Below, piece after piece: positions 1 through 64,000 of a stretch of DNA of 64,000 nucleotides; position 1 is the stretch's first letter, and each line of letters begins with the position of its first letter. Where the stretch lies: assembly GCF_037392515.1 (NCBI RefSeq), contig NC_090280.1:61083504-61147503 (forward strand). Direction: 5' to 3'. This stretch comes from Haliotis asinina (Eukaryota; Mollusca; Gastropoda; Lepetellida; Haliotidae). The position numbers and the translations under genes were made by a program. A model generated the notes under the pieces. That model was not told the origin of the DNA and searched no databases. It saw only the letters and a program-made list of their open reading frames with translations.

Positions 1-816
1 AGGCATTGTGTATTCGTGGCATTTGACAATGGGAGCCGTAACCGTCTATACTCATTTACGAAACAATAAATCTGGCATCGTTTAGTAGGTTAGATCTCTG
101 ACTCACAGTACTTTCTAAAAGGTACTGTGTAATCCAAACTGAGTCATCTCCCCGTTGAAATCAAGATTCCCACCACTGTTTTAAATGATTTAAGTTGGAG
201 AAACCGTAGGAAAATATGGAAGAACATATTCTTTATCGCAATAAAGAGCCTACACCGAAACTGCGCTTTTAAATTGTACTTTAGAACTTGTTCGTCTATT
301 CATCTTACATTCCCTAAATGCCCCAACTTCTAAATGCTTCTCAAACAGGTGACTTTGGGTGATATATATAGTGACAGCCACGGTACGGAACTCCAGGCTT
401 TGTCGGCGGTTAACCGCATTACTTAGGTTAGAAAATGGATATTTTACAGGCGCTTTGTGTAACTTCTCACCATTTCATTGGGAGATGCAATAAATGTGAC
501 TAGATTAGAGTGACCTCCCTTTCCAAACAACGTAAACAAATGATGAAATTGACAGAAATTATCGAAAAGCGGGTATGGAGCCCTTTTTAGGTTGTGTCAA
601 CACTTTTCTGAGCAAATTTGTATTGAATTTTAGTTGAAGAGATGTTGTGTCCGTCGTATTGGCCTAAAGCCAGTAAATCATTTACTGGCAGAGCGTAGTG
701 TTGCACAACTGTACGTAAATAATTTGCTGATATTAAAGGACTATTTTCGAATGACAAGTTCATTCTACCGGTACAACGTCAGTACGCGACAATTTACAGA
801 GTATTATTATTAACGC
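1..816. other. 5' flank of the first gene, no gene seen
   Basis: No convincing reading frame, RNA gene or repeat core was recognised here. The stretch directly upstream of 847 is presumably the promoter and 5' UTR of the Tpt1-like/LRR gene. No clear TATA box could be assigned. Confidence 0.4.
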
Positions 817-846
817 GTGTGTAGCCAGAGGATATTTAGTTTTATC

Positions 847-3800
847 ATGAGTGAAAACAGTCCTGTAGCTCAATCGTCCAACTCCAATGCGGAAAAAAAG
901 AATGGTTGGGTTGGACCGCCGACCAAGGAGTGGCTTGAAAACAGGTTGTCAAAGAGGTTATGTTACCTGCTTCGGTATGGTGCTCTCAAAGAGGGACTTC
1001 ATGCTGATGATCAAGGTACGTTGAAAACGAATACATGTTAGCCTGTTGTTTATTTCCGGGAGGTGATGATGACTTTTATGGAAATACAATGATTCATAAC
1101 AATGTGAATGACCCCAACTAAAAATCATATACAAAGTAAGTGATACCCCTACCATTTTGTGACCCGTGAAGGTCTGGTGTAGAACAGGCCTTCAGCAACC
1201 CATGCTTGTCATAAAAAGCGAATATGCTTATCATAAGAGGCAACTAATGAGATCGGATGGTCAGGCTCTCTGACTTGGTTGACACATGTCATCAGTTCCC
1301 AGTTGCCCAGATCGATGCTCATGCTGTTGATCACTGGATTGTCTGGTCCAGACATGATTATTTACAGACTGCCACCATATAGCTGGAATATTGCTGAGTG
1401 TGGCCTAAAACTCAGCTCACTAATTTGATCACCTCCCATTTTGTGTAAATCCATCCTCATACTGTTGATCACTGGATTGTCAGGTCCAGGTTTGAATATT
1501 TACAGACTGCCCTCATATAGCTGGAATATTGCGTGGGCTGTGTTAAGCAACCAAATAAACAGTGTGCCCATCATTGACTTGTCTGGTCCACACTTGGTGT
1601 GTTTTTAAACAAACAAAAAGCAAACCTATACGACAATAAGGATACTGATGCCAGTCATTGCGGGACTGCATATACATAGATGTTCATGATATCAATCACT
1701 GGATTGTATGGCCAAGTAATCATATGATGATATCTCTTTGTGTGGTGCTAAACAACAAAGGAAAATATGCTGAACAGCAAAAGAAATGCAGTTTTCATCA
1801 AATGAAATCTCATAAAAGTAAGTGTTCATGTTTATGTCTTCCATATGTCTTGAAAACTTGACAAAAAACCAGAGTTGCTAATCTTTGTGCTGCTCAGTAT
1901 AGTACAACTTATGGTGTACTCATTTCAGGGTATGTCAACATAGAGGAGCTGTGTACAGCAAACCTCTTAAGCGACCACACCCAAGAGGAGGTGCTTGAGG
2001 AAATAAAAACCTCAACATCTTGGAGGAAAACAAAACGCTTCCAGTGGAAGGAAGAACATGGAAGGATCTATGTGAGAGCACAGTATGCTCGACGTTTAGA
2101 GAAGGTAGATCATCTATCTGACACTTGACATTATTTAATTCCTCAGCTAAGAACTTAGTATCACTGCTTTGAAGGCTTTGAGAGGATGCAAGTCACATGG
2201 ATCAACAATGTCCACAAGGAGCATGTCTTTGAGAAAAGACATCTGGAGATTGGCTTTAAAAGTGGCCGAGTTGTTTATAGTCTTAATTTTCTTGGCAGAT
2301 CATTCCAGAGTCATGAAATTGCTCAGTTGAAGGATCATTCTCCATAGGTGGCGGTCCTTTACAGTAAACCAATGTAAAACTCTTAGATTTGTAATTCAGG
2401 TATCTTACTAAAATATTCTTTGTAATATATCTACACAAGGAAATGTTATCAATGTCCAACGGACTCTAGCATTTGCTGATTTTGTGATGGTGTCAAAATC
2501 TGTCACTCCTTTTCGAAATGTAATGAAACTAATATCTTTGAAATGATCTTGAATGCAAAAACTTATTACCTGTCTTTGAGTACACCATTGCTGAACTATT
2601 TGAGCAGAGCAGGTTAGGAAGGGGTTGGGTTGAGGGCAATTTTCAAGGAAATATTTACTCCAGCATCTGTCAGTGAGTGAGTGAGTATGACTTTACACTG
2701 ATTTTAGCAATATTCCAGAAATATCACAGCAGAGAACACTGTAAGGGTTTCATACGTTGTGTCATGTTGGAATTGAACCCAGGTCTTTAGTGTGATGAGC
2801 TAACGCTTTAACGTCTAGGGTACACCACTGACCAAGCATCTATGAGAATTTGGGGTAATGCAGATATGCCTACCAATGGACAGAGCATGGAACTACAGAT
2901 TATGGGGTTCACCATGCCCTGTCCCTGACGACGGGTATACACAGCAAGATTGTGTCAGTCATTATCAACATGTGTCAGCAGGGTGATCATGAGCTGTTTT
3001 CTTCTCCAGAGTCCATATCATGAAGACTGCAAGGTGCCAACCCTGTTTGAGAGCTGCATACAAAGTGTCCTTGCAAACATAGAAGACTACGATCTGGATG
3101 ATTTCCCTGATGAATTTGTCATAAGGTGAGAACTTCTGAGTAGTAGTTACACAGCTACTGTTTTGAGTAGTTACACAGTTACCAAACTTGTTATTTTCAT
3201 GATGGTAAACTGAAGTAATTAGTTTCAATGCTGTTGGGTGGATAGAGTGTCTGCACAAGGCTTGGTTGTCAGGGTTTGATTCCCAGTCACGTCATACTAA
3301 ACATTGAAAGGTTTTATTTGGGTTTTTTCCCTGCCAAACACATGGGACAAAGGGGATTATGCAAGACCTTGTCAGCTTGAATGCAGCATGCAGTGTATTA
3401 TTTAGGTATGTGTGTTAAAATTGCATGGTATCTCAGGAGACAAGCACCAGAAAACAGATGCGTCACATTCTTTTTGGTTGCTGTAGTCATTTGCGAACAA
3501 CACTGTGACAAATATACTAAACAAAATAGTTTGGGGTCCTGAATATTTGGGAGACATTTTTATGCAATTGTGTGCTCAAGTTTTCACTGCAAATGTTGAT
3601 CACTATCTATTTTTGCAAATTTATATTACATGTAGAATTACTTGTTCAGTAGGTGTGAAACGGTACACTCTTACCACGGTAAAATATCAGTTTTTGTAGA
3701 TTTGTAAAGGTGTTTTGAGGTATGATTATTGAAAAGAATGTGCATTTTTTTTCTAGCACAATGATCCATCGCCTGAAGCGTCAGAAGAAGCTGAATAACA

Positions 3801-5059
3801 AAGCCCTACAGATCCTGCTGGTTCCCACCTTGGAGCACCTGGACCTGGAGGGGCTCTACCTCACCAACAACATTCTCAAACTGGTGTGGACAAAATGTCC
3901 CCATCTCAAAACACTCAGCCTCAAAAATTGTGGTTATATCATGACTGATAACCTCATGTCTCAGCTAGTCAAGGTACATGAAATATACATAATAAGTTGT
4001 TCACTGGTCACAAGGGGAACATGAGTTGATGTATCCTTGATGATAGTTTATGTTCCCCTCACCCTTCGGGTTTATGGAACATAGAGAAACATTATGAGTA
4101 CATCACTTCATGGGCCCCAAGGAACCAGTGAACAATGTATTTATCTTACTGCAAACCTTAATGTTAATCTTGCATTGTTTGAAGCATGGGTACAAAGGTC
4201 TTAGTAGACACAGCTAGGTTTTGCAGACGACAAGATTCAGAGTTATCTCCCTTTCATCGATTTTGCATCTGCAAAAAACTGATAGTTTTCATACATTACA
4301 TGTGTTTCAATGTTATTCAAGATAAGGAAGTTCTACCATCAAATACAACATGAGCTGGACATTCCCAACAGGGTACACTGAAAATAACAGAAGATCTCTC
4401 AGCCAATCAGAAAATGACATGAGCCTTATGACTCATTTAGTCAAGGTACACACATATATAGATGACCTTTTGTCTCATCTAGTCAAGATACATACATGTA
4501 TAGATGTCCTCAAGCCTCAGCTTGTCAAAGCACATATAGACGGCTTTATGTTTGAGCTCACCAAGATATGAGTCCATCTGTATAAGTTTTTATAGGGTTT
4601 TGATAAGAATGCTCTTTTTCAAATTCCTCAATACACTAAATATTTATAATGGTGAGTACAGAGGTATATTTTAAAGACCTTGTTCTTCACCTGTCTTTTT
4701 TTTTCAATATGTTTCAGAAACTGCCAAACCTGACGTCACTGAATTTGGCCCAGTGTCAGCATTTAACAGACAATACTCTCAAATCGATCAAAAAACACTC
4801 CAAAAACTTACGAAATATTAACATATCTATGGTGAGAAATTTCACAGAGGCATGTGTGTTAGACTTCATAATAAGCCTTTCAAACCTAGAGCAGGTGGAC
4901 ATGTATGATGTGAGGATATCATCGGACGGTCGGCAAACTCTGGCCGAGATTGGCAAACACAGACCTTTGAAAATTGTTCTGCGGGAATTCCACAGTAAAG
5001 AGGCAGCACAGGAAAATCCTTCAGAGATGTTGCCACATTTTGGAAAAGTTTGGTACTGA
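847..5059 (+). CDS. Tpt1/KptA N-lobe-like + leucine-rich repeat protein
   Basis: Five coding exons: 847-1015, 1929-2104, 3010-3125, 3757-3973, 4718-5059. All have GT..AG borders and phases that join without a break, giving 339 aa. Residues about 34-112 resemble the N-terminal lobe of Tpt1/KptA RNA 2'-phosphotransferase (LSKRLCYLLRYG near 34-45, GYVNIEEL near 57-64, RFQWKEEHGRIYVRAQ near 93-108). Tpt1 needs an Arg-His pair after 'LSK..L..LL'; here it is Arg43-Tyr44. The Arg of the 'RAQ' motif (Arg106) is kept, and the C-terminal catalytic lobe is missing. Residues about 170-315 are LRRs of the LxxLxLxxCxxLTD (CC) type, ending in a short polar tail. It may therefore bind RNA or protein rather than act as an enzyme (inference). 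Codon 847 is preferred over the in-frame ATG at 817 because the shared domain does not need the extra ten residues. An AATAAA lies at 5222-5227. Confidence 0.85.
1160..1540 (+). repeat. SINE-like repeat (family A), full copy plus partial copy
   Basis: Lies in intron 1 of the Tpt1-like gene. Position 1160-1425 is a full family-A unit: head 'GAAGGTCTGGTGTAGAACAG', core with 'GATCACTGGATTGTCTGGTC', tail 'TAGCTGGAATATTGCTGAG'. A second, headless copy follows at about 1448-1540. Confidence 0.75.
1766..1901. mobile_element. MITE copy 1 (TA-flanked, ~135 bp)
   Basis: Begins TATGCTGAACAGCAAAAGAAA and ends in the near-complement GCTGCTCAGTATA. It is the same element as at 5778-5903 and 35857-35982. 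The short inverted ends and TA at the borders fit a non-autonomous Tc1/mariner-class element (inference). Confidence 0.6.
2672..2835 (-). repeat. tRNA-derived SINE (family B)
   Basis: On the minus strand it has a tRNA-like head with a B-box-like 'GGGTTCAATTCC' and the tail 'GGAATATTGCTAAAA' followed by CACTCA repeats. The same type is present at 19465, 20985, 52945 and 59455. Intronic. Confidence 0.6.
3225..3455 (+). repeat. tRNA-derived SINE (family C)
   Basis: The head has a B-box-like 'GGGTTTGATTCCC', and the 3' part 'GCATGGTATCTCAG..GCACCA' is shared with the copy at 63205-63410. It lies in intron 3 of the Tpt1-like gene. Confidence 0.55.
4425..4565 (+). repeat. Decayed tandem echoes of exon-4 end and donor
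   Basis: Three degenerate copies of the exon-4 3' end plus splice donor (exon: TCTCAGCTAGTCAAG then GTACAT, ending at 3973) recur in the following intron: ACTCATTTAGTCAAG-GTACAC, TCTCATCTAGTCAAG-ATACAT, CCTCAGCTTGTCAAA-GCACAT. Only the first keeps a GT donor. Confidence 0.6.
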
Positions 5060-5221
5060 CCTCAAGTTTCAAGGGCTGGTCATTTATTGGTTGGGGCTGG
5101 CCAGCAAGTACGTTTGGCCAGAGGACTGCATTTTATATTTCTGAGAACCACATTTTATGTAACCTTTTCATGTGATCCTAGTGAGATGATGAACAACTCT
5201 TTTTTAGCAGGGATTGATGTA

Positions 5222-5264
5222 AATAAAAACATTCTCTTTCACTGTCTTTGAGTCAACATTTATT
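5222..5264. terminator. Facing poly(A) signals of convergent genes
   Basis: AATAAA on the plus strand at 5222-5227 would end the Tpt1-like gene. AATAAA on the minus strand (TTTATT at 5259-5264) would end PTRH2. The stop codons are at 5057-5059 and 5314-5316, so the two 3' UTRs overlap or abut. Confidence 0.65.
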
Positions 5265-5313
5265 TAAAACTGATGATTATTTACAGGTATATGTGCATAA
5301 TGTACATGAAAGG

Positions 5314-8300
5314 TCATAACAGCTTGAGATGTCCAGTCACTCTGTCTATAAGTTCAGCTGGGCCTGAAACATATCACGTAGAGATATGAATACACAATGC
5401 CGTTAGAAAGTGGTCAAACGTAAACACGTTATTCGGGATTACCCTTCCTCAGTAAAGATTCTAGTGGTAGCACATATGTTGGGTTGAGTCCCATCCAGAA
5501 TTTGAACCACATCTTCAGAGTCAGGCACCTAATCACCAGCAGACAATGTCAGCCAACTAACCCGCTCAGCCCCCACAACTTGCATAAAGTGGAGGTTGGA
5601 CAAATGACAGTTGAGACCACAGAATTTGTGTACTTCTCCCTCTCAGCCAGATACCATAGGAAGGACAATCATTTCGTGATATTTGTGTGTAATGAGACCT
5701 TGTGTAGTATTCTCTATGTATCGCCCATGTGTATGTTACATTTCTCATGTCTAAGCTATTTACAGACTATCACCAGATATACTGAAGAACAAAAGAAACG
5801 CAAGTTTCAAAAAATGAAATCTCATAAAATTAAGCATTCATGTTTATGCCTCCTATTTAACAACTTTATAAAAACAGTTGCATTTTTTTTGCTTTTCAGT
5901 ATAGCTTGAATATTGATGAATGTGGTGTTAACCAATAAACAATGGGTTCAAAGGTTTCTGAATCACTGGCTACTGACCTGGTCCAACTCCTAGCACAGTC
6001 CTTGACCCTGGAGCTATCTGTGTGCGACCTGCATCCTGGATTACACTTGTTGTCAGACCAGCTGCCTGAGCTGACTTCGCCAGTGCTAATCTAAACATCA
6101 CAATAATCATAAATGGCAAAAGCCGATCAAAATTGATTTCAAACTTAAGATATGCATGTATGTTTTCAATGCAGACCTAAAATACTAGTACATTAACCTT
6201 GATCATTATGTATATATCCAGTTTGTAGTAGAATCTTGTATTCTGCTTGTCGTTATGTCATTTTCATCAACAGCTCTATCAGTAGTATCACGATGGCTTA
6301 AAAATAGTCTTGTCTCTGAGCAAAGAAGTCAGTGGTGGATAGCACTGATATTCAGTAGTCAAATTTTAAGTTCAGGGATGGGATTGGGTATGATTGAAAA
6401 TAGAAGAAAATTAGCGCCATGGTCTTGGGGGCCGCAGATCCCCATGCAAGATACGGCATGATCAAATCTGCAGATACATGGAAATGTTTCATTCCTGCAA
6501 GTTATCTGGTTATCACAGAACAAAGACAAACAGAAAAGTGATACTGTAAGTGAGTTGGGATTTGATCCAAGTTTAGCTACACTCCAGCAATATCATAACA
6601 GGGACACCAGATTGAGTATGTGAACTTAGTTTTACCCTGCTCTCAGCTACATGGTGGCTGTTCATAAATAATTGAATCTGGACCAGACAATCCTGATCAA
6701 CAACAAGATCTTCAGTCATCGCAATTGGGATACAATGACATATATCACCAAGCCAGAGAGCCTGACCATCCAATCCCCTTAGTTGCTGACAGAATCAGTT
6801 GCTCAAGACCAATTCTAACCTGATCTTCATGGCAAGGGACACCAGAAATGGGCTTCATACATTGTTTCCATGTGGGAATCGAACCTGAACCTTTGGCAGG
6901 ACAAGTGAACGCTTTCACCACCCACCACCCCAGGCCATACTGTGACATTCTGCTCCTGACTGGATGCTAAATCTGACCTCCATTACACCTTAGTAAATTG
7001 AACAATCAAGTGTAATAAAAACCACGCATTAAAACAGGTGAAAATCTGCAGTCAGACAACTTTTTCTCTAGTTCAGTATCAGTTCATGGATACCCAGGAG
7101 TCAAACGTTTTCTTTCGTTTAGTTTCAGTCCAACATTTTCTTTAGTTTAGTTTAAGTTCATGGATACCCAGGACTTACAAGGATGGTTCATCATCTGTCT
7201 TGACCACTACTTTTGGCTGACCACGGGACCGCCACTTGTACAGATGGTCCTGGTTAGTGCGGAATGCCTTCTCGGCCCCTGCTACAGCTGCATGGGCACA
7301 CTGAATACAGAACACAGATATGACAATAAACACAGTGGTATGCCATCTTACAGTCCATTTGATTTCATCGGATACAATGAATTGCTCACTAAGACAAAAC
7401 ATATTCATTGTAACAAAACCAAATTTTGCGCAGCCACATGCAATCAACTGACTATGTCTGATGATTTGCCTCATAATTTTGGACGCCCGAATAAAAACGT
7501 TCTTTAACTAACGATCCTAATTTTGAGTCACTTTTCTCAATATTTTACAAGGAGGGACCACTTACTGATAGAACAGCCAGGTAATCAACAAGCATGTGTA
7601 ATGAAATTTCCATTTATCGGTCTCAAATGAAATCAAACAGACTGTAGTTCCTATCATCATTTTGGAAAATCAGAAATGTCAGTAATAAACATGAAAAAGA
7701 TCAGATCGTTCATATTTACCATTATATTTCAGTTCCTGTCAATTTCACCCCAATCTTTCATTCTAAAATGAAACTGAACAAATATTGACTGCACACATGA
7801 GCACCCAGTCAAAGTTTGTTTATTGTGGTTTAACACCACAAATAGAAATATTCCAGCTCTATGACAGTGGTCTAAATTTATCAAGCCTGGAACACACAAT
7901 TCAGTTATTGGCATCAAGCATCGATCGACGCAAACTGGACATGATAATGTGTTGACAAAGTTAGCGAGTTTGACAACCTTACCCTACCTGTGTAGTCAAA
8001 TAAAATAGTCCATCTGAGCTGTTAAGACCAACTGAATTTTATTAGAATGACACTTAAACTAGTGACTAAACTTGCAGGCTGGTATTATCACATTCTCTTC
8101 CCAGAGATTACTAAAGTTATATCTCCTCATGTAACTTCTGTACTAATACGGTCATATTTCCTGGTTCTCGTAAAATCCCATTGCGGTAAAAAAATCGCAA
8201 CATGATTTATCTCCCTTCTATCTTTCCAATCAGAACATGTGTTACACAGACTTAGATCCAATATGGCAGTCACTGGGAGCTGGTTGACTACCAGTAATTC

Positions 8301-10321
8301 AAGCAAATGTAGGGCCAGGAATATCCCTCCTCTGCCAAGGAGTTGACACACAGATTTCATGGTTGTAAAGAAGGACAACAAAAACCCCATTAATCCACCA
8401 TTACATGAGTGAGTTCTGTCTAGAGAAAAGGTTTGCACATCATACTGGGGAAGAGGTTCGAGTTTTCCCGAAGAAAACACAAAGCCTTTGGGAATGACAA
8501 TTTTTGAAACAACATCGCACAACCTAATCTGATTGCAACCAATCACAAATCTTAAACACTCGTACCATGAAAGGGACGTATTAGATCAGAGGAAGATATG
8601 ACTTGAGTAACCTTTGTGTGAAGAGAATAGTTTTGTCATGGAAATCTGGTCAGCAGTAATTTCCAAACTGATTTCACATTATTTCATATCTCACCTGAGC
8701 TGTAGCCTGTGAAGGTCCAAGGTAGAATAGGCCTTCAGCAACACATGCTTGCCATAAAAGTCGACTGTGCATGTCATAAGAGGTGACTAACAGGATCAGG
8801 CGGTCAGACCCGCTAACTTGGTTGACAAATGTCATTGCTTCCCAATTGTGCAGATCGATGCTCATGCTGTTGATTACTGGATTGTTTCATCCAGACACAA
8901 TTATTTACAGACCGCCGCCATATAGCTGGGATATTGCTAAGCGTGACATAAAAATAAACTCTCTGACTCACCTGAGCTGCTATCTTCCCTTTCCCCATCT
9001 TGAGGTCAGTTCGGACTACAATGACCATCTTATATTCTCCTGAGTCTGATGCCAAGAGTGGACGAGACAACTGCAACAGAAAATACCCCATGTTCAATGT
9101 TACTGCTTGTTTAAGAGAGCAGTGATATATGGCTTCAACTCGGCTGTTTGACATAACTGAAATTGGGGTTGGTAGAACGTTGTTGGAATGTTCACACTGT
9201 CAAACTCAAGTTTGACATGTGTCATGTGTCTAAAGGTTGCTTTTGAGGCAATGGATATAAACATAAATTATACCAAGAGGCATGTGGTAATTCATTTCTG
9301 CAACCTGATTTCATTCTAGAAAGACCTCATGGCATATTATAAAGACAGATCACACAGACTATTATTGAATACTAAAGAAAATATTATGTAAATGGCCAGT
9401 CATGTTTTTCTTCAGTAACAACACAGATACACTAAATCTTATAACAGAAAAGGCATGATCGTGGAAAGTGATGAAATTGAGGAAAAAAAGAATCAAATGA
9501 GTAAGATGTAAAAGGAGAAGAGGTGATCTTATTATATGGTGTGTGCTTTAACAATGTTGTGCATGAGTTAAGACTGAGTCTTAACCATTCATTATGCCAG
9601 AATCTGATAATCTGAGTATGAAATGTCACAAATGATTTTCTGGACAGAAGAGGAGAGGTTGGGGAACCAACCAATCTGCCTATAATAGCTAAGCGGGATA
9701 TTATTTGCTGTTCTGCCTATTTTGATACTGGCCAGTTGGACTATAGTTGGACTTGGTTCTAATTATTTCACAAACTATCAATTTCCGTACAAAATGGTTT
9801 TATTTGATCACAGAGATGAAAAGTTAATGGCCCTCAGCTTGAATAAACAATGTCTTTTGACAAAATTGAAACATATATGATCAGGGAAAGATGTTTCATT
9901 AAGAACACAATTTTTCATAATTTTCCTTCTGACAACTAAAACTGAATATCCATGTCATTTATTTTCAGTGAAAATTGTCAGAAATATTACAGACATCAAA
10001 ACTTGAATCATGCTAATAATCCCACTCGCAAATGCACCACTTTAATTTGATAAATATCATAATTATAAGCCGATCGGCCTATAGCAAAATTGGCTGAACA
10101 GCCTATAGTATCCTATCTAGCCTACAATATAGGCCGCTAGGTAGGTTTCCCCAACACCTGTTGTACCATGATGCCATGGGTATGTCACTCACATCATCTG
10201 TAACATTAGCGGTCATCATTATTCGTCTGGTAAACTTGGCCTTGAACATCCATCCAACTGCAATGCCAATTCCAAGCCCCAACACAAATGTTGCTGTTTG
10301 TTTCTGATCAATTGACAACAT
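5314..10321 (-). CDS. PTRH2: Peptidyl-tRNA hydrolase 2, mitochondrial (PTRH2/Bit1)
   Basis: Five exons on the minus strand: 10193-10321, 8972-9070, 7179-7300, 5978-6090, 5314-5363. The phases join to a 170-aa protein (human about 179). The family releases peptides from peptidyl-tRNA; vertebrate PTRH2 also sits on the mitochondrial outer membrane and acts in anoikis. Residues about 11-26 form the hydrophobic N-terminal anchor. The Pth2 core is clear: [20 protein letters not shown] (54-73), AAQCAHAAV (74-82), [28 protein letters not shown] (134-153), and the C-terminal TGHLKLL. The last exon is only 50 nt; without it the frame would stop just after VGPG, but a GTCAGT donor at 5977 joins it correctly. 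Introns carry SINE and MITE insertions. Confidence 0.95.
5475..5575 (-). repeat. tRNA-derived SINE head
   Basis: The minus strand reads GCTGAGCGGGTTAGTTGGC followed by a B-box-like GGTTCAAATTC, resembling a tRNA with a long variable arm. It lies in the last intron of PTRH2. The 3' body could not be assigned. Confidence 0.45.
5778..5903. mobile_element. MITE copy 2, nested in a SINE
   Basis: Ends are TATACTGAAGAACAAAAG and GCTTTTCAGTATA. The flanks are the two halves of a family-A SINE tail (ATTTACAGACTATCACCAGA left; AGCTTGAATATTGATGAATG right), so the MITE jumped into a resident SINE at a TA. Confidence 0.65.
6574..6950 (-). repeat. Family-B SINE interrupted by a family-A SINE
   Basis: Family-B tail (about 6574-6611) and head (about 6835-6945, B-box complement GAATCGAACC) are split by a minus-strand family-A copy at 6612-6834. 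The inserted copy is flanked by a perfect 12-bp direct repeat AGGGACACCAGA (6600-6611 and 6835-6846), the expected LINE-type target-site duplication. Lies in a PTRH2 intron. Confidence 0.8.
7805..7960 (-). repeat. Old, diverged family-A SINE fragment
   Basis: Recognisable by the TATTCCAGCTCTATGACAG / CAAGCCTGGAACA arrangement (complement of the family-A tail and core), with many differences from other copies. Confidence 0.45.
8700..8968 (+). repeat. SINE-like repeat (family A)
   Basis: Near-complete copy running from GTGAAGGTCCAAGGTAGAAT to the ATAGCTGGGATATTGCTAAG tail and ending CTCTCTGACTCA. Its end touches the splice donor of PTRH2 exon 2 (exon boundary 8972). Confidence 0.75.
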
Positions 10322-10768
10322 CTTCTTTCTTCAATTCTTCAAACTCCAGTCAATCTCAATCTGACCAGCCTTGACAAGTTGGTGAAATTCTGATCTGAAT
10401 AAAGTTGGATCAAACACCCACAGATTTCACAAAGCATCCAGCTACCAACTTACTCAAAAGCATGTCCATACATACAAATAATACTATTATAATTATTTAT
10501 GAGCTTTTCATACTGTGCACAAACCAACACTGACAACTTACTCTTTCACGCGTGAATAGTGGCCTGAAGCCGGCGGATGTTGATCGCGAGCACTTCCTTT
10601 TCCTTTTCGCACTGAAAATGGTTGAAAAAATCTGCATTTTCACTGGTTGTCGTTTACCGCACAACCAATCAACGATCTTGATTCCTACACTGAAAACATA
10701 GGATATTGAATGTATTATTAGAAGCGAGTACAGGTACGATTTGCGGGAGAACGAAAGAAGGGAAGACG
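10322..10768. promoter_or_regulatory. Shared (bidirectional) promoter of PTRH2 and ANAPC7
   Basis: The 447 bases between the two divergent start codons must hold both promoters. About 10545-10620 is locally rich in CpG (ACGCGTGAA, GCCGGCGG, ATCGCGAG) and includes CACTTCCTTTTCC, which fits an ETS-type core. No TATA box is obvious. Boundaries of the 5' UTRs cannot be seen. Confidence 0.6.
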
Positions 10769-13700
10769 ATGAACTTATACGACCATATCAAACAACTGCA
10801 CCAAGCAGAGCTTTATGGCGATCTAAAACATTTGGTAATGATATATTGAAATGTCGATGCACACCAAATTTATTTGCAGTCTCAACATTTTCAGTCATTT
10901 CGCTTTCCCCACAGAGATTTCTCTCGTGAATAGCATTTTCATAAATTTTGGTCTAGACTTATTTTGTGTTTTGAATTTCGTTCAAGTAGCTTTTCTTTTT
11001 GTCAATCTTAGATAACAGTGAGCTTTTGACAAGAGCAAGCACATGCAATATTCAAGAAATTACAAGTAGTATACAGCAGTGGATCTTAATATGTGAATGG
11101 AATATAGAGTATACAATAAGTTGTTGGGTTTTTAATGGTTAATGAAAAACATGGTTTTTGTTGCTTGAGCCGATAACACGATGAAATAATCTGTTCATTC
11201 AATGAGTTTATTGTTTGTCATAATTGTTTCAGTCCTCTTTTGTGCTGTCTTTGTGTGACAACAGTGCAGAGGTGGAGGTGCTGTCACTACCACAGAAATA
11301 CCAGTGTCTTGTACATTTTGGAGACGCCCTGTACCACACAGAAGAGTTCAAGAAAGCTGAGGTAGGGAGGATGCTTGTAGCAGCACATATTTACTTTTTA
11401 GAAAGCTCACTTCACTTACTGAAAAGTGATGACTGAATATTTCTTGAAGACTCAAGGAAGTTTATGTTCATGTATTAATCATCACTTTAAACACTAAGTA
11501 TCAAGTTTCATCATAGTATATTTATCTGCAATAACAACCTGAACAGGGGTTTCTGAAAAATGACACTAACCATTCATGCTCATTGGAAATGAAGCAGTTA
11601 TTAATTGTGAGATTTCAAACAATTCCCAAACTAGAGATAACTCTTAGGGGCAAAATCAACTAGAACTGATTCGAAAAGTATACTTGTGATAGACAGGCAA
11701 CATGTTAACTAGCTTCTGTGGTAGAGTGTTTTGTGAATCTGAAACACACAGTATCCAGTGACCTGTTACTTTGAAACACCATTTGTGAACGCTGAATATA
11801 TTTTAGTGACATTGTAATGATTGTTTATTTCAGAGTATATTCAGGAAATCTCTCCTACTGAAGAAAGCCATCAACAAATCAAAAGGAAAATGTTCAGGAT
11901 CTGCTGTGAGTTTAACATTGTATAATCTAACTAAAGTTAGTCAATTGAGAATTTCAACAAAACACATCTTTGTGACTGATTCATGGTGCTGTATCTTTAT
12001 TATGTTTCATCACACTGAAATCAGGGTTTTCTGAATAATTATCATAAATGAAATATATAATTATATCTTGAATGACCCTACATCCAGACACATATATGCA
12101 TAAATAGTGATTGTGTGAAGCACCCTGGAATATAGAAGGAGAATGGCAAGAGAAGTGATCAGTAATTTATTTTTCCAAAAGTGAACATGACGGGGACACT
12201 TTGCAGCCAATCAGTGGTCTAGATTTCCATTGATGCAGTTGTCTCAGAGTTGTTTCCCATAGACCATGACCAGATGATTTCTATCAATGTGGTTGTCCCA
12301 GAGTTACTTCCCTTAGACCATTGTCACAGTGAACACCGTCCCTTAGAATAAATAATTACATATGGATCTGCCATATTCGAAAGTGACCGAACATGGTCAT
12401 ATTCTCATAATTGCATACAGCAAGAGCCCCAATATGTTTCAATTCCACCAGCAATTAGGATGTGTTGACATTAACAAAACCATTCTTCGTAAGGGGACTA
12501 GTGGTAATTTTCATCCCGTTCGGTCAAGAAGATTGAGGGAATGCTTTACTTTTCAGGATGTCATATCTGAAGTCGATGTCAAGTTTAAACTGTATCAGTG
12601 TCTATTTCAACAAAAACAAAATACAGAGGCTCTCAATGTGGTAAGTCGATGTCAAGTTTAAACTGTATCAGTGTCTATTTCAACAAAAACAAAATACAGA
12701 GGCTCTCAATGTGGTAAGTTGTTAAAGGTCACATGCAATGCAAAACACAACTTTGCAGATTCTGATACCTTTTGGTATGGACTTACAGTATCAAATTATC
12801 AAAAGTGCAACATCAAGTTATGAAGCTGAAAAGTAATGCAAATGATTCAGTAATGTCACCCCAGAGCTGAGTGGGGAGGGATTAGAGTGGAGATTGATGA
12901 TAGATTTTTCACAACATGCTATTGCAATAGCAATACTCTGTTGTGACCAACTATTGCAATAATATTGCAATAGTCTTTTCTCCTTGAATTGTTTTATTTG
13001 AAGCAATTTCCTAAATGAACATATAGTTTATGAGAAATAAGAACAAGCTGAAGTAGTTTCAGTCTTTTTTAACAACCCACATGAAACTTGCAACCTTGAT
13101 CAAGTAAACAGTCAAGTTTGTTTAAGAAGTAAGTGGGGCAAAAAAATTCTAAATCCACGCAAACAAATCTGGTACTTCCTGTATTTTACACCATGCATTT
13201 ATCAACATTGACAAGTCAGTTACTAAACTATCGACTGTCACACATACAATCGATGCATCGATAGCTTTTGTATCTACCAATGATTAATTACTGTTGGAAA
13301 ATCAACAATTGCAATTTGTCGATGTTTTGATGCATCTATACAGCCCTACCCTATTATGATATGATGGGTTATGAGTTGCACAGTTGCAGAAGTATTTGTT
13401 TCAAGTTATCACAAATGCATCTTTTAAGCTTGAGAGCATCAACACCAAACAGCGGACTGCTAAGATCAACCTCGCACTGGCCAAACTGTACTTGCGAGAT
13501 GGACGAGACAGATCAGCCATGACTTGTTACAAGGAGGTTGTCAGGTGAGACATTGGTGCTCCATGTACATGTTGAATCATTAAGGGCTTTTATCACTGAG
13601 ATGAAACAACTGCATAGTTTTGGAGTGGGGACCATACATCAGGGGTTTGTGCACTGAAGTGTTGAATAAAGATGTCACACAGGTCACAAGGTGCAGATAT

Positions 13701-16700
13701 GTAGGTCATGGGGGTGCAAACATATAGGTCATGGGGTACTGACTTCATGCATGTCACAGGGTGCTGAATAAAGGTGTTTGTTGTGGGGTGCAGAGTGTGT
13801 AGCACAGTCATACAATGACAAAAAATGCATTAATTCAGGCATCGGAGAGAATGTAGGTCTGTGACATGTATTCTGTACACAGACAGCATAAACATGTCAT
13901 GATGTGTGTATTTGCTTGTCTTCCAACAGAGAGCATCCCCTGGCCCTAGAGGCAGCAGTCGGGTTGCTGACACTTGGAATGAAGGGTGCAGATGTCGCAT
14001 CCCTCATCATGAACAGTCTTCCCCACGGCACCAGCTGTGAATGGTAAGGGACACTTACAGACATTGCCTCCACACTGAGAAATGTTTTTTGATTCATGAT
14101 CCGGCTAATCCGTAAACAATGAAAAGAAGAGTTTGTTTGTGTCAGAGAATTTTTTTTTGTTCATTGTCACCCGGCTGTATTGCAGCTATATGATTGTGGC
14201 CTGTACATTATTGATCCTCCACCAGTCAGTCAAGTGGTTGACATCATGAGCATCGATCTGTGTAACTGAGATATGATGACAAGTCATTGAATCCTGTTAG
14301 TTGCCTGCTGCAACAAACATGGGTTGCAGAAGATCAAGTCTAACCTAGATCTTTGCGGGTTGTGGACCAAATGTTTTGACATTTAAAGTTTAGGAAATCA
14401 GCAGGTTTATAACCCAAGTTTCTAAGATGTCTGGACTCATGATGATAATGATACTGTTCATTTTGAGATCAAGCTATGACAGTGAAAACCGAGTTTGTCA
14501 GGTTGGAAACTTTCAGACCTGTCCCTCTCTCCCTCCCCTACCCTCACCGCCTTTTTCGGAAGGGGGTCATTAAGTTGCATATCTGAATGGAACTTTCAAA
14601 TGTTTTTTAATAATATGAATATGTCCTAATTATTTCAGGTTATCATCCTGGATCAAAGGTCACGCATATCTGTCATCTAAGGAGTATTCAAATGCAGTTC
14701 AGACGTTCAAGCACATGGAAACCAAGGTGGTGACACAAGTTGTCTTGCATAAAATCATAGGCTTTACTCATTTGCTCTGCTGAGTAGATTTGTTATTCAG
14801 TGAACAGTGGAAGCCCTCTAAACTGGCAGCCCTCCAATGCAGTGTGCTCACAATATTGGCACTAGAATTTGGTCCTGAAGCTAGTTAATTTATGATCATT
14901 TACGTGCCCTCTAATCAGGCATCAGTCTATTTGGTTTTTGAGGACAACAAAGACTGTCCAATTGACTGTTTCTAATGCTCGCTAATCCAGCATCAAGTAT
15001 CTCATCTCTCCTGTTGACTGGCAGATTAGTTAAATGTGCATTAATGACACAGTGGATCACCATCAGCATTAGTATTTAGTTAATGGTACTTAACTCAACA
15101 ATCTACTTCTGTACTTTATCAGTCTGTTTGGGTAAGAATGATGCCGAAATCTGTTCATGGATCAAACATTCATTTCAATGTAGAATGTAATGAAAACATC
15201 AGACCAAATCTGAAATAAAGTTTCATTACATTTGTCTCCAAAATAAAAAAGGTACATAAAAGTAACTATCATAATTTTGTGTAATTTTGCAAGTGAAGTT
15301 TTAAGAGGGTAAAGTAACGGTGGTACTGTCGCAGGAACAGCCTCAAGGGTGGGAAGTACATGCAATTGTGACGTCACAGTATGAAATCGATCTGTTGATT
15401 TGGTACAACAGACAATGAAATACACCTTTGACATCCAGACCATTATTTTCAAAGTTTGAGGTTTCTTAAGGCGTAAGTGAAAGGGGTCGCCTTAAATATG
15501 TCCTGTGTAATTTTGTTAATTGCACTTCATGTGCGCTTGTGTTGTCTGAAGGACAAATGAAAACTTTTTTCCAGAGTTGGTCTGATATTTTTATTCCATT
15601 CTCAAAAGAGTGATTGATCATGAACCAATTTATAGTTGATTCATCAGTGATTCATCAGTATTGTTTTCATCCATACAGACTACAAGAAATCATAATCCCA
15701 AATATAATATGTGTTACATCTGACCACTTTCTAAATGTCATTGTGTATTTAACACAGAAACCTCTGGTGTTTTTATGCAAAAAATAATAAAGCCTCTTGA
15801 AATGCTTAAGGATTGTAATGAAAATTTCATGAGCAAAAGATTTGGACTGCATATTTTTCATTTTCTTTGTGCAGACTCTTGTACAAAACCTAGCATGAAC
15901 AAGGCAACTCTTATTGACATGCTTGTGTTGTGTTCCAGACATGTTTGAAGGACAATGTACAGTTGTTGAACTGTGTTGGGGAAGCCAGGTTCTACGACGG
16001 CCAGTACAATCAAGCTATCGCAGTCTTCCAGAGGGTGAGTACATGGGTAGTTTTCCATCTTCCTTAGTCAGTGGCGTGATATCTCCATTAAATTTTAATA
16101 AATTCATTTGCTACTATTGGTTTTGAGCTCAATTTGAATAAATTCTCATTCATTAATGAGGAAACAATTGCTTGGTTAGCCAGTCCAGTGCCATCAAATT
16201 ACTTGCAGCTTATTCATCTATGTTAGAAGCTTTATGATGTATACCACAAGTTCTTTAACAGGGTTTTCTCTAGCTACTTTTAAGTAGTATATATGATTGA
16301 ATAAGAGGGCAGCATTTGAAATTAGTGTTTGTCCTAAGGCTCGGAGACAACTGAAAACCACCTGGACCCACAGATTTTGTTTCTGCAGGTCCATCATCCT
16401 CAATATCGCAGGCAATACATTCTGAATAATCTCCACTATATCCTGGATGCATCTATGGTTTGATCCGATGAATGTTTTACCTCCCTTGTCTAGCATTTTA
16501 TCCAATCAGGTGTCTATGCTTGAAAGTGTACCAATCACAACTCACTTTTGCTTGTAAAATTATCTAACCAATTAAACTAGGGAAATAGTTGATGCCGAGG
16601 TACTCAGAAAGATGTAGCAGGAGTTCTCCTATATTTTGTAAAAGTTTCTGACCTGTCAATTTGTATGAACTCAAACCTGAGTTGCTCAGCAAACAAACCT

Positions 16701-19700
16701 TCACAGTTGCAACCACCATCTTTGTTGACACTGGCAAGCTCGGTTGTAAAGGCAGCTTAGTTGATTGGTTACTGTGGAGCCAGCAAAGGGAGGTAATAAA
16801 ATTATTGGAGATGCTTCCATTGTGTAAGAGGTATTTATCGGAGCGTATGCCCTGGAGATATTGAGAATTCAGGTCCATATGGCAAACATGTTTTTCATCT
16901 CCAATAGCATTTGGAGAACCTTTTTTAGTTCTGGGTCCTTAGGCCTGCAGCTTTTCAGGGTTAAGGGAAAACACTGCATGATGGTCTTGCTTCATATTGT
17001 TTCAGGTACATGCATTAGATCCACTAGTCTTGAAAAACATGGACCTGTATGCATTCCTTCTTAAGCGAGAAAAGAAATTCAAAGAATTACAAGGGTGAGA
17101 CAACTCATTTTACCATTGAAATTTGTGATCCAACACTTCATTCTGCAACAGAACTACTGTCTCTAGGCATGTAAATAATCATGCCAGAGCCAGCGATTGA
17201 TATTATGAGCATCATTATGCTGTCTACATCATGCAACTGAAATGATGATTAAAGCCATGTTAGAACCTCACTCACTTCGTGGTTGTAAATGGAATGTAAA
17301 TGCAAGAGGCAACTAACACGATCGGGTGGTCAGGCTCACTGACTTGGCTGACACATGTCACCGTATGCCAGTAAGATAGATAGATGCTCAAGCTGTTGAT
17401 CATCAGATTATCTAGTCCAAACTCGAAAATTTACAGTTTGTTGACATATACCTGGAAGATTGCTGTTTTTGGCAGTAAAACACCAAACCACACCACTCTT
17501 CCTTTCACCTATTCAACTCACCAACTCATCCACTCACCCACTCATGTACTCAAAAACTCACCCATTCTACAACTCACCTACACACCTACACACCATCTCA
17601 CCCACTCGTCCGTTCAAGCACCCACCAACTCCCTCACCAATCATCACTCACCAACTCACCCACCTACCCATTTATCCACTTACCAGCTCACCTACTTACA
17701 TTGCCTACTTACTCACAGCAGATGTCAGGAAGGCCTTGTTTTGTGTGTTATATTGAACTTGTCTGTGGTAATAACTATCAGAAATGATCTCATGGAAACA
17801 AATAAGAGAATTCTTGAAAGTACAAGTGTTCCGTTATTCTTTTCCAGGTTTCTACACAAGGATATATTGCACTGTGAGGGAAATTCTTGAAGTACATAAA
17901 GGAACACTCATACTTTCCTGTGTTCCCTTTTTTGTTTCTACAGACATACTTTGACTATATGTTATACCCTCGCTGTTGCATTTTTCGACAGGCTGGCACA
18001 GCAGCTGATGTGCATCTCAGATGGCGCCACTGAACCGTGGGTTGCCATGGGTTACTATTCCCTAATGTGCATCACAAAACCCAAAGAGAGAGCAGCAAGA
18101 GCCGTGTACTTTGCTCAAAAGGTATCCAAGTATTTCTTTACTGTTAGACCTAACAGTGTGATGGCACATACATAATAGGGCCTTGTATGACAAGATTGTT
18201 GCTGATCAGTTTGAAAAGGATACAACAGAGTCCAACCAATCATGTACTCTGAAATTGAAATATGGACATGTTGACAATGTCAATTTATATCAGACTTTAG
18301 ACACTAGTTTTTACATACTCACTGGAAACACTGTTATAAATTATTCATATCAGTTTCTTTATAATGATGTACTCTGTCCTGAGACCAATGAAGATCAGGA
18401 TTAGAATTGATCTTCAGCAACCCATGCTTGTCGTAAGAGGCAATGTAATAGATGGGGTGGACGACTCACTGGCTTGGTTGACTCATGTCATCGCACCCCA
18501 GTTTTGTAGATCAATGCTCATGCTATTGGTCACAGGATTGTCTGGTCCAGACGCTTTGTACCTAGGGAATCAAACCCTGGCCTTGTGAATGGTTTAACCC
18601 CACCACACTTGTTCTGAGAACAAGAGATGTGAGACCATCCAGAGGGTCGTGTTTTGATTTATCATCTGTATTTGCAGAACCTCCTACTCATAGTGTGCGA
18701 TGATGCTGTTGTTCACATTCTAGAGTTTCTGCTGTTGCAGGCATATCAGATAGATCCCAGGTCTATACAGGCTCTCATCCTCAAGGGTACAGCTCTGCTA
18801 GAATTAAAGAAGATCCACGATGCCACACTTCACTTCCTGGAGGCTGTCAGACTTGCACCACATCGATTTGAAGCTTACAATGGTAAATACTGAACATATC
18901 CCACATGCTGCAGAGTATACCATTATCGTATATCACAATGTCACATTGATTGCTTGACTGGCATTTTAGAGGATGCTGTTTGGATTTTTGTTCATTTGTT
19001 CATTGATACAACGTTTTGGGAACTTTTCTGGCCAAATCACCAGTTCTTGTTCTTTATGTTTGTCACATTGATTGTATCAAGTCCTCACATTGCAAGTAAT
19101 TCACAGGAAGACAGTTTTATGGATGTCAGCATTTGTGTTTTAATGAATACAACGTTTTGGAGTAAATACAAACCCTTTCATCTGAAATGTTTTGTTCCTC
19201 ATTATAACGAAGTTGGCATCCATAAAACTCTCTTCCTCAAACCCTGAATGTTGTACAAACTGATGGTTGATAGTGCAAGTGTCTTCATGTCACCATGACA
19301 ACAAAGTCAATAGTTATAGTTCATTTTGATCATGAGCAATATTCTTTCATCAGGATAAACCCATCTGTAAATTCTTTTTAAGATCAGAATGTCACAATTT
19401 GAAAGAGGGTAAAATGTTATTGACGGGCATTTGTTGGTAACCATCAGTCACGTGAGCAGTGGAGGTGATGCAGTAGCCTACTGGTTAAAGCTTTCACTGG
19501 TCGTTCCAAGAACCCAGGTCCGATCCCTCACATGGGTACAATGTGTGAAGCCCATTTCTGGGTGTCCCTCTTCTGTGATATTTGCTGGAATATTGCTAAA
19601 ACCGGCATAAATCCAAGCTCTTGCATCTGTGGCTGCTTAGTAGCAACAGTCATGATAAGGATGTTGTATTTATTGATGCCAGCCTGTGTTTAAGATCTGT

Positions 19701-22700
19701 TTCTTTTTCAGGTCTCATTGAGTGTTACCTTTCTAACAACAAAATCAAGGATGCTCTCACCTGGGCGGGCCGGATGATACGTACACATGGGAACAGTGCT
19801 AGAACATTCACTGTAAGTCTTTGTAAACAGTAGTGAATAGGGCTCAGACAGGTGGGCAATGACTCTCTTACCCATGTCAATACCCGAACCCGTCATGATC
19901 ATGTGACTAATAGATTTGGCAATGTGATACATTGTTCCTTCATGATTAAAAGGTTGTATTGCCTTTGAAGATTTAGACATAATTTAAGTCACCTCTTTTG
20001 AAAATAATACATGATTAACACATTGAAAAACGAGAATACGAGCTGAAAAATGTATTGCCATTTCTTGCAGACTTGATTCACTCATTACACTAAACACCCA
20101 AGAAAATGAATTGGGTTGTCATGCTTGATGAATTGATTTAGAGCTTGTCTTGATACCCACAACAGTTGATTGTCAACCTGAACGGTGGCAGGAAGTACAT
20201 ACAGCAGTTCAGGTGAACTCAGATTGTTGTGTTTCCTGATCCTGAATCATGCCTATTGCTTTTCTACTTTTGACAGTTAATTGGGAACTTTTCATTTCTG
20301 TGAAGCTGTCATATTACCACGCACCCATGGGTCTCCTCCCTTTTCCCACCAAACGGTCCCACGTGACCTGAGTCTAGCTCTCAGCACTCTCCCATTCATC
20401 ACTCAAGCAGACGGTTGGGTGGTCATTTGGGTCCTTTTTTATTGCTAGATTATTTCCCTAATATGATACTCAACATGATCCCAGCAGTGTCCTGAAGATA
20501 ATCTGTACCCAACAAAAACATCAACCAAGTCACTGAGCCTGTGCACAGATCCAAAAGGTTCCTGAAGTTGAACTTCAAGCATACTTTGCCCTTGACCTTA
20601 AACCTTGAACCCTCACAAGATCATGTGAAGGTTTAAGACATGGGACAATGCTGCCCCGGGGTGTTGTGTATCTACTTATAGGGAGGTTTTTCTTGCTGTT
20701 AACATTAGTTCTTTTGTGTATTAATGGGTAAAGGGATTAAGTTATATTATTTGATGGAGTTTTTATGTTTCAGCTGTATGCGTCTGTGTTGTCAAAAGAT
20801 CCAAATATGATATCAAAGGTAGGTAACTCTACTGTTCTACTCACTCGTAGCCCATGTATATCCAGTACTTTGCAGCAGTTGAGTTAGAGAGTAAACAATT
20901 TCTTTATTTCAAAAACATATGAAGCCACAGTTCATAATGTTTTCAAACTATAAATATCATTTCTCGTGTCATTCATATTCGTTGCCAAGTAAGGGCAGTG
21001 AGATAGCCGAATGGTTACAAAGTTTGCCCACCAAGGCCTAGGTTCAATTCCCCAAATGGGTATATTTTTAAACTCGTTTCTGGTGTCCCCCACTGTGATA
21101 AAGCAGGAATATTGCTGAATGTGAAAAACAACCACTCACTCACCAAGTCAACTTTTCATTTGGATCTTATTTGTATTTCATCTGGATCTGTGGAAAAGGT
21201 TTTGGCAATGATTTCAGAGAATGAATAACATCTGTTGAGTTTGGATAACTGGATGTATTCTGTAACTGTGTGTTCAGTGTCCTATAACGTGTCTGTAAGT
21301 GTTCTATGATATGTTCTCTGGTGTGACTGTATTTTGTCCTGTGATGTGCCCTATTATGTGTGTCTGTGTGTCCTGTAGTGTATCTGTGAGTGTCCTAGGG
21401 TGTGTCTGTATCTGTTCTATAATGTATCTGTATATGTCCAGTGATGTGTCTGTATGTACAAGATATTTCATGGTTGTATCCAGGCTAAGCCTTACCTGGA
21501 GAAAGCGATGAAGATGGACCCATCATCCCTGGACCCTGTGTACAACATGTGTGAGATCCTGGCTCAGGAACAACAGCACGATAGGGGCATTGAACTGTGA
21601 GTGGCAACATTTATATGAATAAATTTTTATAAAAAAACCCCCAAAACTTATATTTTCAATGTTGTGAGATTGTGATCGCAAGCAACCATGAATGATATGA
21701 ATGGTGTCTGTTCATCTGTTTTGTGTGAACAAGGTGGAATGCAACATATGTGCATTGTCAAAACCCTGTCTACAAAACCTATGTCAGAAACAGTGATCGA
21801 GATTTTAATTTCATGCTACACACAGCAATATTCCAGCTATATGGCAACAGTCTGAAAATAATCAAGACTGGACCAGACAATCCAGTGATCAACATCATGA
21901 GCATTGATCTACACAACTGGGATATGCTGACACGTTTCAATCAAATCAACAAGTCTGATCACCCAATCCTGTTAGCTGTTTCTCACCACAAGCATGGGTT
22001 ACTGGACGTCGATGCGTGAAGATCTGAGGTAGAATAGGTCTTCAGCAACAAAATTGTTGTCTCAAAAGGACAATGCTTGTCATAATCACTAGTGTGATTG
22101 GGTGGTCAGACTTGGTTGACACGTGTCATTGGTTTCCAGTGGTGCAGATCGATGCTCATGCTCATCACTGGAGTGTCTGGTTCAGACTGGTATTTACAGA
22201 CCGCCACCATATAGCTGGAATATTTCTGTGTGCAGCACAAAATCAAAATATCTCAATCACTAAACTAAACTCACTCACTCACTGAAGGTCAATTATAACC
22301 CAAATCCTTATGAGTGTCAGAAGTAGTATGTTGAGCAGAAATAATGTGATGGAGCACATTAATATGAGCTCCTTCAACGTGGCTTAATGTGCACATTTAT
22401 TACTAGTTTTATCAAGCTAATTTTATTGCACCCCAACATTATGATGGAAACACTGGTGTAATAAAGCCGACTTCTCTCGCAGCCTCCAGAAGCAGCTCGA
22501 GAGTCACTCCACCGGCCGACTACATCAGCTTCTGGGAGACTTCCTGGCCCAGACCAACAGGATCCAGGAGGCCATGGACCAGTACATCATCACCATAACG
22601 TAAGTACAGCAGCACGTGTGAGGATGTTTGTGGATGTGGATAGACTTCAAATGGGTGTCCTGGTCTTGCTGCCACATGTCTGGAGCTACAGTGCAAGCTG

Positions 22701-25677
22701 TAAGGTACATGCTAGTGTTGCTAGTAACTGTCACACTTAAATGCAGGAATTAAGAAACAAAAACAAATGCATAATTCTACTATTTGCAGTCTCTTGTGTC
22801 AAAAGCTTCCATTTACAGGTTGAGCGATGATGTCTCATTTAAAAAAATGCTCCATTTACAGGTGGTGTGATGTATCTTGTGTTGAAAGCCTCCATTTATA
22901 GGTTGTGAGATAAATGTTGTGTCAAAAGCCTCTATAAACAGGTTGAGTGATGCTAGGTCAGTCAAAAGCCCTTAGGAACAGTTGGAGTATTATCTATTTC
23001 AGGATGGAGCCACTGAACGTGAAGGCTCGTGAGGGAATCGAGCGGCTTGAGAAGGACAACGACATGGGTCTGGAGGGAGGCTACGACGTGGAGGTGGAGA
23101 TGGGGGGAAGTGACAATGACGTGAGTGATGATGACGTCATCTGAATAATTGTCTTCATCAAGAGAATTCATTCCATTTGAAAACACAGACTCTGTATAAC
23201 TCTTGAAAAAGCATGAAACAGTTGTCTTGAAAGGAATCTCATTTCATCAACGGATGAATATATACCAGATGCATCAACAGATGCATCAGCTCAATGTCAA
23301 AATGTGATCAACCTGTCTGAACTGTCAATGAACTATGACTCATTTTCACTTTTCATATCTATGCAAGTTGATAACCTTATCATTTGTCAAAGATCATACC
23401 TGTTGTGTTGGATTAATAGTTCTGATTTCTGAATCAAATATTTTTTACATTTCCATGGCAACAAGTTTGACTTTGACTTACTTTGGTGATTGTGCTCTTT
23501 TCCAGAGCCGAACTTTAAAACCATTCACAATTTCTTCACCAAGCTTGGCACATGGATAGATCTAGTGGTGTACACACCAAGACATTTAACATCATCATAA
23601 CTGGTACACGTGTTCATGAAGAATATTTTGCCATTGCCAAGGACATTAGTGACTGTCTTCCTCTTGTTTTGAGCTTAGAAATGCATTGGCTGTTCTGAAC
23701 ATTAAAGTTATGCAACTAGAGGCTTGTATTGGCACTGCCAATTAAGAAGTACTTGGTTTGTGTAGAGAAATGGGTAAAATGTGCTCATCATTCAGGGATT
23801 CAACCAATACCATCATTCAGGGATTCAACCAATACCATCATTCAGGGATTCAACCAATACCATCATTCAGGGATTCAACCAATACCATCATTCAGGGATT
23901 CAACCAATACCATCATTCAGGGATTCAACCAATACCATCATTCAGGGATTCAACCAATACCATCATTCATGATGGTTGTTCTAATTCTGCACTGAAATTC
24001 TCATGATTTCTCCATTATACAAAATGCTGTTAAGGAATTCTCAATGATTTTGGTCAGTTGAAAACAATTCTCTCATTGTTGAGAACTCTGTGATATGATG
24101 TTGTCAGCTGTTAATGATGTTACATGCCGTGAGTTCATATGGACTGTGTTCCAAAAAGTGATTGCAAACTTTGTGATAAACTTATATCCAAATATTTTTG
24201 GAGTCCGGCCTTGATGTGATGGAAATTAAGCATGAAACTCAAAGGGTCTTTGCCATTAACCTTATATTGAATGTTTAAAAAGTGTTTGGTCCCAGCATTA
24301 TGATTGCTATTGGAGCGCATATTTTTTCGTTTCAAGTATCCCATCTTCAGTGAAATTTTTGTGCTACCTCGACTGGCAATTGTTTTCCTATTGTTTGCAG
24401 ACCTGTTGTTCTTCATTTATGACTTCATAAATGCTCAAACTCTCAAAGTCAGTTCTTATAAATATATGTGTTATCTTTACAGACTTTTTAATAATAAAAA
24501 TAGTAAACTGACACAATTCAAACTTAGTGATATCATTTGGCACAAATCCAGTGGAAGCTGTCTAAACCGGCACTCATTTGGACTGAAGAAGTAATCTGGT
24601 CTAGACAATGTGCTGGATTGTAGAGCTGATGATAAATGTACAAGCCATGGATGTGACTGAGATTTTATGCCAGTCTTGACAACTTGCTGGATTGGACAAG
24701 TACTGGTTTTGACAGCTTCCACTGAAGTGTAAAACAAGCCATTCCCATTTGGTTATCAGCCAGTCTGGAGACATCAGTCAGGCCATGCATGACCATTATA
24801 ATTATTTTTCAGTTTATGTAAACATAAATGGATAAATATTGCATGTGAGCCAGTCAAGTGACACAGACCTTCTTACAATGTATTTTGTTTAAGAGAACTG
24901 GGAGTATTCTGCACAAAATTCCAAAGAATGACCAAATTCCTGCACATTACCGTTTTTATGTCTAATGGGAAAACAGATTTTATCATCCAAAACTCTGTTC
25001 CTCTGGCAATATTTCTTGTGTGGGATCAACGATATCGCCTTGGAGATATCATTTTGGCAGTAGATTTTGTACAAAGCCTTTGTGTCATCAATTATATGAT
25101 TCACAAAATAAGACATAAAAAACGTGATCACTTCACAATGCTGTGACATTGCTGCACTGCAGGTCTAATAGCAGTACATGTTCAGAAGTGTAAATTTATC
25201 ATTGAAAACTACTGAAGAGTGATTTTGATGATAAATTGAATCTCACCCTCGTGTCTTCTACCATCAAATATATCAACACTCGTTGATAAAAGTGACAATA
25301 TCTTGTTGAAGCAGGCTCTTGGATGAGATTCTATATATTTTTACAGAAATAGGAAAGAATTTGGTGATTCTTACATATTTTGAGTAGTATGCATGGCTTG
25401 AGTATGGAAATAGGATGGAATCTGAGTCCTTAACATTCTTTAGTAGTATATAAAGAATATCGTATTTGAAATGCATAAATGCAGACTTCTTGTTGCTCAT
25501 AAATGAATGCTGTTAGTCGTCACAAGACAGTAGGATATGACACCATTCATTATCACGTGACAAGCTCTTTGATTCCTCGTATCTCATCGGTTATTGTCTA
25601 ACTGTGTGTTTTGTTTGCAGGCTGACTTTGAGGGCAGTGACATGGAGAGCACATGGTCCGAGACTGACTTCAGTTAA
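10769..25677 (+). CDS. ANAPC7: Anaphase-promoting complex subunit 7 (APC7)
   Basis: Seventeen coding exons with consistent phases: 10769-10834, 11233-11361, 11834-11905, 12557-12640, 13429-13544, 13930-14043, 14639-14726, 15939-16034, 17006-17094, 17992-18121, 18741-18882, 19712-19812, 20774-20818, 21484-21596, 22483-22599, 23003-23120, 25621-25677. Product 558 aa (human 565). APC7 is a TPR subunit of the APC/C ubiquitin ligase. The start MNLYDHIKQ matches the animal MNVIDHVRD start. Diagnostic blocks: LPQKYQCLV (exon 2), QRTAKINLALAKLY (exon 5), GLLTLGMKGADVASLIMN (exon 6), EPWVAMGYYSL (exon 10), ALILKGTALLELKK and AVRLAPHRFEAYNGLIECYL (exons 11-12), LHQLLGDFLAQTNRIQEAMD (exon 15). The C-terminus is acidic (EVEMGGSDND..SETDFS) as in the family. 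No damage was seen; introns hold many SINEs. A possible AATAAA is at 26586. Confidence 0.96.
12190..12330 (+). repeat. Short diverged tandem duplication in ANAPC7 intron 3
   Basis: Two ~65-bp segments are alike: GTTGTCTCAGAGTTGTTTCC..TAGACCAT and GTTGTCCCAGAGTTACTTCC..TAGACCAT. Non-coding. Confidence 0.4.
12570..12718 (+). repeat. Exact 73-bp tandem duplication across ANAPC7 exon 4 donor
   Basis: Units 12573-12645 and 12646-12718 appear identical. The unit spans the last 68 bases of exon 4 and its GTAAG donor, so a second identical exon end and donor (GT at 12714) follow the first. Using the second donor would add 73 nt, shift the frame and meet TAA in the inserted sequence; the first donor (12641) is therefore the coding one. 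Confidence 0.9.
12895..12985 (+). repeat. Dispersed repeat with CTATTGCAATAG palindromes
   Basis: Contains GCTATTGCAATAGCAATACT and ACTATTGCAATAATATTGCA. A related copy in opposite orientation lies at about 49490-49600. Intronic. Confidence 0.55.
13195..13350 (-). repeat. hAT-like repeat fragment
   Basis: The minus strand begins TAGGGCTGTATAGATGCATC, typical of a hAT-type terminus, and continues with ATCGATGCATCGAT motifs. The other terminus was not identified. Confidence 0.35.
14160..14370 (-). repeat. SINE-like repeat (family A), diverged
   Basis: Complement of the family-A core (GACATCATGAGCATCGATCT) and head (CATGGGTTGCAGAAGATCAA). Lies in ANAPC7 intron 6. Confidence 0.6.
14805..15065. 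repeat. MITE-like repeat starting CAGTGGAAGC
   Basis: Starts CAGTGGAAGCCCTCTAAACTG and contains GACTGGCAGATTAG with CACAGTGG near its right end. Its ends resemble the repeat at 24548-24728. ANAPC7 intron 7. Confidence 0.35.
17270..17495 (+). repeat. SINE-like repeat (family A), diverged
   Basis: GAGGCAACTAACACGATCGG, GGTCAGGCTCACTGACTTGG and AAGCTGTTGATCATCAGATT follow family-A order. ANAPC7 intron 9. Confidence 0.6.
17500..17715 (+). repeat. Degenerate CACTCACC microsatellite
   Basis: Imperfect 4-bp-based repeat of ACTC/ACCC units. It yields long spurious reading frames (His/Pro/Thr/Ser-rich) in two frames and is intronic in ANAPC7. Confidence 0.8.
18395..18605 (+). repeat. SINE-like repeat (family A), truncated tail
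   Basis: Head GATCTTCAGCAACCCATGC, core CACAGGATTGTCTGGTCCAG. Lies in ANAPC7 intron 10. Confidence 0.65.
19465..19622 (+). repeat. tRNA-derived SINE (family B)
   Basis: tRNA-like head (CAGTAGCCTACTGGTTAAAG, B-box-like GGTCCGATCCC) followed by GTGTCCCTCTTCTGTGATA and the tail GCTGGAATATTGCTAAAA. ANAPC7 intron 11. Confidence 0.65.
20985..21142 (+). repeat. tRNA-derived SINE (family B)
   Basis: Head GTGAGATAGCCGAATGGTTA with B box GGTTCAATTCCCC, then TTTCTGGTGTCCCCCACTG and CAGGAATATTGCTGAATG, ending in CACTCACTCACC. ANAPC7 intron 13. Confidence 0.7.
21815..22282. repeat. Head-to-head inverted pair of family-A SINEs
   Basis: A minus-strand copy (about 21815-22045) is followed directly by a plus-strand copy (about 22015-22282, ending CACTCACTCACTGA). 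The pair could form a long hairpin in the ANAPC7 pre-mRNA (intron 14). Confidence 0.7.
23786..23969 (+). repeat. 25-bp minisatellite, 7 copies
   Basis: Seven near-identical copies of a 25-bp unit containing CAGGGATTCAACCAATACC, plus a partial eighth. Because 25 is not a multiple of three and the unit lacks stops, all three plus-strand frames stay open. This is not a gene. ANAPC7 intron 16. Confidence 0.92.
24548..24728. mobile_element. MITE with ~24-bp inverted ends (~180 bp)
   Basis: Left end CAGTGGAAGCTGTCTAAACC; right end complement CAGTGGAAGCTGTCAAAACC. Intronic in ANAPC7. The CAGTGGAA terminus fits the pogo/Tigger type (inference), but no TA duplication is preserved. Confidence 0.6.
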
Positions 25678-27712
25678 CATAGGCTCAACCCTAGTCATTT
25701 CCTCAGTGCTAGTTCTGTATGTGGACCCTGTAGACAGGGATGGAGATTAACTTTAAAAAAACAGGGCTCATGTTTTGGTTTGTTGTTTTTTAACCTTGAT
25801 AGCCGTCCAAAGGGGCGGATCCAGACAGGGGTGAGGGGATGTGCATGCCTCTCCCTCCAAAATTTTTTTTGTTAAATCGTATGTTAAACACTGAGTAGAC
25901 AATGGGCAATTAGAAGTATAATTTTGTTAGCCCAAGGTAATTCCTACTAGCAGTGGTCCTATGGGCAAGTGTTAATTTCCATCCCTGGAGCATACAGGCA
26001 TAAATGGCAAATCAAAACAGCATGTTGTTAGAACTTTCATCTCTGCTGCTCAATCAGTAATAGACACTTTAACTTGTAAGTTATTGGGCTATTTTTGCCT
26101 TGTGTGTTTTGTTGATGTTTAGTTTATATCCACTGCTGGTATGACTGCATTTATTATCTTGTGTGCTACCTTTTCTATAAGCGTCAGAACCAAAATGTTT
26201 GAACACATTGAGTACAATCTGGTTATAGGTACGTTATTGTAGATCCGATGAAACTGATCATGACACCTGAGATGTTGCTGCCATTTAGCTCGTGGCTCCT
26301 GAAACAATGTGAGAGTCTTTTGTTGTAAAAACTTTTAGCAGAACTGAAAGATGATGGAATTAAGTGCCGAAAGGGCAGAGAGGAAGCATATAGGTTGAAG
26401 TGTTCATTTGTCACACTGAAGGTACAGGCTGGATTGCCCACCATGGTACTGTGTATCAAGTCTAATTATATGCCATTAAAAAAGTAGGGGATACTGCATT
26501 TTATGAGGATACCACTAGCCAATGCAAATACAAATGAGAAAAAGTAATATATATCCATACAGATGAAACATTTCCAAAGGAATGGAATAAATTGTCAGAT
26601 TTTCCCTCACTTTCTCTTGATCATCTGTTTCCTCCATGGCTTCATCATGAGCATTTTATCAATCTGTTATATGTAATATACCCTACTTTTTGAGTGGTAT
26701 AGTATGTTTTGAGATATTTCTGGTTTATTGGTGCAATACCTTTCTCCTTCACTCAACTGCTACACCTAAATTTAATGTAAGAGTTGAGAATTATTATGTA
26801 TGATGTAAGTGAAAATGGAGACCAACACATACAAAATATAACACTTTATTAATGCATATTTATTGGTCACATTCATTATAGACATACAAGTTGTCGAGCA
26901 CCATGGTAGTTGAATTGAGTATGAATCCAAATTTTGAATAATCCTCCTGCTTTGGTATGTATAATGTTTATGGAAGACAAGTAGGGTCAAACCATTTTTC
27001 AAATTTTCCTTGAAAGATTTCATGACTTGTTGAAATTTCAGTATTTGTTTGAGATAACCAAAGATATGACTGATGCAAAATTAGCATTCATGGAGATAAA
27101 GTCACAATATCATTCTCAGGCCTATAAACATCAGTGAAAGAAATCCTGATGTTATTTCAACACGAAGACATTGACCAGCACATGTTTATGTTTGATTGTT
27201 GCCTAGGAACCATTGTATTTTCATCCTAACAGCATTGCGCATTATTTTACTTGTATTTGAATATAAATTTTATATCAATATGTTGTCATGGTTACAATAA
27301 TGTAAGTTTAGATATAATTACTCAGTCTTCATTAGTTACAGTGTGGATGTGGGTGCATATGGAATGGTAGACAGTATCTGTGATGATCATCATTCAGTAT
27401 ATACCGTAAATCATGAAATAAATACAAGCACGAAATAAACATTTTTATGTGATTGTTAATAATAACCAGTTATTAATATGCCACACTGTATATATTTTTC
27501 ATGCATTTATTATGAAAGAAGCAGTAAAGAATAACCAGTTTCTGTTTGAGGAGACCAGTCCTTAATACACTTTGTATACCATATGTTCCGTTACCACTGT
27601 ACCCCCAATACTTTGCAGTGCTGTTGTTAATTTTTTTAATGTTAATCACAGTAGACACAATATTGAGGTGAAGATGCTAAGACCAGTCTCAACTATGTCA
27701 TGATTTATCTAC
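25678..27712. other. ANAPC7 3' flank, no gene seen
   Basis: AT-rich DNA that should begin with the ANAPC7 3' UTR (candidate AATAAA at 26586-26591). No reading frame with family resemblance was found. Confidence 0.45.
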
Positions 27713-28013
27713 TAGGGCTGCGATTCCATTCACGACATTGGGCCCTCAATTCAATCCTTTTCAATTCAATTCTACATACAAGCAAAAACATCCGATTTCA
27801 TTTAACTCTCAAAGTCAGCTTTTTTATCATGAAATGCTTATTCCAGCACTCGAAACTGCTTGATTTGGGAGTCAAAATTATGTTCTGGCTGTGTGGAAAT
27901 AATTTGAATAGGTATTCAAATAGCAAATCAGAATAGTACTACTGGCTATTGAAAACCAAAACTAAGGTGTAAGATTGATTTTCAATGAACCATGCCGTGT
28001 CATTGCAGCCCTA
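27713..28013. mobile_element. hAT-like MITE (301 bp)
   Basis: Left end TAGGGCTGCGAT and right-end complement TAGGGCTGCAAT match at 11 of 12 bases. The flanking 8-mers TTATCTAC and ATACCTGC agree at five positions, compatible with an old 8-bp target duplication. There is no transposase inside. Confidence 0.6.
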
Positions 28014-28262
28014 ATACCTGCACCTCGGCCAAATGTAGAGACAGCATCAGAATCGGGTAGTATAATACACCCTGCATATTTTCACCATTTTGAATACCAG
28101 TTAAACACATGGTCTAACACCATTAGACCTTGTGGTTAATGCTCACACAGTTGGTCTATGAACATGTGGACATTATTTCAACAGTGGCGAAAACCTTGTT
28201 TGTTTTCTGAAACATTCTGTGGGTAGCTGCATACGTAGGAGAAATGTAGTGCAAGCAGGGCA

Positions 28263-28330
28263 GCACAACAAAGAGAAAAATGACCAGTTGCTTGCATATG
28301 GGAATACTGGTCATTTTCTCTTTGTTGCAC
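28263..28330. ncRNA. Compact hairpin, microRNA-precursor-like
   Basis: The left arm 28263-28288 pairs with the right arm 28306-28330 over about 21 continuous pairs with one bulged A and a 17-nt loop (CAACAAAGAGAAA.. with ..TTTCTCTTTGTTG). Size and shape fit a pre-miRNA, but a small inverted repeat of transposon origin is equally possible. No known miRNA seed was recognised. Confidence 0.35.
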
Positions 28331-28379
28331 GTCCCTATTTTACGCTTCAGTTTGCCTGATTCCATATCAACAAGATCTT

Positions 28380-29185
28380 TTGGAGGGTGGGAGGTGTCTT
28401 ACTAATTTCTGGTTAACAAGTTCACTGCTGCTGAAAGATACAAAATATAGGTGTTATGACATGACAGTTGACATGAATCTAGGCATCAGGAATTATTTTT
28501 TATATTTCCTAGCAAAGATTTGTCTCAAATTTTCTCAGTTTCAATAATCTTTTGTTTTCAAGTCCCATGACTACTGGCAGATGATCTGATTAATTACTTT
28601 TGTTGATGTGGTTCACCTGAGATAATCAGGCTTTTGTCCCACACAAGTAAAGACTCACCTTTGCAAATGTCATTTGAAGCTTTTCGCTTGGTTTGAGGTT
28701 GTGCTATAGTCTTCACCTTCATGACACATGGTAAATTAGGTTTATTACAAACACTGTTATATCAAACACACTGACATCTTTTCCTGATCATTACCTGTAT
28801 ATTGTAGTTGAGATATATGTTAATGTCTGTTTTTGCTGTAGCAAATTGAAATCTGTGGTCCCTTTGAGTTCATTATGGGTTTGTTATAACTGTATTTCAT
28901 TTGTCATTGATTTACAACCTCTGTATCAGAGGACATACAATCGATTACATGTTACATTGATGTAAAACATGTGAATAATAACAGAACAGGTTCAAGAATT
29001 TATGTAGATCACTAGTAAAACCTGGTTGATTACAATAGCAGAATCAACACAGCCCCTCCAAGCTGTTTCTTTGCTTTCAGAAATGTGAAAGCATCTGATT
29101 AAGGGTTGTGATTCACTACTGAAAGGAGATACTATGAAACTTGTGAGACATAAGTACCATATGGAGATATGATTCATATCTCACC
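28380..29185. other. Intergenic, nothing recognised
   Basis: No repeat core, reading frame or RNA feature that I can support. Confidence 0.4.
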
Positions 29186-29189
29186 CACA

Positions 29190-29400
29190 GTTATTATCGA
29201 GATCCACATCCTAAAGGTATGACGTAACTGTCGGATTTGGATGGTCAGACTTGCTGACTTGGTTGACACACTTTGTATTCCAATTGCATAGATTGATGTT
29301 CATGCTGTTGATCACTGGACTGTTTGGTCCAGACTCGATTATTTTACAGATTAATGCCATATAGCTGGAATATTGCTGAGGGCAACGTTTAGAATCCAAC
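29190..29400 (+). repeat. SINE-like repeat (family A)
   Basis: Core ATGCTGTTGATCACTGGACT and tail ATATAGCTGGAATATTGCTG; the head is diverged. Confidence 0.65.
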
Positions 29401-29404
29401 CAAC

Positions 29405-30945
29405 CCAAAGCGAGGTTGGCATACTGTCACAGTTCTGATAGACAAATCCTGTCCTCCTTATTCTATCTGACAATTGGATACAGCTGAGATTTCTTCAAAC
29501 AAATGTCACATGGTTACCTAGACAGGGATACTGATAAGCAGGAGGATAACATATTTTTCATAATGACTGGGATTGTAAAATGATGGGAAATGATGGTAGA
29601 CAGCAACAATGTAGATAGTCTTGTCTTTACATATGCGTTAACTCCCATGAGTTATGAGAGTGAATGTAGTGTCCATCCAGTTAAAGGGATGGCATAGAAG
29701 GGGTGATAACAGACTAAGAGACATATCAGTTTTAATCTGGTATTAAACCACAGCAGTAAGTTTTTGACCTGACAAAGAAAGCCCATCTGCACATCAGGTT
29801 TTGAACACTATGTCAAATATGCAAACATGTATCAAAAGCTCAGAAACAAGTTAACAGAAAGACATGTGGACCCAACTGCACAAAGCCATCTTAGCGACAT
29901 GACTGACTTAAGCCCATGTTAGGTTATGGTAGTTATAATCGTCATAGGTGTGCATGGTAGCTTTGTGCAATGGGGCCTTGTTTCTTAAATAATCAGTACT
30001 TGTGACCGTATGGTAGATGCTAGAGTTGATACTGCTAATTATCTTAAGTATATTGCCTTTCAAACGGCATCAGGTATATTTCAAATTTAAAAAATAAAGA
30101 TTTAAGTGTTCTTACTTTACTAATTTGACCTCTTGGTAGGTGTTTGATTTACACTTATATTTGTTATTAGTTTGATTACAAAGGACCTAATTAATCTTGC
30201 CATGATAATAAAATTCCACTGGATACGTGAAAGACTGGGTAATTCCGAAGTATAGGTTACTGTTGTGTTCCTAGTTGGACTAAGTCAAAGCTTGCATACT
30301 TGATGTCAGTGAGTGAACATTCGTGTCAGTTGTTACACTGCCAGGAGGGTTGGCTCAGGAAGACACGTACATGCGGGGTTTATCAAGCTTTATTCCAACC
30401 TGAATGTATCTTGACATTACATACTTCTAGATCCCTTGAAATAAGATACGTTTCTATTGTGTGGAAAATGTTTCAGTCACAAATAAACTTATTGTTGTTA
30501 GCAACCCGTGTATTGTTGTTTGTTTACCCAGAAACATTATTTCAGAAATTGTGTAGTTAAAAAGGCGAAATATGATAAAAAAAAATATACTTGATGATAT
30601 CACAGACGTAGCAAACGACTCGTATATGATTTTCAAGAGTAATCAAAAGATATCGCTGTGATAGTGCTTGGTCCCTAGTTATTTCACCTGAGATGGCGTG
30701 CACATATTCAACATCCTTTAAACCCTGATAACGCAACTAATAACATTGCGGAGTATGTGTCTGATTTCCTGTCTAGGGACGAATTTTGTAATAAGAATAA
30801 TATTAGAATTGCCAGCTGTTTAAGTGACCAGGAAATTAATCATAAAATCCAAAGTTCTCGTTTTCAAGAAGGGAGGCCTTTTCATCGAAATATGAAAAGT
30901 TGCTTACTATTGAACAGCCCATTGAAACCACATATTATAGGTATC
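29405..30945. other. Intergenic, nothing firmly recognised
   Basis: Several short open frames (for example 30757-30984) lack recognisable domains. The right end may include unrecognisable 5' parts of the LINE remnant that follows. Confidence 0.35.
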
Positions 30946-30949
30946 TTCG

Positions 30950-31770
30950 CGTTGCATTCTCCCGCTTTCTTAACAAGTAGATAATACATTTTACCCAATG
31001 TACGTTGATAGCAAGATTAAACCTATGTTTTTATATGGGGCTGAGCTTTGGGGCTGGGGAAAATGTAAACCAATAGATAAGGTTCATTCAGGCTGGTTCT
31101 AATGCATCAAGAAAAGCATCGCTGGCAGAATGCGGTCGTTAAGCTATTGAAACGTTTGCCTATGTTAGCCTTCTGTCGTTTTGGATACAGACTTTACGTC
31201 AACCGCCATACAGACATACAAAGAAATGTTACAGCATGTTAAGAAGACTAGATGATAATGAGCATGAGAACTGACTATAAAAAGTGAGAGTGCTGGTATT
31301 TCGACAGGGTTTCGACTATGTATGGATAGCGTTAGTAAAGAGAAGTGCTGTCTCCATTATTTAAAACAGCGTTGCAGAGACATTTATTACCTACAGTGGC
31401 ATTTATATATAGCTTTTTCCGAATCCTTGACGTTCTATTCAACCATTAAGACTTACTAGTTTCTTGGAAAATATCTTGTAACTATTAGTTCAAATGATTT
31501 ACGGAGATGTTTGACAAAACGTCCTTATAATGAACATTTTTCCAATACTACTTCATATAGATACTCCAAAAATTATGAAACTGCATTTTGTAGTTCCTGT
31601 GTGATTGAACATGAAAATGAATTCCATTTTACATTAAAGTGTCCCCTTCACAATAAGTATCGTGCTAGATATTGGCCTGAATATTGTTCTAAGAACCCTC
31701 GTGTTCAAATGTTTATTGAATTTTAATGAGAACAAGCGATAAGAATAGCCTCATAAGACTGTGTATCTTT
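30950..31770 (+). mobile_element. Decayed LINE 3' end (reverse transcriptase tail)
   Basis: Translation gives KIKPMFLYGAELWGWG near 31010-31060, the typical end of a non-LTR reverse transcriptase. At 31511-31726 a Cys/His finger-like tail follows (CSSCVIEHENEFHFTLKCPL). Stops and frame changes lie between the pieces, so it is inactive. Confidence 0.65.
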
Positions 31771-31950
31771 CGTAAAATAATGTTTGTGCTTCGATCGAAA
31801 CAAGAATATCTCTGTGAACATATAAGCATATCAGTTCTAATAATATTTGCATTCTCAGTGTGGCGCATATGCATGTCTTTAACTTACTGTGTTACACAAT
31901 CATGTTGTAGTGCTGGTCTCATGGCCATCTACACGTAATAGAGGATGCAA

Positions 31951-32393
31951 ACAGGACTGTAACACATTAGTCATAGACAGGTCTGTAACACACTAGTCAT
32001 AGACAGGTCTGTAACACATTAGTCATCAATGGGGCTGTAACATATTAGTCACAAACAGGTCTTTAAGGCATTGGTCATAAACAGGTCTGTCACAAATTAG
32101 TCATAGACAGGTCTGTAATACATTAGCCATAAACAGGTCTGTAACACATTAGTAATTAACAGGTCTGTAATACATTAGCCATAAACAGGTCTGTAGCACA
32201 TTAGTGACAAACAGGTCTGTAATACATTAGCCATAAACAGGTCTGTAATACAGTAGCCATAAACAGGTCTGTAATACAGTAACCATAAACAGGTCTGTAA
32301 TACATTAGTAATAAACAGGTCTGTAATACAGTAGCCATAAACAGGTCTGTAACACACTAGTCACAAACAGGGTCGTAACACAACAGAATACTT
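31951..32393. repeat. 26-bp minisatellite, about 17 copies
   Basis: Unit of the form ACAGGTCTGTAATACATTAG + 6 bases, repeated about 17 times with single-base variants; the first and last copies are the most diverged. It gives a spurious minus-strand frame at 32175-32357. Confidence 0.93.
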
Positions 32394-32792
32394 CCAGTGT
32401 GTCATACAGCTGAGTTGAGTTTAGGTTTACGTCACATAAGCATTAGTCAAGCCATGTAGCATGGAGACCAAGTCTGTATACACATACAAAGTCCAAATGA
32501 CTTTTTTAAACAAACTATGTGTTCGTTAATTATCATTTACTAACAGAACATGCCACAACATTTCAAAGCATGCAATCTGTCAAAAGTAGATAAAAGTTTA
32601 CAATAATTATCAGAAAACGAAGACCTTTCGACACATACATGTGAATATGTAACGCTGCTACGTAATCGACGTATGAAATCAGGAAAGTCATCCTTATGGA
32701 ATAGCCCATCCCGGACCTGGAATTGGATCTCACAGATGCGACTGACACCAGTTATCACACGTGTTTCTCACCCACAGAAGTACACATGTGGT

Positions 32793-33695
32793 TTATACGG
32801 TCCTGTTGGGTGATACACCTAGCCGTCTGGAATCTGCTGCAGATTGCTGACCACAATTCTGATGTTGTACAATGTAGATAATGGCGTAAAATGTGAAACA
32901 GAGCCAAGTGACTGCGACAATAACACAGATCACCACACACACTATACGTCTCACTGGACGTCTTTTAGTCGCAGGCTCAGTTGCTGTCTCGCCATCAGCT
33001 GCTGCTGAAGAACGAAGGGGAAGACGATTTGAATTCCGTTTGGACTGTGTGCCAGAGGTTTTTGATGTTGCTGACGTTACTTCAGCATCGGAACTTTTTT
33101 GCAACTTAGATTTTGCAATTTGCATTTTGTTGTCGATGTTTTTGTATAAATTTTTAACATACACTTGTTGCACCACTGATCGTGGTACAACGTGTCTAAG
33201 TCTGGAGGTGAAAGGTGTTTCAGATACGTTTCTGCGCTCATACGCTAAATCCTTATTAATGTTAAAATAGTGGCTCTCTTTCAGTACCATAGGTGGTCGT
33301 CGAAGTAGTTCCCTCAAGTCATCAAGCCATTTCTCACCTTTGACCACGATGGCAGGGAAATCCCTGTGCAGAATATGGTGACAGTGTTCAGTTTGTAAGT
33401 AAATCACATTTATTCGTTTTCTGTGCAGGGCATTGGCAACAGCGACGTTGTGACCATGTATACATGTTTTACTTTCAGGGTTTGTCCATATTATCAATGA
33501 CCACGTTGACTGCAATATGAAATCATCTCTTTGGTCGAATTCCCAACCTCCGTCTTCACCTTGTTCAGTGTAATCCAAGCATTTGATTCCAGATTTTGAC
33601 AGCCTTGCCTTCACTTTTGACGCCAAAGATATCCCATGGCTGCATTCCTCGTCATATACCATATTAACACTGATTTTCCTGCGTCCTCCTGCCAT
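32793..33695 (-). CDS. TIR/SEFIR-like single-pass membrane protein, copy 1
   Basis: Intronless 300-aa frame. Residues about 7-134 alternate predicted strands and helices in the order of a TIR/SEFIR fold: KISVNMVYD (strand A), ASKVKARLSKSG (helix), KCLDY (strand B), STWSLIIWTN (strand C), INVIYLQ (strand D), AIVVKG (strand E), WLDDLRELL (last helix). A Ser/Thr/Lys-rich linker (about 140-243) follows, then a basic cluster KRRPVRR (244-250), a transmembrane segment (about 251-276) and a 24-residue tail with the sequon NRT (297-299). The positive-inside rule puts the TIR-like part in the cytosol. The Glu of NADase-type TIR domains is not evident after TCIHGHNVAV, so a signalling adaptor is more likely than an enzyme (inference). 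The start is set by homology to copy 2; an upstream in-frame ATG is cut off by TGA. Confidence 0.75.
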   Translation of the reverse strand: MAGGRRKISVNMVYDEECSHGISLASKVKARLSKSGIKCLDYTEQGEDGGWEFDQRDDFILQSTWSLIIWTNPESKTCIHGHNVAVANALHRKRINVIYLQTEHCHHILHRDFPAIVVKGEKWLDDLRELLRRPPMVLKESHYFNINKDLAYERRNVSETPFTSRLRHVVPRSVVQQVYVKNLYKNIDNKMQIAKSKLQKSSDAEVTSATSKTSGTQSKRNSNRLPLRSSAAADGETATEPATKRRPVRRIVCVVICVIVAVTWLCFTFYAIIYIVQHQNCGQQSAADSRRLGVSPNRTV

Positions 33696-34000
33696 GATTG
33701 CAAGGCAGCATCACTGATTCATAAATCGTGTCCAAACACTTTTAGTGCAGCAAATACTATCAGTGCCTCAACAACAGCTCCTCTCCTCCCACTAAACTCG
33801 TTTTACAATTGGTCGGGGACAAGTGATTCATGACAAAAATACACCCTGATAGAGTATCCGGCTTTGTTCTGGTGATATCCCGGTCGGAATGTTTCTACAT
33901 TGTTGGACAGGTTCTACACTGATTCCTCTTACGCAAAAAGTCTGAATTGTTCTGAACTCTCTTTCATGTATGTGTGTGTTCATATCTAACGTTTCAAAAC
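33696..34000 (-). promoter_or_regulatory. Duplicated 5' flank of TIR-like copy 1
   Basis: Matches the 5' flank of copy 2 (39904-40235) in blocks such as ATTCATRAATCG and ACCCTGAT..GGCTTTGTT, up to about 33990. The duplication therefore carried upstream, probably promoter, DNA. No TATA box was assigned. Confidence 0.45.
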
Positions 34001-34004
34001 TTGC

Positions 34005-34945
34005 ACCCAAACTTTTGAAAGCTATTTTCTGAATCTACACGTGTATTCCTCAGGAAGGTTGTATAGTGTTTAACTTTAAAGGGACACAGGGCGAGTAATG
34101 TTTCGCCTCCCTTGAACATGACAGGCAGAGGGACGGGCAGTTGTCTGCTCTGACAGAATTTCTTCAACCTAAACGATGGGATACTAAAAGCGGTGCATGC
34201 CAATCAGATGCCGTTATTTGACAATATCTTCGGTACTTCTTGCATTAAAGTATCCCAGAAGTATGACCCTTTACGGATTTTCTGATGGATGGATGGTATA
34301 GTGACTATTACTTCTATATTTAATCATGCCAGGTAACGATGTTGTGTCAGTTTACTTATAAAATTAAAAACACATGTTTGATTTATTTAAATCCACCAAC
34401 GAAATCAACTCCACTTTGTCATTGCTGGGGAAAAAAAATGAAAATTAACTTAGGTAAATAGGTTTATCATATATTGAGGTCGTTACCGGTGCATTAGAGC
34501 AATCTGATACACTTTGCATCCAGATTGTGTAAATATGCAAAATCAGGTCATTAAGCTAACTACTGCTCAATTATGTTTTTCTTTTTTGGACAGAAAGATC
34601 TCATTTTTGGCAAGAATTATGCTCGCACTATATTAAAGACTAGTCACAACCATATGCCGCCGCTATGAATGCCCCTTCACCTTGGCGTACCGCTAAGTGT
34701 TCCTACGCAAATGCTCGAGTCTCACCGTATAAACTAAAGTACGGTTTGCCTTTTTAGAGTAATTTTAAGAATAGCACTATATGATAAACAGATTATTATC
34801 CTAGAGTGTTTCCGTGTCACTAATATAATATAATTTTTATTCCTAATATGTCATATTAATGATATAGAAACATACGCGGTTAATAACCTCTCTATATACA
34901 GCTGTTCACTTTATGTGTCTCTATGCAATAAGGAAGTTACGTTCG
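34005..34945. other. Intergenic, nothing recognised
   Basis: AT-rich with no feature that I can support. Confidence 0.4.
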
Positions 34946-34949
34946 TACT

Positions 34950-35330
34950 CCTATTTTCTCTTAGGCAACGAAAACAAGTATGCAGTACAGCGATTATCTG
35001 GACTATCCTTTAGTAAGCCATGTTTGGTGGTATAGATCTAGACCTGTTCATTTGTCATCATTCACTTGTTAGTCACTAAATGAATTTGGAATATGTATAA
35101 TTTGTGGTACCACGGCAACAATTACCCGATTTATGTGGTCAGCAATAGCTGGGTAAATATGAGATTTGATGTTTTTTTTCGTGAGAAAATGGGTACATAA
35201 TTGCCTACTGTGATGATCACTTTTTATCAGAACACTGAATTCATCCTCGACGACATCTAATTTGCAGTATTTGCACATAGTAGGTTTGTTACGAAATTTT
35301 CTCTTTCAACACCTTAAATCAGAGTAACTG
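34950..35330 (-). mobile_element. LINE 3'-end remnant
   Basis: The minus-strand frame 35069-35278 begins MCKYCKLDVVEDEFSVLIKS, matching the C-x2-C..(I/V)EDEFHF tail of gastropod non-LTR elements and the copy at 31511. The rest of the reverse transcriptase is not recognisable. Confidence 0.5.
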
Positions 35331-35856
35331 AACGAAACTTAGAGAAAGTAAAATGTAGACTACGAACCGTTTTGCACGTTTTTTATGGCTATCGTGCATG
35401 GAGAGAAGCTTTCATAAGATAGCAAAACAACGCTCAAGTGTGTACACTGGCATATGATACACTTTGCAAACCTTTTCCATTCATCCTGTTTTGACCTACA
35501 GGTGTTTCTCTCGATGTTTCGACCATACGCCCGTTCCATGACCAGCGAACGCTGTAACCATTAGTCTACTACACCACCCATTTCAACTAGGAAGTAGGAG
35601 GCACATTATGCACGATCATGTTGACTCCTTAGATCAGATCAAAGAGTAAATATGTATCACAGTTTCCAATCTCTTGCATGCTATGGTAGATATGGTAGAT
35701 ATAAGTCATAATACCTGGCCAGATGGTAGACGAAAAGATCACAATTCCTCATTCATGCCAGCCTTCACGGTTTGTTAGTCCTTTATCGCAGCACTCTGCA
35801 GTGCGGCAAAAAATCACAGTGACTTGTAGACTAATAACTGGTCCCTGAAATCAGCA

Positions 35857-35982
35857 TATGCTGAACAGAAAAAGTAAGGCAACTGTCGAAAAAATGAAAT
35901 ATCATAAATATATACGCTCATGTTTATGTCTTTTTAAAATAACTTAAAAAAACAGATTTGTGTTTCTTTTGCTGTTCAGTAT
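35857..35982. mobile_element. MITE copy 3 (TA-flanked)
   Basis: Ends TATGCTGAACAGAAAAAG and CTTTTGCTGTTCAGTATA are near-perfect inverted repeats. The centre ..ATGAAATATCATAAA..CTCATGTTTATGTCTT is shared with copies 1 and 2. Confidence 0.65.
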
Positions 35983-35999
35983 ATTTCACAGAAAAAAAA

Positions 36000-38925
36000 A
36001 CAGTTCATAATAAACAATGAAATATAATGAAAAAGATCCTTGAGGCTTTCTAAATGTTCAGAAACTGTGGAAGTCTTAGACTTGTCACATATTCTAGACT
36101 TGCATGGGCTTCCTTTGATATACTTGTTTCGGGGTCTGGACAAAAGACTAAGTGGCTTCTATTTCAGTCAACTGAAAACAAGCCAGATAAGGAGCAACTA
36201 CGTCGTTGAGAAACGATGTCAAGCAGTCGTCAATAGCACAAGTCCCACAGTCCTTAAACAGCGTTATTTTCCTTTCTGCATGGCCACGCGGCAGCGCCTA
36301 AACCCTAAATGAACCAAACATAGATTTCCCCAGCTTCTGATTCTCCCGTCACACCCAGGCACTTTTCAGTTTTTAAGGAATTAGTTGCTTTTATCAAAAT
36401 TACATATATTCGGAGACTTCATGCATTCGTCAAAAATGACACCTAAAGGTTACTGGAAAACCCTTCAAGCGTAATCACTGCCTTTGGCTGTAGGAATCTC
36501 CCACTGAACCAGTTAGTCATAAGAGAGTCTGATTTCTTACTTCGGGACTATCATGATGGTTAGCGTTCGTGTCGGCAATTGTTAAGTTCTCAGTATAATT
36601 GTCATTCTGTATTCCCTATTAGTTCATGTCTTTTAAGATATGACATGCTTTGAAAGGGGGCGTAGCCTGGTGGCTGAAAAAGCCCTCTTCCTCTAGCGAT
36701 AAATGTTTGACATAATTTACTTTTGTAAACAGTCGCGAGGTCAGGCACGTAGCAAGCCATTCTTTGTTTCAGCCCAATAGGCTGCAAACCTTTCTGTCCA
36801 TAGACAGCAGTAAACGTTTCGTGACGATTTTTGGTCTCTTTACTGAAATACTACATGCACAATATGTTGTCTTGCTTCTTGTAATTTGGGACAATGTTGT
36901 ATCATTGTTTTACTATTGTGGAATTTTAATGTCATGAATTATGATTTAATAATAAGATAGTTAACAATTGTCAAACTATATATTTGTTACGAGGGAGAAG
37001 TGCAGAGAGAGAAACAGCCAGGTATATTATTTATTCATTTACCTGTGCAGAGCTTTTCTCCCATTCCTGGCTATACTTCAAAATGCCTTTCAAGAACTTC
37101 AAGGTAAACATCTTCAATCAATCTTTATTCACATATGAAAGTTACAGTACAAGTGCACACAATGTTTAACAACATAGTGGATTTCTCTCCATAACAGCAT
37201 GATGAATGAACAAAGAATATTTTACCCTAATATGCCGTAAGCAATAATTGGCAGCTAGAGGTTTGAAGATTGTGTCCCAAAATAACTGTGAATATCTTTG
37301 TTTCTAATGCTACTATGATGATTACAAATTAGCAGATAACTGCATCAGTTTTCCAGGACATCTACAGTATAGCACACAACAGGATAACACCTTAAGCCAT
37401 AGTCAGCAGAACGAGACTGGGATAAGATTAGTCTTACTTTCTTACTATTGATTAATACCTAAAATCAGTCATCAGTCGAGTGCAAATAAATAGAGAGCAG
37501 TTGTGAAACTAATTCTTTAAAAGTAGTATGCATCCACCCAAACACCCCATCCTACACCCCCTCAGAAATATATATTTATGCAGAACAATATGTAATAACA
37601 ATGTTAATACTTAAATTTCTTTGAAACGATTCTAATGGAACCGAATGCTGCCTAGATTTATCATACACTATAAGTCTGCACGTCACATGAAATGAAAATT
37701 GAATTCGAAACTTATTTCAGTACGTAAATGTACTATTTGTCGAGTGTTCCATGTTTTTACAACTGCAGTTTCTCTGAGAAAGGACTGAGAGATCGGTACA
37801 ATCAAACCACAGTTTAGAACTCTTTCTCAGCTGAAATAACACTTGCATTTGCTTATGACAGGTGCACCGATTGGAAAGATATGTTGACATTCTCTCAAAT
37901 GCTGGTATAATAATTAATTGATAGTGATTCACAAACACATTATGTCATCGAAAATGTATAACTAATTATTATCACCTAAATTTATGTTAAATTCTTTGGG
38001 TGAACACTTTATTTTTTTTCCCAATGGCTCCCACCATGAAAATATCACACACACACAAAGCCGAGATACATGCGGCTTAAGCAATAAAGCTAAATGATGT
38101 ACAGGTAAGAGATCAGTATATTAATATATTAAAAAACATGCATAAATCATTAAGTAGATGATGTATCGATAATACCAGGTACAAATCAATACAGAGTTGA
38201 GAGCCGTCTAAATACTGGCGAGAGAAGACTCCAGTTATCATTAAAACTATTTATTAAATTATATATTTTTACATAATTATGATTTTCCACACAGAATATT
38301 TCTTTTAGACATTTTGTATGTAAAGTTGGATTTGTAAGCATATTTTTAACATATAAGCATATTTTTGTATCTGTGAATGTGTATCTTTGTAGAGTGATGA
38401 TGTGATTTCGAGTACCAAACCAAATCATGACTTTGATAATATCAGTGGATGGCAATAAATATTGTTAAGCCAGATTTGTAGGTTTATCCAAAAGGTTTTT
38501 GTCTCCTCGTATTTCCACATATTTGCAGAAAGAGCACAAACTGCTATCAACCTTTTTACCTTTGACCCATTCCGTTTTTAATCAATAATACCTTGTAGAA
38601 TTCTACACTGAAAGTTTATAAGTTTTGTATCTTGTGATTCCTTTTGCAATTTTTCCAATCAAAGTCGATATCAAGAAATAAAAGCTGCCATTTATGACAA
38701 CTGTTTGGATATGTATTATTGCAAATACGTTTATCATTTTTAAAAAATCCTGCAGTCTTTTGATGCTTTTACTAATTCTAGCTGACAATGGTAAACATTC
38801 AAATTCCTGACACTATCTATCTACACTGACTTTCAGAGGTACGTATATTTACGTACGTATATGCATTTGATAACAGTTATGCCACTTATCTCAATGTGTT
38901 GTTCATCCTCTCAAGTATTCAGACA
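36000..38925. other. Intergenic, nothing firmly recognised
   Basis: A 90-codon frame at 36040-36312 and short minus-strand frames at 38186-38788 show no recognisable domain. Possible old transposon debris. Confidence 0.35.
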
Positions 38926-38931
38926 CACAGT

Positions 38932-39903
38932 TCATGTCACGGTCCCATTTGGGAATACAGCTAACCTCCTGGAATCAGTTGCAGGTTGTTGCCCACAATT
39001 CTGATGTTGTACAATGTAGGGGATAGCGTAACAAATAAAACCGAGCACAAGGGATGCAATTACAAAAAGCACCACACACACTATACATTTAACTGGGCAC
39101 CTTTTCATCGTTGTATCAGTTGGTGTCTCGCCATCTGTTCCTGAAGAAGAACGAATGAGGTGATGATCTGAATTCCGTCTGGACGTCTGTGTGCGAGAAT
39201 TTCCCGATGTTGCCGATGTTACTCCAGTATTGGAACTGTTTTGTGACAGCGACATAGATTTTACACTTTGGAACCCCTTCCGATATAACTTAGTTTGACC
39301 CATTCTTGTTTCGGGTGACACAAAGTTATTTCTCATGATGTTTCTGTACAAATTTCGAGCATACAGTTGCTTCACCGCTGATCGTGGCATAACGTGTTTA
39401 TGTCTGGAGTTGACAACTGGATCAGACATGCATCTAGACTCATTTGCTGAATGTATTTCCTTTGTAATGTTAAGATAGTTGTTCTCTTTCATTACCATAG
39501 GTAATCGAAGCAGTCTTTCCCTCAAGTCATCAAGCCATTTCCCTCCTTTGACCACGATGGTAGGGAAACCCCTGTGTAGAGGATGATGAAAATGTTCTGT
39601 CTGTAAGTAAATCACATTCATAACCCCTCTATACACGGCATTGGAAACAGCGACGTTGTGACCGTATATACATGTTTTACTTTCAGAGTTTGTCCATATT
39701 ATCAATGACCACGTTGACTGTAACATAAAGCCGTCTCTTTGTTCGAATTCCCAACCTCCGTCTTCACCTTGTACAAAGTAATCCAAGCATTTGATTCCAG
39801 ACTTTGACAGCCTTGCCTTCACTTTTAACGCCAGCGATATCCCATGGCTGCAATCCCCGTCATATATCACGTTAACACTGATTTTCTTGGGCCCTCTGCC
39901 CAT
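38932..39903 (-). CDS. TIR/SEFIR-like single-pass membrane protein, copy 2
   Basis: Paralogue of 32793-33695, also intronless; 323 aa from the ATG at 39903 (331 aa from the in-frame ATG at 39927). The shared start MxxGxxKISVN favours 39903. By eye about four-fifths of the N-terminal ~128 residues are identical to copy 1, while the linker differs much more and is longer (inserted segment with NFVSPETRMGQTKLYRKG). Numbered from 39927, the transmembrane segment is about 281-306 (CIVCVVLFVIASLVLGFICY onward). The tail YIVQHQNCGQQPATDSRRLA is nearly the same as in copy 1 and ends with the sequon NGT. Conservation of the fold core, membrane anchor and tail against a diverging linker suggests both copies were kept under selection (inference). 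Confidence 0.75.
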   Translation of the reverse strand: MGRGPKKISVNVIYDGDCSHGISLALKVKARLSKSGIKCLDYFVQGEDGGWEFEQRDGFMLQSTWSLIIWTNSESKTCIYGHNVAVSNAVYRGVMNVIYLQTEHFHHPLHRGFPTIVVKGGKWLDDLRERLLRLPMVMKENNYLNITKEIHSANESRCMSDPVVNSRHKHVMPRSAVKQLYARNLYRNIMRNNFVSPETRMGQTKLYRKGFQSVKSMSLSQNSSNTGVTSATSGNSRTQTSRRNSDHHLIRSSSGTDGETPTDTTMKRCPVKCIVCVVLFVIASLVLGFICYAIPYIVQHQNCGQQPATDSRRLAVFPNGTVT

Positions 39904-40240
39904 TGCATGGCAATGCCACCGATTCATGAATCGTTTTCGAATATTTTCCTTGCACTGACTACTATCTATACTTTAGCAACAGGAACACTGAGTTCAAATG
40001 GTCGAGAACAAATGTCAACAAGAAGTATATAATTTTATGAAAACTTTACATCCTGATACAATAACTGGCTTTTACGTCCTGGTATAATAACTGGCTTTGT
40101 TGTGACATAGGGAATAACACTGGACAGTTCTCATGTCTAAAATTTAAGTTTCTATATTGGTTCAAAGGTTTTGCACTGTTTAATCTTCCATGAAGAAGAT
40201 CAAATATCTTGTTTTGCGTGCACATGTTCATGCCTAACAT
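39904..40240 (-). promoter_or_regulatory. Duplicated 5' flank of TIR-like copy 2
   Basis: Homologous to the copy-1 flank. Copy 2 alone carries a ~30-bp tandem repeat (two versions of CTG(A/G)TA(C/T)AATAACTGGCTTT near 40050-40100). Confidence 0.4.
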
Positions 40241-40689
40241 TCTAACGGATCATTTTCGGATTTTTTTTACCCCAACGTCCTAATGTTTAACTATAATAAA
40301 ATGGTGTATACAGTTTGATAAAAATAAAGAGGGGCATCAATTTTGCCAGAACGTATCATTTGATCATTGTGTGACTTGAGGAGTACTTCCTAATTTCGGG
40401 ACAAAAAGGTAGAGGATATAGGATTTACAACATTGATAAAATGCAAATGATGAAGCAAAGGAGGAAACAGATGATGATGATAAATTAGGGAAACATAGAC
40501 ATAGACAATACTTTATTGCCTTAAAAGGAAATCGTATCGCAGAGCTTTTATCAAAGAGCTTGAGAAGAAAAACAAACAAACAAATGACCTAACAGCATAA
40601 AATACGGAACTACTGAAAACATAAAAGAAATAATATGTGCTTAATATTATACATAATAACATGATGACTGGACAATCAACGTTTGTATA

Positions 40690-42000
40690 AAAGCGCAAAT
40701 TCTGAGGTACAAAAGATGTTCCAGCTCTTTCAGTCTTGGTGATTGGTACTGTGTAGCGGTGACCAGATGGCAGAAGCTTCTGCTCTTGATTTCAAATATG
40801 TGTTGAGTCATTAATGATTTTTTTCAGACGTTGAAAACACTTGCCGCTCAAATATAAGTAAAAGATTATTGAAAGTGACCCCGACTATTTTACTAGCTGT
40901 ATTTACAATTTTGTTAAGTTTTACTTTGTTTTTGATCGAGAGAGATTCAAACCAGCACTGAGAAGTAAAAAGGAGTATATTTTGAAATAAAAGTGGCATA
41001 AAACAACATCATAAGAGATTGGGAAACATTAAAAGATCGCAGTTTGTGCATTAGATGGAGGCGTTGCTGACATTTACTATATATGGCATCAGTGTTGGTA
41101 TTCCACGTTAACCTGTTATCAATAAATAGTCCAAGGTACTTGTATTCAGTGACTATCTAAAATGGTTCGCCATTAATAAACAAATGTGATACGATTGGGG
41201 AGTTAATTCTGAAGTTAATACACAGTTCTTTTGTCTTTTTCACGTTTAAAATCAAATGATTCTCTGTACACCATGACATGAAATAATTTACATTATCTCT
41301 GTATTGTCGCTCTGAGATGCAATCATACATCTGACCACAAATGGCTGCATTATCAGGAAACTTCACATTTATACAGTTATTGTCTACGCTAGTGCAGTCA
41401 TTGGTGTGCAGAGTGAACAGTACTGGCGACATAACACAACCATGCGGCACTCCTGGATTGATAACCTTCGTGGCAGATACACTGCCGTTAACTTTCACAC
41501 ACTGAAATCTTCCATGGAGAAAATATCCGATCCATCTAATCAACTACTCCCATAGTTTGCAGCTTCCTTACCATGGTGTGCTGTTGTATCGTGTTGAAGG
41601 CTGAAGTGAAGCCAACGAATAGTATTCTAATGTAGGACTTCGGGGTCTCCAGATGCTTATGTACGTTATAGAGAAGAGAGAGTTTGGAGTCAACAACCCC
41701 AGGTTTGGATCTGTATGCGAACTGTATAAAGTTAAGTAGATGGTTTACTTCTGTCTTCAGAAACTTCAAAATGATGCGCTCGAGACACTTCATAGCAATG
41801 GAGGTTAATGACGATACCTATTTGGTTCTTGTGGCTTGCTTTCTTGGGAATGGGTATGATCTTTGACGTTGTGTGTTGGTGTGCACGTTTCACGTTTCAT
41901 TTTTACCCGAGTTGCAATGGTGATATAACAAAATTTCAGGATAAAAGTGGGAGGAACACCCCTGCATCCTCTCCTGGATCTGCCTATGAACAACCATGGT
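40690..42000 (-). mobile_element. Decayed non-LTR retrotransposon (LINE) reverse transcriptase
   Basis: On the minus strand from 42000 down: SKIIPIPKKA; MKCLERIILKFLKTEV..FAYRSKPGVVD (41536-41793); GVPHGCVMSPVLFTLHTNDC, FPDNAAI (normal FADD motif changed) and WCTENHLILNVKKTKEL (41157-41543); then SIKNKVKLNKIVNTASKIVG (40811-40999) and LLPSGHRYTVP. This is the order of a CR1/L2/Rex-type reverse transcriptase C-terminal half. Frame breaks and the altered catalytic motif show that it is dead. Confidence 0.75.
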
Positions 42001-42019
42001 TATATGGAACCTTATGACA

Positions 42020-42880
42020 TAATTTAAACAGTTTTGCTTCACTTCCTGCCTTACAAAATAACTTACTATTTAAAAAAAATGTCATTTAACATTGTGAGTG
42101 ACATACCGGATCAACCATAGTCCTATAAAAATCGTAATATTCTTAATATCTATTGAGTTGATGTTGATGCTGTCAATACATGTGGCAAACTGATTGATGA
42201 CTTTTTTAAAATCATCAATGAAAGGAGAACGGTTTTAAGGAAAGGTCGAGCGATAACACAAAGAGTATTCAAACAGTTATAACGACACAGACTTCTCATT
42301 ACAAGACGCCTGAACTGAAGTCAATGCCGTAGTATTGAAGTATTGCCAGAACAAGGTATAGGTTAAAAAAATATTTAAACTACATAAAACCACTAAAACG
42401 GCTGGCAATGTTCACGCTGATATTTCATAACACCCTAGTTATAATACCACCGTGTGTGCTGGACAAAATATGACATTATATCCATGGTGCCATTTTAACC
42501 AGATATGGCTTGGGGGAATCTGTGCAATCAGCAAAGTGACTGAGCTGATGTCTCCTGTAATCAGCCTTGAATGACTGCATAATCTATCTGCTGCAGATGA
42601 CTTGTTGTTTATGGCTGAAGTGCATTGTCACATGTGTTATCCTATCTTGGATTACAGGACGATTTAAAGCATCAGTGTCTTTGGTTAATTAACTGGAGTC
42701 ACGTCAGTTAACCAGTTAAGGTATGTATACAAATGCAGCCAGTGCAACTGGCATTATAAGCAGGGACAAATGACATTATACCCAGTTTGGCATTATAACA
42801 TTCATTCAAATGAGAAACCATTGTTTATTGGTTGTTTAACCTGTCACTCATCAATTTTCTACCTATATGGCGGCGATCAG
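42020..42880. other. Intergenic, nothing recognised
   Basis: No gene or known repeat core seen. Confidence 0.4.
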
Positions 42881-43015
42881 TAAATGAGAGTTTGGATCAA
42901 ATAATCCAGTGATCAAAATCATGAGCTTCGGTGTAAGGAGTTGGGACACGAAGGCATGTGGGTAAACCCTGTGAGCGAGCCTGACCATACGATCCCGTTA
43001 GTCTTACAGCCACGA
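42865..43015 (-). repeat. SINE-like repeat (family A), partial
   Basis: Complement of the family-A tail and core: CTATATGGCGGCGATCAGTA, AATAATCCAGTGATCAAAAT, GAGCCTGACCATACGATCCC. Confidence 0.6.
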
Positions 43016-43019
43016 AGTA

Positions 43020-44147
43020 GTGGTGTTACTCTCCGATAATAACCACAGGTTACCAGTTGTGAGTGCGACATCTTCTAGGGTTGGGTATCGTCAAAATTTT
43101 CGTATTGAATTATTTTCTGATATGAGTTGGAGTATTATGTAGTGCAATATATTGTGAAAGTGTAACAGGTGGGTTAATCTCTAATATATTCTGTTCCGTA
43201 AAAAGTGACTTTTTGCCATGACATGCTTTTGAACCTTCTGTGCATGGGCATGTAATACATGACAACTGAATGGTTCGTGAACTCCTTCAATGAAAAGGAG
43301 ATCGATATGCCTTATCTTCTTGTCCAAGTGTTTGAGTAAAGCATCGACAAAAACCTTTCTAAAACACTATGTTGTTTTTCCTACTATATGTATGTCATCA
43401 TCATCCCATTAGATCACAATATGGATCAGACACTGAACAGAACAGATCCTAAGTTGCTGTTCAAATGTCCAAGTTGCTGCTATTATCAATAAAACATCTT
43501 TACAGAACTGAAAATAATTTTTTGAAAGAAATAAAAAAAAATATTGATTTAAAGAACTTAGTTCCAGTAAAACTATAGCATATTACTGTTGTTATTTTGT
43601 GTCTTCTGCCACAACAGAATAAAAGCTATCACACTCATACGAGCAACACCACAAGTTCAACTTCAACACAACTTGAAGGCTGCAACATTAGTCCTCTCTC
43701 TTGACAAGAATGAGCTGCTGAAGGTCAGTTCTAACCCGGATCTTCAAGGGGTAAAATGGGAAAAGGAGTTTCCAACAATTAGGGTTCAGTTATCTCATTT
43801 ATTAGTCTAAGAATTACAAGATATATGGGCTACAATACATAGAAGACATACGGTTATTGTTTATCCAATAATTTGGAAAAGAGCACAACAAAATAATTCC
43901 ATCATGATAAGAAAGTTGTACCAAATGACTACTGTTTCTATTAGTGCTGGTACTGGCAGACAACAAGCGATATGTTACATCATGATACTAAAAGTTTCAT
44001 CAAGATCAAATACTGTCAATGTATTGTGCACTTCAGCTACAATACAATACAAATCTCTATATAAGGATGGCAATACAATACATATCATGATACTAAAACC
44101 TTAAATCTAACACTACTCCACCTGCCCCTGTACAATTAGTGGTACTC
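43020..44147. other. Intergenic, nothing recognised
   Basis: Downstream of the Piwi fragment. A 73-codon plus-strand frame at 43589-43810 has no recognisable domain. Confidence 0.35.
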
Positions 44148-44974
44148 TTAGATGACACTGAGTGGCATGTTGTAGTAGGGGTGGGTCAACTTGTAGTTGA
44201 GTCTCTGTAGGTACTCTCCACGAAGACGTGTGTCATCCCAGAGGACGATGTAGTGGGTGGGCATCACTGTGCCCCTTGAATCACAGAAAGAAGATGAAAC
44301 TGTCATAGAACAAGGTGAAGTGAAATGGGGTTTAATAGTGCGTTGCAAGGCTTCTGTTCAAATGAGAACAATGAATGACTGATAACAGGGATAAGTGCAC
44401 AAAACATACATGATACACATGGTCCTGAAATCCCCAAAGGATCTGAAATCTCATGCTCTATTATCAATCATAGAAAGTGTTGTTCAAGGAACTATCATGA
44501 AACATAGTTCTCTTTACGCCCTTCACACAAAGGGGTGACAAATGGTTGATGTAACAGTGAGAGCTGTTTCCTGACATGTAGGGAGCTGTGCTGAATTGAA
44601 CCTTAAGTGTGTGCAAGTGCTGTTCCACTATATTAACTACACTTCCTACATCTCAAATGTCTAAGTCTTTCTTGACAGATATTGCGATTTTGCCATATAC
44701 AAAGTTAAACATCAATGTATCATGGCCCATTTGTAGTACTGTATCAGGATATACAACAAGCTTAAATTTTGTATCAATTCAATGTTTCAGAGGTCCATTG
44801 ATCGATGCATCAATGTGTATCGATAAATCATCACACAACTATGTATTATAGAGCATTTGTTTTCATACAATAACAACAAGGGACATAACTACACCTGATC
44901 AGAGTTTGATGTTTTGGTTGGTTTGTATAAACTGCTGCTTTCATCAATATTAGGTGCTATATGTTGCTGTGTGT

Positions 44975-45165
44975 AAATAATTGAGTCTGCAAAAGACAAT
45001 CCAGCGATTATCATCATGAGCATCATCTACCAAACTGGAACATGATGACTTGTCATCCTGGTCAGTGAGTATGATCGTCCCATCAGCTTAGTCAACTCTT
45101 ACAACAAGCACAGGTTGCTGAAGACCAATTCTAAACCAAATCTTCAGAGATCGCTGCTGTTTAGA
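44975..45165 (-). repeat. SINE-like repeat (family A), partial
   Basis: Complement of core and head: AATAATTGAGTCTGCAAAAG, GATTATCATCATGAGCATCA, TTGCTGAAGACCAATTCTAA. Between Piwi pieces. Confidence 0.6.
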
Positions 45166-45419
45166 AACAGTCTACAATCTGACCTTATAGCCTACATAAG
45201 AAACACAAGTTGGCAGTTACATGACACTGATAGTTATCAAACGTATGTGGGTTATTGTGGTGTTATTTGGAAATTGATAGTTGAAGTTTTCATTCAGAAG
45301 TGATGACTTACTCTATTAATTTAGAAGTAAGCTACAAATTTTCTAAAATTCTGAATTTCCTGAACTTATTATGAATTATGAAATACTGGCCACAGATTTG
45401 AGTCAAACCTCAGTCTGTG

Positions 45420-45630
45420 CTGTGAAGATCTGGGATAAAACTGATCTTCAGCTACCCATGCCTGTTGTAAGAGGCGACTAGCGGGAATGGGTGGTCAGAC
45501 TCACTAACATGGTAGACACATGTCATCATATCTCATTTGCATAGTTTGATTGCTGGATCGCTGGATTGTCTGGTCCAGACACAATATAAAGCTGGAATTT
45601 TGCTGAGTGCATCACAAATTAATAAACAAA
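45420..45630 (+). repeat. SINE-like repeat (family A), internally deleted
   Basis: GTGAAGATCTGGGATAAAAC head and CTGGATTGTCTGGTCCAGAC core; part of the tail is missing. Confidence 0.6.
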
Positions 45631-46184
45631 CAAACCATAAAGCTGATCATGCTTTAAACAACAAGCTGACAGACTACAATGGTTTCCTTTAAGCATGCAC
45701 AATACTTACATTGTATGTTCGGTCAACACTGCTGCTGAAGTCATAGTGGTGCTTCTGAACCTGTTCCATGCTCAGCTGCTTCAACAACCTGCAATAAAGA
45801 CAGCCGATTATGTAAGTACGTGAGTGAGTTGTGGATTTATGTCTGTGATTTATTTCTGTGATTAAAAAGATCAATGTGATATAGTTAAAGATAGTTTTAA
45901 CTTTTTAATCAAAATACAAATATACAGAAAGACATTAAATTAGTGAAACAAAAAAGTTGCATTACAAACTGAAATTAATGGCAGCAGATGAGAGAAGTAT
46001 GACACATAGCATGCAGACAACTGAATCATTACATGTAAGATTGAACAATCTTTGACCTGAAAGACCCAGATTAGAATACTTGTTAGAAGCTTGTCGTAAG
46101 AGGTGATTAATGGAATCAGACTCACTGTCTTGGTTGACACGTCATTGTATATACAAACTGCAGAGACCAGTGCTCGTGAGTGAG

Positions 46185-46660
46185 TTTAGTTTAGCTTCAC
46201 ACCGCACTCAGCAATATTCCAGCCATATGGCGGCGGTCTATAAATAATTGAGTCTGGAACAGACAATCCATTGACCAACAACATGAGCAATGATTTGCAC
46301 AATTGGGAACTGATGACATGTGTCAACCAAGTCAGCAAGCCTGACCATCCACTTACAACAAGAATAGTTGCCTTTTATGGGAAGCATAAGGATTGCTGAA
46401 GACCTATTCTATCCAGGGACCTTCATGGGTCAGATCGATGATCATAATGTTGAACACTGGATTGTTAGAACTAGACTTGATTGGACCAGATTATTTGCAG
46501 ACCGCATATCACTGAGTATGGCATTGAACAACAAATACAGCACACTGCTACTCATACGGGATGTTGATCACTGGATTTTCTGGTCCAGACTCAATTATTT
46601 ACAGACCACCACCAAATAGCTGGAATATTGCTGAGTGCGGTGTTAAACAACAAACAATGT
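46185..46660. repeat. Inverted pair of family-A SINEs
   Basis: A minus-strand copy (about 46185-46435, with CAGCCATATGGCGGCGGTCT) meets a plus-strand copy (about 46435-46655, ending TAGCTGGAATATTGCTGAG). Second such head-to-head pair in the window. Confidence 0.65.
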
Positions 46661-47149
46661 TTAATCACTTGCCGCAGATGGCTTACTAAGAGCAATATGA
46701 GTTTACTATGGTAAATATAAAAGAGCAATAAATTTGAACTTTTAACCAGGCAAAAATCAAAATTACATGTACCAACTTCAATTGCAAAAACTTGGTCATA
46801 CAATTCCGACATAAAACCTCACGTTTTTACAATTCTGAAGAAAAAAACTCTGAGCAGGTCTCACTTGTGAGCAGTACCTCTCACAGTGCTACTCTAGGAT
46901 TGTGACTGTGAGATACCTAGAATACAAGGCAAGAGGCAGTAGGTTCATAAATGTATTGAAGAGATGAATCAGCTGTGACCCACCTTCTGAGGTTGATGCT
47001 GTATACTTGGATGGCTGGTGGAGCACCAGGAGGCAGCCCTGACCTCAACCTAATGGACAGTCTGATCAGGACACTGTCATTCTGTCATGTTATACCACCG
47101 GCCATCTACACCAACCAAAATATTTTTACTGGAAAGTGAGAACGGTTTT

Positions 47150-47769
47150 ACTCATACAGTGATGTGCATGTGTTCATGTGTCAAATATGTGTAACTAACA
47201 TGTGTATGGTTCATGTAATGATGTGTGTGTGATACATGTAGTGATCTGTGTGTGATGCATGTAGTGATGTGTGTGTGGGTCATTTAGTGATGTATGTGTG
47301 GTTCATGTAGAGATGTGGGGGGGATCATGTAGTGATGTGTGTGTGTGTGGATCATGTAGTGATGTGTGTGTGTGGATCATGTAGTGGTGAGTGTGTGGAT
47401 CACATGGTGATGTGTGTGTGTGGTTCATGTAGTGATATGTGTGGATCATGTAGTGATGTGTGTGCGGATCATGTAGTGATGTGTGTGTGTGTTTGTGTGT
47501 GGATCATGTAGTGATTTGTGTGTAGATCATGTAGTGATGTGTGTGGATCATGTAGTGATTTGTGTGTGGATCATGTAGTGATGTGTGCATGTTTGTGTGT
47601 GGATCATGTAGTGATGTGTGTGTATTTGTGTGTGGATCATGTAGTGATTTGTGTGTGGATCATGTAGTGATTTGTGTGTGGTTCATGTAGTGATATGTGT
47701 GGATCATGTAGTGATTTGTGTGTGGATCATGTAGTGATGTGTGCGTGTTTGTGTGTGGATCATGTAGTG

Positions 47770-47801
<32 letters not shown>

Positions 47802-47960
47802 CATGTAGGGATGCATGTGTGGGTCATGTAGTGATGTGTGGGGGGGTCTTGTAGTGATGAGTATTTGGGTCATGTAGTGATGTTTGTGTGGATCATGTAG
47901 TGATGTGTGTGTGTGTGCGCACATGTGTGGCTCATGAAATGATGCATGTGTTTGTGTGCA
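47150..47960. repeat. GT-rich minisatellite (GGATCATGTAGTGATGTGTG)
   Basis: About thirty imperfect units of GGATCATGTAGTGATGTGTG with variable (GT)n spacers, including a run of pure GT near 47771-47799. It separates two Piwi exon pieces. Confidence 0.9.
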
Positions 47961-48504
47961 TGGTGTGTGTGAACACAGGGTTGGGGTGGGTCAATGTGAC
48001 TCACAGTAATAAGCAATGGCAAATATTCTTGATACCACAATCTTGATTTTTTTAAATAAAGCACATTGCATATTTGGCCTAATTATGGACTGTTTGTTTA
48101 TTACTGGGATGTTAATGAGCAAAATATAATACAGTCCAAATATCAATGTCACCATCACTCATCCTCCCATCACGACAATGGACCAGTCCATAAAAAGCTA
48201 CCAAAACCATAGCTACCTATCTGCATTAAGGTCTCTAAAAATTTGGGAGCAAAATGTATTTCCGATTTAATTTGTGTTATGGGGATTGATCAAATAATCA
48301 GTCAATCAATGAATGAATCAATCTCAGGAGATTAATTGATATTCATGAGAAATGATAGATCTAATTACACTTTTGAGAGTATTTCCTTTTTACTATGTTT
48401 GTTAAATAAAGACATTAACAACTGATGCATGGGTGTGTCTCAAAAAGGAAGTGTCCTCAATCTTCTTCATCATAGTATTAATGAGTGCCTCTTCCATTTG
48501 TCAG

Positions 48505-48728
48505 TCATGAAGATCCTGGTTAGAATTGATCTTCATTAACCTCTGCTTGTCATAAGAGGCTACCAACACGATCAGGTTGTAAGACTCGCTGACTCGGCTG
48601 ACACACACCACTGCATCCCAACTGCACATACTGCTGATCACTGGATTGTCTGGTCCCATTTCAATTATTTACACACTATCATACAGCTGGAATATTGTCA
48701 AGTGCAGCATAAAACTAAACTCTCTCCT
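48505..48728 (+). repeat. SINE-like repeat (family A)
   Basis: GTTAGAATTGATCTTCATTA head, GATCACTGGATTGTCTGGTC core, CAGCTGGAATATTGTCAAG tail. Confidence 0.7.
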
Positions 48729-49489
48729 CTTTTATTTGCACAATGGTATGATTGTGTCCCATATTTTCCCAAAAGTTTTGTGGTGGGGTTGAAGATTACA
48801 GTTGATTATTCATTGATTTTGGATCTCCAACTATAAATCTGCATGCTATGAGCTAACCAGCGATACATTTAACAGACTAGACTGGGTCTCGTACCTGATT
48901 AGATAAACGATGTGGTAGGAACAACCAACAAAAGCATGCACATCACCAATAAGCTTTTGATGAATAGTTGAAATCAACATGGTACTGGTATAGAGGTGTG
49001 TTGCGTAAGAAGTTCTCACTGAAGTAGTTGGTCATCAGTTTTATCTTCTCACAACGATTAACTTGACTTAGGCAGATCCCTGAAGATTGATAAAAAATTC
49101 ATATTAACTGCACCATACAGTGCTTTCACACATATACACAAAATAATAATAATCAATACCTCCACACAGGTATGCTCATAGGTCATACAACATGATAGCT
49201 ATTACTATCTCACCCATTTTCTTACGGATGATCAGAGGCTATTTTCAACCAACTCACTTGCCTAATGTGATACCATATGTATCAAAAATGGTTTGTTGTG
49301 GGGCAGGGCTGACGTCCTAGAAAATTTCAGGTGTGAGTGAGTCATAACCCATATAATGACTCTCCACTCTAAACGTTGCTGAACATAATTGATTTGTGAA
49401 CTGAGATCTCTTGTTAAATGAGACCGCAACTATTTCAGCTCATACTTATTTCATGTACACTATACATGTATTTGGGGAATGACTTCAAA

Positions 49490-49605
49490 TGAAGCAATTC
49501 AAAGAGAAAAAAACTATTGCAAAAATATTGCAGTAGATTGTTGCAATAGACTATTGTGAATGCAACAGTATGTTGTGACAGACTATTGCTATTGTTTCCC
49601 CTAGA
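49490..49605 (-). repeat. Dispersed CTATTGCAATAG-type repeat, second copy
   Basis: The reverse complement resembles 12895-12985 in order and flanks (CAATTCAA(A/G)GAGAAAA, CAACAGxxTxTTGCTATTG). Confidence 0.5.
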
Positions 49606-50221
49606 TAGTCATTCCTAATCATAATGATGCAGAAAACTAACCTTTTTGACTGCATTATCTGACATTTGGGGATTTTTCTTGTTACTTTGGTTACAGTTTA
49701 GTAATTTTGATTATTTTTGTTTGTTATTCCAAGTCGCTTAAAAACAAAAAATTCTGTTTTTGCTTCTTCAACTATCGTATTAATGACATTAAAAGTTACT
49801 TTTGAAAGCAAATCTGTATAAAGAGAAATTTCTGTCGAGAAAGAATTTATGCTACAAAATGAACACATTAGGATTTCACACTTGTATGCTTGTTAAAAAC
49901 AAGACAAAGACAAACTTACCCCTCCTTTCAATGCGGTAACCATATCTCGTCAGAGGTTCACCAGCATGTCCAGCCCTAGTGGTTGGGCTGAGGCATTTTC
50001 CTGGGGTTGAAGAGGAGCTTCAGGGATATTCATCCTGGCTCACACAAGAAGTAGTTCCATTAGCTCCGCCTTGTATTTGTGCTCCTGCTTGAGCTCCTTC
50101 TAGAGGCAGTGCTCAGTCTTGGACTCTACTTTGTGGTGTTGCCTCTGCAAGTGTTGGATACTGAGCTTGTGCTCAAAATGTAGCACCTTCTTGAGTATTT
50201 GGCCAAGCCACTGATCCAGCA

Positions 50222-50482
50222 TCAATTTGTTCCACCTCCAGATTGTGCCCTGACCAGAAATCCACCTCCAGATCGTGCCCCAGCATGAGTTCTACCTACA
50301 GAATGCGCCCCTGCCTGAGTTCTGCCTCCAGAATGAGCCCCGGCTGGAGTTCCACGTCCAGATTGTGTCCCGACCCGAACTGGACTAACGAATTGTGCCT
50401 CTTCCCTAGTTCCTCCTCCAGACTGCCTCCCCACCTGCATTTCATCCCTAAGTGGTACCACTGTCTCATTTTCTAACGCTGT
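50222..50482 (-). CDS. RG/SGG 10-residue repeat frame, possible Piwi N-terminal exon
   Basis: The minus strand stays open from a possible acceptor near 50483 (NETVVPLRDEMQVGRQSGGG) to a stop at 50222. It includes ~30-bp units translating as GTQSGRGTPAG, AHSGGRTQAG, AHSVGRTHAG, ARSGGG. Arg-Gly-rich repeats are usual in Piwi N-termini, where methylated arginines bind Tudor proteins, and the recognisable Piwi pieces start 0.2 kb downstream on the same strand. No clean donor before the stop was fixed, and 50000-50220 has stops in all minus frames, so exon status is unproven. Confidence 0.3.
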   Translation of the reverse strand, partial: TALENETVVPLRDEMQVGRQSGGGTREEAQFVSPVRVGTQSGRGTPAGAHSGGRTQAGAHSVGRTHAGARSGGGFLVRAQSGGGTN

Positions 50483-50939
50483 CTAGTACATGTATTATGT
50501 TAGTGTGACAAATACAATTCTGCCCCAGAACATTCACTAACATATTGCTCTTTTGGGTACGGTTATATGTAATATGCCTAATCACTCCCAGTTACTTAAA
50601 CCAGTATGTACCACGTTGAGAAATATATGAAACCCAGTGGAACCTTGCTCAGTGATTCATAAAGTTAAGATTTCCATAAGTTTCCCAAACAAAACCTAAA
50701 AAAGAATCTTAAGTTTCCACATTCTTTCAATTAGGTTTCCGTTGTCCTGAAATTAATATTATTTAATGTGAAAATATCCTCTATTTGAATTCTGGAGTAC
50801 AGAAACACTGAGATCACTAAGTTGAACATAGCAAATAGGCAGTTTAATGTAGGTTAATATAGATTTCTGGATATATGCAGAAGAAGTCACATTTATTTTT
50901 CTACAATCGTTTCTTTCAAGATCTCACTAATGCAAACCT

Positions 50940-51180
50940 TCAGTGATGGTGTCCAGTGGTTTTTTTGCAATGGAAACCAACAATGATACTTTCCTGTCAG
51001 TTTCCAGGAATGGAAACTAACCTTGCTGGTTTCCGGCAGTTTCCAGACAATGAAACTAATCTTAATATTTTCATCAACAGGAAAGTGCTGGAAACCAACA
51101 ATAATAGTTTCCGTGAATGGAAACGTATATGATTCTGACATTACCCAGTTTCATGTAGGTTTCTGGAAATCGTCAAAATT
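50940..51180. repeat. Short degenerate tandem repeat (TTTCCxGxAATGGAAAC)
   Basis: Several copies of a ~40-50 bp unit containing AGTTTCCAGGAATGGAAACT-like sequence. The small frames on both strands here are by-products. Confidence 0.5.
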
Positions 51181-51182
51181 TG

Positions 51183-52541
51183 CTAGTTTTGCTGTGTCTG
51201 CCTCATAGCTTGTCGTGGAGGCCAATTTTGTTCCCTACGCACATAAACAACCTCCTCACCTTTAACATGTTTAAATCCTTCTAACCCCGTCTGCCTCATA
51301 GTTTGTCGTGGAGGCCAATTATGTTCCTTACGCACATAAACAACCTTTTCACCTTTAAATCCTTCTAACCCTGTCTGTCTCATAGCTTGTGGTTGAGTCC
51401 AGTTTTGTTCCTTACGCACATAAACAACCTCCTCACCTTTAAATCCGTCTAACCCTGTCTGCCTCATAGCTTGTGGTTGAGTCCAATTTTGTTCCTTGCG
51501 CACATGAACAACCTCGTCCCCACTAACTCCTTCTAGCACTGTCTGCCTCATAGCCTGTGGCTGAGTCCCATTTTGTTCATCACGCAGATAAACAACCTGC
51601 TCCCCTCTAAGCCCTATTCCCCTTTCTGCCCTCTCCTGTACAGGAACACTCAGCACCTGAATATGAGGCATATGCTGCTGCATTCTGCCTGACATATCTG
51701 GTGGATTATCCTGTGGCATATCCAAAGGCATATCTGGTGGATTATCCTGTAGCATATCCAAAGGCATATCTGGTGGATTATCCTGTGGCACATCCAGAGG
51801 TATATCTGGTGGATTATCCTGTGGCACATCCAGAGGCATATCCTGTTGCATACCTGGTGGATTATCCTGTGGTAGATCCAAAGGCATATCCTGTTGCATT
51901 CCTGGTGGATTATCCTGTAGCACATCCAGAGGCATATCCTGTTGCACACCTGGTGGATTATCCTGTGGCAACTCTTGCTGCATACCCCCTGATGTATCTG
52001 GAGAATTATCCTGTAGCATATCCTCCTGCATACCCCCTGGCATACCCGGAGGGTTATCCTGGTGCATATTCTGTTGCATATTGCCTGGCATACCTGGTGG
52101 ACGATCTTGCTGCTTGCCAGCTGGTATACCTGGAGAATTATCGTGCGGTATATCTTGCTGCATATCCCCTGGCGTACCTGGAGGGTTAACCTGGTGCATA
52201 TCTTGTTCCATAGTGCCTGGCATACCTGGTGGATGATCTTGCTGCTTGCCAGCTGGTATACCTGGAGAATTATCCTGCGGTATATCCTGCTGCATACCCC
52301 CTGGTGTACCTGGAGGGTTATCTTGGTGCATATTCTGTTGCATATTGCCTGGCATACCTGGTAGATGATCTTGCTGCATGCTAGATGGCATACCTGGTGG
52401 GTTATCATGGTGCATTGCCTGTTGCATATTGGCTGGCATACCTGGTGGGGTATCCTGGTACATATCTGCTTGCATATCCTGTGCAATACCCGAACTGGTC
52501 TGTGACAGTATCCTACCTTGATGTGTTATGATGCTTCTCAC
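51183..52541 (-). CDS. Pro/Gln/Met-rich repeat protein frame (452 codons)
   Basis: Long minus-strand frame. Residues about 1-300 are variants of PPGMPGNMQQNMHQDN-like units. Residues about 315-452 are five ~28-residue units of the form GEEVVYVRKEQNWTQPQAMR followed by QTGLEGFK. Unit lengths are multiples of three and stop-free, so other frames are also open (for example 51650-52486). This weakens the length evidence, although two unrelated repeat arrays share one frame. No signal peptide or known domain was seen. Three C-terminal units contain AAAG-GTGAGG or a near match, a good donor in phase 1, which would suit the Piwi-like exon beginning at 50000; a link to that gene is speculative. It may be a structural or secreted repeat protein, an exon, or a non-coding coding-like minisatellite. 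Confidence 0.4.
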   Translation of the reverse strand: MRSIITHQGRILSQTSSGIAQDMQADMYQDTPPGMPANMQQAMHHDNPPGMPSSMQQDHLPGMPGNMQQNMHQDNPPGTPGGMQQDIPQDNSPGIPAGKQQDHPPGMPGTMEQDMHQVNPPGTPGDMQQDIPHDNSPGIPAGKQQDRPPGMPGNMQQNMHQDNPPGMPGGMQEDMLQDNSPDTSGGMQQELPQDNPPGVQQDMPLDVLQDNPPGMQQDMPLDLPQDNPPGMQQDMPLDVPQDNPPDIPLDVPQDNPPDMPLDMLQDNPPDMPLDMPQDNPPDMSGRMQQHMPHIQVLSVPVQERAERGIGLRGEQVVYLRDEQNGTQPQAMRQTVLEGVSGDEVVHVRKEQNWTQPQAMRQTGLDGFKGEEVVYVRKEQNWTQPQAMRQTGLEGFKGEKVVYVRKEHNWPPRQTMRQTGLEGFKHVKGEEVVYVRREQNWPPRQAMRQTQQN

Positions 52542-52603
52542 TGTCTATCTAGCAAATCTGAAAAACACCAAGGCAACACCTGTACATGGGGTGATACAGC
52601 TTA

Positions 52604-52800
52604 TTGAGAAGGAGGTGTGTGTGGAGGTGTGTGTGCGTGTGCGTGCGTGCATGCGCACACTTTATTTTTATTTTACCTGAGATTCAATGGTTACTTAACA
52701 AAATGTCTGGACAAAAAAAAAGGTGGGTGCATCCCTGCTTAAAAAAAACAAACAAAACACACGCACGCATGCATGCATGCACGCACACACACACTTTATC
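52604..52800. repeat. Paired alternating purine-pyrimidine tracts
   Basis: A GTGTGTGCGTGTGCGTGCGTGC tract (about 52618-52650) and a complementary ACACACGCACGCATGCATGC-type tract (about 52758-52797) lie 0.1 kb apart as an imperfect inverted repeat with Z-DNA-prone composition. Confidence 0.7.
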
Positions 52801-52944
52801 TTACACCACACCCTTTCTGTACAGATTCGGTATTTGAAAAAAAGATTATGATGTGTAGAAAGATATCCTTTAGATATTTTCTGATCTTTTATGCTAACTT
52901 TTCAGCATTTTAGTTCAAACTGCAACTGTTTCTCACAGCATAAA

Positions 52945-53125
52945 GGGGTGCAGTTGGGTAGTCTGGTAGTTACAGTGTTCACTCATCATGCTGAAGACCT
53001 AGGTTCGATATCCCACCTGGGTTCAATGTTAAGCCTAAATGTGGCCAACCCTACTGTGATATTGCTGATACATTGCTAAAAGCGTTGTACAACCATACTC
53101 ACACAGTCAGTGGTGACTCACAATA
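52945..53125 (+). repeat. tRNA-derived SINE (family B)
   Basis: Head GGGTAGTCTGGTAGTTACAG, B box GGTTCGATATCCC, then CTACTGTGATATTGCTGATA and ATTGCTAAAAGCGTTGTAC. Confidence 0.65.
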
Positions 53126-53289
53126 CACTCACTCACAATTAATATTCAATTTTCCCAGCTCTTCATTTTTCTGCTATGCCTGCATGTAGCAAAACCCTAT
53201 CCATGCCTCAGGTGGAAGAAGCATTTGAATGGTTTAAAAGTAAACACCAGCAACGGTTCAAATGCAACATTTCAAAAGGACATGTTTGG

Positions 53290-53500
53290 TTGTTGTTGAA
53301 CGCCACTCTCGATAATATTCTTCCTATTTGTCAACGGTCTGTACATAACAGAATCTGGACCAGACAATCCTGTGATCAACAGCATGAGCATCGATCAATG
53401 CAATTGGTCAACGCTGGCATGTGCTAACCAAGTCAGTGAGTCTGACCACTTGATCCTGTTAGTGACCTCTTATTAGAAGCATGGGTTGCTGAAGATCAAT
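53290..53500 (-). repeat. SINE-like repeat (family A)
   Basis: Complement of core and head: GAATCTGGACCAGACAATCC, GATCAACAGCATGAGCATCG, CATGGGTTGCTGAAGATCAA. Confidence 0.7.
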
Positions 53501-53504
53501 GACA

Positions 53505-54610
53505 CCTACATCTTCATGTTTCATTGCAGCCATACCATGACAAATGACATGGATGCATTAGGAAACAAGCAAAATAGGCATGATAAATTAAAAAGGTTGA
53601 ACAAGTCCTGTCCTATTACCATGATTGTTGGAAGCGTCTTTGTATATTACACGAGAAAATTACAGAGTTATGCCGAGATACTGTGTTGTCTGGATTACAG
53701 TCTTTCTGCAGTGAAAATGTACCTATGAATTTAAATATAAACACAAAAATAACTCATATAAACTAAAACTGAGATAGCATAATCACATAATTTTTCTTCT
53801 TGCCATTTAAATGAAAATATTGAACATTTTAAGTCTCAGAATTTTATTCAACTTTGGATTAAAGTTATTTCACAAATGAACAGTTTCAAATAGATATTAT
53901 TGTTTGCATTACAAGGGGGGCAAGTGCAGTAGCTGGGAGAGGGAAACAAAAGCACATTCGGTATGTGACGAGCGTTAATTTAGACCAACCCCACCTTTTC
54001 TGGTTAATTTTATTTATTCCAGGACATGAGGTTACAAGGAGAGTATACATAGTGTATACATACAAGAGTAGTGACTGAACAGGACTGAGTTCACATACTC
54101 AAGGATAATGTTCCTCTACAAATAGGTGTTAATAGCCCAAACCTACATGGTGTTTCATTTAACTGTATGTAAGAATGGAAGTTAATGACACCTAACAAAG
54201 CAGTTGCCGCTTCTTAAGTGCTTGAATTGCCACTTTGAAACTTCACTTGCATATCACACTGCTTCTCTCACAGTCACAAATGTAGTGCCCAGACAGGTAA
54301 CGATTGATAGTTTAAATGATAAATTCTAAAAGAATATAAGCTCTAACAGTCTGTCATCCTGAGTAATGTCTGCTTTTCTAGATCTGCATCATGAAGGATT
54401 GAAGTACTACACATCCTTGGGCTCAGCCTTCTGTACAACCTTGGTGCAAGGTTAAGCACATGGGAGCAATCCCACCACTCCATATAGTTCTGTTTCATGT
54501 AAAATGGCAGGCAGGTCATGGACAAAGGGTCCTCATTTTGTTGAAAATGGACTTGAATGTCACACTGACCTTATCATTGACAAGAAAAAATGATCCAGCT
54601 ATAACGTACC
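53505..54610. other. Intergenic, nothing recognised
   Basis: No gene or repeat core that I can support. Confidence 0.4.
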
Positions 54611-54616
54611 TAATAT

Positions 54617-54830
54617 CACACAAATGGGCCAGTACTGGCATTGTTCTTGCCTGTACTGTTGGTACTGGAACATTGTAGTATTTGTACAACAGTACAGAGC
54701 CAGCACTGGACCAATGCTTGTTTTCCATTAGTGGGCCGCTACAGGCAAATTTTACTGGGTCACATAGGGTGGATACTGTAAGTACTGCACTGCAATACTG
54801 TGCCAGCACTGTACTGGCCCAATAAGGCAG
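54617..54830. repeat. Repeat with TGGGCCAGTACTGGC-like inverted ends
   Basis: Left GGGCCAGTACTGGC and right GCCAGCACTGTACTGGCCCA are partly inverted, and CAGTACTGG/CCAGCACTG motifs recur inside. Probably a small non-autonomous element. Confidence 0.4.
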
Positions 54831-55240
54831 TTCACTTCCTGTCTGGTGAGTTGTGGGAAATCATCTCAGAACCATGTTGTCTGCTCATCCACATTTCTGA
54901 ACGTAAAATGACTTAATGTGATATTAAAAATAGCAGTATTTGCTGGGAATCACTTAGAGAGAATACTTTTCAACTAGGGTTAATTTTTCAGCTAAAGTTT
55001 TGAAAATAAAATACATAAAGAATTTTGCTGAGACAAGATTTTGAAACATTCAGTAATTGTATGCCATGTTGTTAGATCACATTTAACTTGTTGACATGCC
55101 TCGTTCAAAACCATAAATTCAATGTATATCCAAGATCATAGGACTGTTTTATAATCATGTCATACCAGACAAAACAATGAAAGACTGAATCAAAAGTAAA
55201 TGAAAATTTGAAAATAAAAGAGACTGTATCAGTGTACCAA

Positions 55241-55383
55241 TTATCAACAACACCTGGCTGTAGCGCTTGTGAAGACAGTTTGATTTCGTAGCCTACCATT
55301 TTAGTGATGTGTCAATGTGTGAAATATTATGGTTCTGCAAATCAAGTTGTCTTCTCAAGCGCTACAGCCATGTGTTGATGATA
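55241..55383. repeat. Long imperfect hairpin (45-bp arms)
   Basis: The arm at about 55241-55287 (GGCTGTAGCGCTTGTGAAGA) and the arm at about 55337-55383 (TCTTCTCAAGCGCTACAGCC) are inverted with few mismatches around a ~50-nt loop. Either a MITE or a small-RNA precursor. Confidence 0.6.
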
Positions 55384-55875
55384 TCTGGTGCGCAGTGATA
55401 ACTGGTCACTAGCCAGTATATATTGTTTATCTGCAAGCCAATGCATCTCTTTCGAAATGGCAAATGAGCAGTTTGAGTACAAGTTCATTCCAACTTCACG
55501 TCACAACATGGAAACGGGAACTATAAGCACCGTGGTATATGCAGATGCAGGATCCTAGCTACATAATGAAGCACCAGTAGAATGTGTAATAAATACTTTG
55601 TGATTGTGGATAGTGTATAAATAATTACAGTATTATTGTTTACAATCTACATCCATGTCATTAATGAATTCATGTTATGAAAAATCTATATATATGCATT
55701 TTCAATGCATTAAATATTGTGGACATCATTCAAACCTATCTTGTAAAAATAAACTTTCTATGAGAATAATGACACATACCTCCCGCCTGAAATGTATTCT
55801 ACTAAATGTAGGACTGTGTCGGGGATTTGGGGTTTGGTTTTAGGGGTAGGTTTAGGGTTTATCCTAAGGGTTTAA

Positions 55876-57876
55876 AGGGGCACTGATGTGGAGCATTTTC
55901 CGTGGACTGGTGTAAACTTTTGTTATTGTTTTTCTCCCGTGAGTACCCGGATGATATCCCAGAATTCGTGACTGGTTCGTGACCTCTGCTGCGCAGTCCG
56001 TAAACGCAATTGATAGTTTAATTATAGACAGGTCAACTGAGGTGAAGTCAATTGTACTTCATTACAAATGTATTATGAAAACAAATGAAACACTTTGAAG
56101 GTTAATCATCTGCCAGTGGTAAAAATGGTAAAAAACTATTAGGACGGTAAAATAACGAAGCCAATGTACGTCTCTATATTTTGTCTCATAACCCTAATTA
56201 GTTTATTGTCATATTTGTATGATTCTGAAAATTAATAAAAGAACACACGATTTGCTTATACTCATAGTAAATTTCTAACATAACAGCAACATTTATACAT
56301 TGTATAGATTGCCAATGTGGATCCTATTTCACATACATACGCGATCTAGTGTGTGTTTTCTGTCATACAGATTCTGCTGAATGCTACAACAAATAAATTA
56401 AAACAAAATGCAAACAATGAATGTAAAACAGACTAATTTTATAGCAACAGTGTCAGGCTACTACCTTGTTCAGGTATGTATCCATCAATATCCTCGTAAA
56501 AGAAATCGTATTCCATTCATCTGCAGCTGGTAAATAATCCTGCTCTGTGTCGCGTGTCTTACAACTGTCTCATTTGCGAAAAAAGTAACACATCGTTTCA
56601 CGTCTTTCGTTGGTGATAAACCTCTCATTGGTCTCCCAAGATAGCACACCTGGCAACTAATTGTATGATGTCCACTATTCTAAGTAATTTAGTTGACCAA
56701 TATTGAGCAATCAATCAATCAACGCAAGGGTGGTTAATTCTTTGAAGGGAGGATGTTGTTTTTGCACTCACACTTTACGACAGGGTGTAGTCATCTACAC
56801 ACACTGCCTTTTGACAAATCCGCTAGAAGAACAAAAGTAATTAATCAATCAGTGTGTTATCGGTTAATCCTTTGATCGATGTTTGTTTTTGTAACTCAGG
56901 TGATAAACCCTCTTGCATCACTTACATGCACATATTACATAACATACAATACATTTGCCATTACAGACCTTAATTTATAATGATGAGTATTTACTCCAGA
57001 CAGGAGAAATGCCAAATGGGAACCTTTGTTGAGTAACCGAAGTGGTGTTGCTACTAATTATACCTGTTATAAATTCATGAATTGACCATCAAGAGAATGA
57101 TGACAAATAACACGTGTAGGTTTACACCATCAAACGCGAGTTACAGCAAGGAAGATGTAATCTCTGTGTCGCATGCAGCCTGAAAACACTTATGGGCCGA
57201 AACTGTTTTGAGGATACCAACGGAATTTCGTTACATAAGGAATACACACAGGCATTTGCTGTGTACTTTGGTAAATAAGTGAAATAAGTTTTTTTTACGT
57301 AAGACAATTTTCAGATTTCTCTACCAAAGCCAAGGTCATCGTTTTTTGTTTACGAATTCAAATAAATCAACTGTGTGTTTTATTATCATAAATAATAAAC
57401 CATTGTAGCTACCATTGCTACCAAAATTTACGTATGCTATTTGCTATCACAGCTCAACCAACACTCAAAACTACCTAAATATAAAGCTTTGCAATCTTCC
57501 GTACTGAAACAAATGGGTTGCTACGTGCCTGTAGACATCATATTTTCATGTAACATGATTAAATATAGAGGTTAAAAACACAGAAATAGGATCAAATTGG
57601 ATCAGTAAGTATACCATCCAAGCATCCGAAAAGAACTACACTGCTGGGATATATGGTTACGATCAGACAAGGAATACCATGGATATTTTTAAACAAATGG
57701 CATGTGATGGGCATCCGGCCTCCTGACTGTTTAAGTGAAGAAATTTTGCTAATATGGACAGGAGCCCAGTTCCTTTGTCCGTCACGGTCGAAGGAGTGGG
57801 CGCTGACCAATTTGCGGTCTGCTTTCGTAATTAGACCGTTGGCGAGAAGCATTATTCGGTCCGCATCAGTGCCCCT
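55876..57876. mobile_element. TTAA-flanked DNA transposon, 2,001 bp, probably non-autonomous
   Basis: Left terminus AGGGGCACTGATGTGGA and right-terminus complement AGGGGCACTGATGCGGA differ at one of 17 bases. TTAA lies exactly outside both (55872-55875 and 57877-57880). TTAA duplications are made by piggyBac and Kolobok-type transposases; the AGGG start is not the usual piggyBac CCY. The inside has no long transposase frame. Open stretches at 57592-57852 (minus) and 57653-57880 (plus) have no recognised domain. Confidence 0.65.
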
Positions 57877-58279
57877 TTAAGTTCAGGCTTTAATTAAAAA
57901 ACACAGGCCTGCTTACATTTTTCGGCATAGAATGATTAAAACAACTACGGGGTTACGGGTGGAAATCTCTTTCAGAATAGTACAGGACCGTTCCGGAATG
58001 CCTAAATATGGGCATGATTTTCTGATTGCTCTACCACTATGGCTATCATTGCTACGTGATGTTAGCTTGGTAGAGTATAGCATTAGGGCACATATGGGCT
58101 ACAATGCCCATCCGTCAACAAAACGGACGGCACCAACTGATTTTTTTAGGAATGCCGGTAACGTCTAGCTACTGCGAAATGTGTTCAATATTGCCGTTGA
58201 CTCCACACCTCACCCCCTCCCCTGCCCCAAATCCGAACGTGACGTATGAAGCATTAAAAATAGCATAATGTATACTCAC

Positions 58280-58403
58280 GCCAGTCGCCTTCGGTGAATA
58301 TTCCGAAAACGAGACGTTTTCTGTCCTTATAAAATCCTCCACAGTTACAAATAGCTCTTGATCTCTGTCCAGCCACAAATTCTTTAAAACTTGCAGTCGG
58401 CAT
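58280..58403 (-). CDS. Possible first coding exon of unknown minus-strand gene
   Basis: ATG at 58403, then 41 codons (MPTASFKEFVAGQRSRAICN, CGGFYKDRKRLVFGIFTEGD) ending at a consensus GTGAGT donor at 58279. No downstream exon could be joined with confidence; the next DNA on this strand is the TTAA element. Weak candidate. Confidence 0.2.
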
Positions 58404-59178
58404 TACTCAATAAACCCCCATTGCATCTGTCATAAGAAAGCTCCCGATGACCACTATCAACGCATACCACTCTTCTTCTTGCAATCGAAACAGCCTGAAC
58501 GTAACTGCTGAGGTTTTAGGTCAAAACGGACCTGAGGATTTCGATGAAAATACGGATTTAGGTAAAAACGGATTGTGGGATGTAGATCAAAACGGATACA
58601 TTTTTTCATGTCAAAATTAGCAGTCATCGCAGCTGGTGAGTAAATAAAATGTTTTTAACTGTAGTCAGGTTTCATGCACCGTCTTTTTGTAATGGAGTAA
58701 TCCATATTTCTCATCTCTTATCCTGACATTACACCAACCGTTTCTTTTTGATAACCACATTTATCATACAAAACTGTTTTACTGGAGATACTGCTAATGT
58801 GAGAGTAACCGATTTATTATTAATATATATTGCTATTAAGATATCACACATTGTGTAATAACATCGCGTGATGCCGTACTATGACGTCAGAGTGGTTTTG
58901 AGCCATGACGTCACAATGCTATTACTTCTGTTACGATAGTAGTAGGCCTTGCTTGACCTGCAGAAAGCTGAGTGTTATCACAATCGTTGAATTCTTACGA
59001 AAGACGTATTTTGCTCGATATTATTTTGCTAATGTTGGGTGGGTAATAAATAAAATACTAACCTATCGCTTTCGCTCATTAGATACCAAACCATTCATTC
59101 GTTTCATAAATATTGTATTACCTGGGTCATCGTGTACTATTCTCTGTCTCTTAGGAGATATCGTTTGACAGCAGATTT

Positions 59179-59235
59179 TGCATTCGTAACTACTCGTGTC
59201 ATTCCGGCAAGCCGAGACGAGTAGTTACGAATGCA
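59179..59235. repeat. Perfect 19-bp palindrome arms with 19-nt spacer
   Basis: TGCATTCGTAACTACTCGT (59179-59197) and ACGAGTAGTTACGAATGCA (59217-59235) are exact inverted copies, flanked by CAGATTTT on the left and right in direct orientation. Confidence 0.85.
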
Positions 59236-59454
59236 GATTTTCTACAATGGCCTGTCATGACTCACACTGCTATTACGTCCAAAGCCTGATGAGGTCAGAA
59301 TGTTGTGACGATATAAACTTAATGACGTCACAATGATATGTCATCGGAGCAGCCTACCTGTGCGATAGATTTGTGACCGTCACATATCAGTGTGTTGGTA
59401 ATTTATCTCATTTAGTCCGCTTTGAGCTACTGATGTACCTTTGAGAAAGTAAGA

Positions 59455-59600
59455 TGGGTTTTTCGTTACTCTTAGCAGTATTTGAGCAATATTACTGCGG
59501 GGAACACCAGAGATGGACTTCGCACAATGTATACGCATGTGGGGAATCGAACCGCGTTCAGCATGACGAGGTAAAGCTTTAACCATCAGGACTCCCTACC
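59455..59600 (-). repeat. tRNA-derived SINE (family B)
   Basis: Complement of the B box (GGGAATCGAACCGC) and of the tail (TTAGCAGTATTTGAGCAATA), with GGGGAACACCAGAGATGG between, as in other family-B copies. Confidence 0.6.
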
Positions 59601-59933
59601 ATCTCTGATTACACAGGTTCAACACTTCACAGTCTTTTCACATAGCTCCTTTAATTTCTAACTGTCAAATCAAACCGCGCTCATCGGCAAAAACATTCCC
59701 ATTGCTGTTAAATCTGGCATACCCTTGTCATTCGTATGACATACATAATTTAATGGCACATGCTTATGTTACGAATAAATAGTTTAGTTAAATGATAACG
59801 TTTGTTATTAACATAGTTATTTCAATATATTGCATATGCCATTTCATCGTGAGTCTCCACTGTCCATGGTGGCATTATTCATGAGAATATGGGCATTTAA
59901 ATATGTAAATTAAATTCCCCGCACAGGAATATA

Positions 59934-61228
59934 CGAGGGGAAGTCAATAAGTTCATAGAAGTGGGTGCTGATATATCCTTGGTGATGTTGTCATTGGTGT
60001 CATTATTGAGTTGATTCATCTGTGACTCTGTATACTGATACCCAACCTTCCTCGAGCATTTACTTGAGAGTTAGAGCCTTTAAAAGACGATTACCCTGCA
60101 CAAATCATGGAAACCTCCAAAACTGAGTTTCGTGCAGTTATCAAGTTTCTCACTAAAGAAGGTGTGAATGCAACCGAAATCCACAAACGCATGATCAATG
60201 TGTATGGCGAGGAAGCCCCTCAATATTCCACTGTGGCAAAATGGTCAGTTGAGTTTAAGCGAGGTCGCAGCTCCTTGGAAGATGACCCACGGTCAGGAAG
60301 ACCTTCTGAAGCCATTACAGAAGATACAATTGCCCGGATCCAACGCTTAATTATGTCCGATCGGAGAATAAAGGTGGACGAGATAGCTTCAGAGTGTGGC
60401 ATTTCACATGGAAGTGTTTGCACAGTGATCCATGAACACCTGCACATGTCCAAGGTATCCGCAAGATGGGTCCCTCGTAACCTAAATGCACATGATCGTC
60501 ACCAGAGAGTTGAATCCAGTCGTGAGCTGTTGGACATCTACAACGCTGATCCTGATAACTTTCATGCTCGTCTGGTTACTGGGGATGAAACCTGGATTCA
60601 TCACTGGGATCCCGAAACCAAACAAGAATCCATGCAGTGGAAGCACAAGCATTCTCCTGCACCCAAGAAGTTCAAAACACAACCTTCTGCTGGCAAGATC
60701 ATGGCAACCGTTTTCTGGGATTCAAAGGGTGTGATTCTCATAGACTATAAACCACCTAAAACTACGATCACAGGGGCTTACTATGCTGACTTGTTGAAAA
60801 GATTGAGAGCGGCCATCAAAGAGAAGAGGCGTGGGAAGTTGACAGCTGGAGTCATGCTTCTCCACGACAATGCACCAGTCCACAAGAGCCGTGTTGCACA
60901 AGCTTCTCTTCAACAATGTGGCTTCGAACAACTAAACCATCCCCCATACAGTCCAGATCTGGCCTCCAGCGACTACTATCTGTTTCGCAATTTGAAATCT
61001 CACTTGCGTGGAACAAGATTTGCCAATGATGATGACCTCAAGGCAACAACAGAGGCGTGGCTGAGGGACCAATCTGAAGACTTCTATTTCAAGGGCATAG
61101 ACAGTCTCAAAGACAAATGGGCAAAATGCATCGAGGTTCAGGGAGACTATATTGAAAAATAAAACCAATATCACAACCATTGTGTTCTGTTTTATATCGA
61201 GTTCTATGAACATATTGACTTCCCCTCG
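59934..61228 (+). mobile_element. Complete mariner transposon (1,295 bp)
   Basis: 27-bp terminal inverted repeats: left CGAGGGGAAGTCAATAAGTT.. and right complement CGAGGGGAAGTCAATATGTT.., one mismatch. TA sits just outside each end (59932-59933 and 61229-61230), the expected target duplication. Length and single transposase frame are canonical for the mariner family. High terminal identity and an intact frame indicate recent arrival. Confidence 0.95.
60107..61162 (+). CDS. Mariner-family transposase (DD34D), 351 aa
   Basis: Cut-and-paste transposase that acts in the nucleus on its own inverted repeats. The N-terminal part (about 1-115) holds the paired helix-turn-helix DNA-binding region (FRAVIKFLTKEG; SGRPSEAITEDT; CGISHGSVCTVIHEHL). 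The linker motif WVPRNL (121-126) stands for the usual WVPHEL. The catalytic triad is Asp160 (TGDETWIHHWDPETK), Asp254 (LLHDNAPVHKS) and Asp289 (YSPDLASSDYYLF), with exactly 34 residues between the last two. No stop or frame break is seen, and length is normal for the family (about 345-355 aa). The stop codon overlaps an AATAAA poly(A) signal. Catalytic residues are all present; the variant linker might lower activity (inference). Confidence 0.97.
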   Translation: METSKTEFRAVIKFLTKEGVNATEIHKRMINVYGEEAPQYSTVAKWSVEFKRGRSSLEDDPRSGRPSEAITEDTIARIQRLIMSDRRIKVDEIASECGISHGSVCTVIHEHLHMSKVSARWVPRNLNAHDRHQRVESSRELLDIYNADPDNFHARLVTGDETWIHHWDPETKQESMQWKHKHSPAPKKFKTQPSAGKIMATVFWDSKGVILIDYKPPKTTITGAYYADLLKRLRAAIKEKRRGKLTAGVMLLHDNAPVHKSRVAQASLQQCGFEQLNHPPYSPDLASSDYYLFRNLKSHLRGTRFANDDDLKATTEAWLRDQSEDFYFKGIDSLKDKWAKCIEVQGDYIEK

Positions 61229-61234
61229 TACATT

Positions 61235-62685
61235 CCTGTTTGATCTTGGCTAAACATAACAAACAAGAAATAGTTGTTCAATGGAGACGTATTTGATCCT
61301 GCTGCCATGGCAGTGTTTTGGACACCTGTTTCAGCAACTGCTTTCATCCAGTCCTCATTTATAGTTTCTTTGGCATGGTGGTGTTTGACTGCTGTGTCGA
61401 ACGTCTATGCTTTAGTAATTCCAGTGAAAGGCAACATGGATGGTAACATTTAATGTATGTGCTCATTCGTGTATAACCAGTTCACCTATTTTAGACCGCC
61501 ATCTACAGTTTTTGTTCAGGTGTGAGTACGAAGAAACAAAAGCATGCAGGAATGTCTAATTGATTACAAGAGTAAACGAAGAGGACTGCGTAAGCCTATG
61601 TTGTAGCCGATTGTGCAGCAGTGGAGAAAATACAACACAAGAAGGAAGTACAACACATGCAAGGCCATACTCTCTATGTGGCTCAAGATTGTTCCAGTGA
61701 GTATTTGAAAGTCCACTTGTTAATGACATGATTTTTTTCTTTTCTTTTGAAAAAATTATTAAACGGAGTCCACTTCACCGACAAGTACAGAGACAGTTAA
61801 CGACTCTGATGTAGACTAATGATGAACAGAACGCGGGTAAGTTACAGCTAGTGATGCTAACGTATTGCAGTTTATGTGATCACTCACGTTCTTCGTACCG
61901 TAATAGTTGGTAGAGTGAGCGGATTGGAATGAGGTTGCTTTGAAAAGTGTATTACTTATATCCACGTCAGCCCGATGTTATCATGACAATTCAGGTATTG
62001 GGATGTCTCCACAAAGACTGGGTCATCCCAATGGTATTTAGAAGTGTATAATGATCGGGTTTTTTTTCCTGGGTCGATACCAAAGACGGGAATGTTGCAC
62101 CGATTTGTAAGTAGCCGATCGTCGACCAGACAATCGAAGACTGCTCTAAATCCAGGCTTCGATTCACCACACGGATACAGTATGTGAGTCCATTTCTTCA
62201 TCATGATATTCCTGGAATATTGCTAAAACCTAGTCTTCTTCACTCACTCACTCACTCGCGGTTATGCAGCTGTAGCTGATTCTGGGTGTGCTTAATTCTA
62301 ATTCCCTCACTCGACTTCCAGAGTGGGACAGGATAACATAAGGTTCAATAACTATCTTTAGTAAATGACATCGTTTTGTTCATTTTAAGAGGGTATATTC
62401 CGCTGGCTAAACTACACCGGTCCCCTGCCCAGACGAATATCAAAGTCGATGCACAAGACTATCTCGGATTTAGGCTGCTATGAAAGCGGACCAGTTGCAG
62501 TGGATTCTCCCGTTTGAACCAGTCTTTGCAGAGCATATATGTACTTACTATAGGGCATGGCTGAATGAAGTACAACAAGGCACCGTCATGACTTCTTATT
62601 TCGGTATATGATGCGTGAAAATAAAAATAAGGATTTCTGAGAAGTCACTAGTGTGACTGAATAAAGCACACAGAAAGGGAACGTT
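61235..62685. other. Intergenic, mostly unrecognised
   Basis: Contains a short family-A/B SINE tail at about 62205-62260 (ATTCCTGGAATATTGCTAAA and CACTCACTCACTCACTCG). No gene seen. Confidence 0.4.
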
Positions 62686-62691
62686 GTCTTT

Positions 62692-62890
62692 TACGTCATC
62701 ATTTGATGTACACACTTTATCTAAGGAATTTCACGTCATTATTTGAAATAAACACTTTATCTAAGGAATTTCACGTCATTATTTGAAATAAACACTTTAT
62801 CTAAGGAATTTCACGTCATTATTTGAAATAAACACTTTATCTAAGGAATTTCACGTCATTATTTGAAATAAACACTTTATCTAAGGAATT
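62692..62890. repeat. 40-bp minisatellite, 5 copies
   Basis: Unit with ACGTCATTATTTGAAATAAA and CACTTTATCTAAGGAATTTC. The first copy differs slightly (ATCATTTGATGTAC); the other four look identical, so the array is young. Confidence 0.92.
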
Positions 62891-63204
62891 GGGAATACTG
62901 AGGTGTTATCCTTTTCATGACTATCACATGTGTTAGTTTGATGCGGGAGAATATCTCAAAGTGAGACAGGTGAGCTATGCTTACCATTCTGTGAAACCCA
63001 TTCGAATATGCTACAAAAATGGAAGCGAATCTGACTGGAGAGGGATTCGAGCCGTCGATCAATCGTTTTGTTTCACCCTTAGAGCTGCTTTGAGCTCCTC
63101 GCACTGGTATACCATCAAATCTACGACAGGACCAAACCGTACTTCATTCTCTTCAGTCTACTTAGACGTCTTTAAATGTTGGCAGTAACAATCCGTAAAC
63201 CCAT

Positions 63205-63410
63205 GCGGCCACCTCAGTGGTGTAGTGGTTAGAGTGTTCACTCGGAGAGCGGCAGGTCGTGGGTTCGACCCCCGTCTGTGTCATACCAAAACACTTTAAA
63301 ATATGGTACTTGCTGATCCCGTAAGAGTACTTGAAGGAGTTGTCGGTTCAGAGTCTTCACGTTTCACTGCAGCATGGTATCTCAGTGAGCTAGCACCATA
63401 AAACCAGCTT
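63205..63410 (+). repeat. tRNA-derived SINE (family C), well preserved
   Basis: A-box-like GTGGTGTAGTGGTTAGAG and B-box GGGTTCGACCCCC form a good tRNA-like promoter head; the tail GCATGGTATCTCAGTGAGCT..GCACCA matches 3225-3455. Confidence 0.7.
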
Positions 63411-63414
63411 AAGT

Positions 63415-64000
63415 CTGGGCTAGTACAAGCAGTCTCACATACGCACTAACAGACGTCGTCATGCGAGTTACACATTCTTAAGTGTGACGAAACCTCATGT
63501 CACCTGACTTCACTGTGAATTCAAGCGTTAGTATTGGGTCAAATTCCATACTCCACTGTGGTCATTGGTTATTGAGCCAGCCTCGTCAACATTTGCAAAC
63601 TACATCTGGAAGACTGACCAACTCCGCTGACTAAAATATCGTTTTGTAATAAGTACACAGTTTTGTAAACATATTTGTGTCGGCGATACCGCCATGAAGT
63701 TGGAACACTGCTGAGTGCGTCGTTATAAAACAAATAAACCAACCAACGTGTAGATGACGAAATTCTATGGAAGTAGGATTATATTTATTTTAATACACAA
63801 AGAAGCTAATTGTTGAATTTGGTCCATATGTATTTTTTAGTTAGGCACAAGCCATCATTGTTATTGGTCACCATGAGCTTTACAAACTGTATATAGTCTT
63901 TGCTATATAAACGTTGTGTCTTTTCCGAATACCGTCTCTAGTTTCTCAAGATCCCATCATATTTGGTCGTCATTATCACTTCCTATTTGAGTCTCAATGT
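63415..64000. other. Right edge, nothing recognised
   Basis: A short SINE-tail-like piece (CATGAAGTTGGAACACTGCT..AACAAATAAACC) occurs near 63690-63745. Otherwise no supported feature. Confidence 0.4.

Follow-up and report, generated by a model that had tools for sequence, protein, structure and literature searches.

Two similar open frames on the reverse strand of a 64 000-nucleotide stretch of the Haliotis asinina genome (contig NC_090280.1, positions 61 083 504–61 147 503; hereafter the window) raise the question of which protein family they belong to and what such proteins might do at a membrane. The original prediction had taken them for a family of two intronless proteins, each with a TIR/SEFIR-like domain at the N-terminus and a single membrane anchor at the C-terminus, possibly serving as immune adaptors. 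We examined in turn the frames, the N-terminal domain and its relatives in the same genome, and the roles that such an architecture could support.

Two intact frames and their layout

Copy A occupies positions 32793–33695 (−) and encodes 300 aa plus a stop codon. The longest ATG-start frame of copy B spans 38932–39927 (−) and encodes 331 aa; the ATG at 39903 is the only copy B start with a counterpart in copy A, and from it the frame (38932–39903, −) encodes 323 aa plus a stop codon. In copy A, the frame corresponding to the upstream ATG of copy B runs into a stop (alignment read by eye). The two frames are 5236 bp apart and their proteins are 66% identical, which confirms the predicted paralogues about 5 kb from each other. 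Both are longer than chance: the stop-free frames extend for 305 (A) and 346 (B) codons, while the longest stop-free frame in 30 mononucleotide shuffles of the window averaged 137 codons and reached at most 170. The description as intronless holds for the coding frame of each copy; the 5′ UTR may contain an intron.

Similarity between the copies continues for about 300 bp upstream of the coding part and for some tens of base pairs downstream. The upstream flank of copy B (39904–40240, −) resembles that of copy A (approximately 33696–33990): in blocks of 100 columns, identity over the ungapped positions is 58–70%, and outside the flanks it drops to 42–50%, the level of a forced alignment. Since the similarity lies on both sides, the duplicated unit comprised the gene and its near flank, and one local duplication is the best explanation for the pair. 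Position 40240, at which the predicted feature ended, is roughly where the flank similarity starts and not a coding boundary. Third-position identity between the copies varies from 0.60 to 0.96 per 25 codons, and we considered gene conversion as a cause; the best 50-codon window was equalled in 1072 of 5000 shuffles, so that this candidate was rejected as not significant.

Selection was estimated by the Nei–Gojobori method over 299 aligned codons, with bootstrap 95% intervals. For the whole pair dS is 0.41, dN is 0.20 and dN/dS is 0.48 (0.35–0.65). The N-terminal domain (residues 1–150; copy A 33246–33695, −; copy B 39454–39903, −) is 75% identical between copies, with dN/dS 0.42 (0.25–0.71). 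It is followed by a Ser/Thr-rich linker (copy A residues 151–245, 32961–33245, −) that is only 49% identical, with dN/dS 0.97 (0.59–1.76), in line with the fast evolution expected of it. The membrane segment is 57% identical, with dN/dS 0.30 (0.11–0.77), and the tail is 79% identical, with dN/dS 0.11 (0.02–0.40) over just 24 codons. Purifying selection acts on domain and tail, the pair does not behave as pseudogenes do, and both copies look like real, selected genes.

Hydropathy (Kyte–Doolittle, KD, mean over 19 residues, threshold ≥1.6) places a single membrane segment near each C-terminus and no further hydrophobic segment elsewhere in either protein. In copy A it lies within residues 246–276 (32868–32960, −), peaking at residues 251–269 (KD 2.90), and in copy B within residues 266–298 (39010–39108, −), peaking at 273–291 (KD 3.14). 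In both copies, basic residues immediately precede the segment and about 25 residues follow it, so that the anticipated basic cluster and lone C-terminal helix are borne out by hydropathy. The conserved tail (copy A residues 277–300, 32796–32867, −; copy B residues 299–323, 38935–39009, −) shares the motif QHQNCGQQ(S/P)A(A/T)DSRRL and carries a sequon near its end, N297-R-T in A and N319-G-T in B, again as foreseen. Under the positive-inside rule, basic residues mark the cytosolic side. The layout is thus most likely that of a tail-anchored protein with a cytosolic N-terminus; of the original description, the order of an N-terminal domain and a short tail stands on hydropathy, and the cytosolic placement is a topology predicted from it. 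The strong hydrophobicity and the sequon would favor the secretory pathway over mitochondria.

A probable, strongly diverged TIR domain and its relatives

Domain libraries do not identify the N-terminal domain: at E up to 1, neither protein matches any Pfam family, and copy A has no match among PDB sequences. Its kinship is instead traced through the same genome, where intermediates connect both copies with ordinary TIR domains. When the 1.14 Gb genome was searched in six frames directly from the window protein, 19 matches were returned. Three of these were the pair itself (one for copy A and two partial ones for copy B); of the remaining 16, all weak, only L012 (E 2.2e-5) and L013 (0.0015) fall below 0.01. 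The weaker matches include L014, L015 and L017 (0.17–0.22), L016 (0.19), L018 (0.36), L020 (0.73), L022 (0.80), L023 (0.89), L026 (2.2) and L027 (5.2); these non-significant relatives nonetheless align in register across the N-terminal domain. Four of the 16 were dropped. In all, the genome yielded the two close copies and ten more distant relatives, a wider and different family than the pair first envisaged.

Reciprocal queries tie this group together. A search from L012 recovers both window copies (A at 1.1e-4, B at 0.009) as well as L022 (1.7e-19) and the ordinary TIR proteins L020 (1.7e-6) and L027 (4.6e-6), so that L012 bridges the pair and recognizable TIR domains. L013 likewise leads back to both copies, at 6e-4 for B and 0.003 for A. 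L014 reaches the window copies only at E 0.05 and 0.1, and finds L016 (7e-10) and L018 (8e-10); L023 does not recover the window copies at E up to 1, and finds L016 (4e-21) and L018 (3e-21). The Pfam TIR_2 cut-off is passed by L020 and L027, while L012 (E 0.029), L014 (0.0027) and L023 (0.01) match below threshold, and L013, L016 and L022 have no Pfam TIR match.

Profile comparison follows the same path. Compared with a profile built from eight distant relatives, the window pair scores probability 99 (E 5.5e-18), and that profile in turn hits the profile of 27 ordinary TIR domains from this genome at 96.8 (E 2e-10). When the pair is compared directly with TIR, the probability is only 21. Against eight SEFIR domains from the same genome, the pair scores 0.75, the relatives 0.53 and both together 1.05, values no better than the reversed controls (0.2–1.2, with a maximum of 1.16). 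In a tree of 47 domains, SEFIR forms a separate branch (support 100/99). The pair and its relatives cluster next to the ordinary TIRs; their branches are long, and support for the cluster is modest (86/64). Within it, the neighbor of the pair is the multi-span L013 (92/77), a placement flagged as long branches meeting. AlphaFold2, run on a two-sequence alignment of low depth, gave models with mean pLDDT 44 (pTM 0.40) and 34 (pTM 0.22), both too low in confidence to be used for the fold. Foldseek with the former yielded 66 matches, all with E above 0.001, and the best 50 of the 66 include no TIR; with such a model, this speaks neither for nor against a TIR fold. From sequence, taking genome relatives, profiles, tree and alignment together, the N-terminal ∼145–150 residues very probably constitute a strongly diverged TIR domain. 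The TIR half of the predicted TIR/SEFIR-like identity therefore holds through sequence intermediates, and the SEFIR half finds no support from Pfam, profiles or tree.

The NADase-critical glutamate of TIR domains is described as sitting between strands C and D (E75) (PMC7075850). At the aligned position, 26 of the 27 ordinary TIRs have E and one has K, whereas both window copies have glycine (G81 in copy A), with the preceding S-x-x-C kept; the predicted lack of a NADase glutamate is thus evident in the alignment. The glutamate is retained in two of the eight relatives, L013 and L014; the other six carry glutamine (four) or valine (two). L020 and L027 also have glutamine, and loss of the residue is hence not peculiar to the pair. 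The BB-loop motif R-D-x-x-(P/G)-G is likewise absent: R-D has become E-Q and V-Q, and only glycines nearby remain.

The relatives are encoded in single frames, with lengths from the first Met of 307 (L012), 516 (L013), 245 (L014), 510 (L016), 496 (L018), 210 (L022), 550 (L023) and 549 (L026) codons. L012 carries an N-terminal extension; in the others, the Met lies from a few to about 20 residues ahead of the first strand. At the KD threshold of 1.6, hydrophobic segments follow the domain in L013 (seven), L016 (five), L018 (six), L023 (four) and L026 (four), with one additional segment within the domain in each of L016 and L018, and none occur in the visible frames of L012, L014 and L022. Thus, five of the ten distant relatives have a C-terminal multi-span membrane part and, together with the anchored pair, they indicate that a diverged TIR domain placed first, with varied membrane modules behind it, is a repeated design here. 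We tentatively propose, at somewhat less than even odds, a mollusc signaling family built on this plan. On this view, the pair would be an adaptor laid out like MAVS, with an NADase-dead TIR domain and a tail anchor, and L013 and the C5 cluster would represent the multi-span form. Elsewhere in the genome, 16 matches to the molluscan haemocyanin family fall into two groups on C2, and one unit has as its best PDB match 3j32, an abalone structure, which points to a gastropod.

A scan for viral relatives, reaching close relatives only, found none. A prokaryote scan of the same reach produced one locus, L084, that matches over 43 residues at 37%; its sole frame of at least 80 codons is of low complexity and unlike the query, and we take the match as chance and reject capture from prokaryotes by this route.

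Possible roles at the membrane

We consider it about an even bet that the two proteins are, in all these respects at once, catalytically dead, tail-anchored TIR scaffolds or decoys. The diverged TIR domain would lie in the cytosol, with the protein held, and presumably inserted, by its tail anchor. SARM1-kind catalysis is unlikely since glycine replaces the glutamate, and with both this residue and the BB-loop R-D gone, the domain would most likely act via TIR–TIR contact instead. Loss of the BB-loop motif also counts against ordinary TIR–TIR contact, however, and such contact could be weakened. The anchored domain may gather, place or sequester TIR proteins of the Toll pathway at a membrane, as a scaffold adaptor or as a decoy, two roles that sequence cannot separate. 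Possible partners abound: at least 150 TIR_2 matches were scored in the genome, about 80 of 150 in open frames of at least 600 codons (counted by eye), these counts being lower bounds because only the best candidates were scored. The immune adaptor role originally suggested is a possible reading of the pair.

Unlikely, though the best of the alternatives, is that each protein is the signaling half of a two-part receptor in which a separate membrane protein does the sensing, a bipartite arrangement discussed for the Hydra TRR proteins (PMC6321704, PMC1896004). The single membrane segment and presumed cytosolic TIR-like domain would suit it, and the strong constraint on the outer tail is what contact with a partner might impose, yet that tail has just ∼25 residues, and the chain order, TIR first and tail last, reverses that of Toll-like receptors. 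Somewhat less probable still is a TIR-like membrane protein with a non-immune role, such as one in development or organelle biology. The domain is indeed the sole tie of the pair to immunity: in ten scanned frames of the window, the other recognizable features are LRR- and TPR-like exons, both weak, fragments of reverse transcriptase and a mariner transposase. Against this, most animal TIR proteins with a characterized role work in immune or stress signaling, and the fast linker would suit an immune gene, yet proves nothing.

That the copies are recent and non-functional, either retrocopies or decaying duplicates with frames still unbroken, appears improbable. Their single-exon coding frames and a pairwise dN/dS that is not low would agree with it, but the dN/dS interval excludes 1, the value for the tail is far lower, and both frames have stayed intact despite the synonymous divergence. 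Moreover, flanks shared on both sides speak against one copy having been retrocopied from the other, and long single frames are common among the TIR matches of this genome. A SEFIR-type protein of the IL-17 receptor/Act1 line is highly improbable: TIR and SEFIR folds are related, yet Pfam SEFIR is unmatched at E up to 1, and both the profile scores and the separate tree branch described above argue against it.

Comparison with known TIR proteins

The anchored scaffold or decoy that we favor can be set beside several described systems. Invertebrate TIR-only and ecTIR-DC proteins have no receptor ectodomain, and a role as adaptors or regulators has been proposed for them (PMC6321704, PMC6836662, PMC9334734); 17 TIR-only proteins are reported from Aplysia (PMC9334734). 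Orphan TIR-only and ecTIR-DC proteins share with the pair a TIR domain without receptor ectodomain; compared by description only, theirs is recognizable, whereas that of the pair is invisible to Pfam and is joined to a C-terminal anchor. Hydra HyTRR-1 and HyTRR-2 are described as TIR membrane proteins that lack leucine-rich repeats and have short extracellular domains (PMC1896004). Like the pair, they combine TIR and membrane with little extracellular part. Their domain order is receptor-like, with TIR last, whereas in the pair the TIR-like domain leads and the anchor closes the chain.

Toll-like receptors are described as having N-terminal LRRs, a membrane helix and a cytoplasmic TIR domain (PMC7075850). 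The pair shares with them a TIR domain and a single membrane segment, but it is without the LRR part, has the order reversed and shows no recognizable BB-loop motif. In the coding frame the TIR-like domain begins at most 10 residues from the start codon and has no Pfam match, which leaves no place for an LRR ectodomain, except in a possible upstream exon. SARM1 and other TIR NADases have the TIR domain in common with the pair, and differ in carrying the NADase glutamate where the pair has glycine. In tail-anchored adaptors of the MAVS type, a CARD comes first, followed by a long linker and a mitochondrial C-terminal anchor. The likeness here is one of layout only (signaling domain, linker, anchor), the CARD not being a TIR domain, and we claim no kinship. 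A literature search, with subscription papers mostly outside it, found no report of an animal protein combining an N-terminal glutamate-less TIR domain with a C-terminal tail anchor.

Because domain libraries miss the pair, domain-based counts of mollusc TIR proteins would overlook such proteins. If the architecture is real, a tail anchor or multi-span module would here take the place of an ectodomain receptor in linking TIR signaling to membranes, and the pair could be used to ask whether glutamate-less TIR domains work as scaffolds or decoys.

TIR-like relatives elsewhere in the genome

Five of the distant TIR-like relatives retrieved by the six-frame genome search with copy A have the TIR-like domain at the N-terminus and several hydrophobic segments toward the C-terminus; L016, L018, L023, and L026 lie at 65.50–65.52 Mb of G000:C5, and L013 at 14.305 Mb of G000:C1. 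Each is ∼500–550 residues long and encoded in a single frame, with 4–7 hydrophobic segments at the C-terminal side according to hydropathy (Kyte–Doolittle mean ≥1.6 over 19 residues). For three of the five (L013, L016, and L023), Pfam gave at most a sub-threshold match to the TIR model TIR_2. These five proteins are possibly stranger than the pair in the window.

Another TIR-like frame occurs in triplicate within 0.3 Mb of G000:C10, the near-identical L014, L015, and L017 (at 25.18, 25.47, and 25.34 Mb, respectively), reflecting either recent duplication or assembly redundancy.

Repeats and transposable elements in the window

A tandem array of ∼16.7 copies of a 26-bp unit (31949–32382) sits ∼400 bp downstream of the copy A stop codon. 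A short way upstream of copy B, two adjoining reverse transcriptase pieces in different frames (41160–41817, minus strand; RVT_1 E-values 4.1e-6 and 3.3e-7) are the remnant of a broken retroelement. The mariner-type transposase frame at 60107–61162 (plus strand; Pfam Transposase_1 E-value 1.3e-25) is unbroken over 351 codons. A 452-codon frame of Gly-Met-Pro and Gln-Gln-Asp repeats (51186–52541, minus strand) has no Pfam match, and the opposite strand of these tandem repeats likewise contains long open frames.

Other coding candidates

On the plus strand, probable exons lie at 3719–5056 (LRR-like protein) and 18633–18890 (TPR-like protein); their Pfam matches fall below cut-off.
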